64,000 nt of DNA from Phycisphaerales bacterium (lineage in GTDB: Bacteria > Planctomycetota > Phycisphaerae > Phycisphaerales > UBA1924): positions 62,001-126,000 of the forward strand of contig JAGQON010000005.1 in assembly GCA_020427395.1 (NCBI GenBank), written 5' to 3'. Positions 1 through 64,000 of the stretch are shown one piece after another. The notes beneath the pieces are model-generated. The model saw nothing but the letters and a program-made list of their open reading frames with translations, was not told where the DNA came from and did no database searches. The stretch's first letter is position 1, and each line of letters starts with the position of its first letter. The position numbers and the translations under genes were made by a program.

Positions 1-858
1 GTCGCGCTTCATGCCGCGCATGCCGCCGCCGACCTTGATGGAGAGCCCGCCGCTGTCGTAGCTCATGGTCTTGCCGATGAGGACGATGGGCTTCTTGGAC
101 TTGCCGCGTGCCGGTGTGTAGGCGATGCGGATCATGCAGGGCTTGTTCTCGGATGCCTTGCCGACATTGATGTGCCCGACGAGCTTCTCGTCCTCGAGCT
201 TTTTGCCTGCGAAGACGCTGACGCTGAGGTTGCTGCTCTTGCGGGCCATCTTCTTGGCCTCGTTGGCGATCCACATCGGTGTGGCGATGTTTGGCGGCGT
301 CTGCGAGAGGGTGCGAGCGATGTTGGCACCCTCGGCGAAGCCGAGCCCGCGCTTGAAGCCGTCGTCGAAGGACTTGCAGCAGCCGTGCATGCTGAGCTTG
401 AGCTTTGGCGTGAGCGTGGTCTTGGTGCCGCGCAGGTCGTCGTAGCGCCATGAGAGGAGCCCGAGCCCCTCGCCGACCATGGCACCGGCCTCGAAGGCGT
501 CGACTTTCTCGCCCTTGCGGAGCTTGCTCAGCGCCGCGCAGAGCTGCATCTCCACGCTCTCGGCGCGGGCGCTGGAGAGCGCACGCCCGAGGTAGCCCGC
601 GGCGTCACGCAGGTTGCCGAGTCCAAAGCTGTCGCGGGTGCCCAGCCCCACCAGTAGGGCACGCTCGTAGCCGTTGCTGTCGTGAACCTGGACGACGTTG
701 CCCAGCTCGCCCGTGGCGTCGGCGCGTTTGGCGGCCATGGCGATCGAGCCGTCGGCGTCGAGGGCCTTGGTCTCGGCGCTGAGGCCCTCGCCCTTGAAGT
801 AGGCGACCGCGAGCACGCCCGCCTTGCCCCGTGTGGCGACCTTGATGCTTTCGAACAT
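1..858 (-). CDS. pepA: Leucyl aminopeptidase (M17), N-terminal part, cut by window edge
   Basis: Cytosolic di-metal aminopeptidase that removes N-terminal residues from peptides. The first 286 residues are present; the rest lies beyond base 1. The M17 active-site region is visible at the cut end: K263 and D268 in IGKTMSYDSGG, K275 in SIK, and D286 in MKRD, matching the metal and catalytic ligands of E. coli PepA. Residues 1-170 are the variable N-terminal domain. The ATG at 858 lies 111 bases downstream of the folC stop, so it is probably the last gene of the pdxJ-folC-pepA run. Fold and family are confident; substrate range cannot be read. Confidence 0.95.
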   Translation of the reverse strand, partial: MFESIKVATRGKAGVLAVAYFKGEGLSAETKALDADGSIAMAAKRADATGELGNVVQVHDSNGYERALLVGLGTRDSFGLGNLRDAAGYLGRALSSARAESVEMQLCAALSKLRKGEKVDAFEAGAMVGEGLGLLSWRYDDLRGTKTTLTPKLKLSMHGCCKSFDDGFKRGLGFAEGANIARTLSQTPPNIATPMWIANEAKKMARKSSNLSVSVFAGKKLEDEKLVGHINVGKASENKPCMIRIAYTPARGKSKKPIVLIGKTMSYDSGGLSIKVGGGMRGMKRD

Positions 859-969
859 GGATTCTCCGATCGTTGATGAACACGCGCGGCCCAGAGCGGG
901 CGGCGGATGACTGTTCAGGGTTTTCTGCGTATATGACCGGTGACTGGTGCCGGTTGCACGCAAGGGAGG

Positions 970-2394
970 TTATCTGCGTGCCGCGCGGCTTTCAATCAGG
1001 GCCTTGACCTCGCCGGCGATATAGAAGCTGCCGGTCACCAGGATCAGGTCCTGGGCCCGGTTGCACACGCTCGCCGCGAGGTTAATCGCTTCGCGGACGC
1101 TGGGCGCGGCGTCGCTCATGCCCAGCTCGGTATTCATCGCGCGGGAACGGAGCTCCTGGGGGTCCACGGCCCGCGGGTTTCCCGCGGCCTTGGTGAAGAT
1201 CACCTTGTCAGCGCCGCTTGCCAGCGCCGCGAGCATGCCGTCGATGTCCTTGTCGCCGGCGCAGCCGAAGATCACGAAGAGCGATTCGTAATCGAGGTTC
1301 GCGGCCACGGCCTGGAGCACGCTGCGAACGCTCTCGGGCGTGTGCGCCCCGTCGATGTAGATGCGTGGCTCCTCCATCACGCATTCGAGGCGGGCCCGCT
1401 GGTCGATCTGCGACAGCCCCGCGAGCACGCCTCGCTCGGGCAGGTCGTAGCCCAGCTCGCGCAGCTTGATGATGGTTGCGAGGACCAGCGCGCAGTTGGG
1501 CGCCTGGTGCATGCCCATGAGCGGCACGGTCACATGCTCGAATCCGTTTGACTCGTCGCCGACGCAGATGAGGCCGGTGGGGCGCGAGCGGATGCCGGAC
1601 TGGAAACGCTCGGTGTAGAGGATTTCGTCACCGATGACGCTGAGTACCGCGTCGACCTCGGCGGCCTTTTCGCGGTAGACGCGGAGAACGGCCTCGTCCT
1701 GAGGCACGCTGATGGCGTAGCAGCCGGGCTTGATGATGCCGGCCTTCTCGGTGGCGATCTGCTCGAGCGTGCTGCCGAGGATGAGGGTGTGCTCGAGCTG
1801 GATGTGCGTGAGCCCGACGATTCGGGGCTTGACGATGTTGGTGCAGTCGAGGCGCCCACCCAGCCCGGTCTCGAGGACAACGATGTCGACCGCGTCCTGG
1901 GCGAAGACCAGCAGGGCCATCGCGGTGAGGAGTTCGAAGTAGGTCGCTCGCCCGTGCTCTTTCTCGATCGCGCCCGCGGCCACGCGGCACCTGCTCAGCG
2001 CGTCGTCAAACAACTGCTCGGTGATGGGTAGCCCGCCGATGCGGATGCGCTCGCGGACATCGACGAGGTGGGGGCTCGTAAAAACACCGGTGGTGTAGCC
2101 GCAGCCCTGCAGCGCGCCTTCGAACATGTTGCAGACGGAGCCCTTGCCCTTGGAGCCCGCGATGTGGATGATCTCCAGCCCGTCCTGCGGGTCGCCCAGC
2201 TCGCGCATCAGCGCATGCATGCGATCAAGCTTCCAGACTTCGCTGGAGACTTTGTCTGGACGGACGCGCTCAACATTGATCGTCGAGTTGAGAAACGCGA
2301 TGGCGGCTTCGTGGTTCACGAATGGCCCGCTTGATCGCTGGTTCGTGCGTCGTCGTCCCTTATCCCCTTTGTCCGAATCATTCGACCCAGCCAT
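970..2394 (-). CDS. folC: Bifunctional folylpolyglutamate synthase / dihydrofolate synthase
   Basis: ATP-dependent Mur-ligase-family enzyme that adds glutamate to dihydropteroate and folates in the cytosol. The 474-residue length is slightly long for the family because of a charged N-terminal extension (about residues 1-25, rich in Lys, Arg, Ser). The P-loop GSKGKGS is at residues 80-86, followed by the family's TSPHLVDVRERI segment and the ETGLGGRLDCTN motif. The C-terminal domain carries the IDGAHTPES ATPase-domain motif. It starts 64 bases after the pdxJ stop on the same strand, so co-transcription is likely. A monofunctional folylpolyglutamate synthase cannot be excluded. Confidence 0.95.
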   Translation of the reverse strand: MAGSNDSDKGDKGRRRTNQRSSGPFVNHEAAIAFLNSTINVERVRPDKVSSEVWKLDRMHALMRELGDPQDGLEIIHIAGSKGKGSVCNMFEGALQGCGYTTGVFTSPHLVDVRERIRIGGLPITEQLFDDALSRCRVAAGAIEKEHGRATYFELLTAMALLVFAQDAVDIVVLETGLGGRLDCTNIVKPRIVGLTHIQLEHTLILGSTLEQIATEKAGIIKPGCYAISVPQDEAVLRVYREKAAEVDAVLSVIGDEILYTERFQSGIRSRPTGLICVGDESNGFEHVTVPLMGMHQAPNCALVLATIIKLRELGYDLPERGVLAGLSQIDQRARLECVMEEPRIYIDGAHTPESVRSVLQAVAANLDYESLFVIFGCAGDKDIDGMLAALASGADKVIFTKAAGNPRAVDPQELRSRAMNTELGMSDAAPSVREAINLAASVCNRAQDLILVTGSFYIAGEVKALIESRAARR

Positions 2395-2458
2395 GCGACG
2401 ATCCTAGCCAATGCGCGCCAAAACACAAGAGCTTTCCCGCACGATGCGTTCGTTCTGC

Positions 2459-3241
2459 TCAGTTTTTATGGGAGCTTGCCCCGGTCATGAGCGACTTCAT
2501 TTCCTGCACCGCCTGGCGCAGGCCGACAAAGACCGACCGGCAAACGATCGAATGACCGATGTGCAGCTCATCGATACCCGCCAGCGCCGCGATGGGTTGC
2601 ACATTGTGATAGTTGAGCGCGTGCCCCGCGTTGAAGCGCATGCCCGCCTCGGCGATCGCTCGCCCGGCATTCTCAACGAGCCTGAGCTGGTGGAGCAGCT
2701 CCTGATGGCGCATGTCACCGCCGTAGCGCATGAACGCGTTGGCGTATGGCCCGGTATGGACCTCGCAGACATCGAAGCCGACCTGCGCGCACGCCTCGAC
2801 CTGCTTGAGGTCGGGGTCGATGAAGGCGCTGACGATCATGCTGCCGTCCTTGAGGCGCGCTACAACATCGCGCATTCGGTCCTTCTGCCCCAGCACATCC
2901 AGCCCGCCCTCGGTCGTCACTTCCTGGCGCCCCTCGGGGACAAGCATCGAGGTGTGCGGCCCGGTCTTGCGGGCGATCTCGACCATCTCGTCGGTCGCGG
3001 CCATCTCCAGGTTGAGCTTGACGCGAACAAGACGGCGCAGGAGCTCGACATCTCGGTCGCAGATGTGGCGTCGGTCCTCGCGGAGGTGCACCGTGATGCC
3101 GTCCGCGCCGCCGAGCTCGGCCTCGTGGGCGGCCCGGACCGGGTCGGGCTCGCTGCCCGAGTTCATGGGGTCCGGCACGCCCGGGTAGCGGGCCTGGCGG
3201 AGGGTCGCGACATGGTCGATGTTGACGCCGAGCTGGATCAT
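2459..3241 (-). CDS. pdxJ: Pyridoxine 5'-phosphate synthase PdxJ
   Basis: Last step of the DXP-dependent vitamin B6 pathway: condenses 3-amino-2-oxopropyl phosphate with 1-deoxyxylulose 5-phosphate to make pyridoxine 5'-phosphate. It is a TIM barrel of 260 residues with the family N-terminus (GVNIDHVATLRQAR, residues 5-18), the D-x-I-T-V-H-L-R-E-D-R-R-H segment and a GHALNYHN motif near the C-terminus. The first 51 coding bases, with flanks, are repeated 766 bases upstream at 3953-4009. That suggests the gene once sat directly behind the DUF2237 gene. Downstream is folC. Confidence 0.96.
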   Translation of the reverse strand: MIQLGVNIDHVATLRQARYPGVPDPMNSGSEPDPVRAAHEAELGGADGITVHLREDRRHICDRDVELLRRLVRVKLNLEMAATDEMVEIARKTGPHTSMLVPEGRQEVTTEGGLDVLGQKDRMRDVVARLKDGSMIVSAFIDPDLKQVEACAQVGFDVCEVHTGPYANAFMRYGGDMRHQELLHQLRLVENAGRAIAEAGMRFNAGHALNYHNVQPIAALAGIDELHIGHSIVCRSVFVGLRQAVQEMKSLMTGASSHKN

Positions 3242-3243
3242 GG
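3187..3243 (-). repeat. 57-bp direct repeat, copy 1 (5' end of intact pdxJ)
   Basis: Covers the pdxJ start codon and the next 17 codons. It matches 3953-4009 at 55 of 57 positions; the two differences are adjacent (gg here, aa in copy 2). The offset is 766 bases and the segment between the copies holds the 205-residue membrane-protein gene. Confidence 0.95.
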
Positions 3244-3283
3244 GAGATTGTAGAGACCAGGGGACAGGTCGGTCGCTCCTGAG

Positions 3284-3901
3284 TTAGTCTGACCAGATGT
3301 ACTTCACCCAATCTTCGGAGAGGCGTTGGCGGTCATCGGGCCACTGTGAAGTTTCGGCCACGATCTGATCCGGGTCGTAGATCATGCCAGTCTCGACAAA
3401 GATACCAGGCCATCCCATCGAGAACCGAACCGTGCCGTCATCATTGACCTGTGCAAACTCGACACGGAACAAACCGACCCGCTCGTCAATCTGCTGGGGC
3501 TCGGTTTCGCCGCTGGCGATCAGTTGCTCTGCCCGACTCCTGAGTGCTGCCTCGCTCAATCGAAAGCGAAGCAGCAGATCCACATCGGTCGAAGCGAGCC
3601 ATAATCCCAGCCCACCCATCAATGGGGATGAGAACCAAGCAACCCATCGCCGTGTAGAGATGGTGCGGGGTGATGTGCGGCGGCGGATGAGAGTTGTTGC
3701 ATCGACGATGGTTGAAACGATCCAAGTCGCCGCGAGCAGGACGCCCGAAAGCCCCAGCATCATCCATGCAAACAAGTCGATTTCGATATGTGAGAAGCTG
3801 TAGATCGCCCCAACCAGCCACAGCAACGAGAAGCCCGCCAGCAATGACCAAGGCCACGCACTCCTGCCTTTGCCGTTCCTCGTGGTCGCGGTGGTCATCA
3901 T
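3284..3901 (-). CDS. Uncharacterised membrane protein between duplicated pdxJ ends
   Basis: A 205-residue protein that I do not recognise. Hydrophobic segments lie at about residues 17-36, 41-63 and 88-104; the remaining C-terminal half (about 105-205) is soluble and acidic, with a WPDDRQRLSEDWVKYIW ending. It begins with two consecutive ATGs (3901 and 3898) and no clear Shine-Dalgarno. It sits exactly between the two copies of the pdxJ 5' end, so it was probably inserted into a DUF2237-pdxJ operon. Codon usage and GC do not look strongly different from the neighbours by eye. Confidence 0.7.
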   Translation of the reverse strand: MMTTATTRNGKGRSAWPWSLLAGFSLLWLVGAIYSFSHIEIDLFAWMMLGLSGVLLAATWIVSTIVDATTLIRRRTSPRTISTRRWVAWFSSPLMGGLGLWLASTDVDLLLRFRLSEAALRSRAEQLIASGETEPQQIDERVGLFRVEFAQVNDDGTVRFSMGWPGIFVETGMIYDPDQIVAETSQWPDDRQRLSEDWVKYIWSD

Positions 3902-3952
3902 CGATCTACGAGCTTCAGCCTGCCGATGTTCATAGGGTCAGGGATCCTAAAC

Positions 3953-4009
3953 AGCGGGCCTAACGGAGGGTCGCGACATGGTCGATGTTGACGCCGAGCT
4001 GGATCATGG
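3953..4009 (-). repeat. 57-bp direct repeat, copy 2 (orphan pdxJ 5' end with stop)
   Basis: Orphan copy of the start of pdxJ. On the minus strand it reads M-I-Q-L-G-V-N-I-D-H-V-A-T-L-R and then TAG, because the only two differences from copy 1 turn CGC CAG into CGT TAG. Its ATG (4007) lies 22 bases beyond the DUF2237 stop, a spacing fit for an operon. It looks like the original pdxJ start left behind when the downstream segment was inserted, or the scar of a local duplication. Confidence 0.9.
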
Positions 4010-4029
4010 ACGATTCTCGCGGGCGAGCA

Positions 4030-4437
4030 TCAGTCGGCATCGACCGCGTGGTCGAGCAGGGCCTCCGCATCGACGAACCTCAGCGCCATCTCATTGGTTG
4101 CCTCGAGGATGACCCCCGGAGCACAATCGGCCTCGAATGCCTCCTGCCATCGCACGGCGCAGAGGCACCAGCGATCACCCGGCTTGAGCCCGGGGAATCC
4201 CCATTCGGGGCGAGGGGTGCTCAGGTCGTTGCCACGGGACTTGCTGAAAGCAAGGAAGGACGCGGTGACGACGCAGCACACGGTGTGGCTGCCCGCATCC
4301 TCGGGGCCGGTGTTGCAGCAGCCGTCGCGAAAGAACCCGGTCAGTGGGTCGGTCGAGCACGCGATGAGGGGGGCGCCCAGCACATTGCGTTGCTGGCTCT
4401 CTTCCTGCTGCTGGGTTTGCTCGTTCGTCGCGATCAT
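4030..4437 (-). CDS. DUF2237 family protein
   Basis: A 135-residue cytosolic protein that matches the DUF2237 pattern closely: NVLGAPLIACSTDPLTGFFR (residues 18-37), DGCCNTGPEDAGSHTVC (38-54), FLAFSKSRGNDLSTPRP (61-77) and FPGLKPGDRWCLCAVRWQEA (81-100). The many conserved cysteines suggest metal binding or redox chemistry, but no function is established. The ATG at 4437 overlaps the permease stop in an ATGA, so the two are translationally coupled; an upstream in-frame start (4455) would lie inside the permease gene and is less likely. Pairing with a metal permease hints at metal handling (inference). Confidence 0.9.
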   Translation of the reverse strand: MIATNEQTQQQEESQQRNVLGAPLIACSTDPLTGFFRDGCCNTGPEDAGSHTVCCVVTASFLAFSKSRGNDLSTPRPEWGFPGLKPGDRWCLCAVRWQEAFEADCAPGVILEATNEMALRFVDAEALLDHAVDAD

Positions 4438-5762
4438 GAGTTGTTGCAGGCACACGAGGATTCAGTGGGCTTTTTCGAGCAGCACGACCCGCCCGATGCA
4501 GCGGGTGCGGTCGTGCCCCAGCCTTTTTTGTTCATGTAGCCCCGCATCTTCATGCCCAGCGCCCAGGCGAGAAGCACGATGAGGATGATCGCGGCGATTT
4601 GTTTCGGCCCGAACCCGCTGGCGTGCTCGTGGAGCTCGGCGGCGGTGGCGACCTGCACGAACTGCGCGAATGCGGCGTCGAAGAGGATGCCCGCGCCCAA
4701 GGCGATCACGGCGATGACGCTCAGGTAGATCACCAGCGCCCGCACGCCCAGGTCCTTGATGAGCCAGCTCATGGTCGCGGCGTTGGTGGCAGGGCCAGAG
4801 AGCAGCAGCACCAGGGCCGCGCCGGGTGAGAGACCCGCGGCCACCAGCGACCACGCCAGCGGGGTCGAGCTGGTGGCACAGATGTAGAGGGGGATGCCCA
4901 CCACGAGCATCACCAGCTTGGCGGTGATGCCGTCGCCCGCGTACTCGGTGAAGAACGACTCGGGGACGAACGCGCCGATGACCGCGGCCAACAGAATGCC
5001 GATGGTCAGCCAGCCCGCCAGATCAATGAGCATGGTCCCGAAGCCGTGCTTGAAGGCGATCTTGGTCTTGTCGAGGAGCCCGGAATGCTCGTGCGATGGA
5101 GCTGACTCCGTGCTGCAGCACGACTTGGTTTCGGGCTGGGGCTTGGACGAGCAGCACGATGACTGGGCAGGCGCTGGCTTGCTCGAACAGCACGAAGACT
5201 GGGCTGCGGGCTTACTGCCGCCGCAGCAGGAGCCGGTGCCCTTGGACTCAACCTTCTCCACGGCCTGCCCCGCGTCGGCGGCGTTGGTGATGTTCAGCGA
5301 GAACGCGCCGGGGTCGTGGTCCGGCTCTGGGGCATCGGTGGTCTGGGGCTGGGCCTTCTTGGTGTCGGTCAGGTCGATCAGCAGGCCCGCGACCAGGCCC
5401 GTGATCACCGCCACGATCGGGCGGGTAAAGGCGTAGACCGGGCCGAAGAGTGCCCAGGTGATGGGGATCGATTCTTCACCCGTCTGCGGCGTGGAGATGG
5501 CGAAGGCGGCGCTGGCACCTTTGCTGGCACCCTGCCGGCGCAGCCCAGCCGCGACGGGGATAACCGAGCACGAGCACAGCGGGAGGGGGATGCCCAGCAG
5601 CGAGGCCTTGGCGATGGGCCAGAGCCCGCCGCCCGAGAGGTGCTTGAGCATCCATTCGCGGGGCACGAGGGCATGGACGATGCCGGCGATCGCAAAGCCG
5701 AGGATCAGCCACAGCGACGACTCGACGAGGATCATCCAGAGTTCTTGGAAGAAAGATGTCAT
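4434..5762 (-). CDS. SO_0444-type Cu/Zn permease (DUF318/ArsP-like) with Cys-Cys repeat linker
   Basis: A 442-residue inner-membrane permease with two hydrophobic bundles. The first contains PLCSCSVIPVAAGLRRQGAS (61-80), the family hallmark; the second starts after about residue 230. The soluble linker (about 132-228) holds four Cys-Cys pairs at 179/180, 191/192, 203/204 and 215/216, that is an exact 12-residue repeat of type SCC-S-S-K-P. The C-terminus has another SCCSKK and a CAC. Homologues are described as Cu/Zn efflux transporters. The repeats probably bind or sense the metal. It is the first gene of the minus-strand run and its promoter must lie in 5763-5878. Confidence 0.85.
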   Translation of the reverse strand: MTSFFQELWMILVESSLWLILGFAIAGIVHALVPREWMLKHLSGGGLWPIAKASLLGIPLPLCSCSVIPVAAGLRRQGASKGASAAFAISTPQTGEESIPITWALFGPVYAFTRPIVAVITGLVAGLLIDLTDTKKAQPQTTDAPEPDHDPGAFSLNITNAADAGQAVEKVESKGTGSCCGGSKPAAQSSCCSSKPAPAQSSCCSSKPQPETKSCCSTESAPSHEHSGLLDKTKIAFKHGFGTMLIDLAGWLTIGILLAAVIGAFVPESFFTEYAGDGITAKLVMLVVGIPLYICATSSTPLAWSLVAAGLSPGAALVLLLSGPATNAATMSWLIKDLGVRALVIYLSVIAVIALGAGILFDAAFAQFVQVATAAELHEHASGFGPKQIAAIILIVLLAWALGMKMRGYMNKKGWGTTAPAASGGSCCSKKPTESSCACNNS

Positions 5763-5878
5763 TGCCGTAGGTTATGCGTCATACGCCGAATTTCGCTTGA
5801 ATATCAGCGTCGATTGAGGAAGATGGGTACGGCAACACACCATACCGCACTGTATTCAACACCAGAAGGGGGCTCATT
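5763..5878. promoter_or_regulatory. Divergent intergenic region (permease / FAD oxidoreductase)
   Basis: The 116 bases between two divergent starts must carry both promoters. A GAAGGGGG ribosome-binding site precedes the plus-strand ATG at 5879. I could not assign confident -35/-10 boxes or a metal-regulator site. Confidence 0.4.
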
Positions 5879-7633
5879 ATGCCGACTCGTCGCGAAGTAC
5901 TCAAAGGAGGTCTCGGTGTGTTGGCGTTGGGCGTGGGCGGCTCCGCCCTGGGTGCCCAGAGCGCGATCCAATCCGTCGTGGGTTCCGTCGCCCAGCGAGC
6001 AGGGGGGAGGAGCCCGCTCGGGGCCGCAGCGCTGAAGGCGCTCAAGGCGTCGCGTCCGCTCGGGGCGCGAGCGTTCGATCCCAAAGCCCGCGTGATCGAT
6101 GGGTTCGTGTTCAAGTCGTGGTTCGAGGGGGATATCTTCGAAGACGGTGAGATCCCGTTCCATTCACAGCAGAACGATTTCCCCGGCGGTGAGCCACCCG
6201 CGCCCACGGAGGAGATCGATGTTGTCGTCATCGGCGGTGGGTTGTCCGGGCTTGCCACGGCGTACGAGCTGCGAGACTACAACCCCGTCGTCTTTGAACT
6301 GCACGATATTTTCGGCGGCAACGCGCAGGGCGGGCGGATCAACGGCTCCCCGTTCTCGCTGGGCAGCGCTTACTTCATCACGCCCGACCCGGGCGGCGAG
6401 CTCGATCGCTTCTATCGGGAGCTGGGGCTTCATGATGTGATCCGGGCCGACGAGATGGCATCGCCCGTGGAGATCGACGGCGAGATCAACCCCGACATCT
6501 GGTTGGGGATGGGTGTCCCCAAGAAGGACATCCCGGCCTACGAGGCGTACCGCAAGCTCGTGATCCGGATGACGGATGAGTACCCCGATGTGCCCTTCGA
6601 TCAGCCCTGGATGCTGGAGCTCGATCAGCTGAGTCTGCGCCAGCACATCGAGCGGGAGATGGGGATGCCCGTCCCGGCGGCGCTGGCCGCGGCGATCCAG
6701 GCCTACTGCTATTCATCGTTCACGGCCGGTTGGGAAGAGATCTCCGCGATGCTCGGGTGGAACTTCCTGGCTGCGGAGGAGTTCGGGCGCTGGGTCCTGC
6801 CCGGCGGGAACTCGTGGATCGCGGACAAGCTCTGGGAGAAGCTCTACCCCCTGGATCAGATCGACCCCGAGCACGCGCCGCACCTGCGCCCGGGGCGTTA
6901 TGTCGTGGACACGCGCCAGCAGCAGGACGGGCGCTGGATCGTCACCTGGAAAGAGCCCGACGGGGCCTACCAGTCGCTGCTCGCACGCGAGGTCGTGATG
7001 GCCTGCCCCAAGAACATCGCCCGGATGATGATCCCCGGGCTGGCGCAGGAGGACGAGGCGCGGTACAACGCGATGCGTCTGGCACGCCGGGCGTATCTCG
7101 TCGCCAATGTCGTCGTCAATAAGCCCATCCCGCTGGATTTCTACGACATCTTCCTGCTCGAGCACCCCGAGGACTTCCCCATGAGCGATGGTGAAGCGGG
7201 GGCGATGTGGCGGTACACGGATGTGCTCAACGGATCGTTCACGCGGGAACCGGGCGGTGCCCCGTTGCCCATCGAGCCGAGCGTGCTGACGCTCTACTGG
7301 CCACTCGCGTACGAGGACGCACGCTTTACCCTGTTCCTGGGTGATCCGATCCAGACTTATGCGGAGGCGTTGTCGGCCAAGCTCCGCGACACCCTTCATC
7401 TCGTGGGGATGGAGGAGTCGGATGTCCTGGAGATCCGCCTGGCACGCTGGGGGCACGCGATGCCGCTCGCCCGGGTGGGGTTCGTCGCGGACGGATCTGC
7501 CGGGCTGGTCCGCTCGGCGTACCACGAGTCGATGCACTTCGTGAACCAGGACAACTGGGCGCTCCCGGCGGTTGAGAACGCCTTCCTCGACGCGTTTGAG
7601 GTCGCCAAGACGGTCCGCGGGCGTCTGGGGTGA
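5879..7633 (+). CDS. Tat-exported FAD-dependent amine-oxidase-like oxidoreductase
   Basis: A 584-residue flavoprotein of the NAD(P)-binding Rossmann / protoporphyrinogen-oxidase-like class. The N-terminus TRREVLKGGLGVLALG is a twin-arginine type signal. The dinucleotide fold is VVVIGGGLSGLATAYEL (about 115-131) with an acidic residue E140 at the end of the second strand, then GGNAQGG (146-152). The large middle part (about 200-500) is substrate-binding and not recognisable. The C-terminal FAD-proximal region has GLVRSAYHESMHFVNQDN. Substrate unknown. The start follows a good ribosome-binding site. The next gene, nuoD, is 99 bases downstream. Confidence 0.8.
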   Translation: MPTRREVLKGGLGVLALGVGGSALGAQSAIQSVVGSVAQRAGGRSPLGAAALKALKASRPLGARAFDPKARVIDGFVFKSWFEGDIFEDGEIPFHSQQNDFPGGEPPAPTEEIDVVVIGGGLSGLATAYELRDYNPVVFELHDIFGGNAQGGRINGSPFSLGSAYFITPDPGGELDRFYRELGLHDVIRADEMASPVEIDGEINPDIWLGMGVPKKDIPAYEAYRKLVIRMTDEYPDVPFDQPWMLELDQLSLRQHIEREMGMPVPAALAAAIQAYCYSSFTAGWEEISAMLGWNFLAAEEFGRWVLPGGNSWIADKLWEKLYPLDQIDPEHAPHLRPGRYVVDTRQQQDGRWIVTWKEPDGAYQSLLAREVVMACPKNIARMMIPGLAQEDEARYNAMRLARRAYLVANVVVNKPIPLDFYDIFLLEHPEDFPMSDGEAGAMWRYTDVLNGSFTREPGGAPLPIEPSVLTLYWPLAYEDARFTLFLGDPIQTYAEALSAKLRDTLHLVGMEESDVLEIRLARWGHAMPLARVGFVADGSAGLVRSAYHESMHFVNQDNWALPAVENAFLDAFEVAKTVRGRLG

Positions 7634-7732
7634 GCGATTGAGTGTGTCTCAGCTCGGGTGTCTGTGTCAACTTACGGCTCTACAATGGGGTTGCGAACCG
7701 AATCACGCGAAGCGAGCCCCAAGGACGCTGAT

Positions 7733-9022
7733 ATGCCGTACACACTGACGCCGGACACCGGGATCGATCCCAACGCCGACAACATCAACTACATCAAGGA
7801 CCATGTGGACACCGGCGATCGCTGGGTCCTGAACTTTGGTCCCCAGCACCCCGCGACGCACACCACGCTGCGCCTGGTGCTGGAGCTTGACGGCGAGCGC
7901 GTGGCCCGCTGCACGCCGCACATCGGCTATCTGCACTCGGGCTTCGAGAAGCTGGGCGAGCACCTCGATTACAACCAGTATGTGACCATCGTGTCGCGCA
8001 TGAACTACCTGAGCCCGATCAGCAACGACATCTGCTGGCACGGTGCGGTTGAGAAGCTCTTCGGCATCGAGATCACGCCGCGCTGCAAGGTGCTGCGCAC
8101 GATCATGGCGGAGATGGGGCGCATCCAGGACCACCTGCTGTGCGTCGGCGCGGCCGCGCTCGACCTCGGGGCGTTCACGGGCTTCCTCTACGCCTTCAAC
8201 CCGCGCGAGCGGATCTACGACATCGTGGACTACATCTCGGGTCAGCGCTTCCACCCGGACTGGACCCGCGTGGGCGGCATCATGAAGGAGATCCCCGACG
8301 AGGAAACCTTCAAGCGGATGGTCAAGCACTTCCTGCATGCCGATCTGGAGCAGGCGATCGCGGACCTGGAGAACCTGGTCAACCGCAACCGCATCTTCAT
8401 GGACCGCACGCAGGGCATCGGCGTGCTGACGCACGACGAGGCCATCGCCTTCAGCGCCACCGGCCCGATCGCGCGTGCCTCGGGCGTGCGCCGCGACCTG
8501 CGCAAGGACGAGCCCTACCTGTGCTACGCCGACAACTGGGACGGCAACGGCGCCGAGGCCGTCAAGTTCAGCGTCCCGATCGCGCACGAGGGCGATGTCT
8601 ACGCCCGCTTCCTGGTGCGCCTCGAAGAGATCAAGCAGTCGATCAAGATCATCGACCAGCTCATCGACAACATCCCGCAGGGGCCGGTTGATATGTATGT
8701 CGACGAGAAGATGACCAAGCCCGCCAAGGAGGAGGTCTACGGCTCGATCGAGGGCCTGATCCAGCACTTCGAGATCATCATGACCAACCGCGGCTGGGAG
8801 GCACCCATCGCCGAGGCGTACAAGGCCCACGAGACCGCCAACGGCGAGCTTGGGTACTATGTCGTCGCGGATGGCAGCAAGCGCGCCTGGCGCGTGAAGA
8901 CCCGCCCGCCGAGCTTCATCAACTTCTCGCTGACGGCCAAGATGCTCGAGGGGCACATGCTCGCGGACATCGTGGCGGTGGTGGGGTCGCTGAACATCGT
9001 GGCGGCTGAGTTGGATCGGTGA
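7733..9022 (+). CDS. nuoD: NADH-quinone oxidoreductase subunit D (49-kDa)
   Basis: Core peripheral-arm subunit of respiratory complex I at the quinone-binding site, related to the large subunit of NiFe hydrogenases. Recognised by NFGPQHPATHTTLRLVLELD (34-53), HIGYLHSGFEKLGE (63-76), NYLSPISND, the RVGGIMKEIPDE segment and the C-terminal RAWRVKTRPPSFINFS / MLADIVAVVGSLNIVAAELDR. The 429-residue form from ATG 7733 has AAGGA about 10 bases upstream; an in-frame start at 7658 would add a non-homologous leader. Other nuo genes are not adjacent: two lipoprotein genes and an esterase follow before nuoE. Confidence 0.97.
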   Translation: MPYTLTPDTGIDPNADNINYIKDHVDTGDRWVLNFGPQHPATHTTLRLVLELDGERVARCTPHIGYLHSGFEKLGEHLDYNQYVTIVSRMNYLSPISNDICWHGAVEKLFGIEITPRCKVLRTIMAEMGRIQDHLLCVGAAALDLGAFTGFLYAFNPRERIYDIVDYISGQRFHPDWTRVGGIMKEIPDEETFKRMVKHFLHADLEQAIADLENLVNRNRIFMDRTQGIGVLTHDEAIAFSATGPIARASGVRRDLRKDEPYLCYADNWDGNGAEAVKFSVPIAHEGDVYARFLVRLEEIKQSIKIIDQLIDNIPQGPVDMYVDEKMTKPAKEEVYGSIEGLIQHFEIIMTNRGWEAPIAEAYKAHETANGELGYYVVADGSKRAWRVKTRPPSFINFSLTAKMLEGHMLADIVAVVGSLNIVAAELDR

Positions 9023-9459
9023 GACGCGGGGCGAAGATCACGATCTTCTCAAGCAGCATCGCTGTGGTCGTGTTCACGCTGATTTCAACCAGTCTGGTTG
9101 GCTGCCAGGTTTTCAACTCGGCGCTCAAGACTGAACGAACGGTGACGATCACCAACGCGACAGAGAGCACGGTGAAGGTGCACTACATGCAGTCTTGGGA
9201 CAACACCTGGCATACCGCCGCGAGTTCATCAAAGCACGTGGCACCGGGCAAAAGCACGACATACCGCTTCCAACAGGGCGATTCGATTTCGGTGGGGCGT
9301 ATCGTGCCTCAAGATCAGGCGATGAACGCACAGCAGTCTATCGCGTACGAACGATCGCAGGACTCGCTCGAGCTGGACCGAGAGTCGGCCCTTCGTGTGG
9401 TGGTGGATGAACAGAGCGGTGAGCTCAAGATCGAGCCCGAGCCGGAGGAGAAGCCATGA
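9019..9459 (+). CDS. Small putative lipoprotein
   Basis: A 146-residue protein of unknown function. An N-terminal hydrophobic helix (about 8-26) ends in the lipobox LVGC, predicting a lipidated Cys at about residue 29. The mature part is hydrophilic with an acidic, Pro-rich tail (EPEPEEKP). The GTG start at 9019 overlaps the nuoD stop (GTGA), so it is probably translated from the nuoD message. The next gene overlaps it in the same way and encodes a second lipoprotein with a similar N-terminal plan, so the two may act together. Confidence 0.72.
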   Translation: MRRGAKITIFSSSIAVVVFTLISTSLVGCQVFNSALKTERTVTITNATESTVKVHYMQSWDNTWHTAASSSKHVAPGKSTTYRFQQGDSISVGRIVPQDQAMNAQQSIAYERSQDSLELDRESALRVVVDEQSGELKIEPEPEEKP

Positions 9460-9884
9460 ACTCACGAACCCTTTCGAACTGCACGCTCGCCAGTCTGATG
9501 ATCCTGAGCATGCTCATCATCGGCTGCTCCATCAACCCCAAGTACACCGTCCGCATCGACAACCAGACCAACCGCACGCTCCGGGCCACGCTGGAGCGCC
9601 GCCCCACGATCAACGAGGTCATCGCGATGGACTCGGCCCGGGTCAAGCCCGGCACCTCGCGGGTGCTTGGGCCCAGCGCCGCGCGACCGCTGGAGCGGGT
9701 GTACATCGTGATCGGGGACCGCACGGACCTGCACGCCATGCCCGAGTCGCTGGAGCTGCGGCGTGGCGAGTGGATCGTGACGATCGATGCCGCTTCGATG
9801 ACCAGCTGGGGGACCTATCAGCTGCAGCTCAAGAAGGCCGATGAGGTGCTCGTGGCGGATGATGTGGCCAGCGAGGACGAGTGA
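9456..9884 (+). CDS. Small putative lipoprotein, partner of preceding gene
   Basis: A 142-residue protein of unknown function with a signal peptide ending in lipobox IIGC (Cys about residue 24). The mature domain begins YTVRIDNQTNRTLRATLE, resembling the preceding protein's TVTITNATESTVKVHY, so the two may share a beta-sandwich domain (inference from pattern only). The ATG overlaps the upstream stop in ATGA. Its stop lies 19 bases before the esterase start. Confidence 0.72.
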   Translation: MNSRTLSNCTLASLMILSMLIIGCSINPKYTVRIDNQTNRTLRATLERRPTINEVIAMDSARVKPGTSRVLGPSAARPLERVYIVIGDRTDLHAMPESLELRRGEWIVTIDAASMTSWGTYQLQLKKADEVLVADDVASEDE

Positions 9885-9903
9885 TTCCCGCTAGCATCGG
9901 GGC

Positions 9904-10842
9904 ATGACACACACGCACAACCGATTCGTCCGCACCCTGGGGATCACGCTGGCGACCTGCGTCGCCGGGCTGGCGCAGGGCAAGGTGTACCATGTTTACT
10001 ACCTCGGCGGGCAGTCCAACATGGACGGCTACGGGCGGGTGAGCGAGCTCCGCGACGAGCAGCGAGCGCCGGTGGACGGCTGCATGATCTTCCACGGCAA
10101 CAACCAGAACGCCGGCGACGCACCCAGCGGCAAGGGCATCTGGGCCACGCTCACGCCCGGGCATGGCGTGGGGTTCGGTTCGGACGGGCAGTCCAACCGC
10201 CTGAGCGACCGATTCGGGCCCGAGCTGACCTTCGGGCGGGCGATGCAGGAGCAGTTCGCCGATCGCAACATCGCCATCATCAAGTTCTCGCGCGGCGGCT
10301 CGACCATCGCCGGCAATACCGGCAGCCCATGCTGGGACCCACACGACAGGCGGGCCATCAACGGCACCGTCGGCATGAACCAGTACGACTTCGCGCTCAA
10401 AGCTATTGATAACGCCATGCGGGTGCGCGACATCGACGGCGACGGCGAGGAGGACACCCTCATCGCCTCGGGCATCGTCTGGATGCAGGGCGAGTCCGAC
10501 GGCACGCAGCAGGGCCCGGCGGAGCGGTACTTTGACAACCTGTCGGAGCTGATGGAGCTCTTCCGGGCGGCCATGCGGGTGGACGGGCTGCCGGTCGTCA
10601 TCGGGCGGATCAGCGACTCGAACCGGCGCGGCGACAACCAGCCGATGTGGGTGTTCGGCGAGCAGATCCGGGCCGCCCAAGAGCGGTTCTGCGACGAGGA
10701 CCCCAATGCCATGCTGGTGACCAACACGGACGGGTACGGCTACAGCGACCCGGCCCATTACGACACGGCGGGCTATGTCGACATGGGCGAGCAGTTTGCC
10801 AAGGCGATGCACGCCCTGGAGAGCGTGGAAGCGGACGATTGA
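9904..10842 (+). CDS. Secreted SGNH-type carbohydrate esterase (SASA / sialate O-acetylesterase family)
   Basis: A 312-residue protein with a short signal peptide (about 1-26, ending AGLAQG). The nucleophile block is YYLGGQSNMDGYGR with S38, the block I signature of SASA (DUF303) acetylesterases. Further support comes from GIVWMQGESDG (conserved W-Q-G-E block) and a C-terminal D-P-A-H catalytic pair at D282/H285. Family members deacetylate polysaccharides such as acetylated xylan or sialic acids. Here the substrate could be an environmental or self glycan. It sits between nuoD and nuoE without functional link to complex I. Confidence 0.88.
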   Translation: MTHTHNRFVRTLGITLATCVAGLAQGKVYHVYYLGGQSNMDGYGRVSELRDEQRAPVDGCMIFHGNNQNAGDAPSGKGIWATLTPGHGVGFGSDGQSNRLSDRFGPELTFGRAMQEQFADRNIAIIKFSRGGSTIAGNTGSPCWDPHDRRAINGTVGMNQYDFALKAIDNAMRVRDIDGDGEEDTLIASGIVWMQGESDGTQQGPAERYFDNLSELMELFRAAMRVDGLPVVIGRISDSNRRGDNQPMWVFGEQIRAAQERFCDEDPNAMLVTNTDGYGYSDPAHYDTAGYVDMGEQFAKAMHALESVEADD

Positions 10843-10908
10843 GCCGGTCGGCGCTATGATCCCGCTGCATCTGTACTTCCGTTTGACGCAACGCGAAAAG
10901 GGACCCCG

Positions 10909-11481
10909 ATGGCCTGGATCACGAAAGACTCCGCGAACACCAAGATCGAGCTGCGCGACGAGCCGTACCTGACGGCCGAGATGGAGAAGCAGCTGCGCGA
11001 GGTCTATCTGCCGCGCTACGAGAAGCCCAAGGGGGCCCTCTTCCCGGCGCTGCACATGATCCAGCACACCTACGGCTGGGTCCCGCCGCAGGCGATGAAA
11101 GAGATCGCCAAGGTCCTCGACATCGCACCGTCAGAGGTGCTCGATACCGTGAGCTTCTACGAGGAGTACTGGGAGCATCCCAAGGGCGAGCACCTGATCT
11201 CGGTGTGCCGCTCCATCGCCTGCGAGTTCTGCGAGGCGACCGCCTGCACCGAGGCGATCAAGGCCAAGCTGGGCATCGATGTGGGTCAGACGACAGATGA
11301 TGGCAAGTTCACCCTCGTCGAGCTCGAGTGCCTCGGTTCGTGCGGCACCGCCCCCGTGGCGCTGGTCGATGACGACCTGCACGAGAACCTGACGCCTGAT
11401 CGCATCTGCAAGCTGATCGATCAGGTGCAGGACGGCTCGTACACCCACGGCGGCAGCGGTGCGGTGAAGGAAGATCTCTGA
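10909..11481 (+). CDS. nuoE: NADH-quinone oxidoreductase subunit E (24-kDa, 2Fe-2S)
   Basis: Thioredoxin-fold subunit of the NADH dehydrogenase module of complex I. The four [2Fe-2S] ligands are C100 and C105 (SVCRSIAC) and C141 and C145 (CLGSC), the spacing of E. coli NuoE. The N-terminal helical part has ALHMIQHTYGWVPPQAM. The 190-residue length is normal. The ATG follows AAAAGGGA. A strong hairpin terminator lies 32 bases after the stop, so nuoF and nuoG must be elsewhere in the genome. Confidence 0.96.
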   Translation: MAWITKDSANTKIELRDEPYLTAEMEKQLREVYLPRYEKPKGALFPALHMIQHTYGWVPPQAMKEIAKVLDIAPSEVLDTVSFYEEYWEHPKGEHLISVCRSIACEFCEATACTEAIKAKLGIDVGQTTDDGKFTLVELECLGSCGTAPVALVDDDLHENLTPDRICKLIDQVQDGSYTHGGSGAVKEDL

Positions 11482-11512
11482 TCCTTCTGAACTGAAATCA
11501 ATATCTGGGCGC

Positions 11513-11547
11513 CACCACTCGCCCACAGGGCGCAGTGGTGTTTTCTT
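11513..11547 (+). terminator. Rho-independent terminator after nuoE
   Basis: Stem CACCACTCGCCC / GGGCG-C-AGTGGTG with loop ACA and one bulged base, followed by TTTTCTT. It ends the nuoD-nuoE transcript. Confidence 0.85.
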
Positions 11548-11562
11548 GGATATTCGACTGCA

Positions 11563-12120
11563 CTACTGCGCGTCTTCGACGCGAGTAGTGGCACCCTGAA
11601 GCGTGCTTATCTCTGATTCATCCGGAGGCAGATGGGCGAGCACCCTGATCGCGGTCAGCAGCTCTTCGGGTCGTTGCGTACCGATGGTGCGTTTCTTGTC
11701 GTTGTCGAGGGTAAGCACCACGAACTGCTCGCCGTAGATGTTCATGGCGTGCCCGTGCTTGCGGGTCCATTTGTATCCCCAGCCGCCCAGATCGCCCATG
11801 GGTGAGAGCTTCTTGTGCTGGGCATGCGTGACGGTTCCCAGATCGATCTTCCATCCCGGGAAGGGCGGGAACCAGACGCGCAGGGTGCGGCCCATGATCT
11901 TGGTGCGCAGGCGGATGCTCAGGATGATCGCGGGCATGACGATCACGCACACGAGCCAGGCGATGAGGATTTCCGTGCGCTGCTGGCCGGTGGCCTTGGC
12001 CGCGAATGCCCCGAGGATCATGGTCAGGATCACCGATTCGCACGCGATGATGGTCAGCAGGAAACGGTTGCGCCAGGCGTGCTGGGTCTCGTCGTAGGCG
12101 ATGTCGCGCGAATCATTCAT
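11563..12120 (-). CDS. Uncharacterised membrane protein with PH-like C-terminal domain
   Basis: A 185-residue protein with two transmembrane helices (about 21-42 and 50-70) and a soluble C-terminal half rich in beta-strand pattern, including GEQFVVLTLDNDKKRTIGTQRPEEL. This resembles the bacterial PH-like domains attached to short membrane hairpins. No function is known to me. ATG 12120 is chosen; a TTG two codons upstream is possible. The gene lies 22 bases after the tag stop on the same strand, so it could be co-transcribed with tag. Confidence 0.7.
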   Translation of the reverse strand: MNDSRDIAYDETQHAWRNRFLLTIIACESVILTMILGAFAAKATGQQRTEILIAWLVCVIVMPAIILSIRLRTKIMGRTLRVWFPPFPGWKIDLGTVTHAQHKKLSPMGDLGGWGYKWTRKHGHAMNIYGEQFVVLTLDNDKKRTIGTQRPEELLTAIRVLAHLPPDESEISTLQGATTRVEDAQ

Positions 12121-12142
12121 GCTCAAGGGTATTGGGAATCGC

Positions 12143-12724
12143 TCACTTCATCTTGGCACAGATGGCATGGCGGAAGCAGTCCGTGGTGTGGTCGTTGACC
12201 ATGCCGATGGCCTGCATCATGGCGTACATGGTGGTGGGGCCGACGAACCGGAAGCCGCGTTTTTTGAGTTCTTTGCTGAGCTTCTTGGAGGTCTCGGTCT
12301 GGGCCGGCAGGTCCTTGAGCGTCTTGAAGCGGTTGATCACCGGCTTGTTGTCCACGATCGACCAGACAACCTCGGAGAGCGAGGTGCCGTCCTTGTGCAG
12401 CTGGAGCACGGCCTGGGCGTTGTTGATGGTCGATTCGATCTTGAGTCGGTTGCGCACGATCGAGGCGTCCTGCATTAGGCGATCGAAGTCCTTGGCCGTG
12501 AACCTGGCGACCTTGGCGGGGTCGAAGTTCTTGAAAGCTTTGCGATAGCCGTCGCGTTTCTTGAGGATGGTCTCCCAGCTGAGCCCCGCCTGGGCGCCCT
12601 CGAGCGTGAGCATCTCGAAGACATGGTGCTCTTCACGGTTGGGGACGCCCCACTCGGTGTCGTGGTACTCGCGTTCGAGCCCGGATCGGGCCCATCCGCA
12701 GCGGCATGGGTTGGCATCGGTCAT
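12143..12724 (-). CDS. tag: DNA-3-methyladenine glycosylase I
   Basis: Base-excision repair enzyme that removes 3-methyladenine. A 193-residue protein with the Tag signature: CGWARSGLEREYHDTEWGVP (9-28), LTLEGAQAGLSWETILKKR (40-58) and MVNDHTTDCFRH at the C-terminus. The zinc-snap ligands correspond to C9, H21, H179 and C183. Length is typical. The ATG overlaps nothing; the divergent small gene at 12748 starts 24 bases away. Confidence 0.96.
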   Translation of the reverse strand: MTDANPCRCGWARSGLEREYHDTEWGVPNREEHHVFEMLTLEGAQAGLSWETILKKRDGYRKAFKNFDPAKVARFTAKDFDRLMQDASIVRNRLKIESTINNAQAVLQLHKDGTSLSEVVWSIVDNKPVINRFKTLKDLPAQTETSKKLSKELKKRGFRFVGPTTMYAMMQAIGMVNDHTTDCFRHAICAKMK

Positions 12725-12747
12725 GGTTTGGCCCGTATGATTGGGTT

Positions 12748-12963
12748 GTGAGCAAGAACGACAAGGATATCTCGATCTCGCGGGCCGTGGGGCAGTTCTT
12801 CGGGCACCTCTGGGGCGCGACCACCAAACCCGTTGCCAAGGACCAGCCCCAGCGCCACGAGGTGAAGCGCGAAACGCAGGAATCCGAGGGCGAGATCAAT
12901 GGCCAGAAGGTCGTGCTGCGCCGCACGACGATCGAAGAGGTCGAGTTCAAGAAGGACGAGTAG
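12748..12963 (+). CDS. Small hypothetical protein
   Basis: A 71-residue highly charged protein (many Lys, Glu, Arg) starting at GTG 12748. The longer in-frame start at 12706 would run across the tag start and is less likely. It reads SKNDKDISISRAVGQFFGHL and then a region with the strand-like segment GQKVVLRRTTIEEVEF. No family is recognised. It lies between the divergent tag gene and the convergent CBS gene. It could be a genuine small protein, but coding evidence is limited. Confidence 0.5.
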   Translation: MSKNDKDISISRAVGQFFGHLWGATTKPVAKDQPQRHEVKRETQESEGEINGQKVVLRRTTIEEVEFKKDE

Positions 12964-12972
12964 GTCCGAATC

Positions 12973-13437
12973 TCAGGCGGCCAGGCCCGAGTGCCCATAG
13001 CCGGGGTCGGTTTCCCGCTCCAGCTCGTTGACGGTCCAACGCACCACATCGCGGATGGTCACGATACCGACGCAGCGCTTGTGGGCGTCCACGACGGGCA
13101 GGCACGAGATCTTGTGATCGAGCATGACCCGGGCGGCCGCGCGGAGCGAGGTGTTCTTTCGAACAGCAACAAGCTGGCGCGTCATGATCTGGTGAGCGCG
13201 GCGTTTGAGACAGTTGAGGTCGGTGGTCCGCTCGCTGAGCTTGCCGATGAAGGGTGAGAGGTTCTTGAGCAGGTCGCGATCGGAGATGACGCCGGCGCAC
13301 TCGCCGTCGTCGCCCACCACGATGAGGTGGTGGTAGCTGGAGCGCTCGAAGATGTCTCGGATGTGCTCCACCGAGTCGTCCATCGAGATGGTCTCGACGG
13401 GGCTGCTCATGATGTTCTCGACGATCAGCGTGGGCAC
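12973..13437 (-). CDS. Tandem CBS-domain protein
   Basis: A 154-residue stand-alone CBS pair (Bateman module) that probably binds adenine nucleotides. CBS 1 is about residues 8-60, with VETISMDDSVEHIRDIF and GVISDRDLLK. CBS 2 is about 83-140, with LRAAARVMLDHKISCLPVVD and GIVTIRDVVR. The start is GTG 13437, with GGAG 10 bases upstream. No catalytic domain is attached. Its partner is unknown and the neighbours give no clue. Confidence 0.9.
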   Translation of the reverse strand: MPTLIVENIMSSPVETISMDDSVEHIRDIFERSSYHHLIVVGDDGECAGVISDRDLLKNLSPFIGKLSERTTDLNCLKRRAHQIMTRQLVAVRKNTSLRAAARVMLDHKISCLPVVDAHKRCVGIVTIRDVVRWTVNELERETDPGYGHSGLAA

Positions 13438-13499
13438 GGGGTCTCTCCTGGTTCGCTGTCCTCTGGATCGACAAGGCGGGGGTTGTGCTACACTGGTTT

Positions 13500-14087
13500 A
13501 TGGGAACGCAAGATCGTGATGGTGGGTCTGTGCCGTTTGGGCCGGATGCCCTCTGGGCGCCGTGGCGGATGAGCTACCTGGAGTCACTCCACGCGGACGA
13601 CGATGCCGGTTCACCCCCGGTTTCGGAGCCCGATAAGAGGCACCCAAAGCCGAGTCAGAGCGGCAGCTTCCTGCTCGATTACTGGCGCACGCCCGAGGAC
13701 GATGCGCCGAACCATGTCGTGTACCGCAACGAGCACGGCATGATCATGCTCAACAAGTACCCATATTCAAACGGGCACCTGCTCATCGCCCTGGGCGAGG
13801 CGCGCCCGACGCTCAGCGACTACACGCCCGAGCAGCGGGGCGAGCTGTGGAAGCTCGTCGATCGCGCGGTGGCGCTGTGCGAGAAGGCGCTCGAGCCCCA
13901 GGGGCTCAACATCGGCATCAACCAGGGCATCGCGGGCGGTGCGGGGGTGCCCAGCCACCTGCATGTGCATGTGATGCCCCGTTGGGTCGGCGACACCAAC
14001 TTCATCACGGCGGTGGGGGGTGTGCGGGTGATCCCGTCAGCGCTGGAGCTGATGTATGAGCGGTATGCGAAGGCGGTCAACGCTTGA
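13500..14087 (+). CDS. HIT-family nucleotide phosphorylase/hydrolase
   Basis: A 195-residue protein of the histidine-triad family, closest in arrangement to diadenosine tetraphosphate phosphorylase-like HIT proteins: WAPWRMSYLES (19-29), a conserved NKYPYSNGHLLIA (85-97), and the triad SHLHVHVMPRW (152-162) with catalytic His 157. An insert of about 30 residues (30-62) separates the N-terminal WAPWR block from the core. ATG 13500 is favoured over an upstream in-frame TTG-type start at 13485. Role: hydrolysis or phosphorolysis of dinucleoside polyphosphates (family knowledge). Confidence 0.9.
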   Translation: MGTQDRDGGSVPFGPDALWAPWRMSYLESLHADDDAGSPPVSEPDKRHPKPSQSGSFLLDYWRTPEDDAPNHVVYRNEHGMIMLNKYPYSNGHLLIALGEARPTLSDYTPEQRGELWKLVDRAVALCEKALEPQGLNIGINQGIAGGAGVPSHLHVHVMPRWVGDTNFITAVGGVRVIPSALELMYERYAKAVNA

Positions 14088-14151
14088 TCGCGTTCCCTGC
14101 GCCTCTCTGTGGGAAGTACGCCGCTGAAGCGATGCTGCCCAGGCGTTATAG

Positions 14152-14169
14152 CCACCCTCAACAGGGTGG
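14152..14169 (+). terminator. Hairpin after HIT gene, possible terminator
   Basis: Perfect 7-bp stem CCACCCT / AGGGTGG with loop CAAC. Only a short ATTTGT follows, so termination may be weak. Confidence 0.5.
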
Positions 14170-14196
14170 ATTTGTGACGGCGCCTCAACAAGAACC

Positions 14197-14224
14197 TTGT
14201 TATATCTAACATTTTGCATATAAA
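14197..14224 (+). promoter_or_regulatory. Putative sigma-70 promoter for the exported BNR-like gene
   Basis: TTGTTA at 14197-14202 and TATAAA at 14219-14224, with a 16-base spacer, in a short AT-rich island (14190-14270) upstream of a gene with a strong AAGGAAGGAG ribosome-binding site. The implied 5' leader is about 115 bases. Confidence 0.5.
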
Positions 14225-14345
14225 ATACTAAATAGCAGATATTTTTGTCTTGTATTGTTTTATTACTATTTGCCGCCTAGAATTTCCTGAGCCCTTTCCC
14301 TCGCCAATGTGGCGGGGAAGACGGTTTTCAAGGAAGGAGTAAGGC

Positions 14346-16412
14346 ATGAGGTTTACCACACAGACACTTATTGCACTGGTCGCTGGTTCGTCAATGAGCT
14401 TTGCTGCACCGACACCGTATCGCCTGAACACCGCGTTTGATCTCTCGACCGAGCCCGTGGGCGGGTACGACGGCGAGGACGCGAACAAGGGCAAGCTGGT
14501 CGAGCTGGAATACGCCGACGGCATGGGCGGCTATGAGACCGTCCTCGTCAGCGTGTTCGGCGATGCTCAGGGGCCGCACATCTGGGAGTACGACGGCAAC
14601 CTCCGCCCGGCGCGGGATATCTTCGTTACGCGCTCGACCGATGATGGGGCGACCTGGTCGCAGCCGGTGAATGTCTCGAACACCGCGAACCTGACCTCGA
14701 TCAGCGCCGACCACGACGGCGACCCGCTGACGCCTGAGATCCCGTACTACGGCGACTCCGAGAAGCCCAACATCATCAACAACGGGCGCAACATCCTGAT
14801 CACCTGGATCGACTTTTATGCGCCCGGTGGCGCGCAGCGTACCGTCACCTACCCCGAGTTCGGCTTCACCGAGGTGCCCTACGGCGCAACCTATGCCGTG
14901 CGTTCGAGCGACGCAGGGCTCACCTGGGGTCCCGCCGAGCTGCTCACAAGCGGCGAGCGCGACGCCAAGCAGGATGTCTGCAAGGCGTCGAGCGCCGGGT
15001 TCCTGATCACCTGGCAGGAGGACCCGAAGGGGCTCAAACCCGGCGACGCCGACGGCCCGGGCGAGGGCGGCTCGGGTGCGAACGTCAACAACGGCACGGA
15101 TATCTGGTACTCGGCGTTGCGTACCAGCGCCTTTGTTTCGGGGACTCCATTCCCGGCTGGGCAGCGTGTCACGAACAACTTCACGATGACCGACAACGAC
15201 GGCTACGAGAGCGGACGCGAGGGAGCCGCCCGTGCCAACTCGTTCCTGTTTGGCTCAACCGCCATCGTCGCCTACGAGGAGACCAAGGGGCTGCAGGGGG
15301 CGGATACGGGCAAGTATGTCCGCTATCACACCTTCTCGGCCTTCGACGCGACCAGCCCCGATCCGACAGGAGGCGCGGGCTGGATCCTCTCACAGCCCGA
15401 AGAGAACGCGCGGCGTGTACGCTTCGTCACGCAGCCCGGCCCGTTCCAGAGCCAGAGCGACCTTCGCATCGTCTGGGTGTGGAAAGAGGGCGCATATGAC
15501 GCCGGCGGCCCGTCGGACATCATGTGCCGGGTGGGGCGGATCAATCCCAACGACCCGATGTCGAATGGGCTGCGTCCGCAGGACCTGAACCCACCGATCG
15601 ACCCGGACGCGACCACCCGCGAGAACGCGTTCAACAACACGCAGGCGATCAACCTCAGCTCGTCGATGGGGCTCTCGGCCCATCCCGAGGACGACTTCTT
15701 CGAGGACGCCCGCGCGCACCGTGGGCTGATCCGCGGCGACTTCGTGGTCTTCGGATGGAGCTGGACACCCGACTGGGCGGTGGCTCGCTACACCGATCTT
15801 GAGAACTACAACTTCTACATCCGCCGTTCGTTTGATGGCGGTCTGAGCTGGAGTGAGTCGCAGAACTTGTCGAACATCCCGGCGAGCGCCAAGATCGATG
15901 TGCGCGAGCCACGCATCGTGGGCGCGAGCGTCAGCTCCAACCCCGCGACGCCGACCAACCCTGGCGCGTTCGTGGTCGGCTGGGGCACCGAGGTCAACCA
16001 GTACGAGCACGCCTCGGTCGGCACGATCGACCTCAACATCTACCTGAGCCATTCGGAAGACTACGGCGAAACATACGCCCCGCTGGTCAAGCTCGATGAG
16101 GTGGATGTCGTCGCCGAGCCCAATAAGGGCGCGTTCGAGAGCCAGCTCCGCCTGAGTCCGAGCGGCACGCGCATGAGCGCTGTCTGGCAGGAGACTGACC
16201 GTGATTCGGGTATCACCAACACCCGCTTCCGCAACGGATCGATCTGTCTTCCCGACCTGAACGGCGATGGCGTGCTGGACTTCTTTGATGCCAGCATGTT
16301 CATCGACGCGTACTCGGGCGGAGATCTGAGCGTTGATTTCGATGGCAACGGCGTGCTCGACTACTTCGATGTCAGCGCGTTCATCAACAGTTTCGCGGCC
16401 GGGTGTCCATAA
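14346..16412 (+). CDS. Exported BNR/Asp-box-like protein with dockerin-like C-terminus
   Basis: A 688-residue secreted protein. The signal peptide is about residues 1-20 (ending MSFAA). Several Asp-box type motifs are present: RSTDDGATWSQPVNVS, RSSDAGLTWGP, RRSFDGGLSWSESQNLS and SHSEDYGETY, consistent with a sialidase-like beta-propeller. The last 50 residues contain two 20-residue repeats of the form D-x-N/D-G-D/N-G-V-L-D-x-F-D, a dockerin-type calcium-binding pattern, ending GCP. Such tails are common in planctomycete exported proteins. Catalytic activity is not evident. The start has AAGGAAGGAG upstream. Confidence 0.8.
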   Translation: MRFTTQTLIALVAGSSMSFAAPTPYRLNTAFDLSTEPVGGYDGEDANKGKLVELEYADGMGGYETVLVSVFGDAQGPHIWEYDGNLRPARDIFVTRSTDDGATWSQPVNVSNTANLTSISADHDGDPLTPEIPYYGDSEKPNIINNGRNILITWIDFYAPGGAQRTVTYPEFGFTEVPYGATYAVRSSDAGLTWGPAELLTSGERDAKQDVCKASSAGFLITWQEDPKGLKPGDADGPGEGGSGANVNNGTDIWYSALRTSAFVSGTPFPAGQRVTNNFTMTDNDGYESGREGAARANSFLFGSTAIVAYEETKGLQGADTGKYVRYHTFSAFDATSPDPTGGAGWILSQPEENARRVRFVTQPGPFQSQSDLRIVWVWKEGAYDAGGPSDIMCRVGRINPNDPMSNGLRPQDLNPPIDPDATTRENAFNNTQAINLSSSMGLSAHPEDDFFEDARAHRGLIRGDFVVFGWSWTPDWAVARYTDLENYNFYIRRSFDGGLSWSESQNLSNIPASAKIDVREPRIVGASVSSNPATPTNPGAFVVGWGTEVNQYEHASVGTIDLNIYLSHSEDYGETYAPLVKLDEVDVVAEPNKGAFESQLRLSPSGTRMSAVWQETDRDSGITNTRFRNGSICLPDLNGDGVLDFFDASMFIDAYSGGDLSVDFDGNGVLDYFDVSAFINSFAAGCP

Positions 16413-16483
16413 TCACACCCGAGCCAAACACCCGACCATCGTGATTCCGGGAGAGGGAAGGGCACATTGGTTGGGCATATACA

Positions 16484-16512
16484 GGGCTATGCGTCGTGCG
16501 GGCGCGTAGCCC
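16484..16512. terminator. Hairpin between convergent genes
   Basis: Stem GGGCTATGCG / CGCGTAGCCC with one G-T pair and a 9-base loop, placed between the BNR-like gene and the end of the convergent DAHP synthase gene. TTATT follows on the plus strand, so it may serve as terminator for the plus gene and possibly both. Confidence 0.5.
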
Positions 16513-17919
16513 TTATTCATTCCCCATCTTCTGCGCCAGGAGGAACCCCAGCTCCAACGACTGCTGGTAGTTGAGACGCGGGTCGCAGAGCGAGACATAG
16601 TTGCGGCTCAGGTCGTCCTCGGTGATGCCGCTGCCGCCGCCGATGCATTCGGTGACATCCTCGCCGGTGAGCTCGAAGTGCACGCCGCCCAGGACGGTCC
16701 CCGCCTGCTTGTGGCAATCCACGGCCTGCTCGAGCTCGCTGAGGATGTCGTCGAAGCTGCGGGTCTTGATGCCGCTGGCGGTCGTGATGCCATTGCCGTG
16801 CATCGGGTCGGACATCCACAGGGCGTGGCGACCTTCGTCGCGGACCCTCTCGAGCAGGGCGGGCAGCTTGTCGGCGACTTTGCCTACGCCCATGCGGGTG
16901 ATGAGCACCAGCTTGCCGGGTGTGTTGTTGGGGTTGAGGGCGTCGATGAGCGCGATCAGCTCATCGGGCTGCATGCCCGGGCCGACCTTCACGCCCACGG
17001 GGTTCTTGATGCCGCGGAAGAACTCGATATGCGGCCCATCGAGCTGGCGGTTGCGCTCGCCGATCCACGGCAGGTGCGTGGAGAGGTCATAGTACCCCTC
17101 GCGGCGGGGGACCTTCCGCGTCTGCGCCTGCTCGTAGTAGAGGTTCAGCCCCTCGTGCGATGTGTAGAAGTCCACGCGGGTTGCTTCTTCGACGCGCTGC
17201 TCGCCGAGGTTCTGCATGAAGGCGATGCCGTCGGCGAGCGTGCGGGACATGTTGAGGTACTGCGCCCGGCGCAGGTCAGAGACGCTGGCGTTGTTGAAGA
17301 AGGAGAGGTCCCAGTACTCGGGGTGGTGCAGGTCAGCAAAGCCGCCGTCGAGGAGTGAGCGGATGAAGTTGAGCGTCATGGCCGCGTGCATGTAGCCCTC
17401 GACCATAAGCATGGGGTCGGGCGTGCGGGATTGCTCATCGAAGTCGATGCGGTTGACCAGGTCGCCGAAGTAGCTGGGCAGTGTGCAGGACTCGCCATTG
17501 ATCTGCTTGGTCTCGGTGGGGGAGGATCGCGGCTTGGCGTACTGCCCGGCGAAGCGACCCACGCGTGTGACGGGCATGCGGAGCCCGTGGATGAGCACCA
17601 GCGACATCTGGAGCAGGATCTTGAGCTTGTTGGTGATGAGGTCCGAACGGCACAGGTCGATCATCTCGGCGCAGTCGCCGCCCTGGAGGATGAAGCGCTC
17701 GCCGCGCTGGGCCTGGGCGATCTGCTCGCGGAGCTTCTCGATCTCCCATGAGGTGACCAGCGGGGGCAGCTGCGTGAGGCGTGCCCGCGCGGCCGCCAAT
17801 CCCGATTCGTCCGGATAACGGAACTGCATCTCGCTGGCCGAGGCGCACCGCGACCACGACTCGGGGCTCCAGTCGCGGGCGTTGTCGGTCATCATGCTGT
17901 TCGTGGGCTTATCGCTCAT
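16513..17919 (-). CDS. Type II 3-deoxy-7-phosphoheptulonate (DAHP) synthase
   Basis: First enzyme of the shikimate pathway: condenses phosphoenolpyruvate with erythrose 4-phosphate. The 468 residues match the plant/actinobacterial type II class rather than AroF/G/H type I: FILQGGDCAEM, RVGRFAGQYAKPRSSPTE, FYTSHEGLNLYYEQ, KVGPGMQPDELIALIDALNP, RMGVGKVADKLPALLERV and the C-terminal GGVHFELTGEDVTECIGG. Start ATG 17919. Shikimate kinase is encoded 40 kb away (57302-57838), so the pathway is dispersed. The upstream gap to the divergent polyferredoxin gene is 81 bases. Confidence 0.96.
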   Translation of the reverse strand: MSDKPTNSMMTDNARDWSPESWSRCASASEMQFRYPDESGLAAARARLTQLPPLVTSWEIEKLREQIAQAQRGERFILQGGDCAEMIDLCRSDLITNKLKILLQMSLVLIHGLRMPVTRVGRFAGQYAKPRSSPTETKQINGESCTLPSYFGDLVNRIDFDEQSRTPDPMLMVEGYMHAAMTLNFIRSLLDGGFADLHHPEYWDLSFFNNASVSDLRRAQYLNMSRTLADGIAFMQNLGEQRVEEATRVDFYTSHEGLNLYYEQAQTRKVPRREGYYDLSTHLPWIGERNRQLDGPHIEFFRGIKNPVGVKVGPGMQPDELIALIDALNPNNTPGKLVLITRMGVGKVADKLPALLERVRDEGRHALWMSDPMHGNGITTASGIKTRSFDDILSELEQAVDCHKQAGTVLGGVHFELTGEDVTECIGGGSGITEDDLSRNYVSLCDPRLNYQQSLELGFLLAQKMGNE

Positions 17920-18000
17920 CTGCGTTCCGCTGGGGGTGATTGGGTCAAGAACTATAGAAGGTTGGTGCTGGTCTCGGGCTCAATCGGATAGAGTGTGCCC

Positions 18001-20538
18001 ATGCGTATGCCCCTCAAAAGCCCCGATTCGTCCGCAGCAGGCATCGGCCGATCCGTCTCCCTGCCTGTGCTCGAGTGCGGAGATTCCCGCGCGCCGATGA
18101 TGGGACGCACGAAAACCGCCCGCTGGCGGGCCGGCGTGCTCATCGCCGTCAATGTGCTGATGATCGCGCACCTCATCCAGTGGGCCATCGTCGGCATGAC
18201 CGTCTCGCCCATCGAGCCCAGCGAGAGCATGGAGACGCTCGAGGTCGGGGTCGTCAACGCCGGCGCTATCTTCTTTCTGATCGCCATCGCGTCCACGCTG
18301 CTTTTCGGACGCTTCTTCTGCGGCTGGCTGTGCCACATCGTGGCGCTGCAAGACCTGTGCGCCTGGTTCATGACCAAGCTCGGCGTCCGCCCCAAGCCCT
18401 TCCGCTCGCGCCTGCTGGTCTACTTCCCCATCGGGCTTGGCTTCTATATGTTTGTCTGGCCCAGCTTCAAGCGCGTGGTGCTCAAGCCCATCCTCGAGGC
18501 CAACGCCATCGATTGGCCGTTCTGGCTCCGCCCGGTCGAGCCCATCCACCAGTGGACCAGCGAGATCATGGTCGAGGACTTCTGGGCCACCATGCCGCCG
18601 TGGTACATCGCGGTCCCGTTCCTGATCATCTGCGGCTTCGCGTGCGTGTACTTCCTGGGTGCCAAGGGCTTCTGCACCTACGGCTGCCCCTACGCCGCGT
18701 TCTTCAAGCCCATCGACACGCTCGCGCCCGTCCGCATCCGCGTCAACGACAACTGCCACCAGTGCGGCTACTGCACCAGCGTGTGCACCTCGAATGTGCG
18801 CGTCAGCGAGGAGGTCCGCGACTTCGGCATGGTCGTGGACCCGGGCTGTATGAAGACACTCGATTGCATCAGCGCGTGTCCAAACGACGCGCTCTCGATC
18901 GGGCTCGGCAGGCCCGCGCTGCTGGCCAAGCCCAAGAACGAATCCAAGGCATCGCGCAAGGCGGCACTGGCCAAGCGCCGGGGTCGCTATGACCTCACGC
19001 TGTGGGAGGAGATCGTCGCCGGCGTGCTGATGCTGTGGTTCTTCTACGCGACGCGCGGCATGCTCGACGCGGTCCCCATGCTCCTGGCGGGCGGGCTGGC
19101 GGCCATCGGCGCGATGGTCGCGCTGCTGACCTTCAAGCTCCTGCATCAGGCCAATGTGCGCCTCTACAAGTTCCAGTTCAAGCAGGGCGGGCGGATCAGG
19201 GCCGCGGGCTTCGGGCTGGTACTGCTGGCGTTGGTGTTCGCGGTCGGAAGCGTTTGGTCGGGTCATGCCCGGATGATGCGTTGGCGCGGGGATCTACAGT
19301 TCAATCGCACGGTCGTCCCGCCCGAGGCGCTCATCCGTCCCGAGTTCAATCCTTTGAGCGAGCAGCGCGAGCGGGCTCAGATCGCGGTAGAGGCGTACCG
19401 GCGCGGAGATTCTCCCCGTGATGGCGGTCTGGGCTGGAAGCTCGATCCCGAGCACCGCGTGCGACTGGCATACTTCCTGAGTATGCTCGATCGTCACGAC
19501 GAGGCGCTGGCGCAGCTGCGCCGCGTGATTGACGAGGGTGAACCCACGGATAACTTCGTGCTGCAGGCCGGGCAGGTGCTTCTCCGCGCCATGGATGATC
19601 AGCAGGGCGAGAAAGACATGGCCGCCCATGAAACGGCAAAGCGCGAGGCCCTGCTTTCGTTCTATAGCGATGCGCTCGCGGCCCACCCCGGCCTGCACGC
19701 CATCCGTGCCGAGCTGACCAAGAGCGCCGCGGCCGCGGGCGACACACAGCGCGCCGAGGCGCTCTGGGAGGTCAGCGGCTATGAGGACGACCCGCTGTTC
19801 GCGCTCTCGCGTGGCGGGGCCATCGCGTTCACCGGCAACATCCCCGAAGCGCAGGCTCAGTTCGAGAAGGCCGCCGATTTGGCGGGCAACTCGGAGCACC
19901 CCGCGGGGGTGCTGATCGATATCGCCCGGACGGCGCTGCAGTTCGGCGTGATTGATGTAGCGCGGGAGCTGGCTCTGCGGGCCATCGAAGACGAGCACGC
20001 CACGGCCATGACCTGGGTTGCGGCCGCGGAGATCGCCAGCTTCAGCGGCGACTTTGAGACGGGCCGTGCCCGGATCAATCACGCCACGACGATGCCCCGC
20101 TTCAAGGACCACGCGATGCTTCAGGCGCGGGCCGCCAACGCGATCCTGAGCCCGAGCACCATCGAGGAGGGTCAACGCCGACTCCGAGAGGCGTACGAGA
20201 CAGCCAGCGACCCCTTCGAGCGGTTCACGATCGCCCGGGGGATGGTCTTCGCGGGTGCAAACCTGGGCGCCCCGCCCATGATCGAGGAGGGGCTGGGGCT
20301 GATCGATGAGATCATCGAGGCGAACCCAGACCTGCCCATCATCGAGTACGACCTTGGCAGTCTGTACTACCAGATCGGACTCGGCGAGGAGGGGCTGTCG
20401 CACATCGAGTCGGCGGCTGAGCGCGACCCGACGAACGCGATGATGGCGCAGCGCGCCGGCGAACTCAACAACGCGTTGGGTCACACGATCAAGGCGCAGT
20501 CGTGGTTCGAGGAAGCGGAGCGCCGTCGCGGGCCGTGA
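18001..20538 (+). CDS. NapH/CcoG-like membrane polyferredoxin fused to TPR domain
   Basis: An 845-residue fusion. The N-terminal part (about 35-330) is a NapH/NosR/CcoG-type iron-sulfur membrane protein: transmembrane helices, the paired motifs CGWLC (107-111) and CTYGCP (225-230), and two 4Fe-4S sets, CHQCGYCTSVC (252-262) and CMKTLDCISACP (283-294). Two more hydrophobic segments lie at about 340-400. From about 430 to the end is a helical TPR-like region with repeated A-L/A-x-x-x-P patterns and a final TPR ending in AQSWFEEAE. It probably moves electrons from quinol to a periplasmic partner that the TPRs hold (inference). Alternative starts at 17995 (GTG) and 18007. Confidence 0.85.
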   Translation: MRMPLKSPDSSAAGIGRSVSLPVLECGDSRAPMMGRTKTARWRAGVLIAVNVLMIAHLIQWAIVGMTVSPIEPSESMETLEVGVVNAGAIFFLIAIASTLLFGRFFCGWLCHIVALQDLCAWFMTKLGVRPKPFRSRLLVYFPIGLGFYMFVWPSFKRVVLKPILEANAIDWPFWLRPVEPIHQWTSEIMVEDFWATMPPWYIAVPFLIICGFACVYFLGAKGFCTYGCPYAAFFKPIDTLAPVRIRVNDNCHQCGYCTSVCTSNVRVSEEVRDFGMVVDPGCMKTLDCISACPNDALSIGLGRPALLAKPKNESKASRKAALAKRRGRYDLTLWEEIVAGVLMLWFFYATRGMLDAVPMLLAGGLAAIGAMVALLTFKLLHQANVRLYKFQFKQGGRIRAAGFGLVLLALVFAVGSVWSGHARMMRWRGDLQFNRTVVPPEALIRPEFNPLSEQRERAQIAVEAYRRGDSPRDGGLGWKLDPEHRVRLAYFLSMLDRHDEALAQLRRVIDEGEPTDNFVLQAGQVLLRAMDDQQGEKDMAAHETAKREALLSFYSDALAAHPGLHAIRAELTKSAAAAGDTQRAEALWEVSGYEDDPLFALSRGGAIAFTGNIPEAQAQFEKAADLAGNSEHPAGVLIDIARTALQFGVIDVARELALRAIEDEHATAMTWVAAAEIASFSGDFETGRARINHATTMPRFKDHAMLQARAANAILSPSTIEEGQRRLREAYETASDPFERFTIARGMVFAGANLGAPPMIEEGLGLIDEIIEANPDLPIIEYDLGSLYYQIGLGEEGLSHIESAAERDPTNAMMAQRAGELNNALGHTIKAQSWFEEAERRRGP

Positions 20539-20587
20539 AGCGTCGAAGCCCCAACTTCGCGCGATTCTTGCGCACAAAAGCAAAATC

Positions 20588-20636
20588 CTGAACTTCACAC
20601 ACAACTTGTGGGTGTTTCTTGGTGCACAAAGTTCAG
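20588..20636. promoter_or_regulatory. Dyad-rich leader region before histone-like gene
   Basis: CTGAACTT (20588-20595) is the inverted complement of AAGTTCAG (20629-20636). Between them lies the palindrome CACAACTTGTG (20600-20610). The 264-base gap (20539-20802) holds no gene. This could be an operator, or a transcript structure ending the upstream gene. GGAG precedes the ATG at 20803. Confidence 0.4.
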
Positions 20637-20802
20637 CACGCGCAGAAACAGCGACGATTGAGAACCCACGCACTCGCCGATGCGATGCGCCGTGTGTTGC
20701 CATCTGATTCCCAGTGGCGGCACAGATCAAATCGGTCGTCTCACCGCGTGTGAGCGTCCCAGCACAACCACGCCCGAGAACTGGGCACACGGAGTAACAC
20801 CA

Positions 20803-21435
20803 ATGGCAACCCGTACCAAGAAGCACACCGCCAAGAAAACCACCACCGGCAGGAAGACCACCGCCAAGAAGACCGCGGCCCGCAAGCCCGCAGCCAAGAA
20901 GAGCACCACCGCTCGCAAGACCGTGGCCAAGAAGAGCCCCGCTCGCAAGACCGCGGCCACCAAGACCACCGCCAAGAAGACCGTTGCTCGCAAGCCCGCG
21001 GCCAAGAAGACCGCGACCCGCAAGCCCGCGGCCAAGAAGGCAACCACCACCCGCAAGCCGGCCGCCAAGAAGGCAACCACCACCCGCAAGCCGGCCGCCA
21101 AGAAGGCAACCACCGCTCGCAAGACCACCGCCAAGAAGACCGTTGCTCGCAAGACGACCGGTAACAAGACCGTCGCCCGCAAGAGCCCGGCCCGCAAGAG
21201 CGTTGCGAAGAAGACCGTTGCTCGCAAGCCCGCGGCCAAGAAGGCGACCACCGCACGCAAGACCGTGGCCAAGAAGAGCCCGGCACGCAAGACCACCGCT
21301 CGTAAGAGCACGGTCCGCAAGACCGCTCGCAAGACCACGGCACGCAAGACGGTCGCTCGCAAGAGCGTCGCGGGTCGCATCACCCGCAAGCCCGCGGCAC
21401 GCAAGACCACCACACGCAGCCGCCGCGCAGCCTGA
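20803..21435 (+). CDS. Histone H1-like Lys/Ala/Arg-rich DNA-binding protein
   Basis: A 210-residue protein made almost wholly of K, A, R, T, P and V in short modules such as KKTTARK, RKPAAKK and KKSPARK. This is the composition of the C-terminal tails of eukaryotic histone H1 and of bacterial nucleoid proteins of the HC1/HC2 and AlgP type. Such proteins condense DNA nonspecifically. There is no globular domain. ATG 20803 (MATRTKK) has GGAG nine bases upstream; the longer in-frame start lacks the composition. Planctomycetes have unusually condensed nucleoids, which fits. The opposite strand stays open for long stretches only because of the repeat composition. Confidence 0.88.
   Translation: MATRTKKHTAKKTTTGRKTTAKKTAARKPAAKKSTTARKTVAKKSPARKTAATKTTAKKTVARKPAAKKTATRKPAAKKATTTRKPAAKKATTTRKPAAKKATTARKTTAKKTVARKTTGNKTVARKSPARKSVAKKTVARKPAAKKATTARKTVAKKSPARKTTARKSTVRKTARKTTARKTVARKSVAGRITRKPAARKTTTRSRRAA
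21022..21120 (+). repeat. Three tandem 33-bp in-frame units in the histone-like gene
   Basis: Units at 21022-21054, 21055-21087 and 21088-21120 each encode K-P-A-A-K-K-A-T-T-x-R. Units 1 and 2 differ at two positions and units 2 and 3 at two or three. The near-identity at DNA level indicates recent tandem duplication and likely length variation between strains. Confidence 0.9.
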
Positions 21436-21454
21436 TCGGACCTTCATTCCGATC
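21434..21454 (+). terminator. Possible terminator after histone-like gene
   Basis: Stem GATCGGA / TCCGATC with loop CCTTCAT, followed by a pyrimidine-rich tract ending TTGTTT. The rest of 21455-21733 shows no gene; it ends in the leader of the next gene with a CAGGAGAG ribosome-binding site. Confidence 0.5.
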
Positions 21455-21733
21455 TGCCTCTCTCTTGTTTGAAACCACACGCAGCGCCGGTCGTCCTGGG
21501 ATCGGCGTTGTCGTTTTTGGATGAGCGATGGACTCGATTCCCGATAACCCGAGCCCCGAATCCCGCCCGGCTGGTTATCGCACGCGATGATCATCACAAT
21601 CGATACATCACACCACAAGCGTGGCCAGAAAGACGCACAACTCCTTGCCTGTCAACGACATGGGTGTATCTTCCACCCGTCAGCCCGCTCGAAACGGGCG
21701 GACCCAACAAGAGTCAAAGACAGGAGAGAAAAG

Positions 21734-22411
21734 ATGAAGACTTCGATCGCCATGTTTGCTGTGTGTGCCGTCGCCGCGGGTAGTGTTCTCGCTGACACGG
21801 TTGATCTTCGTTACACCGGGATCGCAGGGGGCACCGGCGCCACGACACTGCGTGTCGAAGGCGGAACCTACTACGCCGGTCACATGAACCATGTGTTCAC
21901 TTCGGGCGATCGTCAGGGCGAGAGCTTCTCGACCTTCTGCATCGACTTCGCCGAGCACGCCAACACCAGCGGCGCGACATACGAGATCGTGGACATCGCC
22001 GACGCTCCCATGCCCGGCACACCCTACGGGCAGGTCATCGCTGACCGCATCAATGCTGTTGTCGCCAACGCCGTAGCCATGGGCTGGATCGATAACAAGC
22101 TCCAGGCCGACACCAACCAGACTGATTACCTCGGCAAGATGGGTGCGATCCAGGCCGCGATCTGGGAAGCATTCGGCAGCGATGTAGAGGTGGGCAACTA
22201 CCGGACCAGCAACTCGCTGGAGAACTACTACAGCATCCTGATGGATGACGAGACCTTCGACAGCAGCCTCCGCCTCAACGGGCTCAAGGCCGTCGTCGCA
22301 GAGGGCCAGCAGGACATGCTCTATGTCGTGCCCCTTCCCCCGGCCGCCTTCGCTGGTCTGGGCATGCTCGGCACCATCGCCGGCGTCCGCACGATCCGCC
22401 GCCGCAAGTAA
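21734..22411 (+). CDS. Exported thioester-domain-like surface protein with VPLP-CTERM-type anchor
   Basis: A 225-residue protein: signal peptide (1-20), a single domain, then VVPLPPAAFAGLGMLG (198-213) and RRRK, a sorting tail of the PEP-CTERM/VPLPA-CTERM kind recognised by exosortases. The domain has FCID with C69 and IQAAIWEAFG with Q140, the arrangement of Cys-Gln thioester (TED/TQXA) adhesin domains that bond covalently to targets. I infer a surface adhesin; no function is proven. ATG 21734 has AGGAGAG upstream. It is a clear paralogue of the gene at 23362. Confidence 0.8.
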   Translation: MKTSIAMFAVCAVAAGSVLADTVDLRYTGIAGGTGATTLRVEGGTYYAGHMNHVFTSGDRQGESFSTFCIDFAEHANTSGATYEIVDIADAPMPGTPYGQVIADRINAVVANAVAMGWIDNKLQADTNQTDYLGKMGAIQAAIWEAFGSDVEVGNYRTSNSLENYYSILMDDETFDSSLRLNGLKAVVAEGQQDMLYVVPLPPAAFAGLGMLGTIAGVRTIRRRK

Positions 22412-22443
22412 GACCACATCCCTGGCAATCTCCAAGACTCGCG

Positions 22444-22476
22444 CACACCCCGATTACCCCCGGGGTGTGTGTTTTT
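22444..22476 (+). terminator. Rho-independent terminator after first VPLP protein
   Basis: Stem CACACCCC / GGGGTGTG with a 10-base loop, followed by TGTTTTT. Confidence 0.85.
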
Positions 22477-22602
22477 CATTGGGCACGCCCACCCCTGATG
22501 TGTGAAGATAGGAAAACTGGCAAAAATTGCCTGAACAAGGGATACGGTTGGGTCCGAGTTGATGATTTCATGATGCGGAAGGTCCTAATTCCCCCTTTGA
22601 TA

Positions 22603-22630
22603 TTGACTTACCGGCAAAACCCTCTACATT
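22603..22630 (+). promoter_or_regulatory. Putative sigma-70 promoter of second VPLP gene
   Basis: TTGACT (22603-22608) and TACATT (22625-22630) with a 16-base spacer. The 321-base gap 22412-22732 holds a terminator, this promoter and no other recognisable gene. Confidence 0.5.
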
Positions 22631-22732
22631 TGATGGTGGGACGATTTGGAGCGCCGGGCTTTGTGCTTGGTGCGTAGGGATCCAAGATGTCGTGGTTCGC
22701 CTTGAAATGCTCGGGTGAACTGAGAGAGTGTG

Positions 22733-23137
22733 ATGTCCATGAATACCAAGACTTTGATGCTGTTGGGGCTCGGTAGCCTCGCTGCGGGTGTGTCGGCTCA
22801 GTCGGCTACGGGATTGCCCGTCGCATCCAGCCAATATGAACTTCCGGGCAGCTACCTGCTCGAGCTTCAGGATGTGGCCGTCGAGGGCGAAGATCGCTCA
22901 ATCGTCGTGCTGTTCAACCCGCCTGCAGATCAGGGGCGTTTCTCGGACCTCGGCTTCCAGGGCAGCGACACCACTGATATGTACGGTCGCAGCAATACCC
23001 GAATCAACGGGCGCCAGAGCTTCTCTCCCAAGGAAGATGACCTGAATGTGGTCCCCCTTCCTCCGGTGACCTTCGCAGGCTTTGGGCTTCTGGCCGGCCT
23101 GGCGGGTGCTCGATACCTGCGTCAGTCCCGCCGCTGA
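22733..23137 (+). CDS. Small exported protein with VPLP-CTERM-type anchor
   Basis: A 134-residue protein with signal peptide (about 1-24, ending GVSAQS), a short mature region of about 75 residues without recognised domain, and the tail VVPLPPVTFAGFGLLAGLAG followed by RYLRQSRR. The tail matches that of the two flanking surface proteins, so the same sorting enzyme probably processes all three. It lacks the Cys/Gln thioester motifs. Start ATG 22733 follows GAGAGAG; ATG 22739 is an alternative. A terminator follows. Confidence 0.75.
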   Translation: MSMNTKTLMLLGLGSLAAGVSAQSATGLPVASSQYELPGSYLLELQDVAVEGEDRSIVVLFNPPADQGRFSDLGFQGSDTTDMYGRSNTRINGRQSFSPKEDDLNVVPLPPVTFAGFGLLAGLAGARYLRQSRR

Positions 23138-23166
23138 TTGACGGCTCAATCGACCCATCATCTCTC

Positions 23167-23193
23167 AAACCCGCCCATGATGGCGGGTTTTTT
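23167..23193 (+). terminator. Rho-independent terminator after second VPLP protein
   Basis: Stem AAACCCGCC / GGCGGGTTT with loop CATGAT running into a T tract (TTTTTTC). Confidence 0.9.
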
Positions 23194-23361
23194 CTTGTGA
23201 AGCAGGAAGACCGATAACCCATGTCGATCGCTCTAAATCGATGAAATTGCCCTAGCTTTGGGGATTATGACGCTGGAATTCGGAGAGACCCTGCTACCCT
23301 ACACCCCCCGTTTGCGGGTGTGTTTGAGGGATATCTGTAACCTAAAGAGGAGAGTCGAATC

Positions 23362-24045
23362 ATGAAGCTTTGTGCGAGCACTTACGCGATCTTCGCGATT
23401 GCGGGTATGGCGGCTGTCGCGAATGCGGCCACCATCGATCTGAACTACACCGGTATTGTGGGCGGCAACGACGCGACGCGTGCGCGCATCGGGTCGAGCA
23501 CCTACCTTGCGGGTCACATGACCCACATGATCATGAGCGGCGCTGACGCGGGTCAGTCGTTCAACACCTTCTGCATCGAGATTGCCGAGTACGCGACCCC
23601 GGGCACCGCGACCTACGAGATCATCGATCTCGCCGACGCGCCCAACCCCGGCAGCTACTACGGGCAGGCCCGGGCTGACGAGGTGAGCGCGATCCTTGCC
23701 AACGCTCTGGCGATGGGCTGGATCGACAGCAAGATGCAGGCGACCAGCGAGTCGGCATCGACCAACCGTGCACGCATGGGCGCGATCCAGGCGGCCATCT
23801 GGGAAGCACTGGGGCACGACTTCCAGGTCAACAGCTCCAGCACCAGCAGCTCGCTGCGGAATCGCTACTCGGAGCTGATGAACGAGAACAGCTTCGACAG
23901 CTCGCTGCGTATGCACGGCCTGCGTGCCGTCGTCGCCGAGGGCCAGCAGGACATGCTCTACATCGTCCCGCTGCCGACCGCCGGCCTTGCCGGTCTGGGC
24001 ATGCTCGGGCTGTGCGCCGGCGTGCGTGCGACCCGTCGCCGCTGA
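23362..24045 (+). CDS. Exported thioester-domain-like surface protein with VPLP-CTERM-type anchor (paralogue)
   Basis: A 227-residue paralogue of the protein at 21734, with the same order: signal peptide (1-22), FCIE with C71, GAIQAAIWEALG with Q143, GLRAVVAEGQQDML, then VPLPTAGLAGLGMLG and a TRRR end. Conserved Cys and Gln in both paralogues support a thioester domain. The leader has a CACCC / GGGTG hairpin just before the GAGGAGAG ribosome-binding site (about 23302-23321). A strong terminator follows. No exosortase gene lies in this window. Confidence 0.8.
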   Translation: MKLCASTYAIFAIAGMAAVANAATIDLNYTGIVGGNDATRARIGSSTYLAGHMTHMIMSGADAGQSFNTFCIEIAEYATPGTATYEIIDLADAPNPGSYYGQARADEVSAILANALAMGWIDSKMQATSESASTNRARMGAIQAAIWEALGHDFQVNSSSTSSSLRNRYSELMNENSFDSSLRMHGLRAVVAEGQQDMLYIVPLPTAGLAGLGMLGLCAGVRATRRR

Positions 24046-24072
24046 TCGAAACTCGATCAACGCATGAATCAA

Positions 24073-24103
24073 CGCACCCCGCGATCTCGCGGGGTGCGTT
24101 TTT
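24073..24103. terminator. Strong terminator between convergent genes
   Basis: Perfect 11-bp stem CGCACCCCGCG / CGCGGGGTGCG with loop ATCT followed by TTTTT on the plus strand. It overlaps the stop of the convergent gene at 24102 by two bases. Confidence 0.92.
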
Positions 24104-24323
24104 ATTCGCTTGTGTTGCCCGGTTTCATGTCGCGGAGGATCTGCTTATACGACTCGCCCTCGATGAATCGGTTGTCGATCTCAAGGAAGCGTGTCTCGAA
24201 GCAGCGGGTGCAGTTGCCCAGGCAGCCGATGCACTCGTGCCCCTGCGCGATCAGCGCGTTGCGCTCCGCGAGGTTGCGCGGGTTATTCACGCAGAAACGG
24301 ATTCTGGGCTGGGGCTCTTGCAC
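24102..24323 (-). CDS. DUF1450 (YuzB-like) small cysteine protein
   Basis: A 73-residue cytosolic protein with five cysteines: RFCVNN (C11) and CIGCLGNCTRC (C31, C34, C38, C41), then FIEGESYKQIL. The FCVNN start, Cys cluster and EG-x-x-x-x-x-I-L end match the DUF1450/YuzB pattern known from Firmicutes. The four clustered cysteines suggest iron-sulfur or zinc binding. Start is GTG 24323. Function unknown. It stands alone, convergent to the VPLP gene, with 95 bases to the next minus-strand stop. Confidence 0.75.
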   Translation of the reverse strand: MQEPQPRIRFCVNNPRNLAERNALIAQGHECIGCLGNCTRCFETRFLEIDNRFIEGESYKQILRDMKPGNTSE

Positions 24324-24418
24324 ACCAGAGCGTAGCTCACTGCCCGCCAGTGTTCAGTAAGATTCGCTCTAATCGGATACGGAACCAATCCATCTTTCAC
24401 AGACGCCGGGATGTATAC

Positions 24419-25717
24419 TCAATCATCACCCTGTGCCTGAGCGAACGCACGCATCAGCTCTGCGTTTGACTCTGGATTGAGCTTCGCGAACATTGCTTTG
24501 TGGCGTGGGGTCACGACTCCGACCTCGAGCGCGGCGGCACACAGCGAGGGCTCGATCAGTCGCGACGGCAGAATCTGGCGCATGTTCTCCACGACCTCCC
24601 AGGCCTCTTGATCCCGGCCGGCGAGGAGCAACGCGGCGTGGCATAGTGAAACTTCGCGTGCACAGTCTTCAATAACTTGACTTGCTTTTGCCTTGTCGCC
24701 ATCTCTGCGCAACTCTTTCGAAACGCTGATAGCACTTCTCATGTTCCATTTCATATCTTCGGACGAACGAATCGATCTCCCGAGCAGTTCCCAGCGCTGG
24801 TTCTCGATGAACAATGATGAGAGACGCGGGAACGAATCCTGCATCGCGTTGATCGTGCGCGGATCGTCTTTCCCCGCCGTGGCCCATTCGAGCACCTCTT
24901 CGCGCTGCTCCCGTGTCCAGCTCAGATCGATCCAGAGCGCGATGCCGATGTTCTCGTCACGGTTCTGTTCCCACGCATGCTTCGCGAGCTCGCGTGTCTG
25001 ATCGAAGATCGGGATCAGCTTTGGATCGCGCTTCGTCAGCACCGTTGAATAGAGAAGATACAAAGAATACTGAGAGCTCATCTGCAGCTTGTCTACTTCT
25101 GGGAAGCTCGAAGAAAACTTCTTGACATTGCGTAGCACCTCGTAGTTCAGCAGTGATTCTGCGGTAGAGTTCGCTGCTTGGCCCAGTCTGCCCTGATTGA
25201 TCAGCTCGATGATTGAGAAATAGATCACATCGTACTGATCGCCGTTGAGTGTGGGCGTCAGCTCAGGGTCCAGCGCCAGCTCGAGATATGCGTTGAGCAT
25301 CTCGCGATCCATATCCCCTGTGCGGCAGTGGTACGGGCGGCCGTGCCTGAAAGAGAGAACAGTCGGCAGCATGGTGGTTGAGGCTTTTTCAAGAACAGTT
25401 CTCGCATCATCACCTTGCACGAAGTACACCGACGGCTTGTGCTGGTCGATCAGATCGTTGTCCTTCGTCCACATCGAGTGGATCGCCTTTGCCTGCTTCA
25501 CATCGTCGGGCAGACACACGACGAAGAAGGTGAGCTTGGGGTCACGCCTGGTCAGCTCGACCGCCCTTTCGATCTTCTGCAGCTTCGACTCCGCGCGACG
25601 CTGGGCCTGCGCCGAGCGCACGATCTGAGGATCGTCCGCGGGTGCGCCCATCGCGTGGGGTGTCGCGCAGAGGAGGATCAGGGCGAAGAAAAGACCGATC
25701 AACGGTGTCCGTATCAT
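24419..25717 (-). CDS. Exported thioredoxin-fold paralogue without CxxC
   Basis: A 432-residue exported protein, signal peptide about 1-24. Residues about 60-150 have a thioredoxin-like order, FFVVCLPDD where CxxC would be and LPTVLSF with the cis-proline, but only one Cys (C68) remains, so disulfide exchange is unlikely. The long C-terminal helical region ends like the thioredoxin protein at 27240-28448: HAALLLAGRDQEAWEVVENM and GVVTPRHKAM here, HAAFLAADRDEDAWELLDWV and GVKSDRHNEL there. ATG 25717 (GGGAG upstream) precedes a typical signal peptide; a longer in-frame start at 25810 is poorer. Function unknown; perhaps a chaperone-like or binding version of its paralogue. Confidence 0.78.
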   Translation of the reverse strand: MIRTPLIGLFFALILLCATPHAMGAPADDPQIVRSAQAQRRAESKLQKIERAVELTRRDPKLTFFVVCLPDDVKQAKAIHSMWTKDNDLIDQHKPSVYFVQGDDARTVLEKASTTMLPTVLSFRHGRPYHCRTGDMDREMLNAYLELALDPELTPTLNGDQYDVIYFSIIELINQGRLGQAANSTAESLLNYEVLRNVKKFSSSFPEVDKLQMSSQYSLYLLYSTVLTKRDPKLIPIFDQTRELAKHAWEQNRDENIGIALWIDLSWTREQREEVLEWATAGKDDPRTINAMQDSFPRLSSLFIENQRWELLGRSIRSSEDMKWNMRSAISVSKELRRDGDKAKASQVIEDCAREVSLCHAALLLAGRDQEAWEVVENMRQILPSRLIEPSLCAAALEVGVVTPRHKAMFAKLNPESNAELMRAFAQAQGDD

Positions 25718-25813
25718 GCTGTCTCCCGTCTTGAGTATCACAAGTTCAGGAGTAGCGTCGGCCCAATCTTCGCTCGGGCACAGCCGGCACGAATGGAAAA
25801 TCAGCGGCAACGG

Positions 25814-27154
25814 TTATCGGTCGCTCATGATCAGTCGTTCGAGCCGCTCGAGTCGAGCACGGAGTTCGTCGTTCTCGCGTTGGAGCGATTGGATCTGCTC
25901 AGCATGGAGTTGTTCGAGTTCCTGCATCGCATCGACGACCATGGCCTCGAAGCCGCGGGGCGTGAGCAGGAGTGTGCCATCGGGCGATTCATCGATCCAC
26001 TCGGGCAGGACCTTGCGGATTTCCTGAGCAACGAAACCGGTCTGCGTGCCGGGCAGGTACATGGGGTTGGTGGGGTCGTTGTACTCGTAGGTGATGGGGC
26101 GGAGCGACAGCAGGGTGCTGAGTGAGCCGTGCAGCGGGGCGATGTTCTTTTTCTGGCGTGCGTCGGAGAGGACGGACCAGGGGCCGCCGCCGGGCTTGAA
26201 GGCGTTGGCGGTTGCGAGCAGGTTGTCGTTGAGTATGAAATTGACCCCGTCGAACTGGTTGCCGTTGATGGTTGTGAGTACTGAGCTGATGTTCAGCACC
26301 CCGCCTGATGACAACGAAAGCACTGCGGAGCTGGAGAGATCGAGCGATATACTGGCGTTGAGGTCGATGTTCGAGGTATTGAGTTCGAAACCGCTGGAGT
26401 CGAGCGAGATATCGGAAGCAGCGTTGATCAGCGAGAATGCATTGCCGGCGATCAGGTCGATGTTGCCTTGACCCGCGCTCAGGGTGATGTTCTTCTGCAC
26501 GCTTGTCAGCGTCAGGTTGCCGCCCGCTGAGAGAAGATCGAGGTCGCCCTCTGCGGCGCTGACACCAAAGCCTTCGGCCGCCTGAATGCCTGAGTAGCTA
26601 AAGAGTGCACCAACACCGCCGTTGGGCCGGATGGTGAGTCCCAGGTCATCGTCGAGGACATTGATGGCCAAGCTGCCCTCTTCGTCGATGCTCTCGAAGA
26701 GCCCGTTGGAGATCTCGGAGAGCGATGGGATCCTCGCGTTGAGCGCGTACGCGGCCATGGGTGTCGCGGCCAGCTTCACTCGCGGCGAGAGCGGGAAATC
26801 TTCTTCAATCCCGCCGGGGGGGTCGAGGATGACGATCTGCATGTAGCGCTCGTCGCCGTTGAAGACCGGGTAGCCGTTGAAGGTCTGCCCGAAGTCCAGC
26901 AGCACCGTGAAGCGCCCGCGGTCATCGAACTGGACTCTGCGGGTCAGCTGTGGAGAGACGACATCCTGGATCGTGTTTCCCGTCGGCGACGAGAACAGCT
27001 GGAATGTGAGATCGAGCGCGACATTCGCTGGTCGGTCCTCGAAGTTCAGCTGCCCCTGGAAGCTGAAGGCGTTGGTGGCGGGGGTGCCGTTCTGGGCGCG
27101 GGCCAGCGTGGGCAGCAGCGCGATGATCGCGACGACGATCCTGATCGTGTTCAT
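25814..27154 (-). CDS. Exported protein with C-terminal S74 intramolecular chaperone domain
   Basis: A 446-residue protein with signal peptide (1-20). The N-terminal domain (about 28-150) begins FSFQGQLNFEDRPANVAL and is shared with the protein at 34578. A middle region (150-320) is repetitive and Leu/Ser/Asn-rich (DISLDSS, DLNASISLDLSS), like a beta-helix. The peptidase S74 / ICA domain starts at about 330 (SDARQKKNI) with GFVAQEI and a coiled coil at 408-443. These domains trimerise phage tailspike-type fibres and then cut themselves off at the Ser of SD. A secreted or surface trimeric fibre is likely. Genes for two thioredoxin-fold proteins flank it. Confidence 0.85.
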   Translation of the reverse strand: MNTIRIVVAIIALLPTLARAQNGTPATNAFSFQGQLNFEDRPANVALDLTFQLFSSPTGNTIQDVVSPQLTRRVQFDDRGRFTVLLDFGQTFNGYPVFNGDERYMQIVILDPPGGIEEDFPLSPRVKLAATPMAAYALNARIPSLSEISNGLFESIDEEGSLAINVLDDDLGLTIRPNGGVGALFSYSGIQAAEGFGVSAAEGDLDLLSAGGNLTLTSVQKNITLSAGQGNIDLIAGNAFSLINAASDISLDSSGFELNTSNIDLNASISLDLSSSAVLSLSSGGVLNISSVLTTINGNQFDGVNFILNDNLLATANAFKPGGGPWSVLSDARQKKNIAPLHGSLSTLLSLRPITYEYNDPTNPMYLPGTQTGFVAQEIRKVLPEWIDESPDGTLLLTPRGFEAMVVDAMQELEQLHAEQIQSLQRENDELRARLERLERLIMSDR

Positions 27155-27239
27155 GTGTGCTCTCCTCTTGGGTCCGATGGTACCACAAGCGGATCGGCGT
27201 ACAAGATGTCAATGCGATTCGTGCGCGGATCGGATCTAG

Positions 27240-28448
27240 TTATTCGGACCCAAGCAGCTCGTTGTGCCGATCGGATTTCACGCCCGCGAGCTGAACCGCG
27301 TTGCTCACGGACTCTGATACGAGGTCCTTGGGGTACTCGCTGAGCACCCAGTCGAGCAGCTCCCAGGCATCCTCATCGCGGTCCGCGGCCAGGAATGCCG
27401 CGTGGATGTTGGAGTACTTCTGAATATCCATCTGCAGCTCACTGGCCTTGATCTGCTTCACCAGTTCTTCATCCAAGTCCGCGTACATCCGATCCCCCGA
27501 CATCGCGCGCATCTGCTTCTCGCGTGAGATGATGCTCGAGGCGCTCCGCAGCGACTCGCCCGCGAGCCGCCAGTAGCCGTGCTCGACAAGCCAGTCCTGG
27601 AGCTCGTGGCCCATCGAACGGATCGTTTCGCTGGCGGTAGGGCTGTCCTTGATGCGTTCGATCCAGTCCGTCACGACCTGATCGTCGTCGAGCAGGCGGG
27701 TGTTGAGGAACAGCCAGTCGCGGAGATTCTTTCTTGAACGATCTCCTTCTTTGAGTTGTGCGGCGAGATCATCGCGCAGCTTGATGAACGCTTCGCGGGC
27801 GGGCGGGTGGCGCTGCGCAAGCTTCTTCATGTCGCCGATCATGAACGAGCCGCGCACGCCGGACATCGACGGCTCGTGGTCGAGCATGTTGTGCCAGAGC
27901 CAGAGATACTCGCTGGTTGCTTCGTCGAGCTCGCCGGCGCTGGAAAGATCCCTTGCGAACGCGAGCCGGTCCGTCATGCTCAGCTGATCGCGGTTCTGCC
28001 TGCGATCGCGCATCTGCTCTTCCTTCGCCTGCGTGTGGGTGCGTCCCTCGCGCAGGTCATCGAGCCAGTCCACGAGCTTCTCGCTGTTCATCGCGCCGAC
28101 CTTGCGATCGAACTCTTCGCCGCCCTTGAATACAACCATGGTGGGCATGGCCTGGATAGCGTTCTGGGCCGAGATCTCTGGCTGCTGATCGACATCGACG
28201 GAGATCACCGTGATGTGGTTGTCCTTGAGGTACTGGACGGTGCTCTCGTCGGACCATGTGGTCCGGTCCATCATCTTGCACGGCCCGCACCACACGGCCG
28301 TGAACTTCACGATCAGCAGACGCGAGCCCTGCTCGTCGTTCTGCTCGATCGCCTGCGCGTAGGGCATGTCCGTCATCGCGGGCGGCAGGTCGCCCATCGC
28401 GGGAACGGCAAGGAACATCAATACCAATAGCTGCAGCATGCGCATCAT
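27240..28448 (-). CDS. Exported thioredoxin-domain protein
   Basis: A 402-residue exported protein: signal peptide about 1-19, a thioredoxin domain with FTAVWCGPCKMMDRTTW (active site C54-G-P-C57) and AMPTMVVF (cis-Pro), to about residue 135, then about 260 residues of alpha-helical, Arg/Asp-rich sequence of unknown fold. It probably works as a periplasmic disulfide reductase or isomerase. It is the first of three minus-strand exported genes (followed by the S74 protein and a Cys-less paralogue) with gaps of 85 and 96 bases, so an operon is plausible. Confidence 0.85.
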   Translation of the reverse strand: MMRMLQLLVLMFLAVPAMGDLPPAMTDMPYAQAIEQNDEQGSRLLIVKFTAVWCGPCKMMDRTTWSDESTVQYLKDNHITVISVDVDQQPEISAQNAIQAMPTMVVFKGGEEFDRKVGAMNSEKLVDWLDDLREGRTHTQAKEEQMRDRRQNRDQLSMTDRLAFARDLSSAGELDEATSEYLWLWHNMLDHEPSMSGVRGSFMIGDMKKLAQRHPPAREAFIKLRDDLAAQLKEGDRSRKNLRDWLFLNTRLLDDDQVVTDWIERIKDSPTASETIRSMGHELQDWLVEHGYWRLAGESLRSASSIISREKQMRAMSGDRMYADLDEELVKQIKASELQMDIQKYSNIHAAFLAADRDEDAWELLDWVLSEYPKDLVSESVSNAVQLAGVKSDRHNELLGSE

Positions 28449-28527
28449 AAAATCCTCCTGTGAATAGGGTCAGTCTAACAGGAGTATTCGGAGAAGCACG
28501 CACAATATTGCGAGATGAGGACGGTGT

Positions 28528-28562
28528 TCAGCAGTTGCCGAACTGGTCGCGGAACATGCGTT
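28528..28562 (-). pseudogene. Remnant of the 3' end of a PH-like gene
   Basis: 28531-28562 matches 30111-30142 (the end of the PH-like gene at 30108) at 31 of 32 positions. On the minus strand it reads R-M-F-R-D-Q-F-G-N-C followed by TGA, against R-M-L-R-D-Q-F-G-N-C-TAA in the intact gene. No upstream homology is visible beyond this, so it is a decayed or partly deleted duplicate. Confidence 0.7.
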
Positions 28563-28604
28563 ATTCATGCTCAATGGGAAGATCCGCCGTGGTGAAAGGC
28601 GAGC

Positions 28605-28970
28605 TCACGGCTCGGATGGCTCCCAGCGATCGATGAAGGCGACCAGATCGCCCAGCACGCGAGCGAGCTCGACGCCGCGGGGTGTGAGGGTGTACTCCAC
28701 GCGCGGCGGAACCTCGGCGAAGACCTCCCGCTCGATCAGCCCAAACGACTCGAGCTTTTTGAGCCGATCGGTCAGCACCTTGGCACTCAGCCCCGGTAGT
28801 GTGCGCTGCAGCTCGCTTGGGCGGGCGGCGTCGTTGCCCATCGCGTTGACGATCGCGAGCGTCCACTTGCACTTGAGTACATCCGTGACGCGGTGGAAGG
28901 CCTCGGTCTGGTCGTATCCCGAGGCGGCGTCGGTGGGTTGCTGGTCGGAATGGCTGGGTTCTGCGCTCAT
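28605..28970 (-). CDS. HxlR-family transcriptional regulator
   Basis: A 121-residue winged-helix protein of the HxlR/MarR-like group: VTDVLKCKWTLAIVNAMGN (29-47), RPSELQRTLPGLSAKVLTDR (51-70), LESFGLIEREVFAEVPPRVEY (74-94) and LTPRGVELARVL (96-107). HxlR regulators usually respond to electrophiles, quinones or redox signals and control a divergent gene. Here the divergent neighbours are a protoglobin and a CPVC thioredoxin. ATG 28970 fits the family start; the upstream in-frame extension has no homology. Confidence 0.92.
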   Translation of the reverse strand: MSAEPSHSDQQPTDAASGYDQTEAFHRVTDVLKCKWTLAIVNAMGNDAARPSELQRTLPGLSAKVLTDRLKKLESFGLIEREVFAEVPPRVEYTLTPRGVELARVLGDLVAFIDRWEPSEP

Positions 28971-28983
28971 GGGCTTTGGTGAC

Positions 28984-29007
28984 CACTTTGTGCGTATGGC
29001 ACTTTGT
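28984..29007. promoter_or_regulatory. Direct repeat, possible HxlR operator
   Basis: Two copies of CACTTTGT (28984-28991 and 29000-29007), 16 bases apart, lie between the HxlR start (28970) and the protoglobin start (29098). HxlR-type dimers usually bind such short repeated sites in the shared intergenic region. Confidence 0.45.
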
Positions 29008-29097
29008 TTCGCGTGCAAATAGATCGCTGACTGCCCGTGATCATACACGCGAGCACGCACAAGGCGTGCGCACGAGTCACGAACAGAAGGAGACACC

Positions 29098-29775
29098 ATG
29101 CACGCACGAACACACATCACGCTCGCCCTGACGCTCAGCGCCCTACTGCCGATGCAGGCCTGCGCCGCAACGCAGCAGGCGGGCACCGCCGAGCCGGAGA
29201 TCCCCGGCTACACGATGGGCGATCGGACTGTCCGAAAAGCACCGATCACGCTGGGCGAGCTGGAGGAGATCAAGAAGTCGCTGCTGATGAGCGACGAGGA
29301 CATCAGGTACCTGCGGATGTCGCGCGGTGTGCTTGAGCCGCATGTCGAGGAGCTGGTCGGGGTGTGGTACGGCTTCGTGGGCGGCAACCCGCACCTGCTC
29401 AAGTATTTCTCCAACAGCGCGGGCGAGCCCGACGGCGAGTACCTCGCCCGGGTGCGGGCCCGCTTCGAGCGCTGGGTGCTGGATACCGCAGCGGCGGAGT
29501 ATGACCAGGAGTGGCTGGACTACCAGTTCGAGATCGGGCGTCGCCACCACCGCGTGGGCAAGAACGCCACGGACAACGCGGACGCGATCGACCACATCCA
29601 CTTCCGCCACCTGCCGGCCCTGACGATCCCGGTGACCACGACCCTGCGCCCGTTCCTGGAGCGTGGCGGGCACAGCGCCGAGGAGGTGGACAAGATGCAC
29701 GCCGCGTGGGTCAAGAGCGTGCTGCTGCAGTCGATCCTGTGGAGCTACCCGTATGTGAACGACGGCGATTTCTGA
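29098..29775 (+). CDS. Exported protoglobin-like haem protein
   Basis: A 225-residue protein whose residues about 48-222 match the protoglobin pattern: MSDEDIRYLRMSRGVLEPHV, WYGFVGGNPHLLKYF and YQFEIGRRHHRVGK, where H150 or H151 would be the proximal haem ligand. It binds O2, CO or NO in family members. It has a signal peptide with a possible lipobox (MQAC, Cys 22), so it would be a periplasmic or lipid-anchored protoglobin, unusual for the family. GAAGGAGACACC precedes the ATG. The small thioredoxin gene starts 40 bases after the stop. Confidence 0.85.
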   Translation: MHARTHITLALTLSALLPMQACAATQQAGTAEPEIPGYTMGDRTVRKAPITLGELEEIKKSLLMSDEDIRYLRMSRGVLEPHVEELVGVWYGFVGGNPHLLKYFSNSAGEPDGEYLARVRARFERWVLDTAAAEYDQEWLDYQFEIGRRHHRVGKNATDNADAIDHIHFRHLPALTIPVTTTLRPFLERGGHSAEEVDKMHAAWVKSVLLQSILWSYPYVNDGDF

Positions 29776-29814
29776 GCCGTGCAACCAAGAGTCTCATTGA
29801 AAAGGAGAAAGAAC

Positions 29815-30051
29815 ATGAAGAAGGCAACCTTTTACCATGCTGGCTGCCCCGTGTGCGTGTCGGCGGAGGAATCCATCACCACGATCATCGACGCCGATCG
29901 CTACGACATCGAGCTCGTGCACTTGGGCGAGGCGCGGCAGCGCATCGCGGAGGCGGAGTCGATGGGTGTGGTGTCCGTGCCGGCGCTGGTGGTTGACGGG
30001 CGGGCGCTGCACATCAACTTCGGGGCGTCGATGGAGGATGTGAAGGGGTAA
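29815..30051 (+). CDS. Small thioredoxin-fold protein (CPVC)
   Basis: A 78-residue thioredoxin-like protein beginning MKKATFYHAGCPVC, with active-site cysteines C11 and C14 and a cis-proline block SVPALVVDG. Length is like glutaredoxin-type or arsenate-pathway small thioredoxins. AAGGAGAAAGAAC precedes ATG 29815. No signal peptide, so it is cytosolic. It sits directly downstream of the protoglobin and behind a divergent HxlR regulator, suggesting a common redox or NO response. Confidence 0.85.
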   Translation: MKKATFYHAGCPVCVSAEESITTIIDADRYDIELVHLGEARQRIAEAESMGVVSVPALVVDGRALHINFGASMEDVKG

Positions 30052-30107
30052 TCCCGACCAAGCATCAGGCGATGGCCCGGCGCGGGAGCGTCGGGTCGTT
30101 GCTGCGC

Positions 30108-30683
30108 TTAGCAGTTGCCGAACTGGTCGCGGAGCATGCGTTCGACCTCGATGACGCGCTCGATGGCCTGGAATCGGTGGCGGCTGGCGGTCTGCGAAGT
30201 GTGCCCCGCGCCGCGGGCGGACTCGAAGGTGAGGGTGCCGCTGCCGTCTTTGTATTCTTTGCGGGCGAGGTGGATGAGTTCGTCGCCGCGGTAGTCGCGC
30301 TCGGTGATGGAGCCGTCGCGGTGGACGGTGATGATGATGGCGCGCTTGTCGGTGAGGGCGTAGATGGTGTTGCGGGCCGTGTGCTTCGCACTCATGAGGA
30401 AAAGAGGCAATGTCAGCACCGCGATCGCGATGACAATGCTCCCAAAGATGATCGGCCCAAACACAGAGCGATCCTGTGTGGGATCGGGATAGAGATGCTC
30501 TACCACGCCGAGCGTGATAAAGAGCGCGCCGAAGAGAAAGCCCATGAGCGCGAACATGAACCAGTTCGCGACGCTTTGCTTCTTCAACATCGAGTACATG
30601 GGCTGCGCGACCCAGTTGATGACTTCGCCCTCGTCGAGTTCGCGGTCAAGGCGGGATTGGTGTTCGGGGGGGAGGGTTGCCAT
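30108..30683 (-). CDS. Membrane protein with PH-like domain
   Basis: A 191-residue protein with two transmembrane helices (about 38-60 and 75-98) and a C-terminal PH-like domain (about 105-185): ARNTIYALTDKRAIIITVHRDG, GDELIHLARKEYKDGSGTLTFES. This is the bacterial PH-domain-with-hairpin architecture. No known function. The C-terminus RDQFGNC is repeated in the remnant at 28528-28562. The previous minus-strand gene on the upstream side is the AAC(6')-like gene, whose stop lies 17 bases before its ATG at 30683, so the two probably form one transcript. Confidence 0.75.
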   Translation of the reverse strand: MATLPPEHQSRLDRELDEGEVINWVAQPMYSMLKKQSVANWFMFALMGFLFGALFITLGVVEHLYPDPTQDRSVFGPIIFGSIVIAIAVLTLPLFLMSAKHTARNTIYALTDKRAIIITVHRDGSITERDYRGDELIHLARKEYKDGSGTLTFESARGAGHTSQTASRHRFQAIERVIEVERMLRDQFGNC

Positions 30684-30700
30684 AAGGAATTATAGGAAGA

Positions 30701-31156
30701 CTACTGGATCGATCGGCGGAAACACCGCATCACGCCCGCGTCCTCGAACCCCAGCGCGTGGTGAGCATTAATCGAGCCCGTGTTGTCCGGGCGTGCATCG
30801 GACGCGGCTTCTGTGCACCCGTGCTCGCGTCCCCACGCGAAGGCCGCGTCCATCAGCGCCCGCCCGACACCCTTGCCCTGATGCGACGGATCGACATACC
30901 ACCCCTCGATATACAGCACGGGTGAGCTCATGCATTCCTCCGCGGACGAGCGGATCGTGAGCTCGATGAACCCGATCAGGGTGTCGCCCTCGAACGCGAG
31001 GAGGCACTGGAAGGGTTGCGATTTGAGCGTGTTGTTCCGTGCGATCTGGCGGACTTCCTCGTCGAGGAGCGCGGGGTCTTCGTCGTCGAAGAGCTTGGCA
31101 CGCATCGCGAGCCAGGCGGGGAGGGTGTCGGGTTGGGTGTAGGGGGTGATTTTCAT
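30701..31156 (-). CDS. GNAT acetyltransferase, aminoglycoside 6'-N-acetyltransferase-like
   Basis: A 151-residue GNAT enzyme. The string SSPVLYIEGWYVDPSHQGKG (residues about 78-97) and ASDARPDNTGSINAHHALGF closely follow the AAC(6')-I pattern (SSPV-x-x-x-EG-x-x-V; ASD-x-x-x-x-N-T-x-S-x-x-x-H-x-A-L-G-F). Acetyl-CoA is bound at Q-G-K-G-V-G. Resistance function is not proven; chromosomal copies may act on other amines. Start ATG 31156. Its own upstream neighbour is the AT-rich cyclase-like gene, which ends 37 bases away. Confidence 0.85.
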   Translation of the reverse strand: MKITPYTQPDTLPAWLAMRAKLFDDEDPALLDEEVRQIARNNTLKSQPFQCLLAFEGDTLIGFIELTIRSSAEECMSSPVLYIEGWYVDPSHQGKGVGRALMDAAFAWGREHGCTEAASDARPDNTGSINAHHALGFEDAGVMRCFRRSIQ

Positions 31157-31193
31157 GTTCGACTACTATGCTCTAACAAGATCAGCAGTCAGG

Positions 31194-32135
31194 CTATATC
31201 CAAAACTCTTGATTTGATTCAAGATATCTGTGCAGCTTAAAGTACTTGTCGGCAATATGAGGTTTCTTCAAATGCACCGCAAATCGGCGTCTTTCGGCAA
31301 TGACCAGATCAATGATCTTACTGTAAAACTCCGAACGACTAATCCTTTCACTTTCAAACCACCCTGCAAAGAGTTCGGAACAATTTTTACCTGCATAATC
31401 CAAGATGAGGCACCCGTCTTCATCCACAGAGATTAGGTCTTTCATACCATTAAGGTAGAAATTCTCAAATTGCTTGGTCGCATACTCTCGTGTACCGACA
31501 GCTAACTCGTTTAAATTCCACAGGCGGCCTTCGATATAACGGGGAAAAGTTTCCTCCACAACAATCCTTGGATACACTGATACTTTGGATTCAAGGTAGT
31601 GTGCTTGCTCAAGAACCGGACCAAAAATCTCTTCTCTCTCTTCCCCAAAAAATCGAAGTGCATCGGTGCCCACACCCAAAGCAATTGATCCACGACAAAA
31701 CTGTCCACGGCTTAAAGCCTGCAAAAATACTCCGCATGCTCCATGTACAATGCCGAGCATCTGCCTGCAAAATAATCGTTTCTCTGTATCGCTTGTTTGC
31801 ACAAACCAAATATTGGTATCGGAGAAGGACTGCCCGCTAATCTTCATGTCTCTAGTTGCTTCAGTATCAACAAACAGCTCTGGATGCGTCCGGAGCATGT
31901 TGGTTACTTCTGGGTGAGCAGAGTGATCGCGGTTTGCCCCGTGCCGAAATCCGTCGAAATCTGCCCTAATTTGAGCTGTATCTTTGATTGATTTCTGAAA
32001 CTCTCGATCCCAATTGGGATCTTGGTTTACAAGGCCTTGATAATCTTTCCATTTTTTTAGCTGCTCAGATACACCGATTTGATCCAGGAAGAACAGTAAG
32101 TAATTTCCGATTCCATATTGCCGTTGATCGGTCAT
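31194..32135 (-). CDS. AT-rich gene for class III nucleotide-cyclase-like protein
   Basis: A 313-residue protein I infer to have a class III cyclase-like fold. Motifs in order: LLFFLDQIG with D18 (like the first metal Asp in FxDIxGF), SFSDTNIWF with D106 (second metal Asp position), CRGSIALG (147-154), FGPVLEQAHYLESKV (171-185) and YPRIVV (188-193). This order is seen in a group of hypothetical proteins related to cyclases, including antiphage signalling cyclases. Base composition is visibly AT-richer than any neighbour, which suggests transfer. It starts at an ATG overlapping the fcl stop (TGATG). No obvious effector gene is next to it. Activity is not proven. Confidence 0.6.
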   Translation of the reverse strand: MTDQRQYGIGNYLLFFLDQIGVSEQLKKWKDYQGLVNQDPNWDREFQKSIKDTAQIRADFDGFRHGANRDHSAHPEVTNMLRTHPELFVDTEATRDMKISGQSFSDTNIWFVQTSDTEKRLFCRQMLGIVHGACGVFLQALSRGQFCRGSIALGVGTDALRFFGEEREEIFGPVLEQAHYLESKVSVYPRIVVEETFPRYIEGRLWNLNELAVGTREYATKQFENFYLNGMKDLISVDEDGCLILDYAGKNCSELFAGWFESERISRSEFYSKIIDLVIAERRRFAVHLKKPHIADKYFKLHRYLESNQEFWI

Positions 32136-33142
32136 CACATCCGCGCCTCAGGATTGTCCCGGTGTGCCTTGAACCACTCAATCGTCCGCTTGAGCCCTTC
32201 CTCGAACCCAACCTTCGCTTCCCAATCCATCAGCTCCTTCGCGCGGGACACATCCAAACACCGGCGCGGCTGACCGTCGGGTTTGGTGCTGTCCCATCGG
32301 ATCTTCTGTTCGATGGTGTCCTCGCTCGCAAACCCGGTGAGCTTGGCGATCAGGTGCACAAGGTCGCGGATGGTGATCTCCATGTTGGTGCCCAGGTTGA
32401 TCGGGGTCGGGTCGTCCATCATCTCGGCGGCCGTCAGGATGCCGTCGGCGCAGTCCTCAATAAACAGGAACTCGCGCGAGGCGCTGCCGGTGCCCCAGAC
32501 CTCGAGGAAGTCATCGCCGCGGTCCATCGCCTCGATGCACTTGCGGATCAGGGCGGGGATGACGTGCGACGAGTCGAGGTTGAAGTTGTCCCATGGGCCG
32601 TAGAGGTTCACGGGCAGCACGAAGGTGGACTTCATGTCGTACTGCAGCTTGTAGGCGTCGAGCATCTGCCACGCGGCCTTCTTGGCCACGCCGTAGGGCG
32701 CGTTGGTGACCTCGGGGTAGCCGTTCCACAGGTTCTCTTCTTTGAACGGCACGGGCGTGAGGTTGGGGTACGCACAGATCGTCCCGGTCTGCACGAACTT
32801 GCCGCCGCGTTCGATGAGCCCGTCGACGCGGGCCTGCTCGATGAGGTGCAGGGCCATGGCCATGTTGGCGTAGAAGTAGCGCCCGGGGTTCTTCATGTTG
32901 GCGCCGATGCCGCCCACTTCCGCGGCCAGGTGCACGATCAGCGTTGCCTTATCGGTCCCAAACGCCTCGTTGTAGAGGGCCACGACGGCGTCCTTCTCGG
33001 TCAGGTCGTACTTGGCCGAGCGAGGGATGACGATCTGGTCGTCGCTGACGCCCCGCGCGTGGAGGCCCTGCACGATGTGACGCCCGAGGAACCCGGAGCC
33101 GCCGGTGATGATGATGCGTTGATCGGACCAGTTGAGCGACAT
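32135..33142 (-). CDS. fcl: GDP-L-fucose synthase
   Basis: NADPH-dependent epimerase-reductase that converts GDP-4-keto-6-deoxymannose to GDP-L-fucose. The 335-residue SDR has the cofactor loop ITGGSGFLGR (12-21), HLAAEVGGIGANMKNP, the catalytic TGTICAYPN and YGVAKK (Y-x-x-x-K), and WGTGSASREFLFIEDCA. It acts after Gmd, encoded at 36038-37093 on the same strand but separated by plus-strand genes. The nucleotide sugar would feed the polysaccharide locus at 44-57 kb. Start ATG 33142. Confidence 0.96.
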   Translation of the reverse strand: MSLNWSDQRIIITGGSGFLGRHIVQGLHARGVSDDQIVIPRSAKYDLTEKDAVVALYNEAFGTDKATLIVHLAAEVGGIGANMKNPGRYFYANMAMALHLIEQARVDGLIERGGKFVQTGTICAYPNLTPVPFKEENLWNGYPEVTNAPYGVAKKAAWQMLDAYKLQYDMKSTFVLPVNLYGPWDNFNLDSSHVIPALIRKCIEAMDRGDDFLEVWGTGSASREFLFIEDCADGILTAAEMMDDPTPINLGTNMEITIRDLVHLIAKLTGFASEDTIEQKIRWDSTKPDGQPRRCLDVSRAKELMDWEAKVGFEEGLKRTIEWFKAHRDNPEARM

Positions 33143-33222
33143 GAAAAAACCTCTCTCATGAAAGAACAGCGTTGGACACGATCATAGTTCAATAGAATCG
33201 CGTATATCCCCTTTGAGCCCAC

Positions 33223-34449
33223 ATGCCACGACGAACGAAACAGCTCGTGCGACAGGATTTCAAGCCCGGCCCAATCGGCTGGGCTCGTCGGCGTGTGCTG
33301 CCTCACCTGGCCCGCTATTCGGCCCTGCTGGGCGTATTGATCCTGGGGGCGTGGATCGCGGGTCGTGTGCTGACCGATGAGCACCACTGGTCGCAGTATC
33401 TGTACTGGACGCCGCCGATTGTCGCGATCGGGCTGGCGTGGGTGCTCCTGGTGTTCTCGTGGGTGTGCGCGAAGCTCGCCCGACGCCTCGGTGGGCTGTT
33501 CCTGCGACCGGTGCTCTTCATGCTCGCGCTGGGGTGCACGCTTTTCACGCTGGTCTGGGTCTGGCATGTGCCGCGATACATCACACGGGGCAATGAACGC
33601 GCACCGGGGACGATCCGGGTGCTGCACTGGAACCAGGCCGCCAAGGGTATCGATCAGCCGGCCTGGGGGCAACGGATCCGCGACCTCGAAGCCGACATCG
33701 TGCTCATCGCCAACGCGTCATGGGGCGAATCGCGCCAGACGCTGCTCGAGCAGTTCGAGTACTTCGCGCCTGATGATCGCGTTCGGTGGGTGAACTATTC
33801 CTACCGCCTGCACGCCGACCCGGCGCACTACCGCGTCGAGGACTCGGCCATGATCGCGTCGCGTTTTCCCATGACCCGCACCGGCATGGTGCAGTTCGGC
33901 AGCCGCGAACGCCAGAGCGTGCTGAACCACTCCAGCTCGGGGCGTGGGTGGGTGATGTTCGCGCAGTTCGATCTCGATCCCGATCGCGTCGACGACGAGG
34001 CGTTCATCGTGTGGTTCGTCGATCTGCCCAGCAACCCGATGTCGTGGAAGATGAACGATCACCGGCAAGCACGGAGCGCGATCGACTCGTGGGACGGGCA
34101 GGGGTGGCGCATGGGGCGGACGGTCTGGGAGCAGTACAACGAGACGGGCGCCTCGTTCCCCGAGCCCGACCTGATCATCGGCGACTTCAATACGCCGCGC
34201 GGCTCGGGCTCGCTGGAACTGCTTGGCGCGGGCTACACCGATGCGTTCGATCAAGCCGGACGCGGGCGGGCACGCACATGGCTGCCCGAGATCCCCGGCG
34301 TGCCCGAGTGGCTGGTTCGTGCGAGCGTCGAACCCCATATCGACCTCTCACTCGTCGGGGCCCGCACCGAGGCAACACGCTACGAGATCATCCCGACCCA
34401 GCCCGGATCGCACAGCGTGCAGGTCGTTGATCTCAAGATCGATCCATAA
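33223..34449 (+). CDS. Membrane-anchored endonuclease/exonuclease/phosphatase-fold protein
   Basis: A 408-residue protein with three N-terminal transmembrane helices (about 29-48, 62-84, 90-114) and a C-terminal EEP-superfamily domain facing the periplasm: RVLHWNQAAKG, DLEADIVLIANA, LIIGDFNTPRGSGSL (metal D and N), HIDLSLV and the catalytic GSHSVQV (SDH position). Strictly conserved acidic Glu of the first motif is replaced by Asn-Ala (LIANAS), so nuclease activity is uncertain. A similar architecture occurs at 43312. Phosphodiesterase or lipid phosphatase roles are possible. Confidence 0.75.
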   Translation: MPRRTKQLVRQDFKPGPIGWARRRVLPHLARYSALLGVLILGAWIAGRVLTDEHHWSQYLYWTPPIVAIGLAWVLLVFSWVCAKLARRLGGLFLRPVLFMLALGCTLFTLVWVWHVPRYITRGNERAPGTIRVLHWNQAAKGIDQPAWGQRIRDLEADIVLIANASWGESRQTLLEQFEYFAPDDRVRWVNYSYRLHADPAHYRVEDSAMIASRFPMTRTGMVQFGSRERQSVLNHSSSGRGWVMFAQFDLDPDRVDDEAFIVWFVDLPSNPMSWKMNDHRQARSAIDSWDGQGWRMGRTVWEQYNETGASFPEPDLIIGDFNTPRGSGSLELLGAGYTDAFDQAGRGRARTWLPEIPGVPEWLVRASVEPHIDLSLVGARTEATRYEIIPTQPGSHSVQVVDLKIDP

Positions 34450-34577
34450 CAACTTGCTCACGAAACCCGCCGCCGACCCTCGAACATTCCATACATGTTC
34501 GGACTCTTCTGTTTGTATCTGGTGGAACCTGCTGTACACTCTGAACCACTTTCGTCGCATGAAGAGGAGCGATCAAC

Positions 34578-35957
34578 ATGTTTCATCACACCGTGCTAAT
34601 CGGGCTTGGTCTGTTGTGTGCCCCGGCCCTGGCCCAGCAGAGTCCCGACGCCACACAACTTGACCATGTGCAGACCGGCTTGGTGTCGGACAACGACGGC
34701 TCGTTCAACTACCAGGGGTACCTGGAAGAGAACGGGCAGCCCGCGAACGGGATGTATTCGTTCCGCTTCGAGGCGTTCGAGGGCCCGACGGGGTCGGACA
34801 TCCTGCACGAGAACTTCTTCATGTCGCCGGTGGTGCCGGTGGTTGATGGCTTGTTCACGGTGGATGTTCGGATGGGCGGGACACCGGAAGAAGCGTTGCG
34901 GTTCTGGCGCGAGATCGGCGACCGTGAGATGTGGCTGGAGATCGGGGTCGGGGAGATCGAGGGTGGACCTTACACAACGCTGGGGACGCGATCGCGGGTG
35001 GGATGGAGCGCGCGGGCGCAATACGCCGGGCGTGCGGCGGCGCTGCAGTTCCCGTACCAGGACACCTTCCTCAACCCATCCGGAGGCCCGGGTACGCTGA
35101 TGTCGCTATCGAGCGTATTCGGCGGGACGCTGCTGGAGCTGCGCCAGGTGTTCAACACGAGCGACCCGATCCTGGATGTGCGCGGCGCGACGGTGTTCGG
35201 GTTCGACTTCGGATTCCAGAACGGCGCGGTGCGGATCGACGCTTCGGACGAGCCCATCGGGCTGATCGCCGCGGCCACAGACTTTTCGGTGGTGGGGATC
35301 CTGCTCTCGGGGGCGGGGAACGGGAGCTCGGCCGTGTTCGGGCAGGTCAACTCCGGGGTGATCGGGAGCGCGGTCGTCGGGTTCAACAACGAGTCGGGCA
35401 ACACCGGGTCGCTCGGCACGCCGAACTACGCGGGTGATTTCTCCGGCAATGTGCGTGTGTTCGGGGATATCGAGGTGGACGGGTCGGCGACGCGCGACTT
35501 CGGGGTGAGCCAGCACGCGCCGATCGGGCCGATCGCCTACGGGTCGATCGACCTGAGCGGCTCGGTCACATCGGGCACGGCGAACCTGACCGCGTCGTAC
35601 GACACGGTGAATCGGGTGTATTCGATCGGTGTCACGGGGGAGAACCTGGACTTCTCGACCTGCGCGGTGCAGATCACGGTGGTGGACAGCGCCGAGCCGC
35701 GCGTGGCGACTTTCAATACCAACGGGGCGACGATCATGGTCAAGATCTGGGACATCAACTCGGGCAGCATCGCGGTCGCGGACAACTTCTCGATCGTGAT
35801 CTACAAGCCGGACCCGAACGCGTTCGTGCTACGCGGTGCGCCGGCAGGGGTGGACGCGGACAAGTACTCCGAGCAGACCGGCACGACGCCGGTGATCGGG
35901 ACCGTGGCTCGCCCGGCGCCGGCGCCGAGGCCCGACCCGCGGGGCATCGGGGGCTGA
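34578..35957 (+). CDS. Large exported protein with QG-L-PAN N-terminal domain
   Basis: A 459-residue secreted protein. Signal peptide about 1-19 (ending ALAQ). The N-terminal domain (FNYQGYLEENGQPANGMYSF, then PTGSDI) resembles that of the S74 protein at 25814 (FSFQGQLNFEDRPANVAL, PTGNTI). The middle is Gly- and Ser-rich with repeated strand patterns; the C-terminus is Pro/Arg-rich (ARPAPAPRPDPRG). There is no S74 domain or anchor tail that I recognise. GAGGAGCG precedes the ATG. A bidirectional terminator follows. Confidence 0.7.
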   Translation: MFHHTVLIGLGLLCAPALAQQSPDATQLDHVQTGLVSDNDGSFNYQGYLEENGQPANGMYSFRFEAFEGPTGSDILHENFFMSPVVPVVDGLFTVDVRMGGTPEEALRFWREIGDREMWLEIGVGEIEGGPYTTLGTRSRVGWSARAQYAGRAAALQFPYQDTFLNPSGGPGTLMSLSSVFGGTLLELRQVFNTSDPILDVRGATVFGFDFGFQNGAVRIDASDEPIGLIAAATDFSVVGILLSGAGNGSSAVFGQVNSGVIGSAVVGFNNESGNTGSLGTPNYAGDFSGNVRVFGDIEVDGSATRDFGVSQHAPIGPIAYGSIDLSGSVTSGTANLTASYDTVNRVYSIGVTGENLDFSTCAVQITVVDSAEPRVATFNTNGATIMVKIWDINSGSIAVADNFSIVIYKPDPNAFVLRGAPAGVDADKYSEQTGTTPVIGTVARPAPAPRPDPRGIGG

Positions 35958-35977
35958 GCCCGTCCGGATCACGAGCA

Positions 35978-36008
35978 CAAAAAAGCCCCGCGTCAGTCGC
36001 GGGGCCTT
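35978..36008. terminator. Bidirectional terminator between convergent genes
   Basis: Stem GCCCCGCG / CGCGGGGC with loop TCAGT, an A run on the left and TTT on the right, between the exported protein and the end of gmd. It can serve both transcripts. Confidence 0.88.
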
Positions 36009-36037
36009 TACAATTTATAACTGAGCTGAGTGGTCGC

Positions 36038-37093
36038 TTACTGGTCGTGCCCGGAGAACTCGGGCAGCTTGTGCCCCGCGTCCTTGAGGGTCTTCTCGCG
36101 TGATGCGAGCTCGATGTCGTGATCGACCATCATCTTGGCCAGCTCTTCCACGCTCGTCTCGGGCACCCAGCCGAGCTTGGCCTTGGCCTTGCTCGGGTCG
36201 CCCAGCAGCAGGTCGACCTCGGCGGGGCGCAGGTAGCGCGGGTCGAACTCGACATGGTCCTCGAAGTTCAGGCCCGCGGCCTCGAACGCCATGTCGGCGA
36301 ACTCGCGCACGCTGATCGTCTTGCCGGTCGCGACGACATAATCGTCCGCCTCGTCCTGCTGGAGCATCATCCACATCATCTTGACATAGTCGCCCGCAAA
36401 GCCCCAGTCGCGCTTGGCGTCGAGGTTGCCCAAGAACACCTTGTCCTGCAGCCCCAGCTTGATGCGCCCGACGGCCCGGGTGATTTTGCGGGTCACGAAG
36501 GTCTCGCCGCGGCGTGGGGACTCGTGGTTGAAGAGGATGCCGCACGAGGCGTGCATGCCGTAGCTCTCGCGGAAGTTGACTGTCGCCCAGTGGGCCATGA
36601 CCTTGGCGCACGAGTAGGGCGAGCGGGGCCAGAACGGTGTGGTTTCCTTCTGGGGAACCTCGAGGACCTTGCCGAACATCTCCGACGAGCTGGCCTGGTA
36701 GTAGCGGACCTGCTGCCCGGTCTTCTCCTGGAAGTCGCGGCAGGCCTCGAGCAAACGCAGCGCACCCATGCCGACGGTGTCGGCCGTGTATATGGGCATG
36801 TCGAAGCTCACGCGCACATGCGACTGAGCACCGAGGTTGTAGACCTCGGTGGGCTTGACCTGCTCAATGATCTTGTTGAGGTTGTTGGCATCGCACAGGT
36901 CCCCGTAGTGAAGCTTGAGCTTCGGGTTGGGGTTGTGGGGGTCCTGATAGATGTGATCGATCCGCTCGGTATTGAACGACGACGCACGACGGATGATGCC
37001 GTGAACCTCGTAGCCCTTCTCGAGCAGGAACTCTGCGAGGTACGAGCCGTCCTGTCCCGTAATGCCGGTGATGAGTGCGCGATTGTCGCTCAT
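36038..37093 (-). CDS. gmd: GDP-mannose 4,6-dehydratase
   Basis: First step toward GDP-L-fucose (and GDP-rhamnose or perosamine). A 351-residue [22 protein letters not shown] (7-25), [47 protein letters not shown], the YSCAK active-site pair, and [19 protein letters not shown] 37093 is preceded by CAGGAGACAC; a longer in-frame start at 37156 adds non-homologous residues. The partner enzyme fcl lies at 32135. Only a 175-base gap without a gene (37094-37268) separates it from the next gene. Confidence 0.97.
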
Positions 37094-37268
37094 GTGCGTG
37101 TGTCTCCTGCCGGACAGGGCTCCGGCCTGCATCGCCCGATAACCATTCGGGGCCAAAGCGTCCCGGGGCGTGTCGTGATTGTTGTTGCATCGGCGGGCGT
37201 CGTCAGCGAGTTGACCGACAATTCACCCCCGATTCAAAGAAGATGCGTTGCTTGATACGAACGATCGC

Positions 37269-38693
37269 TCACGAAGATCGAGAATCCGTGCTCAAGATGG
37301 GCAAATGAGCCCCGTTCTCAATCATGCCCGCGGTTCCATCGCCCAACGTGGTCGTGCTCACGGGCTCGGCCCTGAGCATGCTCATCGCCGTCAGCCCGCC
37401 CAGCAGCATCGCCAGGGCCACAGCACCAATCGCGGCCCGGAGCCGCATCGGCTCGCTCAGCCCCGCGCGGGCAACGATCAGCACGAGCATCACCAGCAGC
37501 ATCGGCTCGTGGTATCGCTGCCAGCTCGCGTGGTTCGCGCTCTGCGCCAGCGTGAACGCGAGCAGCACACCCAGCCAGATCCACATATCGCGCCGCGGCG
37601 CCATACTCAACCAGGCACACAGTGCGCCCGCGCCAACCACCGAGCCGAGCACGAACACAGGCGATCGATCTGCGAGCGTGGGCACGAGTTTGATGAAGTT
37701 CCACCAGCCGCTGTACCGCCCGGCATCGAGCGAATACGACGATCTGGGTACAAGTCCCAGCACCAGCCCGATGACGCACGCCAGCAGCATCCACCGCCAG
37801 TGATGGGCCCAGAGCTCGCGCAGACGGGGCCACAGGACCGGCGAAAAGAACACGCTGAGGATCGCCAGCTGCAGCAGAATGAAGCCGGGGGTTGCCGGGT
37901 TCGGCCCCTGGTGTTGCCCTTGGAAACTCGGCGGCACCAGCCCACCCCAGATGCCCAGGAACCAGACAAGCGTCAGGAACCCGGGCACCGTGCACGCGAT
38001 CGCGATGATCGTGCGCCCGCTGCGCCGAAGCGGATCACGGAAGAATGAGGCGAGTGAATCCGGCGTTGACTCGGATGTGCCGAGCCACGCGGTAAGCCAG
38101 ATCACGCCGGCGACCCAGATGTGCACCTGACGGACCCAGATCAACGCGACGAGCAGCACCCCCGAGAGCACCCATGATACATCAAGCGAACGATCGCGCA
38201 ATGCGAGCAGGATGATCGAGAGCACGAAGAACCACCCCGCGTTATCCGGCAGCAACCAGATCGCGGGATAGAGCACATACATGGATGCGAGCAGGGGCAG
38301 CATCATGACCAGCGCCATGCGTCCGAGTGTCTTGCTTGCAGAAGAGCACAACAGCCCAAGGAACGCCAGCGACCAGCCCATGGCGATGATCTGAGCCCCG
38401 GCGTGGCTCAGCCCATCGCGGACGATCGGCGCGAGCAGCAGGTGATAGCCGGGGGTCGTCGCGGATGGATAATCACCCAGGTCTGGAACGGGCCATTGCT
38501 GGGCGAATCGCTGGATAGCGATCCAGTGGTAGTTGTAATCGTCGGCCGCCCCCCGCCCTGAACGATTGCCGCTGAGAATCACCGGCAACGAGACCAGAAT
38601 CAGCAGCACGAGCGTCAGAAAGACCGCCTGACCTCGAACGGGCCGTTGGACAATCGTGATGCGGGACGGAGATGGATCGGGCGTGCTGGGCAT
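37269..38693 (-). CDS. Polytopic GT-C-like glycosyltransferase
   Basis: A 474-residue inner-membrane protein with about 11 hydrophobic segments. The first periplasmic loop carries DDYNYHWIAIQRFAQQWPVP and then ATTPGYHLLLAPI, the kind of acidic-first-loop motif (D-D / E near the start, TTPG-x-H/Y) seen in GT-C enzymes such as ALG10-type glucosyltransferases. It would transfer a sugar from a polyprenyl-phosphate donor. The divergent neighbour encodes a UbiA-type polyprenyl transferase that could make such a donor. Substrate unknown. Confidence 0.65.
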   Translation of the reverse strand: MPSTPDPSPSRITIVQRPVRGQAVFLTLVLLILVSLPVILSGNRSGRGAADDYNYHWIAIQRFAQQWPVPDLGDYPSATTPGYHLLLAPIVRDGLSHAGAQIIAMGWSLAFLGLLCSSASKTLGRMALVMMLPLLASMYVLYPAIWLLPDNAGWFFVLSIILLALRDRSLDVSWVLSGVLLVALIWVRQVHIWVAGVIWLTAWLGTSESTPDSLASFFRDPLRRSGRTIIAIACTVPGFLTLVWFLGIWGGLVPPSFQGQHQGPNPATPGFILLQLAILSVFFSPVLWPRLRELWAHHWRWMLLACVIGLVLGLVPRSSYSLDAGRYSGWWNFIKLVPTLADRSPVFVLGSVVGAGALCAWLSMAPRRDMWIWLGVLLAFTLAQSANHASWQRYHEPMLLVMLVLIVARAGLSEPMRLRAAIGAVALAMLLGGLTAMSMLRAEPVSTTTLGDGTAGMIENGAHLPILSTDSRSS

Positions 38694-38825
38694 GGCTGGT
38701 CCATGACCCTATCGGCATTCAGAGCCCCGGGGCGGGTCAGAATCGGCGATTTCTACCCGCATCTGGGGTCGATTGGCGCGAACTCTTGGGCAGGGGGCAT
38801 CGTTGTGTCGATGCAAAGGGGGCAT

Positions 38826-39845
38826 ATGACGCAGGAATCGCCATCGAGCCCGAACAACGAGACACCTCCAGCCGCCCCCCGCGGCGGGGTATTGCACGGG
38901 CTGATCAAGCTGATGCGCCTGCACCAGTGGTCCAAGGGCATCTTCGTGCTCATCGGGCCGTTCTTCGCACTGGCGGACGGCAAGCTCCAGAGCATGCCCC
39001 GCCCGGAGCTGGCCCTGGCGATCGCCTGCACCTTCGTCGGCTTCGGGCTGGCGGCCTCGGGCTGCTATATCTTCAACGACCTGGCCGATGTGGAGCGAGA
39101 CCGGGCTCACCCCCGAAAGCGCAAGCGTCCGCTGGCGTCGGGGCAGGTGCCGCTGGGCATCGCCAAGGTGTTCGGCGTGGTGATCCTGCTGATCTCGCTC
39201 GCCAGCGTGCTTGGGGTCCCCAGCGAGCTCCGCATCTGGGTCATGGGGCTGCTGGTCCTCTACATCATCAATGTGAATCTCTACTCGGGCGGTCTCAAGC
39301 ACATCGTGATCGTGGATGTGCTGTGCCTGTCGTCAGGGTTTGTGATCCGGGTTCTGGGCGGCTGCGCGGCGGTGGGGGTGACCCCCTCGACCTGGCTGCT
39401 CAACGCGACCCTGTTCCTGAGTATGTTCCTGGCATTCGGCAAACGCCTGGGCGAGCGTCGGCACCTGGGTGGTGACGAGGCTGCCATGGCCGCCCGTGAT
39501 GTGCAGCAGCACTACAGCGACCAGATGCTACGGATGTTCGTTGTTGTGACCGGTGTCGCAACTCTTTTGACATACACGAGTTATGTCCAGAGTCGCCACG
39601 ATGATTTTGTGTACACATTCGCTACTAGACAGGGCAGTCTAAGTGAGTCTTTCGGCTTCAACCTGATGTGGGTGACCGTCGCTCCTGCAACGCTGGCGCT
39701 GCTGCGAACAATCACGCTGCTGATGCGTGGGCGTTATGACGACCCGACGGAGCTGGCGCTTCGGGACAACATGGTGCGTCTGGCGGGGCTGATCTTCGTG
39801 GCATCGACGGTGATCGTGCTCTGGATTCATCAGAATCAGCTCTGA
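38826..39845 (+). CDS. UbiA-family decaprenyl-phosphate phosphoribosyltransferase-like protein
   Basis: A 339-residue integral membrane prenyltransferase with about eight helices. The motif NDLADVERDRAHPRKRKRPL carries the N-D-x-x-D-x-x-x-D polyprenyl/PRPP-binding signature of the DPPR-synthase branch (Rv3806c-like), not the quinone branch. A second acidic site is at FGKRLGERRHLGG. It probably makes polyprenyl-phosphoryl-5-phosphoribose, a pentose donor for glycosylation. ATG 38826 follows AAAGGGGG; ATG 38811 is an alternative. The divergent gene is a GT-C-like protein. Confidence 0.82.
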   Translation: MTQESPSSPNNETPPAAPRGGVLHGLIKLMRLHQWSKGIFVLIGPFFALADGKLQSMPRPELALAIACTFVGFGLAASGCYIFNDLADVERDRAHPRKRKRPLASGQVPLGIAKVFGVVILLISLASVLGVPSELRIWVMGLLVLYIINVNLYSGGLKHIVIVDVLCLSSGFVIRVLGGCAAVGVTPSTWLLNATLFLSMFLAFGKRLGERRHLGGDEAAMAARDVQQHYSDQMLRMFVVVTGVATLLTYTSYVQSRHDDFVYTFATRQGSLSESFGFNLMWVTVAPATLALLRTITLLMRGRYDDPTELALRDNMVRLAGLIFVASTVIVLWIHQNQL

Positions 39846-40113
39846 AACTGCCCGTATCTTGGGAATTCTTGAATCTTTTTGTGTGCGGTGTGGTAATTCT
39901 TGCCTGACCCTCGGGCGCATGTTCTGCGCTCCGAGCACCCCGCTTTTCGCCCCCTGCATGGGGGGTCGACGATAGGGGCCCCGACGACATGACGAATCGG
40001 CCGCATGACGCGTGTGTGGCCTGTGTCATTTTGCTGACGAACCGCCCGGGTGAATCGGGCCGCCACTGATGCGAGGCGTTCTGCCGAGCATTGAACAAGG
40101 GAGTATGTGCATC
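39846..40113 (+). other. Gene-free leader of the metalloprotease gene
   Basis: 268 bases with no gene. Contains the dyad CCCCCTGCATGGGGGG (about 39951-39966) and the AT-rich stretch at 39855-39900, where a promoter is most likely, but I could not assign boxes firmly. AAGGGAG at 40097-40103 sets the start at 40114. Confidence 0.4.
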
Positions 40114-43100
40114 ATGAAAAGGGATCTGAATAAATGGGCACCCGCGCGGACGCTGACGGGCGTGCTCAGTGCTGTGGTGGGGATCACCGCGTTGGGCATG
40201 GGCTCGGCGATGGCGCAGATGGATGAGCCGGGCTCCGTGAGCCCCTCGCCTGAGGAGAGCATCGATCTGGCGCAGCTTGCAGCCATGGCGGGGCGTGGTG
40301 GCCCCGGCGGCGACAGCAGCGATGAGGACGGGCTCAAGCCCTGGAGCGCGGTCTCCAAGGGCTACGAGAAGGTTGTCTCGACGGCCGACGGTCAGTCTTT
40401 CTATAACCTGTACATCAACCGCAAGACCAACGAGGTCCTGGCGGAGCTCCCCCGCAACTACCAGAAGCAGAACCACTTCTTCGCGATGACCGTCGCGGGC
40501 GGTGAGATCTTCGCTGGGCTGCAGGCGGGCGACCTGTACACCCGCTGGGAGCGCATCGGCAACCGCATGGCGCTGATCCAGCCGCAGATCGCGGTTCGTT
40601 CAACGGGCGACCAGGAGTCGCGTGACTCGCTGGAGACCGTGTTCACCGATCGCGTGCTGCTCGATGTTCCGATCGTGGCGACTGGCCCGAGCGGTCAGCC
40701 GGTGATCGATCTGGACGATCTGCTCGTGAACAAGGCGGGCAACTTCTTCGGTGCCTCGGCACGCGGTCTCAACAAGAGCCTGACCACCGTTTCGTCGATC
40801 AAGGCGTTCCCCGAGAACATCGAGATCGAGTTCGAGGGTCCGATCGCGGGCGGCACGATCAAGAAGTTCCACTACTCGATCTCGCACATCACCGGCTCGC
40901 GTGGCTTCAAGCCCCGTGAAGCGGACGAGCGCGTGGGCTTCTTCGTCACCAGTTACACCGATCTCGGTCAGTACGACAGCGACGAGAAGGCCCGGCGTCT
41001 GATCAACCGCTGGCACATCGAGAAGGCGGACCCGAAGCTGACGCTCAGCCCGCCCAAGGAGCCCATCGTTTACTATGTCGAGCACACCGTGCCCGTTCGT
41101 TACCGCCGCTGGGTCCGTGAGGGCATCGAGCAGTGGAACGCCGCGTACCGTGCGATCGGCATCGACGGTGCCATCCAGGTCCAGTATCAGGACAAGAGCA
41201 CCGGCGCTCATATGGACAAGGACCCCGAGGATGTGCGTTACAACTTCATCCGCTGGATCAGCAACGATGTGGCGACGGCCATCGGCCCGTCACGCGTGAA
41301 CCCGATGACGGGTCAGATCCTCGACGCGGATGTCGTGCTCACCGACGGCTGGGTGCGTGTGTTCACTTACCGCTGGGAGGACCTGCTTGGCAACCTGGCG
41401 ACCGAGGGCTACTCGCCCGCGACGCTGCAGTGGCTTGAGGAGAACCCCAGCTGGGATCCGCGCATGCGTCTGGCCACGCCAGAGCAGCGTGAACGCATCA
41501 TCGCCGAGCGCCGTGCGCACAACGAGCACGGGCACGATCACCTCGATCAGCTCGCGGAGATGAACGGCTTCGTGCCCGGCACGAGCATGCTCGGCACCGA
41601 CGAGTTCGACGGTCTGGGCGGGCGGGCCTCGCAGGTCAGCGGCATGTGCATGGCGGCAACGGGCAAAGCGCTCGATCTCGCCACGATGCGCATGTACCTG
41701 AGCATGATCGAGCTGTTCGCCGCGGACCTCGAGCAGGTCAGCGCGGCAGCCGCCGCGAACGCCGAGACCGGCGCCAGCGTTGAGCCGGAGATCGACGAAG
41801 AGACGCTCGAGATGATCCGCAAGCAGCTCGAGGAGAACCCCGGGCTCCGCGCGATGATCCCGCCGGAGTACCTGGCGCTGCTCGAGAAGAAGGACGAGCC
41901 CGCCAAGGAAGAGGAGAAGGGCGATGAGCCCGAGGCCGCTCCGGAAGCACCCAAGGGCGATAAGAAGCCCGAGGGCGACATTATCGACGGCGTGCCCGAG
42001 TGGTTCGTCGGCCCGATGCTCGCGGAGCTCGTGGCGCATGAGGTCGGGCACACGCTCGGTCTGCGTCACAACTTCAAGGGCTCCAGCGCCTACTCACTGG
42101 CCGAGATCAACTCGGAGAACATCAAGGGCAAGAAGCCCTGGTCGTCCTCTGTGATGGACTACAACGGCATCAACATCATGATGCCGGGCTTTGGTGAGGA
42201 GCAGGGCGACTACTCGTCGTTCCACATCGGCCCGTACGACTTCTGGGCGATCGAGTACGGCTACGGCCCCGAGAAGAACCTCGAGAAGGTGCTCTCGCGT
42301 GTCGCGGAGCCGGAGCTCGCGTTCGGTACGGACGAGGACACCTTCGGTCCCGACCCACGCTCGCGTCGCTACGACCTGGCCGAGAACCCGCTGGATTACG
42401 CCAACAACCAGATGGATCTCGTCCGCGTGATCCGCAACGGGTTGCTGGACAAGTTCGTGAAGGAAGGCGATTCGTGGTCGCGTGCCCGTCGCGGGTACCT
42501 CATCACGCTCAACACGCAGATGCAGTCGCTGTCGATGATGGCCAACTGGGTCGGCTCGGCGTATGTCTACCGCGATAAGAAGGGTGATCCGGGCGATCGT
42601 TCGCCGATCGAGGTGGTCCCGGCCGAGCGTCAGCGTGCGGCCCTGCAGTTCGTGATCGATAACTCGTTCAACGACGACGCCTTCGGCATCAGCCCCGAGC
42701 TTCTGTCCCACACCACTGTCGACAAGTGGTGGGACGATGTGGACTCGGTCATGGCCGACGCGGCGCTGCCGATCCACGATCGCGTGATGGGCATGCAGGC
42801 CTCGGCCCTGACGATGCTCCTGAACCCCCAGACGGTGCAGCGCGTGTATGACTACGAGCTGTTCGTCCCGGCGGATCAGGACGCCCTGACGCTCGCGGAG
42901 CTCATGCAGAGCGTGACCGAGTCGATCTGGAGCGAGCTGGGCGAGGACATCGGCAGCGGTTACAGCGATCGCAAGCCCATGATCTCGTCGCTGCGTCGCA
43001 ACCTGCAGCGCGAGCACCTGGACCGACTGCTGGATATGTCGTTTGCCCAGAGCGGGTTCAACTCGTCGGCCAAGCCGGTGAAGATGCTCGCGACGATGCA

Positions 43101-43242
43101 CCTGCGTCGGATCAAGGAGGGCGTCGACGGCGTGCTCAAGAACCGCGACAAGCTCGACAGCTACACGCGGGCACACCTCGAGGAGATCTCAGTGCGTGTC
43201 GGCAAGGCGCTCGACGCGGGCTACCTCTACCGCGATAACTGA
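40114..43242 (+). CDS. Exported zinc metalloprotease (DUF5117/DUF5118-like)
   Basis: A 1042-residue protein with signal peptide (about 1-33, ending GSAMAQ). An N-terminal beta-rich region (about 60-280) has the DUF5118/5117-like pattern SVSKGYEKV, FYNLYINRKTNEVLAELP and IAVRSTGD. The catalytic domain has HEVGHTLGLRHN at residues 642-653 (H642, H646, H652), a gluzincin/metzincin-like zinc site. Just before it is an acidic low-complexity insert (about 588-632). The C-terminal region (about 720-1040) is helical. Start ATG 40114 has AAGGGAG ten bases upstream; ATG 40105 would have only one-base spacing. A secreted or periplasmic peptidase of unknown substrate. Confidence 0.88.
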   Translation: MKRDLNKWAPARTLTGVLSAVVGITALGMGSAMAQMDEPGSVSPSPEESIDLAQLAAMAGRGGPGGDSSDEDGLKPWSAVSKGYEKVVSTADGQSFYNLYINRKTNEVLAELPRNYQKQNHFFAMTVAGGEIFAGLQAGDLYTRWERIGNRMALIQPQIAVRSTGDQESRDSLETVFTDRVLLDVPIVATGPSGQPVIDLDDLLVNKAGNFFGASARGLNKSLTTVSSIKAFPENIEIEFEGPIAGGTIKKFHYSISHITGSRGFKPREADERVGFFVTSYTDLGQYDSDEKARRLINRWHIEKADPKLTLSPPKEPIVYYVEHTVPVRYRRWVREGIEQWNAAYRAIGIDGAIQVQYQDKSTGAHMDKDPEDVRYNFIRWISNDVATAIGPSRVNPMTGQILDADVVLTDGWVRVFTYRWEDLLGNLATEGYSPATLQWLEENPSWDPRMRLATPEQRERIIAERRAHNEHGHDHLDQLAEMNGFVPGTSMLGTDEFDGLGGRASQVSGMCMAATGKALDLATMRMYLSMIELFAADLEQVSAAAAANAETGASVEPEIDEETLEMIRKQLEENPGLRAMIPPEYLALLEKKDEPAKEEEKGDEPEAAPEAPKGDKKPEGDIIDGVPEWFVGPMLAELVAHEVGHTLGLRHNFKGSSAYSLAEINSENIKGKKPWSSSVMDYNGINIMMPGFGEEQGDYSSFHIGPYDFWAIEYGYGPEKNLEKVLSRVAEPELAFGTDEDTFGPDPRSRRYDLAENPLDYANNQMDLVRVIRNGLLDKFVKEGDSWSRARRGYLITLNTQMQSLSMMANWVGSAYVYRDKKGDPGDRSPIEVVPAERQRAALQFVIDNSFNDDAFGISPELLSHTTVDKWWDDVDSVMADAALPIHDRVMGMQASALTMLLNPQTVQRVYDYELFVPADQDALTLAELMQSVTESIWSELGEDIGSGYSDRKPMISSLRRNLQREHLDRLLDMSFAQSGFNSSAKPVKMLATMHLRRIKEGVDGVLKNRDKLDSYTRAHLEEISVRVGKALDAGYLYRDN

Positions 43243-43270
43243 TCCCGATCTGAAGTGATCGATTTACAGC

Positions 43271-43297
43271 GGGCGGCCCATGCGGGTCGCCCGTTTT
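43271..43297 (+). terminator. Rho-independent terminator after metalloprotease
   Basis: Stem GGGCGGCCC / GGGTCGCCC with loop ATGC (one mismatch in the stem) followed by GTTTTTC. Confidence 0.85.
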
Positions 43298-43311
43298 TCG
43301 TTGGCCACTAG

Positions 43312-44349
43312 ATGCCGAGCACCGATCGGCACGATAGTGCATGCATGCACGCAGCAGACCCAATCAAACGCAAGCGGAAGATCATCGGCGTTCTGACGTG
43401 GCTGCTAGTGCTGATCTGTGCGCCGGTTTCGCTGGCCTGGCTGGCTGGTTCGGCGTCGATGATACTGGATCTAGTTGCATCAATGCAGATCCAGATCACA
43501 GTAGTGGTATGCCTGCTCGGGTGCGTCGTGCTGTGCCTGCGACGATGGCATGCCGGCTGCGTGCTGCTCGTGCTGGCAGGGGCCGGGGCGTGGCCCGTCG
43601 TGAGCGGGCGGACGCTAACGATCCCTCGCATTCAGTACGACCAAAGACCGGATGATGTGCTGCGTGTCGTGAGCTGCAACCTGCGCCCCGAGAACGAGCT
43701 CTGGGAACAGGCGGTGCGGTCATTGATGGATCTGGATGCGGATCTGATCATCCTGCAGGAGATCCCGCCCGAGCTGAGCCGCGGTGTTCGCCTTCGTGGT
43801 TGGCTCGACGGGAGCGACTATCCCTGGTACTCGATCCGCATGGCGGTGCCCGGCGTGGTGACGCAGGGATTGATCCTGAGCCGCTACCCGCTGGAGGATG
43901 TGCAACTGGCTCTTGATCCCGATACCGAGCAACACCTTCTCTTCACCTATGTTGAGCACCCTGCGGGTCGCTTTCTCGCGGGGCAGTTCCATCCGCGATC
44001 GCCGCGGAGTAGCGATGATTGGCATGCGGGGAATGAAGCCGTCGACAAACAACTCGAAGCGTTGGCGAGCATCGATCCGGATCGGGTTGTGATCGGCGCG
44101 GATCTCAACAGTGCCCCGGCACAGCTTCGTGCACGGCGAGTTCGTTCTTCCGGTCTGCGGATCAGTAAGCCGCTGCTCCGGCTCGGTGGCAGTTATCCAG
44201 TAGACGCGGGTGTTCCCGGCGTGCTTACGATCGAGATCGATGGGATCTGGACCCGGGGGATGCGCACGGTCGCGTGGGATCGGATCGGTGTGCTTGGGAG
44301 TGATCACAAAGCGATCGTCACTGACCTTCGGCTTGTTCCCGGCCTCTGA
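43312..44349 (+). CDS. Membrane-anchored EEP-fold protein
   Basis: A 345-residue protein with two or three hydrophobic helices (about 24-48, 50-70, 80-96) and a periplasmic EEP domain: RVVSCNLRPENE, LIILQEIPPEL (catalytic Glu present), GADLNSAP (metal D/N), EIDGIW and GSDHKAIVTDLRL (SDH motif). The motifs look complete, unlike the paralogue at 33223. Endo/exonuclease, phosphodiesterase or lipid phosphatase activity is possible. ATG 43345 (MHAADP) is an alternative start. Its 3' end overlaps that of the convergent flippase gene by 32 bases. Confidence 0.82.
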   Translation: MPSTDRHDSACMHAADPIKRKRKIIGVLTWLLVLICAPVSLAWLAGSASMILDLVASMQIQITVVVCLLGCVVLCLRRWHAGCVLLVLAGAGAWPVVSGRTLTIPRIQYDQRPDDVLRVVSCNLRPENELWEQAVRSLMDLDADLIILQEIPPELSRGVRLRGWLDGSDYPWYSIRMAVPGVVTQGLILSRYPLEDVQLALDPDTEQHLLFTYVEHPAGRFLAGQFHPRSPRSSDDWHAGNEAVDKQLEALASIDPDRVVIGADLNSAPAQLRARRVRSSGLRISKPLLRLGGSYPVDAGVPGVLTIEIDGIWTRGMRTVAWDRIGVLGSDHKAIVTDLRLVPGL

Positions 44350-45925
44350 ACCGGCTCAGGACATTTCCGAGCATCCCACCGACGAGCCCACGATCGCGCT
44401 GATCAGCAACAACAACGAGCAGCAGCACCACACCTACCACGCTGATGGCGACAACATGAACACCAAGGTCGAGGACGGTGTGTATGTGGTAAAAGTGGGT
44501 GAGGGTTGCACCGAACACGAACAGGCAGGCACCCATGATGGCCGGGCGAATGATTGGCTTCACCAGCGTTCTGACACTGACACCCAGGCAGCGCCTGACA
44601 ACCCTCGGGATCCAGAGCAGGTGCGCTGTCATAAAGATGCTGGCGAAAGCGATCGCAGGCGCGTTGAACGAGGACCATACCTCGCCCGCGCGCTGCTCGG
44701 CGTGGAGCGATCGGAACAACGTGAACGCGACGATGGGGTTCATGAGCCCGCCGATCAGGATCACCGGCGCGTAGCGCTTGATGTAGCCGGCGCCGTAGAG
44801 CAGGCGGATCCAGCCGTCCGAGATGCCCCTGGCGCACATGCCGATGGCGAGGATGCGAACGGTGGTCACGCATCGCTGGAGCTGGGCATCGTCGAGCTGC
44901 TTGCCGATCCAGAGCTCGAGCAGGTGCGGTGCGTAGACCAGGACGAACACCGCGGCGGGGATCGCGATCATGGCGTGCATCTTGGTCACGCGTGGGACGA
45001 GCGTTGTCAGCCGATCACCCTGCTGCTGGCTTGAGAGGCGGGCCGCGACGACATCGAGCCCGTCGGTCATACCCACCGTGATCATCCTGATGTAGGACGC
45101 GAGCCGGACCGCCGCGACAAAGACCGCGTTGCCCGCCAGCCCGAACCAGAGGTTGACGAGCAGTTGATCGAGGCGGATGTGCATGTTGAGGGCAGCGCTG
45201 ACGACGCCGTTCCAGCCGCTGGTCTTGACGATGCTCACGATCTCCGTCCGGTCGGCCAGCGATGGCTTGGGGAGCGTGCGTCGATCGAGGAAGAGCATGA
45301 CGAGCGAGGCGAGCGTGACCACGCACACGGCGCAGAGCGCCCCGGTGATGGCAAACCGCACGAGTGTTTCCTGCGGGTCATCGATCGGGAAGAGGACGAC
45401 CCAGACGATCGCCGCGATGAGGTAGCTGGAACGCTCGGCCACGAGCCACGCGTTGTACATGCCCATGCGTTCCGAGACGATGTACATATTGAAGAGCGGC
45501 GCGGCACCTATCGCAACCGCCGACGAGATGCCCTGAAAGATCACGATCGTTCTGGCCGTGGTCATCCATGACGCCTCGATGTTGAGCAGCGGCAGGCAGA
45601 AGTAGATGGCGGCGTAGATACAGACGCCGAAGAACATCGATGTCACGGAGACGACAAAGGCGCTATTGATGACCTTCTTGAAGTAGGCGTCGTCGCCGCG
45701 GTGGTACGCGTCGCCCAGCTCGCGGTTCATGCTCGTCTGCACGATCTCCTTGAACATGTCCCCGAAGCCTGCGGTTGCCCCGAGCATGCCCCAGAGCCCG
45801 AACCCGATATCGGTCGCGCCGTTGAGGACGAGCGGCACCAGCACGATGCCCATCGACACCATGAAGACCAGCCGCGCGTAGTTGCTCGTGATTCGCAGGA
45901 GCCCTTTGCCGAGTTCAGAGGCCAT
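44318..45925 (-). CDS. Wzx-type polysaccharide flippase
   Basis: A 535-residue inner-membrane protein with about 12-14 helices. N-terminal MASELGKGLLRITSNYARLV and the repeated helix pairs match the MOP-superfamily polysaccharide exporters (Wzx/RfbX). It would move undecaprenyl-linked repeat units across the inner membrane. Last gene of the minus-strand EPS run; it starts 14 bases after the polymerase stop (45940). The C-terminal 31 bases overlap the convergent EEP gene. Confidence 0.85.
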   Translation of the reverse strand: MASELGKGLLRITSNYARLVFMVSMGIVLVPLVLNGATDIGFGLWGMLGATAGFGDMFKEIVQTSMNRELGDAYHRGDDAYFKKVINSAFVVSVTSMFFGVCIYAAIYFCLPLLNIEASWMTTARTIVIFQGISSAVAIGAAPLFNMYIVSERMGMYNAWLVAERSSYLIAAIVWVVLFPIDDPQETLVRFAITGALCAVCVVTLASLVMLFLDRRTLPKPSLADRTEIVSIVKTSGWNGVVSAALNMHIRLDQLLVNLWFGLAGNAVFVAAVRLASYIRMITVGMTDGLDVVAARLSSQQQGDRLTTLVPRVTKMHAMIAIPAAVFVLVYAPHLLELWIGKQLDDAQLQRCVTTVRILAIGMCARGISDGWIRLLYGAGYIKRYAPVILIGGLMNPIVAFTLFRSLHAEQRAGEVWSSFNAPAIAFASIFMTAHLLWIPRVVRRCLGVSVRTLVKPIIRPAIMGACLFVFGATLTHFYHIHTVLDLGVHVVAISVVGVVLLLVVVADQRDRGLVGGMLGNVLSRFRGREQAEGQ

Positions 45926-45939
45926 GGACCGCTACTTTC

Positions 45940-47373
45940 TTAGGCGTCTGCCCCGCTCGGTCGCTGGAATCCAGCGTGCTCGGCGTCGTAGATATCTTGA
46001 GCATCCCGGTCGTCATACTCGAATCCGTCTTCTGCTACGCTGTTCCACTCGTCGAGGTACTCCAGATCCTGCTCACTGCCGAATCCGAACATCGTGAGGA
46101 ACTTGGAGACGATCACGAGACAGATGTAGGAGCCGACGACGGAGAACACGAGGATAAACATGAACACACCGGTCTCGCCTCGGGGCATACCCAGCACCTG
46201 CCCGAGCGCAGAACCCATGGGGAGCACGATCAGCGGGTTGTCGATGCTTCGTATGAGCACCTCGTCGAAAAACCGGCACACATAGGCGAGGATGATCGCG
46301 TAGATGATCAGCGCGTACCAACCCCCCTCCGCGGCTGCGTGCCCGACGATCCCCGGTCCCACCGTGAGGCGATCACGATGCACCTTGAGCATGTTGGCGA
46401 GATAGGGCATCTGCTTGGCAAGCGGGGGAGGCTTCCCGATCCAGATTGCCCGAGGAACCGGAAGCATGAACGCATATCGCATCGTGAAGAGCGGGCGCTG
46501 CTCGAAGTTCTCGGGAAAGTTTTCGATGAGCCACATGGAGCGCCCGCCGGCGCTCTGCCCGTTGAGCAGCAGCATCATTCCTTCACTCACGCTGCCCTCG
46601 GTCATGATCGCCCTGATATGCTCGCCCGCGCTCCGATCGTGCTCCGATGCGGATCGCACGCTTGTATACAGCGCGAGCAGGACGGTCGGGATGAACCCGA
46701 TCAGAACCAGTGTCATCACGGCTCGCAGCGGGCGCGCTTCTCTCCACTTCGAGTAGAACATGCCCCACATGAAGCACCCAAGCACCGCAACGAGCTCACG
46801 CCGCCCGAATGAGCCGGTGATCACATTAAGGCAGTTGATCGAGACGATGACAAAGCTCATCATCGCGTAGACAGGGTTGTACAGGCGGGGAGCCCATACC
46901 CATGCCGCGAGCCCGCTTGCGATCGCCGCGAAGGAGATGGCGAGGAAACGAGCGAGCACACCCACGAGTGGCACATTGACACCGAAGTGCAGCCCGATGG
47001 CGATGATGGTGAGCAGCACCGCGATCGCGATATTGAGGCTCGCACCGGGTTTAAATCGCGTGATCGGCAGGATCTTCACAAACCCTTTGACCAGTGGGAG
47101 CCTGGGGTAGGCGAGATAGAACACGCCAAAGAAGACACTGGCCCAGATCAGGAATGTGAGGCCGGAACCCTCGGGGTCGGAGAGCTCAAACTGCCCGTTA
47201 TCGCCCGTTGCAAGGGTATAGATCGGGCTTGTCACCTGGAACACGATGAACCCGACAAGGAAGGTGTTCCGAACAGAGATCAGGTAGACCTTGTAGCGTA
47301 CGGCATCGATGATCATCAGGGCGATGATCAGGATCGCGAGAACCACGAACATGAAGTTGAGGAATGCAATCAA
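45940..47373 (-). CDS. O-antigen/EPS polymerase-like membrane protein (Wzy-like)
   Basis: A 477-residue polytopic membrane protein with about 10-12 helices and a large periplasmic loop (about 230-350) rich in Arg and Asn (SAGEHIRAIM, GGRSMWLIENFPENF), as in Wzy polymerases. The acidic C-terminus (DEWNSVAEDGFEYDDRDAQD) is cytoplasmic. I choose TTG 47373 (IAFLNF), which overlaps the stop of the sulfotransferase (TTGA); the upstream in-frame start is inside that gene. It would join repeat units after flipping. Confidence 0.72.
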   Translation of the reverse strand: MIAFLNFMFVVLAILIIALMIIDAVRYKVYLISVRNTFLVGFIVFQVTSPIYTLATGDNGQFELSDPEGSGLTFLIWASVFFGVFYLAYPRLPLVKGFVKILPITRFKPGASLNIAIAVLLTIIAIGLHFGVNVPLVGVLARFLAISFAAIASGLAAWVWAPRLYNPVYAMMSFVIVSINCLNVITGSFGRRELVAVLGCFMWGMFYSKWREARPLRAVMTLVLIGFIPTVLLALYTSVRSASEHDRSAGEHIRAIMTEGSVSEGMMLLLNGQSAGGRSMWLIENFPENFEQRPLFTMRYAFMLPVPRAIWIGKPPPLAKQMPYLANMLKVHRDRLTVGPGIVGHAAAEGGWYALIIYAIILAYVCRFFDEVLIRSIDNPLIVLPMGSALGQVLGMPRGETGVFMFILVFSVVGSYICLVIVSKFLTMFGFGSEQDLEYLDEWNSVAEDGFEYDDRDAQDIYDAEHAGFQRPSGADA

Positions 47374-48266
47374 CCCTGGACCTCCGAGGCGGGGGTGTTG
47401 GCCATGTACCAGCTCTCCCAATCGACATCGGGGCCCAGCAGGCACTCACTTGAGATCGATGCCATACGACCTGGTTCTTCGCGGAGATCCTCGATCACCA
47501 CCCGAGCGAGCGAATCCCCGATATCGACCCTCTCAACACGGTTTTTGGGCAGCAGGGCGTGCCGTACGCGATCGCGGGCGGCGTTAGACAACATAGGGCG
47601 TACGACACGCCGGTACACGGGGTTCCTGGGAACCCAGCCGAATGGACCTTTCGCGACCGGCTTGCTGGACGAGGCGTTAAAGGCTCGCTGTTCGTCGATC
47701 GCGTCCGGGTTGGGCTCAGCGCCCATCCATTCCCAGAGCTGGACACAACGCTCCCGCCGGTTTGACGTGTAATCATCGAAACGGACCACGCGGATGTTTC
47801 CGGTCCCGAACCGGTCGAGCCAGGGCTCGATCTGGTGGGCATAGGCCGTATATTGCAGCAGCTCGGGGTGTGCCGCGATGAGCTGATCTTGTGGTGCTGG
47901 TGTGAACTCGCCGTTCGCAAGAGCATGATTGATGTGCGAGGAGATCCGCTCTCTCGGGTTCCTGATGATGTAGATGAGTTTGAGATCGCTGCCCAGCACG
48001 CGATGGGCACGCTCGGCAACCCCCTCGAAGGTCGGGCGTTTGGTGTAGTTCGTCGATGCTTCGGCGCAGATCTGCCCAGGGCGAGCGTTGTCGAACATCG
48101 ACGCGTAGGCACGCAGCCCGCCTTCAGTGAGGACATCGTCTCTGGTGAGGTTGCCCGGCTCTTTATCGAGCGGGAAGAAGATCGATGGAGATGTGCCCAG
48201 GTCACGGTACAGCGTGGTGCTGCCGCACTTCATGCCACCGATAATGAGCAGGCCGGGAAGGTTCAC
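47370..48266 (-). CDS. Sulfotransferase (PAPS-dependent)
   Basis: A 298-residue cytosolic sulfotransferase: LLIIGGMKCGSTTLYRDL (5-22) is the 5'-phosphosulfate loop and LIYIIRNPRERISSHINHAL the 3'-phosphate site, with the family's W-D/E C-terminal region. It would sulfate a sugar residue of the repeat unit with PAPS. The GTG at 48266 overlaps the GT4 stop (GTGA) and the stop overlaps the polymerase start, so translation is coupled on both sides. Confidence 0.85.
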   Translation of the reverse strand: MNLPGLLIIGGMKCGSTTLYRDLGTSPSIFFPLDKEPGNLTRDDVLTEGGLRAYASMFDNARPGQICAEASTNYTKRPTFEGVAERAHRVLGSDLKLIYIIRNPRERISSHINHALANGEFTPAPQDQLIAAHPELLQYTAYAHQIEPWLDRFGTGNIRVVRFDDYTSNRRERCVQLWEWMGAEPNPDAIDEQRAFNASSSKPVAKGPFGWVPRNPVYRRVVRPMLSNAARDRVRHALLPKNRVERVDIGDSLARVVIEDLREEPGRMASISSECLLGPDVDWESWYMANTPASEVQG

Positions 48267-49423
48267 CTCGCCCCCCCCATCGCGCGGGTGTAGAGCGCTC
48301 TTATGGAATCGGAGACGGCTTCGGGCCTGAAGGTGCTGAACGTCCAGTCTCGTCCACGCTGTCCCATCTGGCGCAGTCGAGCCGTGTCGCTGAGGTGCTC
48401 GCGCATCGCGTCCGCGAAGGCGTGGGGTGTGTTGTCGACGATGATACCGGCGCCGGACGATTCGAGCTCGGGCCATGTATCGGTCCCCTTCGTCGTCAGC
48501 ACGGGCGTCCCGGCACCGAGTGATTCGAAGTAGACAAATCCGAAGTTCTCCTGGCTCGTGGGCAGCACGAAGAGGTCCGCGGCCCGAAGCAACGCAACCT
48601 TTGGTGCACCCGAAGCGAAGCCCGCGAAGTATGTAGACCCCCCGATGCCTCTTTGGTCCACGAGTGATTTCATCTGGGCGACATACTCGTCCTCGCCGGT
48701 GCCCGCGATAATCAGCTGGTGATCGAATCCCGATTGATGCAGGAGTGCGCTCGCTTCGATGAGCCGATCGACACCTTTTTTATAGTTGATCCGGCTCAGG
48801 AAGATCGCCTTGGGTTTCTCTCGATCGAGCGAAGGGAACGATTCGTATGCGAGCGATTCATCCGGGAGCTGCGCGTACTCATCGAGATCGAACGGGAGCG
48901 GCGCGACCATGCCCTTTCCGGGATCGAACCACTTGGACGCCTGCTCGAGCTCGGCCTGCGCGGTGCAGTGGATCACGCTCGCGTCACGCAGCAGGTTCCT
49001 TGCCCATGTCTTTAGGAAGAAGATCTTCTTTGGACGGCGCTGTGTCATACACCAGTCGTCGAGCATCCCATGCACACTCAGCACATAGGGCTTGCCCAGT
49101 TTCTGACAAATCTTTACGACCTGCGGGTTGGCCATGCCCCACATGGAGTGCAGGTGGACGACGTCGTAACCGCTCATGACTCTTTCGATACTTTGGCGCT
49201 GTTGTTTCGTCAGCGTCCCCGCGGCTCCCGAGGCCGCTTCGAGCGTATGGATATGAACATTCTCCGCGGAACCTTCAGACCAATCTTTCGGAACTCCGGA
49301 TGGGTTGGTTGTCACCAGACCGATCTCGTCGGTCCGCATGCCCATGGACATCAGGTCGAGCACGGCCTTGACCACGCCGCCTTCTTCGAGGCGCATTGTC
49401 ATTTTGAAGTGCAAGATTTTCAT
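48263..49423 (-). CDS. Glycosyltransferase family 4
   Basis: A 386-residue GT-B enzyme. The N-terminal domain has a GGVVKAVLDLM loop (15-25) and YDVVHLHSMWG (84-94); the C-terminal domain has KAIFLSRINYKKGVDRLIEA, LIIAGTGED and the FVYFESLGAGTPVL nucleotide-sugar site (E-x7-E type). It would add one sugar to the lipid-linked repeat unit. Start ATG 49423, one base after the preceding sulfotransferase stop (49425). Confidence 0.92.
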   Translation of the reverse strand: MKILHFKMTMRLEEGGVVKAVLDLMSMGMRTDEIGLVTTNPSGVPKDWSEGSAENVHIHTLEAASGAAGTLTKQQRQSIERVMSGYDVVHLHSMWGMANPQVVKICQKLGKPYVLSVHGMLDDWCMTQRRPKKIFFLKTWARNLLRDASVIHCTAQAELEQASKWFDPGKGMVAPLPFDLDEYAQLPDESLAYESFPSLDREKPKAIFLSRINYKKGVDRLIEASALLHQSGFDHQLIIAGTGEDEYVAQMKSLVDQRGIGGSTYFAGFASGAPKVALLRAADLFVLPTSQENFGFVYFESLGAGTPVLTTKGTDTWPELESSGAGIIVDNTPHAFADAMREHLSDTARLRQMGQRGRDWTFSTFRPEAVSDSIRALYTRAMGGAR

Positions 49424-49424
49424 G

Positions 49425-50378
49425 TTATCCCATCACTCCGATGGGCTCGGCGCGCCCTGTAAACCCGTAGCGCCGCTGATACTCGTTGAATCGATCGCAC
49501 ATGTGCCGGGGAAGTCGCAGCGTGCTCCCTGGGTTGAGGTGTTCCTGGTTGAGTATCTCGTTTGCTCGGCTTACCCACCGCTTGTTGCAGGGAATATCAA
49601 AGTGTGCTGCGATCTGCTCGCATGTCTCCTCCGTCTTCATCGTCAGATCCGTGTATGTCACCTCGAGAAGCTGATCTCCCAGCGATTCCCGCCAGCGATC
49701 GATCTCACCGATGCTCACAAGCCACTCGTAGGCACCACGCTGCTCATTCGTTTGCAACTGACTTACTTCATCGGGGAAATAGCCGCGAGCGCTGGCTTCT
49801 CGGCTGAGCTTCTTCCATTTGCTCAGACGCGTCCCCCACCACTGGTTGTAGCTGGGCTTAAAGCCAAGCCGGTAGTAGGGCTTGGACGCGATGCGTCCGA
49901 TCGAACGGACGACACTGAGCCCGTTGCGGACCAGATGAAGAACACTCGGTTGAGGAACCGCTGTGCTGATCCAACCAAGCCTGGCTGCGTTGTGTGGCGT
50001 TTTCTCGATCACGCACTCGTGCTCGTGCGCTCTGCCGCTTCGTGCGATGAGTTTGTCGAACTTCGCCCGCGCCTCGGGTGTGGAGTCTTTTCGCTCGAAG
50101 AAGAGCTGTGTTTCGTCAGGAGATGAGTGCAGCCCGGTCACATCCATCCGGGTGTCGATGGTTTGCCAGAGGTGGTATGGCTCCCGCAGGTAGTTGACGC
50201 GGGGATTCATCGAGACAACCTGCCCCAGCACGGTCGTTCCCGATCGCCCGCATCCGACGATAAACCGGACAGGCAGGCGATCTCGCTCGGCGTGTGGCAT
50301 CACGCAGCGGAATCGCGCGCCCGCTCGGAGCTTGAGCAGTTTGGCGGTTCTCAGGTATGGCAGCAGTGCTTGCTTCAA
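49425..50378 (-). CDS. Sulfotransferase, second copy
   Basis: A 317-residue sulfotransferase-family protein. 5'-phosphosulfate loop RFIVGCGRSGTTVLGQVV (38-55) and 3'-phosphate region SVLHLVRNGLSVVRSIGRIA. It is not closely similar to the sulfotransferase at 47370, so the two probably modify different positions. The TTG start at 50378 overlaps the GT2 stop (TTGA) and has GGAGGAG immediately upstream. Confidence 0.85.
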   Translation of the reverse strand: MKQALLPYLRTAKLLKLRAGARFRCVMPHAERDRLPVRFIVGCGRSGTTVLGQVVSMNPRVNYLREPYHLWQTIDTRMDVTGLHSSPDETQLFFERKDSTPEARAKFDKLIARSGRAHEHECVIEKTPHNAARLGWISTAVPQPSVLHLVRNGLSVVRSIGRIASKPYYRLGFKPSYNQWWGTRLSKWKKLSREASARGYFPDEVSQLQTNEQRGAYEWLVSIGEIDRWRESLGDQLLEVTYTDLTMKTEETCEQIAAHFDIPCNKRWVSRANEILNQEHLNPGSTLRLPRHMCDRFNEYQRRYGFTGRAEPIGVMG

Positions 50379-51268
50379 GTCTCCTCCTTGTCGCTGGTTG
50401 AGCGGCCCTCGCCGCGGTCCGCGGCGACGAGGTCGGGGCGCTTCAGCTCACGCACCTTCAGCACAATCATATATTCGTACATCGCCTGCAGCCGGCAGTA
50501 GGTCCAACCGGCCCGTCCGTCGAGGAAACCACGCCCGAGCACATACATGTAGACAAACTTGAGCAGCGGGCGGCACGGCATCCGGAATGAGATGTTTTTG
50601 AGCTCAAGCCGACGCGTATTGCGATCGCTTGACAACAGATTCCCGAGCTTCACCGGGTTGTCCGCGAGCGCCTTCATCGTCTCATTCGCTTCGTAGGTCG
50701 AATAGCGGTTGTGGCGCTCGATCCACTCGCGGATGCCCTTGGAAAAGTTGTAGTGGATGAAGTGCTTGCGCAGATAGCCGATCTGCCCGTCCACCATGGG
50801 CACCGGGTTGGCATCACGCGCAAAGCGGATCCTGGGTGGTTGGAAGAACCGCATGATGTTGCCCGGCGGCATCGCGTGCTTGAGCCAGCGGCCTTTATAG
50901 ATGTTCTTGCGGCCGCAGTAGTACGCGACCGGATCGCTCTTCTCGATCGACATCTCGCCTGATTCCCAGGCCGCAGCGATCGATTCGATCTCGGCGCGTA
51001 GCTCGGGCGTCATCCGCTCGTCGGCATCGAGGTAGAACACCCAGCGGTGCTTGAACTCGATGTGCTCCATCGCCCAGTTCTGATGGTTGCCGCGCCCGTC
51101 GTAGGCCCGCTCGAACCAGCGGGCGCCGGCGGCCTCACTGATCTCACGCGTCCGATCGCTCGAGAGCGAATCGAGCACCACGATGTCGTCGGCCCACGAC
51201 ACCGATTCGAGCAAGCCCGGCAGGTTCTGCTCCTCGTTGAGCGTCTGGATGAAGATCGAGATCGTCAT
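50375..51268 (-). CDS. Glycosyltransferase family 2 (WaaE/KdtX-like)
   Basis: A 297-residue GT-A enzyme of the lipopolysaccharide-core type: ISIFIQTLNEEQNLPGLLES (3-22), DDIVVLDSLSSDRTREI and the metal motif FYLDADERM (D-A-D). The length and the C-terminal IREWIERHNRYS region match the beta-1,4-glucosyltransferase-like WaaE group. The ATG at 51268 is in the ATGA overlap with the preceding acetyltransferase stop. Confidence 0.92.
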   Translation of the reverse strand: MTISIFIQTLNEEQNLPGLLESVSWADDIVVLDSLSSDRTREISEAAGARWFERAYDGRGNHQNWAMEHIEFKHRWVFYLDADERMTPELRAEIESIAAAWESGEMSIEKSDPVAYYCGRKNIYKGRWLKHAMPPGNIMRFFQPPRIRFARDANPVPMVDGQIGYLRKHFIHYNFSKGIREWIERHNRYSTYEANETMKALADNPVKLGNLLSSDRNTRRLELKNISFRMPCRPLLKFVYMYVLGRGFLDGRAGWTYCRLQAMYEYMIVLKVRELKRPDLVAADRGEGRSTSDKEET

Positions 51269-51831
51269 GCCGAACCCTCCGGTGCGGGATCGTCCTTCAT
51301 CACGCGATCGCGGATGGGCTTGGCGGGCGAGCCGACGCACACCTTCCACGCGGGAAGATCATTGAACACGCTCGATCGTGCACCGACAACCGATTCCTCA
51401 CCGATCGTCACGCCCGGCCCGACGAAGACATCGGCCGCGATCCAGGTCCCCGCACCGATGGTGATGGGCATCGGGATCAGCGGGCGGTGGCGGAGCTCGA
51501 AGTCGTGCGTCGCCCCGCACAGGTAGCTGTACTGCGACACGACGACGCGCTCACCCAGCGTGATCCGCTCGACGCAGTAGCAATCGACATCGTCGGCGAT
51601 CGTGGCCCGCTCGCCCATGCTGAGATTCCACGGTGCCCAGATAGTGGCACGGGGGTACACGCGCGCTGAGGGGTGCAAGTCCGCGCCGAACATCCGAAGC
51701 AGCATGTTGCGCCACCCGTGCAGCGGGCGAGGCGACAAGCGGAAGACCGTCGCCTGAACGATGCCCCAAATCACGCGCATGATGCGGTTCTTAAAGCTGT
51801 GCGGGCTGGTCCTTGCAGGCGTGTCGCTCAC
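51265..51831 (-). CDS. WcaF-like left-handed beta-helix acetyltransferase (third of tandem)
   Basis: A 188-residue acyltransferase. An N-terminal amphipathic part (HSFKNRIMRVIW) precedes hexapeptide repeats of the LbH fold: RVYPRATIWAPWNLSMGER, ITLGERVVVSQYSYLCGATHDF, ITIGAGTWIAADVFVGPGVT and IGEESVVGARSSV. H-D-F with a catalytic His (GATHDF) fits WcaF-type O-acetyltransferases. The GTG at 51831 overlaps the preceding stop (GTGA). It follows two paralogues in the same orientation. Confidence 0.87.
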   Translation of the reverse strand: MSDTPARTSPHSFKNRIMRVIWGIVQATVFRLSPRPLHGWRNMLLRMFGADLHPSARVYPRATIWAPWNLSMGERATIADDVDCYCVERITLGERVVVSQYSYLCGATHDFELRHRPLIPMPITIGAGTWIAADVFVGPGVTIGEESVVGARSSVFNDLPAWKVCVGSPAKPIRDRVMKDDPAPEGSA

Positions 51832-52361
51832 GACTTCACCCCCTGATACGCCCGTTCGCGGCGGGATTGGGCGGGGTGACCGGTCGCGATCTTCCATGCT
51901 TCAAGCGGCCCACTCACGAGCGAGCGGGCACCGACCAGCGCTCCGTTGGGGACGCGCACGCCGCCCACGACCACGCTCTCTGCAGCGATCCACACATCAT
52001 CACCGATCTCGATGGGCTCTGGGTGTTCCTGCATCCCCTCGCGCACGGCGCTGCTGACGAAGCAGTACTGGCTGACGACGGAGCGGGCGCCGATGGTGAT
52101 CGGGGCGCTGGCCCAGAGTGTGGCACCCTCGCCGATGGAGCTTTTGCGTCCCATCCGCAGGTTCCAAGGTTCGCTGATCCGCACACCGCCGCGCACGCGT
52201 GAGGTGGCATCGAGCTTGGCCCCGAACATGGCGAGCACGGCGCGTCGAAGCCGGTAGGCCGGGCTGGGGATCAGGCGATAGAGGGTGCAGGACACAAGCC
52301 GCCACATCGCGGCGCGGGCACCACGCCTGGCGTTGGTGTATGGAGCCCAGATCCTCGTCAT
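51828..52361 (-). CDS. WcaF-like LbH acetyltransferase (second of tandem)
   Basis: A 177-residue hexapeptide-repeat protein paralogous to its neighbours: RGGVRISEPWNLRMGRKSSI, ITIGARSVVSQYCFVSSAVR, PIEIGDDVWIAAESVVVGGV and NGALVGARSLV. The usual active-site T-H-D-F / D-F His position is replaced by SSAVREGMQEH, so its acetyl-transfer activity is less certain. ATGA overlap with the preceding gene. ATG 52361. Confidence 0.85.
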   Translation of the reverse strand: MTRIWAPYTNARRGARAAMWRLVSCTLYRLIPSPAYRLRRAVLAMFGAKLDATSRVRGGVRISEPWNLRMGRKSSIGEGATLWASAPITIGARSVVSQYCFVSSAVREGMQEHPEPIEIGDDVWIAAESVVVGGVRVPNGALVGARSLVSGPLEAWKIATGHPAQSRRERAYQGVKS

Positions 52362-52957
52362 GCCGAGACCGCCTCGGGCTGGGCGCTGGGCTGCGAGACG
52401 GCCTTGGCCGGGTTCCCGATGTAGGCCGTGCTGGGCTCGGTATTCGCGTACACCGCGGTTCGTGGCTCGAGCACGGTCCCATCCGCGAGAACGATGTTGG
52501 GCGCAACGAATGCCGCGATCCCGATGAGGCAATCCTGCCCGATCGTAATGGGCTGGCGGAGCAGTGTGAACGCCGGACTGGTGAAGTCGTGGGTGCCGGC
52601 ACAGATGTGGGCCATCGGCCCGATCTCGGTCTGTTTTCCGATCTTGATGTTCCCCAGAGCGTACAGGATGGCACGCTCATGCACAACGACGCCGTCACCC
52701 AGCTCGATATTCCAGGGGATGATGACCTTCACGCTGGGGTGCACCTTCACGCCGCTGCCGATGTTCGCGCCGAAGCTGCGCAGCAGCATACGACGAAAAC
52801 CCCACATCGGCGTGGGCGAGAACCGCCAGAGGGTGATCTCGGCGATGGCCCAAAGCAGCCGCAGGACCTTGGCTTTACGCGACCATGGCGATTTGCGTGG
52901 CGGCTCGTCGATGCGTGGCTCGCTCGATCCGTTCGGGTTGGGTTCGTGTGAATTCAT
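52358..52957 (-). CDS. WcaF-like LbH acetyltransferase (first of tandem)
   Basis: A 199-residue hexapeptide-repeat acyltransferase and the first gene of the minus-strand EPS unit. The repeats are VKVHPSVKVIIPWNIELGDG, ILYALGNIKIGKQTEIGPMA, HICAGTHDFTSPAF (catalytic H of T-H-D-F present), ITIGQDCLIGIAAFVAPNIV and a final IGNPAKAV. ATG 52957; the 220 bases upstream (52958-53177) separate it from the divergent pyruvyltransferase and must hold both promoters, but no boxes could be assigned. Confidence 0.88.
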   Translation of the reverse strand: MNSHEPNPNGSSEPRIDEPPRKSPWSRKAKVLRLLWAIAEITLWRFSPTPMWGFRRMLLRSFGANIGSGVKVHPSVKVIIPWNIELGDGVVVHERAILYALGNIKIGKQTEIGPMAHICAGTHDFTSPAFTLLRQPITIGQDCLIGIAAFVAPNIVLADGTVLEPRTAVYANTEPSTAYIGNPAKAVSQPSAQPEAVSA

Positions 52958-53177
52958 CTAGGATTGCAGGAGAAGGGTTCACCGCGCTCGACACGCTCTC
53001 TACTATCGGCCTGCTGAAAAGTTCGGTCAAACCAATTTCCCGGCTTTGAGACGCGTTTCCGGCTCAGGACGGGCTCCGACGCGAGATCCCATGTCGCCTC
53101 TGAACCGACTGGTTTGAGGACTCCAAATCGCCGATATCGGCACTCAACGCAAGCAACCTCCTCACCCAGCGAGCATC

Positions 53178-54320
53178 ATGTCACAGTATCACCCCAAAAC
53201 CGCCAAGAGCCCCCGGATCGGTGTGCTGACCGGGTATTGGTCGACGAACATCGGCAACGCCTTCTTCCAGCTCGGGGCGGTCTATGCCCTCCAGCAGGCC
53301 TACCCCGGTGCCCATGTCTTCCCCATTGGTGATCAGCCTGGCTATTGGAACACCAGCGCGGGCAACCCCGACAACGCGCTCGATTACGCCAAGCACCTCG
53401 ATCTGGACGCGATCGTCATCCTTGGGCCGTATGTCCGCCCGGAGATGAACGGCATCGTCTCGGATCTGATCCGTACCCAGCACGAGAAGGGCGCGAAGAT
53501 CATGGTGCTGGCTGCAGGCATGATGCAGTACGATCCGGGCACGATCGAGCTTAGCCGATCGCTGATGAAAGAGTGCCCGCCGCAGATCTTCACGACCCGC
53601 GACACCGAGACATACAACGCGCTGGGCGATCTCGCCGAGTTCGCGTTCGACGGCGTCGATGTTGCGACCTTCGTGTCGGACCTCTTCCCCAAGGTCCCGA
53701 CCGATCTTGAGCCATACATCGCGGTGAACTTCGATCAGATCCCCGAGCCGCTCATCAGCACAGACCCAGGATTCAGCGGGCGTGCTGATCGCTCGTTCGA
53801 CTTCGATGGCAAGTCCTGGAAGGTGCAGCACCCCAAGAAGCGGACCGAGCTGTGCTACAAGCACCGCGCGTACATCTTCCTTGATTCGCTGCTCGGGCTC
53901 AACAAGGGCCCCGAGCGCCTCGATGGCAAGCTGATCGTCCGCACGGACCACCGCTACAACCCCTTCCTGATGAAGAAGAACTACCGCGCCAGCAACATCT
54001 ACTCAGGCGATGTGCCCTATTCGTATCTCAACATCTACGCCAACGCGGATCTGACCATCTCCAACCGGGTTCACGCGTGCGTTGCAACGGTCGCCTACGG
54101 CAACCCGGCGATGCTGTTTACACGCTCGCCCCGCGCCTACCTGCTCAAGCGTCTCGGACTTGACAAGATCAAGGACGAGCCTCAGCGTGTCGATCTCGCA
54201 TTCCTGAGCGACGAGAAGGCCAAGCTCATCGCATGGCTGGGCGATCGTCTCACCGAGATGTTCGGCCCATCGGGTCATACGCCATCACATGAGGTGCTCA
54301 GCGGGGCCACGAATGGGTAA
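53178..54320 (+). CDS. Polysaccharide pyruvyl transferase family protein
   Basis: A 380-residue GT-B-like protein of the CsaB/WcaK pyruvyltransferase family: RIGVLTGYWSTNIGNAFFQL (13-32), AIVILGPYVRP and the C-terminal SYLNIYANADLTISNRVHAC (D-L-x-I-S-x-R-x-H motif) then AYGNPAMLF. It would add a pyruvyl ketal to a sugar, giving the polymer negative charge. Start ATG 53178 is first in the plus-strand unit. Its 3' end overlaps the next start by 8 bases. Confidence 0.88.
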   Translation: MSQYHPKTAKSPRIGVLTGYWSTNIGNAFFQLGAVYALQQAYPGAHVFPIGDQPGYWNTSAGNPDNALDYAKHLDLDAIVILGPYVRPEMNGIVSDLIRTQHEKGAKIMVLAAGMMQYDPGTIELSRSLMKECPPQIFTTRDTETYNALGDLAEFAFDGVDVATFVSDLFPKVPTDLEPYIAVNFDQIPEPLISTDPGFSGRADRSFDFDGKSWKVQHPKKRTELCYKHRAYIFLDSLLGLNKGPERLDGKLIVRTDHRYNPFLMKKNYRASNIYSGDVPYSYLNIYANADLTISNRVHACVATVAYGNPAMLFTRSPRAYLLKRLGLDKIKDEPQRVDLAFLSDEKAKLIAWLGDRLTEMFGPSGHTPSHEVLSGATNG

Positions 54321-55671
54321 GCAGTCGACGCGTGTGGTCATCCTGAATCAGTACTATGTGCCCGATGTTGCCTCGACCGGGCACCTGCTGCATGAACTCG
54401 CCGTCGAGCTGGCACAGCTGGGATTCGAGGTCGAGGTGCTCACCGGGCGTCCGAGCTACGGCCCGCCCGACACCTGGCAGGACTGCCCGCTGCGCGAAGA
54501 GGTCGACGGTGTCAAGGTCCGTCGCCTCAAAGTCGCCCGCTTCGACAAGAACAACCTCGCCGGACGCGCGTTCAACTACCTCACCTTCGTCGTGCCCATG
54601 ATCCTCACGGTGCTCTTCACCTCCCGCAAGGACACGGTGTACCTCTATACGACCAACCCGCCGTTCCTGGGCGCGATCGGCTGGTTCGTGTCGCTCTTCC
54701 GGCGCCACCATTATGTCACGCTGCTGCACGATGCGCACCCGCAGCTGGGTGTGTGGGTCGGAACATTCAAGAAGGGCTCGCTCATCGAGCGGGTCTGGAT
54801 GGCCCTCAACCGGCGCAAGTACAAGCGCACGGACGAAGCGATCGTGCTCTGCAGCGCCGCCAAGAAGCTGGTCGCGGAGACCTACCCGATCACGCCCGAG
54901 CACATCCATGTCATCCCCAACTGGGCCGACGGCGAGGACCTGTACCCGAAGAAGAAGGAAGACTCCGAGATCGCTCGCGAGCAAGGGTTCATCGATGACT
55001 TCGTGCTGCTCTACTCGGGCAACATGGGGCTCTATTACGACTTCGAGACCGTGCTCGGCGCGGCCAAACTGCTCGAGCACGAGCCGTTCAAGCTGGTGCT
55101 CGTCGGCGGTGGCGGCAAGAAAGCACACATCGAGGAGCACATCAGGGCCAACAACATGACCAATGTCGTCTTGCTGCCCTACCAGCCCTTCGAGAAGCTC
55201 AACGACTCGCTCAACGCGTGCGACGCTTCGCTCGTGACCATCGCCAAAGGCATCGAGGGCATCAGCTTCCCAAGCAAGCTCTATACCTCGCTGGCGGTGG
55301 GCAAGGCCATCGTCGCGCTCAGCGAAGAATGGTCCGAGCTGCGTGAGATCGTGGAGGGCACCACCTGCGGCATCTGGTCGGCGCTGGGTGATTCCCAGGG
55401 GCTGGCCGACAAGCTGCGCGGGCTGATCCACGATAAACAGAAGACCGCGGCCATGGGCAGCAGCGCCCGCAAGGTCTTCGAGGAGGGCTACACCCGCCAG
55501 GTGTGCGCCGCCAAGTATGCCGAGGTGCTCAAGCTCGCGGACCCGCAGTTCAGCGCCGAGGAAACACGCGAACGCCGCAGCAAGCTGGCCGAGTGGCTCG
55601 CCGGCGGGGCGGCCGTGGTCACCCACCACGAGCACGAGCAGCCCAGCGAACGAGCGAAGGAGTCGGCATGA
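54313..55671 (+). CDS. Glycosyltransferase family 4 (WbuB-like)
   Basis: A 452-residue GT-B enzyme: VVILNQYYVPDVASTGHLLH (8-27), VEVLTGRPSYGPP, TLLHDAHPQLG, IPNWADGEDLYP, LLYSGNMGLYYDFETVL, LVLVGGGGKK and the nucleotide-sugar site GISFPSKLYTSLAVGKAIVA. This is the WbuB/N-acetyl-fucosamine transferase-like group that uses UDP- or GDP-linked deoxyamino sugars. ATG 54313 lies within the end of the preceding gene. The last 50 residues are a charged extension not usual for the family. Confidence 0.92.
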   Translation: MGKQSTRVVILNQYYVPDVASTGHLLHELAVELAQLGFEVEVLTGRPSYGPPDTWQDCPLREEVDGVKVRRLKVARFDKNNLAGRAFNYLTFVVPMILTVLFTSRKDTVYLYTTNPPFLGAIGWFVSLFRRHHYVTLLHDAHPQLGVWVGTFKKGSLIERVWMALNRRKYKRTDEAIVLCSAAKKLVAETYPITPEHIHVIPNWADGEDLYPKKKEDSEIAREQGFIDDFVLLYSGNMGLYYDFETVLGAAKLLEHEPFKLVLVGGGGKKAHIEEHIRANNMTNVVLLPYQPFEKLNDSLNACDASLVTIAKGIEGISFPSKLYTSLAVGKAIVALSEEWSELREIVEGTTCGIWSALGDSQGLADKLRGLIHDKQKTAAMGSSARKVFEEGYTRQVCAAKYAEVLKLADPQFSAEETRERRSKLAEWLAGGAAVVTHHEHEQPSERAKESA

Positions 55672-56444
55672 GCGCCATCAACGACCGCCCGCTGCGGCTG
55701 CTCTTCGTCACCGAGGACGACCCGCTTTATGTCATCCGCTTCTTCGAGGTCTTCTTTGACGAATACCCCAAGGATCAGATCGAGATCGTCGGCGTAAGTG
55801 TCCAGGAAGCATTCCACGAGCCCAAGTGGAAGACCGCCAAGCGCATCTTCAGGTTCTACGGCCCGATCGATTTCTTCCGCCTCCTCGCTCGCTACTTCAT
55901 GGTCAAGCTCCGCGGCGACTCGATCGCCAAGCTCGCCCAATCCAAGGGACACCCGCTGGTCCAGTGCGGCTCGGTCAACGATCCCGAATACATCGAGCGT
56001 GTGAAGGCGATCAACCCCGATGTCATCGCGTCGGTCGCGGCGCCCGAGATCTTCAAGAAGCCGATCATCGACACGCCCTCTCTCGCCTGCATCAACATCC
56101 ACTCGGGGCGCCTGCCGATCTACCGCGGCATGATGCCCAACTTCTGGCAGCTGCTCAAGGGCGAGAAGACCGCGTGCGTGACGGTGCACGAGATGGTCGA
56201 GAAGCTCGACGCGGGCGGGATCCTGGGCACGCTCGAGTGGCCGCTGAAAGAGCACGATTCGCTCGATCGCGTGATCACCGGCACCAAGCAGGACGGCGCA
56301 CGCCTGATGATGGATGTGCTGCTGAAGATGAAGCGTGGCGAGGCTGTCGCCGAGCCGTTGGATATGAGCAACAAGCAGTACTTCAGCTTCCCGCAACCCA
56401 AGGATGTGAAGCAGTTCCGCAAGCGCGGGCACAAGATGATCTGA
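55668..56444 (+). CDS. Formyltransferase-family protein for sugar modification
   Basis: A 258-residue protein of the methionyl-tRNA/sugar formyltransferase superfamily. The N-terminal Rossmann-like domain is about 8-100. The catalytic region is ACINIHSGRLPIYRGMMPNF (N, H then P-x-Y-R-G) with TVHEMVEKLDAGGIL (Asp), the N-H-D triad of the family. The C-terminal OB domain of Fmt is absent. It probably N-formylates an amino sugar in the repeat unit using N10-formyl-THF. The ATGA overlap with the preceding gene supports co-translation. Confidence 0.85.
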   Translation: MSAINDRPLRLLFVTEDDPLYVIRFFEVFFDEYPKDQIEIVGVSVQEAFHEPKWKTAKRIFRFYGPIDFFRLLARYFMVKLRGDSIAKLAQSKGHPLVQCGSVNDPEYIERVKAINPDVIASVAAPEIFKKPIIDTPSLACINIHSGRLPIYRGMMPNFWQLLKGEKTACVTVHEMVEKLDAGGILGTLEWPLKEHDSLDRVITGTKQDGARLMMDVLLKMKRGEAVAEPLDMSNKQYFSFPQPKDVKQFRKRGHKMI

Positions 56445-57301
56445 TGGGCAAGCAGTACCAAACAACCCGCGCGGCGATGTCGATCGATGTCGAGGACTGG
56501 TTCCAGGTCGAGAACCTCAAGGGTGTCATCGCGCGCGACACATGGGACGAGCAGGACCTGCGCGTCGAACGCAACACCGATCGCATGCTCGAGCTCATGG
56601 ACAACCACGGTGTCAAGTGCACCTGCTTCATCCTCGGCTGGGTCGCCGAGAAATGCCCCACGCTGATCAAACGCATCAGCGACGCGGGTCACGAGATCGC
56701 TTCGCACGGCTATGGCCACGACCTGATCTACAACCTCTCCCACGACGAGTTCCGCGAGGACATGAAGCGGGGCATCGGCATCGTCGAGGACCTCACCGGT
56801 GCCAAAATCCGCGGCTACCGCGCCCCCTCGTTCTCCATCACCGACTGGTCCATCGACATCCTCCAGGAGCTCGGGCTCACCTACGACTCATCCGCGTTCC
56901 CGACCGTCGCGCACGATCGATACGGCAAGCTCGCGGGGATGGACTCGGGCCAGCCCATCGTCGAGATTCGCGAGGGTTTCCACGAGGTCTGCGTGTCGGT
57001 CCTCAAGCTGGGCAAGAAGGGCATCCCCTGGGCCGGCGGCGGCTATTTCCGCCTCTTCCCCTACCCCATCTTCAAACGGGGCGTGAAGAAGATCCTCAGC
57101 AGCGGCAACCCGTATGTGTTCTACATCCACCCGTGGGAGGTGGACCCGGGGCAGCCGCGTGTGCAAGGGCTCAAGCGCAGCCACCGCTTCCGTCACTACA
57201 ACAACCTCGACCGGTGCGATGCGCGATTCGATGATCTGCTCAAGTCGTTCACATGGCGTCCGGTCGGCGAGCTGCTCGACGACGAGCTCAAGGCCCGCTG
57301 A
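56444..57301 (+). CDS. DUF3473-type polysaccharide deacetylase (PEP-CTERM/EPS-locus type)
   Basis: A 285-residue NodB-fold deacetylase: AMSIDVEDWFQVEN (11-24) holds the metal/catalytic Asp pair, SHGYGH the metal histidines, and CFILGWVAEKCP and RAPSFSITDWSIDILQELG the other motifs; the C-terminal IHPWEVDPGQPR closes the fold. The V-E-D-W/Y-F-Q start is typical of deacetylases in exosortase-linked polysaccharide loci. It would deacetylate an N-acetylated sugar in the polymer. The start overlaps the preceding stop in TGATG. Its stop abuts that of aroK. Confidence 0.9.
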   Translation: MGKQYQTTRAAMSIDVEDWFQVENLKGVIARDTWDEQDLRVERNTDRMLELMDNHGVKCTCFILGWVAEKCPTLIKRISDAGHEIASHGYGHDLIYNLSHDEFREDMKRGIGIVEDLTGAKIRGYRAPSFSITDWSIDILQELGLTYDSSAFPTVAHDRYGKLAGMDSGQPIVEIREGFHEVCVSVLKLGKKGIPWAGGGYFRLFPYPIFKRGVKKILSSGNPYVFYIHPWEVDPGQPRVQGLKRSHRFRHYNNLDRCDARFDDLLKSFTWRPVGELLDDELKAR

Positions 57302-57838
57302 TCACACGCCCGCGTTGGCGAGTGCGATGAGCGCTCGCAGCACCGACGCCTCGCTCGTGCCGTCGATGTGCACGGTGCTCTCGGCAAGCTCGCGGTACAA
57401 CCCGTCGCGCTGCTCGAACAGAACCTGCACTTCGCCCAGCACATCGTCGCCGACGAGCGCCGGGCGGTCCGTATTGTCGCTCTGCGCGAGGCGATCACGC
57501 AGCGTCTCGGTCGTCCCCCGCAGATAGATCACGCGTGCATCGCACGATCGCAGCAGCTCTGCAGCACCAGGTGCGGTGGGGGTGCCACCGCCGAGCGCGA
57601 TTACCCGGTTCGACGCTTCAAGCACGGTTCGCAGCGCCTCGGTCTCGTTCGCACGGAACGCGTCGATGCCGTCGCGTTCGATCGCCTCGCCCGGGCCGTC
57701 CGCGTTCATGCGCTGGGCGACGACGCGGTCGAGGTCTATGAAATCACGCCCGAGATGCTGCGCCAGCAGCGTCCCGAGCGTGCTCTTTCCTGAGCCGCGG
57801 AGCCCGATGAGGATCAGGTTGGGTGTGTGCCCACTCAC
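57302..57838 (-). CDS. aroK: Shikimate kinase
   Basis: Phosphorylates shikimate in aromatic amino acid synthesis. A 178-residue P-loop kinase: ILIGLRGSGKSTLGTLLA (10-26, Walker A), DFIDLDRVVAQRM (D-x-D shikimate site), ETEALRTVL and IALGGGTPT (nucleotide lid region), and R-L-A near DRLAQSDNTDRP. The GTG at 57838 overlaps the efp stop (GAGTGAGTG), so efp and aroK are one transcript. It converges tail-to-tail with the deacetylase. Confidence 0.95.
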   Translation of the reverse strand: MSGHTPNLILIGLRGSGKSTLGTLLAQHLGRDFIDLDRVVAQRMNADGPGEAIERDGIDAFRANETEALRTVLEASNRVIALGGGTPTAPGAAELLRSCDARVIYLRGTTETLRDRLAQSDNTDRPALVGDDVLGEVQVLFEQRDGLYRELAESTVHIDGTSEASVLRALIALANAGV

Positions 57839-58398
57839 TCGCTGGCGCGTGACATGTACGAACCGTCCTCGGTCGAGACCTTGATCTTCTCGCCGTTGGT
57901 GATGAACGGCGGGACGCGGGTCTTGAGCCCGGTGTCGCACTCGGCTTCCTTGAGCTGGTTCGTCGCGGTCGCGCCCTTAATGCCCGGAGGCGTGTCGGTC
58001 ACGGTCACGATCACCGCCGAGGGCAGCTCGATCGCGACGGGCTTGTCACCGTGGAAGAGTACGGTGCAGGTGGAGTTGGGCGCGAGATAGAGCAGCGAAT
58101 CATCGAGCAGGTCTTTCATCAGCTCGACCTGGTCATAGTCCTGCATGTCCATGAAGGTCCCGCCGCCCTCGCCGTTGTCGTAGAGGAACTCCATCTCGCG
58201 TCGATCGAGCGTCGCGCCCTCAACGACATCAGCACCGTTGAAACGCTTCTCGGTCATGCCCGAGCCGTCCACGGCCCGCATCTTGGCCTGGATGTACGCG
58301 GGGCCCTTGCCGGGCTTGACATGGCCGGTTTTGGTAACGACATAGAGCTTGCCGTTCATGCTGATGCCCATTCCGGGCCGGAGTTCGTTCGCTTTCAT
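57835..58398 (-). CDS. efp: Elongation factor P
   Basis: Translation factor that rescues ribosomes stalled at polyproline. A 187-residue three-domain protein: KANELRPGMGISMNGKLYVV (2-21), TGHVKPGKGPAYIQAKMR with the conserved loop Lys at K31, and C-terminal GATATNQLKEAECDTGLKTRVP. The loop sequence PGKG fits a lysine that may be modified. ATG 58398 gives the usual N-terminus; the in-frame ATG at 58434 adds 12 residues. Planctomycete proteins with many Pro-rich tails would need it (inference). Confidence 0.96.
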   Translation of the reverse strand: MKANELRPGMGISMNGKLYVVTKTGHVKPGKGPAYIQAKMRAVDGSGMTEKRFNGADVVEGATLDRREMEFLYDNGEGGGTFMDMQDYDQVELMKDLLDDSLLYLAPNSTCTVLFHGDKPVAIELPSAVIVTVTDTPPGIKGATATNQLKEAECDTGLKTRVPPFITNGEKIKVSTEDGSYMSRASE

Positions 58399-58558
58399 CT
58401 GCGTTGGATCCCTGTTTCCCGCCGATGCGGTCATTTTTTGAGTGTTCAGGGGCGGTCTTTGCCACCCAATCGATCATAGCGCTTTCTTGGGCTGCCCGGC
58501 GGCTATGGTGTACCCTTTCCGAGATTGGGGACCGTCCCGGAACCTCAGGAGGAGTGCT

Positions 58559-59617
58559 ATGTCCACGCCCAAGCCGATCACCCGTCGCTCGTTTCTGAAC
58601 CAAACCGCGCTCAGCGGGCTCTCGCTCGCCGCGATCTCGGCGTTCCCCGCCGCATCGCTGGCTCGGGTGCTCCAGCCCAGCGATGCCCCCGTGCCTCCCA
58701 TCGGTGTGCTCGGCTGGCAGACCCTCCAGCCCGGCATCCTCGCCATCGCCGATCAGAGCATGGGCGGCAACACCATGCTCGTGGTCGCTAAGGACAAGGC
58801 ACTGCTGATCGATACCAAGTTCCCACACCTGGGCGGCGCGATCCTCAGGGACGCCGCCGATCAGATCGGGGCGGACACCACCTCCAACGACTCGATCGAG
58901 CTCACGCTCATCAACACCCACCACCACGGCGACCACACCGGCGGCAACGCCATCATCGTCCCCATCGCCAGCGCCTCCTACGCCCACGCCAACGCGCTGC
59001 CCCGCATCAAGGCCCAGCACGAACGCTATGTGCAGGGGGCCAAGGGCGGCCCGTCGCAGATCGCCCGCGAGCGCGACGACGACAAACTCATGCCCTTCGC
59101 CAAGGCCGCGGCCGAGGCGAGCGCCAGCTGGACCGACATCACCGCCGTGCCCAAGATCGCCATCAGCGGCTCGGGCAACACCCTCCGCCTCGGTGATGTC
59201 GTCGTCAAAACGCTTCACTTCGGAACCGGGCACACCGACAACGACCTGGTCATCCATCTGCCCGAGCAGAACATCGTGCATACCGGCGACCTTGTCTTTA
59301 ACGGGCTCTTCCCCTTCTTTGACCCAGACGCCAACGCCACGGCACGCGGCTGGATCGAATCGCTCAAGCAGACTCGCAAACTCTGCAACGCCGAGACCAA
59401 GGTCATCCCCGGGCACGGCCCCATCGCCGGCCCAGAAATCATCGATGCACAGATCGCCTTCTTCGAGCAGCTCGTCGCGCGCGTGCAGGAGCAGATCGAG
59501 GCCGGCAAGACCCGCGAAGAGATCGCCGAGATGAGCTGGGACTTCATGAACGGGTTGGGATTTGAGCAGATCAAGGGACGCCTGCTCAACGGCGTCTACG
59601 ACGAACTCAAGGGCTGA
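58559..59617 (+). CDS. Tat-exported metallo-beta-lactamase-fold hydrolase
   Basis: A 352-residue exported protein. The twin-arginine signal is TRRSFLNQTALSGLSLAA (9-26). The MBL core shows NTHHHGDHTGG (119-129, H-x-H-x-D-H), GHTDNDLVIH, HTGDLVFNG (metal D) and IPGHGPI (final metal His). This is the SoxH/quinoprotein-relay type of periplasmic MBL protein. Its substrate is unknown. AGGAGG lies nine bases before ATG 58559. Confidence 0.9.
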   Translation: MSTPKPITRRSFLNQTALSGLSLAAISAFPAASLARVLQPSDAPVPPIGVLGWQTLQPGILAIADQSMGGNTMLVVAKDKALLIDTKFPHLGGAILRDAADQIGADTTSNDSIELTLINTHHHGDHTGGNAIIVPIASASYAHANALPRIKAQHERYVQGAKGGPSQIARERDDDKLMPFAKAAAEASASWTDITAVPKIAISGSGNTLRLGDVVVKTLHFGTGHTDNDLVIHLPEQNIVHTGDLVFNGLFPFFDPDANATARGWIESLKQTRKLCNAETKVIPGHGPIAGPEIIDAQIAFFEQLVARVQEQIEAGKTREEIAEMSWDFMNGLGFEQIKGRLLNGVYDELKG

Positions 59618-59638
59618 CCACCGTTTGACCAAAGCAAG

Positions 59639-60289
59639 TCACTCGATGAAGACCGCAATCTCATCGAGCGCTTTCCGCTGAAGGTCCGGCACGGTGCAGT
59701 CCTCGGCCGGGTATCCCATCGGGATGACCATGTACGGGCGCTCATGCTCGGGGCGCCCCAACACCTCACGCAGGAAGTTCATCGGGCTGGGCGTGTGCGT
59801 CAGCGTCGCCAGCCCCGCGTGGTGCGCGGCCGTGAGCAGCAGCCCGGTCGCGATGCCGACCGATTCGTTCAGGTAGTACACCTGCCCGCCGTCGTCCGTG
59901 GTTCGCAACGCCATGACGATCACCAGCCAGGGCACGCTGTCCATATACGCCTTGTCGGGGGTCGTCTCGAAGACTTCCAGGTCCTTGAGCCATCGCTCGC
60001 TGGCCTTGTTCGCGTAAAAATCCCGCTCGACCTCCTCGGCCGCCATCCGAATCCTGTGCTTGATCTCGCTGTTGCTCACCGCGATAAACCGCCACGGCTG
60101 CTTGTGCGCCCCGCTGGGCGCAGTGCCAGCGGCCAGGATGACCCGCTCGATGACCTCCCTGGGGACCGCTCGATCGGAAAACTGGCGCACGGTGCGTCGC
60201 TGGGACACGATCTCATGGAATCGGCTCACCGCGTCCAGGGCATCATGGGGTGGGGTGTATGCCTTGAGGGGGATCTGCGGTGTCTTCAT
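59639..60289 (-). CDS. Nitroreductase-family FMN oxidoreductase
   Basis: A 216-residue NAD(P)H-dependent flavoprotein. FMN-phosphate motif RRTVRQF (31-37), APSGAHKQPWRFIAV (about 57-71), and the C-terminal Y-M-V-I-P-M-G-Y-P-A-E-D. The arrangement resembles the iodotyrosine-deiodinase/BluB-like branch of the nitroreductases. Substrate unknown. ATG 60289 (MKTPQIPL) is chosen. It is divergent from the large exported protein; the 142 bases between must hold both promoters. Confidence 0.9.
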   Translation of the reverse strand: MKTPQIPLKAYTPPHDALDAVSRFHEIVSQRRTVRQFSDRAVPREVIERVILAAGTAPSGAHKQPWRFIAVSNSEIKHRIRMAAEEVERDFYANKASERWLKDLEVFETTPDKAYMDSVPWLVIVMALRTTDDGGQVYYLNESVGIATGLLLTAAHHAGLATLTHTPSPMNFLREVLGRPEHERPYMVIPMGYPAEDCTVPDLQRKALDEIAVFIE

Positions 60290-60431
60290 GATCGGTGTTC
60301 CCGTTCTCCCCTCGATATCGGCCTTCCGGCTGCAATGCAACGATGATAGCCGATTTCAGACCAGGCCTCGTGGGCCCGCAGACCGGGCGGAAATCTCCAT
60401 CCGCAGCGACACAACAGCCGATAACCGGGTC

Positions 60432-63260
60432 ATGCGCACCCGATCCGGGATCAGTCCAGCCCGCATGAGCCACATTCTCACGGGGGTCTTGTGCGCCCTG
60501 GGCACGGCTCACCCGGCCCACGCGCAGACGATCAATCGCCCCGCCAGCGCCGGACGCGTCGTCAAGGCCTTCGACTTCGAAGAGCAGGACACCAACCCGT
60601 TACCCATCCCATTCGGCTGGATCCGGGCCCAGGAAGACCCCGCCGTCCCGCGTGTCCGCCCGGGCTACCCCATCTGGAACCACGGCTCGCTCGACTACAC
60701 CAGCCCTGCATTCTCCGGAATCGGCTCGGTGATGCTGCCGACCAACGGCGGGTCCACCTCGCTCATGCTCCGTCACGGTGAGCTGAGCATCTTCCCGCAT
60801 GCCGACTACCTCGTCAGCGTCCGTGTGCGCACACAGGGCCTCGAGCATGCGCGTGCAAGGGTCGTGGCGACACTGCTCGATCAGTTCGGCGAGCCTATCC
60901 CGGCCTCGCGCGTGGAATCTCGACTCGTACGGACACGGGGCGAGTGGGATCAGATCGCGATCGAGATCGAAGGCCTCGAGCCCGACGCGGCCTTCATGCA
61001 ACTCGAGCTTGAACTGCTCCAACCCGAGCACCAGCCCAACGCCGACTCGCTGGCGTTCCAGGTCTGGCCCCAAGATTACAGCGGGGCCGCGTGGTTCGAC
61101 AACCTCATCGTCGCCCAGCTGCCACGGCTGGAGATCTCCACGGGTCACGCGGGCAACATCGTCGCTTCGAGTGAAGCGCCGAACCTTTCGGTGCTCGTTC
61201 GTGACCTCACGGGCGAGGAAATCTCCGCCAGACTCCGCGTGTACGATGTGCACGATCGGCTCGTAGACGAGCAGGTCGTCAGCGCGGACAGCCGACGCGT
61301 GCAACGCCAGTGCACCCCGGAACTCCCGGGCTTCGGCTGGTATCGGGCGCTGCTGGAGGTCAAGGTTGAGGGCCGGCTGGTGGGTGTACGGACGCTCGAC
61401 TTCATCTGGGCACCGCCAGAGAAACACGAGCCAGTTCTCAGCATATTCGGCATCGAGGGCTCCATGACCCACAGCAAGGTGCTCGAAGCGGCCCCCATGC
61501 TTATCGAGGGTGCCGGCGTAAGCAACGCCACCCTTCGGGTCTGGGACGCCACAACGCTCCCCGCAGACTTGCAGGACGGCTCGACGCTGTTCTCGCAGAT
61601 CGATGTGCTGCTGGCGCGCGGCGATCATCTTCGCTTCGAGCTCTCGAGGCTGCCACAGCCCCTCGCATCAACACTGGCAGTCGATCCACAACAGGTGCTC
61701 CCGGCCTTCAGTGATCCCAACGGCGAGTGGAGCCAGTGGGGCTCGACCATGCTCGACCGATACGGGCAACGCGTCCGCGCCTGGACCTTCGGAGACCAGC
61801 CCAGCGAAGAACCGCCCGCCAAGCTGCTGGGGCAGCTCGGGCAGGCCCGCGCCTCGCTCGAGGGCTTCGTGCCCGGCCCGATCGCCACCATCCCCTGGCC
61901 AATCGATCGCCCAATCCCCAGCGAACTCAGCGTGCCAGGGCTGCAGATCCAGCTCGAGGACAACCTGGCCGTCACGCCTGACGCCATCGTCTCGCTCGTC
62001 GAGCAGTGGGACGCGCAGCGAGCGAGCACCGCCGGCGCCGATGCGCCATCCCCAAGACTGGGCTTCACGCTCTCGCCTATCGATCACCCCGCGGACCGCA
62101 CCAGCGCCCAGACATGGACAGCGCTCGGATCACTGGCACGCAAGGCCATCTCGTTCTGGTGGGCGGCCCACCGCAGCGACGCCAGCCCGGACGACTTCGC
62201 GCTGGACCTGCGCGACGCCTGGTGGATCTCGGCGGGCAAACGCGGGCAGGTCATGCCCGCGCCAGAACTCATCGTCTGGCGCACGCTGGCGTCGCACCTC
62301 AGCGGTCGCGACGCAATCGAATCGCTCGAACTGCTGCCGGGCGTCAAGATGCTCGTCATCTCCGAAAGAGTGGTCGATCAGCTGGACGATGCGTACCAGT
62401 CGGATGTGCCACACGGCGGGCTCGTGCTCTGGCTCGATAAGCCCAGCATCGATCCCGTCATCCTCTCGCTCCCCCTCTCGATGAGCCCGGTCCGCGTGTA
62501 CGATGTGCTCGGCAACGAGACCGTCGTCGAGCCCATCCCCATGGGCAACATCGATGTCCCCACGCACAACATCGAGATCACTCGCTCCCCGCTGATCGTC
62601 GAGGGCGTCGATGCCGAGCTGGTCCGGTTCCTGAGCAACCTCCGCATCACGCCAGACACACTCGAATCGAGCTCCGGAGCGCACAAGCACCAGGTTCTGG
62701 TCGAAAACCCGTGGGGCGTCCCCATCGCCGGGCGGGTCTACATCGTCGAACCGGGCGGCTACACGGGACCGCCCTCGGACATCGACCGCTCGTGGGAGAT
62801 CGTCCCGCGTGTGCTTCAGTTCAACCTTGCGCCCGGCGAGCATCGTGAGCTGCCCGTCGACATCGCCTACTCGTTGGGCGAGATCGCCGGCGAGAAGGAG
62901 CTCGTCTTCGATGTCGAGATCCAGGCGGACCGCGAATACCCCACCATGCGCGTGCGACGCAGCATCGAGCTGGGGCTCTCGAGCGCCAAAATGTCGCTCT
63001 CGGCAAGGCGCAACGACGCGGGCATCACCGTGGTGAGCGCCGATGTGATCAACACACTCAACACCGAGCAGAACTTCGAGATCATCGCCATCGCGCCGGG
63101 CGAGGGGCGCATCCGCCGATCCATCAACTCGCTCCAGCCCGGACAGCACGCCGAGCGACAGTTCGCGTTCACCAAGCCCGTGCCCGGCGACGAGATCATC
63201 GTGGTCCTCCTGCCCCGCGATACCTCAACACGCCTCAACAAATCGGTGATCGTTCCCTGA
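60432..63260 (+). CDS. Large exported protein of unknown function
   Basis: A 942-residue protein with a signal peptide ending AHPAHAQ (about residue 31). After that it is rich in beta-strand, with FDFEEQDTNPLPIPFGWIRA near the start and a carbohydrate-binding-like pattern at about 55-200 (YLVSVRVRTQG). The C-terminal third (about 730-940) has Ig-like segments (NPWGVPIAGRVYIVEPG, FNLAPGEHRELPVD, TKPVPGDEIIVVLLP). No catalytic motif is recognised. ATG 60432 is chosen; ATG 60465 (MSHIL) is an alternative. Likely a secreted or outer-surface protein. Confidence 0.7.
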   Translation: MRTRSGISPARMSHILTGVLCALGTAHPAHAQTINRPASAGRVVKAFDFEEQDTNPLPIPFGWIRAQEDPAVPRVRPGYPIWNHGSLDYTSPAFSGIGSVMLPTNGGSTSLMLRHGELSIFPHADYLVSVRVRTQGLEHARARVVATLLDQFGEPIPASRVESRLVRTRGEWDQIAIEIEGLEPDAAFMQLELELLQPEHQPNADSLAFQVWPQDYSGAAWFDNLIVAQLPRLEISTGHAGNIVASSEAPNLSVLVRDLTGEEISARLRVYDVHDRLVDEQVVSADSRRVQRQCTPELPGFGWYRALLEVKVEGRLVGVRTLDFIWAPPEKHEPVLSIFGIEGSMTHSKVLEAAPMLIEGAGVSNATLRVWDATTLPADLQDGSTLFSQIDVLLARGDHLRFELSRLPQPLASTLAVDPQQVLPAFSDPNGEWSQWGSTMLDRYGQRVRAWTFGDQPSEEPPAKLLGQLGQARASLEGFVPGPIATIPWPIDRPIPSELSVPGLQIQLEDNLAVTPDAIVSLVEQWDAQRASTAGADAPSPRLGFTLSPIDHPADRTSAQTWTALGSLARKAISFWWAAHRSDASPDDFALDLRDAWWISAGKRGQVMPAPELIVWRTLASHLSGRDAIESLELLPGVKMLVISERVVDQLDDAYQSDVPHGGLVLWLDKPSIDPVILSLPLSMSPVRVYDVLGNETVVEPIPMGNIDVPTHNIEITRSPLIVEGVDAELVRFLSNLRITPDTLESSSGAHKHQVLVENPWGVPIAGRVYIVEPGGYTGPPSDIDRSWEIVPRVLQFNLAPGEHRELPVDIAYSLGEIAGEKELVFDVEIQADREYPTMRVRRSIELGLSSAKMSLSARRNDAGITVVSADVINTLNTEQNFEIIAIAPGEGRIRRSINSLQPGQHAERQFAFTKPVPGDEIIVVLLPRDTSTRLNKSVIVP

Positions 63261-63308
63261 TCCGGCTGGTTCATGCCGTAGCATTGTGTGAACCCCGGAG
63301 GTCGAATC

Positions 63309-64000
63309 ATGTTCAGACACTGGTTTTTCGCGATCGCGGCGGTGCTGGTGGCACTGATCGCGGTCATCGCCGTGTTCTGGCCCCCCGTCCTCTGGTCGCT
63401 GATCATCATCGCACCGCTCGTGCTGCTGGGGTTGTATGACTCAGTCCAGACCCGCCACACCATCCGGCGCAACTTCCCGCTCATCGGACACCTCCGCTAT
63501 CTCTTCGAATCCCTGCGCCCCGAGATCCAGCAATACTTCATCGAGCTCAACACCGACGCCTACCCCATCGAGCGCGAGGTGCGCAGCCTTGTCTATCAGC
63601 GTGCCAAGGGCGAGCTGGAAACCCAGCCCTTCGGCACCCAGCACGATGTCAACGCCATCGGGTACGAGTGGGTCGCCCACGCGCTGGTTGAGACCCAACG
63701 CCTAGAGCACGACCCGCGCGTCGAGATCGGCACCGGCCGCTGCGCCAAGCCCTACAGCGCCTCGCACCTGAACATCAGCGCCATGAGCTACGGATCGCTC
63801 TCACCCCACGCGATCGAGGCCCTCAGCCGCGGTGCCAGGATGGGCAACTTCGCGCACAACACCGGCGAGGGCGCGATCTCGCCCTACCACCTCCGCGGCG
63901 GGGGCGACCTGATCTGGCAGATCGGCACCGGCTACTTCGGCTGTCGCAATAGCGACGGCGGCTTCGACGACGCCGTGTTCAGCGACAACGCCTCGCAGGA
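63309..64000 (+). CDS. FMN-binding glutamate synthase family protein, N-terminal part
   Basis: 230 codons are visible; the gene runs past the window end. Two N-terminal transmembrane helices (about 3-24 and 28-46) precede RRNFPLIGHLRYLFESLRPE (54-73) and the start of the GltB2-like FMN domain (LNISAMSYGSLSPHAIEALS, NTGEGAISPYHLRGGGDLIWQIGTGYFG). Family members carry the FMN/Fe-S central domain of glutamate synthase without the amidotransferase part. Their real reaction is not established. GGAGG precedes ATG 63309. Confidence 0.9.
   Translation, partial: MFRHWFFAIAAVLVALIAVIAVFWPPVLWSLIIIAPLVLLGLYDSVQTRHTIRRNFPLIGHLRYLFESLRPEIQQYFIELNTDAYPIEREVRSLVYQRAKGELETQPFGTQHDVNAIGYEWVAHALVETQRLEHDPRVEIGTGRCAKPYSASHLNISAMSYGSLSPHAIEALSRGARMGNFAHNTGEGAISPYHLRGGGDLIWQIGTGYFGCRNSDGGFDDAVFSDNASQ

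Follow-up and report, generated by a model that had tools for sequence, protein, structure and literature searches.

In a window of 64,000 nucleotides from a Phycisphaerales bacterium, two paralogous genes encode the proteins P0001 (TED-A) and P0002 (TED-B), which belong by family and by fold to the thioester domains (TEDs); this assignment is well supported. Sequence and model evidence makes it likely that the two are stalk-less, single-domain, class I-like TEDs that form a thioester, are sorted by an exosortase, and bond covalently in or to a matrix or surface.

The three-gene cassette

P0001 and P0002 are 57% identical, and each combines a signal-peptide-like N-terminus with a C-terminus made up of VPLP, a hydrophobic segment and RRR(K) (Table 1). 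The initial annotation had described them as paralogous VPLP-tailed surface proteins of a planctomycete, with Cys 69/71 in FCI[DE] and Gln 140/143 in IQAAIWEA; the sequence was re-read and the coordinates, lengths and residue numbers were correct, and the planctomycete host is supported. It had further grouped with them a third short VPLP protein: P0003 does lie between the pair (an alternative ATG start at 22739 is possible), but it contains no TED and has only the tail and the location in common with its neighbors. The place of P0003 is conserved, and its middle part poorly conserved.

Table 1. Features of the TED cassette in the window
Feature	Position	Strand	Basis
P0001 (TED-A), 225 aa: signal peptide, thioester domain, VPLP sorting tail	21734..22411	+	
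Cys69 codon (FCID) of P0001, predicted thioester Cys	21938..21940	+	conservation, motif
Gln140 codon (IQAAIW) of P0001, TQxxΦW helix motif, not the predicted partner	22151..22153	+	
Gln193 codon (QDML) of P0001, predicted thioester Gln	22310..22312	+	conservation, fold alignment
VPLP, hydrophobic segment and RRRK of P0001, exosortase-type sorting tail	22328..22408	+	
Predicted intrinsic terminator 3' of P0001	22441..22472	+	
P0003, short secreted protein with VPLP tail, non-TED; 135 aa from GTG	22730..23137	+	
Predicted intrinsic terminator 3' of P0003	23167..23190	+	
P0002 (TED-B), 227 aa: signal peptide, thioester domain, VPLP sorting tail	23362..24045	+	
Cys71 codon (FCIE) of P0002, predicted thioester Cys	23572..23574	+	conservation
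Gln143 codon (IQAAIW) of P0002, TQxxΦW helix motif	23788..23790	+	
Gln196 codon (QDML) of P0002, predicted thioester Gln	23947..23949	+	conservation, fold alignment
VPLP, hydrophobic segment and RRR of P0002, exosortase-type sorting tail	23965..24042	+	
Predicted intrinsic terminator 3' of P0002	24071..24100	+	

Because a terminator is predicted behind each gene, P0001, P0003 and P0002 look like three single-gene units; most PEP-CTERM genes are single-gene units (Haft et al. 2006, PMC1569441). Other Phycisphaerales MAGs show the same arrangement, a short VPLP protein flanked by two TEDs (loci L034, L035, L036 and L039; also L075 and L077), which argues that the cassette is not a product of chance. 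TED-A and TED-B form separate clades in the tree (support 0.99 and 0.97), and orthologues of P0001 were found in 11 other genomes.

Other genes of the window, described by eye, encode a membrane protein that joins a 4Fe-4S ferredoxin-like part to a TPR region (17995-20538, +), a lysine/alanine-rich KKTTARKPAAKK repeat protein with a histone H1-like look (20680-21435, +), and a secreted protein (25814-27154, -) whose C-terminus (DARQKKNI...) resembles the peptidase S74-type chaperone domains of phage tail spikes.

Family, fold and the cysteine-glutamine pair

Pfam TED (PF08341) was the sole family matched at an informative level by P0001 and P0002; P0002 scored 27.7 bits (E 3.8e-6), above the cut-off of 22, and P0001 scored 19.8 bits, slightly under it. 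The same family, and no other Pfam family, was matched by 22 of 27 divergent relatives (E up to 0.05). NCBIfam profiles gave no usable match with P0001, P0002 or P0003, and none of the three matched TQXA in the NCBIfam copy searched, which may lack a TQXA model.

AlphaFold models of P0002 and P0001 (pTM 0.74 and 0.75) were compared with solved structures, and for both models the only matches above Z 8 were TEDs (Z 8.2-10.8; 5a0d, 5a0g, 5a0l, 5a0n, 6fwv, Cpa, and others), with the next fold at Z 3.8 or less; AlphaFold probably saw TEDs in training. Sequence identity in these fold alignments is about 10%. Foldseek alone gave weak Cpa matches (best E 0.063), and sequence profiles run against PDB chains did not find a TED, which places the family of P0001 and P0002 at a great distance from the solved TEDs. 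Membership of the TED family, as proposed in the initial annotation, is borne out by the Pfam search together with the fold match of both predicted structures.

In the model of P0002 a helix (residues 163-172) is followed by a strand (188-192), with no β-sandwich insertion ahead of the last strands, and the region of helix α0 (strand D to helix 1) shows a helical turn of just three residues (90-92); the Gln-bearing strand is modeled with moderate confidence (block pLDDT about 60). For the absence of the insertion, the domain resembles class I TEDs (SfbI-TED, CpTIE-TED, PnTIE-TED, and Cpa-TED; PF08341), with which it also shares the fold (Z 8.6-10.4), the [YFL]C motif, the TQxxΦW helix motif, and a Gln on the last strand that is followed by a hydrophilic residue. 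Class II TEDs (BaTIE, EfmTIE86, and TIE of pLS20) have the same head fold, and BaTIE gave the best Z for P0001 (10.8), but the planctomycete domains lack their β-sandwich insertion of about 75 residues, which separates helix 3 from the last strands. Class I TEDs are N-terminal on LPXTG proteins, whereas those described here belong to a Gram-negative planctomycete and stand directly before an exosortase tail as single domains, without stalk or isopeptide/ester domains; their Cys-Gln spacing is 124-125, and that of three class I TEDs of solved structure is 129-153.

The cysteine motif FCI[DE] fits the published [YFL]CΦζ. As its bond partner the initial annotation had named Gln140/143, a pairing that we reject, because this residue sits in the TQxxΦW helix and not in the last strand; the likely partner is Gln193/196 in a conserved QD[M/Q]L element adjoining the tail, which had been overlooked. 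In Cpa the helix Gln and Trp are dispensable for the thioester, and the bond-forming Gln of TEDs lies on a later or the last strand within the motif ΦQζΦΦ (Walden et al. 2015, PMC4450167; Miller et al. 2018, PMC6194298). QDML fits the latter except at the residue before Gln, which is often non-hydrophobic; ΦQζΦΦ is called weak by the authors of the motif. The bond Gln of CpTIE (267), SfbI (261), and PnTIE (247), placed by where the aligned ranges end in the fold alignments, falls at residues 196-198 or thereabouts of P0002, and not at 143. Another residue, Gln126, was dropped as a candidate partner for its lack of conservation across the wide set.

The wide set comprises 149 TEDs in which Cys, helix Gln and end Gln are all present; 15 rows of the alignment in which one or more of these residues is missing were examined by eye and excluded, namely two degenerate TEDs, L136 (a TED with a frameshifted end), and otherwise tail proteins or fragments pulled in by the tail. 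The three residues are conserved even in relatives about 25% identical to P0002, and the Gln of QDML is found 7 residues ahead of PLP in most members. A single Cys is present in the mature domain of 138 of the 149 members, which argues against a disulfide; the single-Cys and spacing tallies are conditioned on the three residues, and there the unselected D197 and W147 alone count as evidence. A TED-core set was defined with a core-only profile that covered neither the last strand nor the tail, a split by regular expression being too strict. QD precedes the tail in 147 of the 149 tailed TED-core proteins, and the remaining two lack the Cys as well, while both keep IQ..W (helix Gln and Trp). In the degenerate TED paralogues (L057 737-1396, L065 562-1254) Cys and terminal Gln are lost and tail and helix motif are kept; both come from one genus, so that the joint loss was probably one event.

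A thioester between Cys69/71 and Gln140/143 would agree with the full conservation of this Gln in relatives and with its similar spacing in both proteins, but we consider it highly improbable, given the dispensable helix motif in Cpa, the position of the known bond Gln near 196 in the fold alignments, and the two Cys-less degenerate paralogues, which retain the equivalent of Gln140/143 and the Trp yet have no terminal Gln. There is even less to be said for QD as a part of the sorting signal: the element does stand 5-13 residues ahead of the tail motif in nearly all members, but it is missing from all 33 of the tailed proteins that have no TED core, QDML is retained by the tail-less TEDs L072 and L073, and proline-rich spacers part QD from the tail in L182 and L188. 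QD is thus part of the domain, and the pairing of Cys69 with Gln193 in P0001 and of Cys71 with Gln196 in P0002 is well supported; thioester chemistry in the two proteins is probable on sequence and model evidence. The tail-less L072 (1637-4243) and L073 (864-2345) encode long proteins of 868 and 493 aa, in which the TED is followed by dockerin-like and other regions.

Sorting tails, exosortase loci and distribution

All three cassette proteins end in a P-x-P, hydrophobic and basic tail, and the genome encodes two exosortases (170.7 and 146.6 bits in a profile search), the first of which scores above the TIGR02602 cut-off; the form of the tail and the two exosortases support the exosortase-type tail proposed earlier. 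A tail profile retrieved about 11 proteins from the genome: P0003, the four TEDs, and another six that vary in sequence. The set shares with known PEP-CTERM/exosortase substrates (PMC1569441; TIGR03370) the N-terminal signal, the short C-terminal tail of this type, the single-gene units, and a genome with exosortase and exopolysaccharide (EPS) genes. It differs from them in carrying a recognized, potentially reactive domain and in a tail that scores below the curated cut-offs for VPLPA-CTERM and PEP-CTERM; VPLPA-CTERM (TIGR03370) gave no match over cut-off anywhere in the genome.

A second TED pair of the same genome is located at the end of an exosortase/EPS gene cluster, with the order NTP-transferase-like protein, exosortase, EpsI-like protein, BY-kinase, sugar transferase, giant TPR protein, TED, TED. 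The cluster with its terminal TEDs is conserved in 13 relatives of two genera. One or two TEDs stand at the cluster end in 13 of 14 related loci, which were picked by TED match and not by their neighbors, and the fourteenth (L156) is cut by a contig end. In three genomes of other genera (G075, G078, and G104) an exosortase gene is followed, about 7-11 kb downstream and in the same orientation, by a TED. The cassette in the window is located away from the exosortase/EPS cluster of its genome, with no exosortase adjacent to it, and the listed TEDs of genomes G074 and G096 are likewise unlinked.

Among 163 genomes of the same family, Pfam TED was found in 42, and a closer profile matched in 105, some of these matches being shared tails only. 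Across the phylum, sampled evenly, a broad profile matched 23 of 392 genomes, the majority from the same order, and Pfam TED matched 7; there was no match in 14 named control genomes, and a plasmid search found no relative. Some genomes contain tandem TED arrays, with up to six copies in one; an array of this kind at L078 (3704-8480, genome G160) suggests copy-number expansion.

Proposed function and significance

P0001 and P0002 would be exported by Sec and form an internal thioester (Cys69-Gln193 and Cys71-Gln196), and a host exosortase would process them at the VPLP tail; the TEDs would sit on the cell surface or in exopolysaccharide; a target amine or hydroxyl may then attack the thioester to give a covalent bond, for matrix cross-linking or for adhesion. 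Thioester formation, exosortase cleavage, the bound target, and the matrix as site of action are steps that we infer, and the label 'covalent adhesin' given to the proteins at the outset is of the same kind.

Conserved Cys and Gln could also be retained in a TED fold that forms no thioester, with the residues structural or non-covalent in action, and the low identity of P0001 and P0002 to tested TEDs in the fold alignments (about 10%) leaves room for this; we regard it as unlikely, because fold, motif, lone Cys, strict pairing with the Gln and joint loss are all as in working TEDs, and 12 of 12 domains tested by Walden et al. showed the 17-Da mass loss of an internal thioester (2015, PMC4450167). 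A less remote alternative, though still the less probable one, is that the proteins are true thioester TEDs that serve as adhesins toward foreign surfaces, such as those of algae, particles or other cells, and do not cross-link a matrix. Characterized TEDs of known role serve in attachment to a host or partner, including pLS20 mating (PMC8092201), and tandem arrays with up to six copies per genome would suit diverse targets. Against this, the proteins have no stalk, the Gln being about 7 residues ahead of the PLP of the tail, whereas N-terminal TEDs are carried on long stalks, and the sister TEDs have a conserved location in the exosortase/EPS cluster. The missing stalk and the EPS linkage of the sister TEDs make a function within or at the matrix more likely than long-range adhesion, and the linkage points to the matrix of the cell itself at least as much as to a foreign surface. 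As a tentative extension to the Phycisphaerales, exosortase-sorted TEDs might link protein to matrix covalently in the exopolysaccharide layer; a single gene cluster would then provide for the polymer, for the exosortase, and for a reactive protein that bonds to this polymer.

In the portion of the open-access literature that was accessible, no report was found that joins TEDs with exosortase/PEP-CTERM tails, and none was found in open-access literature that links 'thioester domain' with planctomycetes and adhesin. TEDs had been reported as found exclusively in Gram-positive bacteria (Walden et al. 2015, PMC4450167); in contrast to that report, a family of TEDs is common in one family of the Gram-negative Phycisphaerales. 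The roles of exosortase substrates are mostly unknown, and with the TEDs these substrates gain a concrete, testable chemistry.
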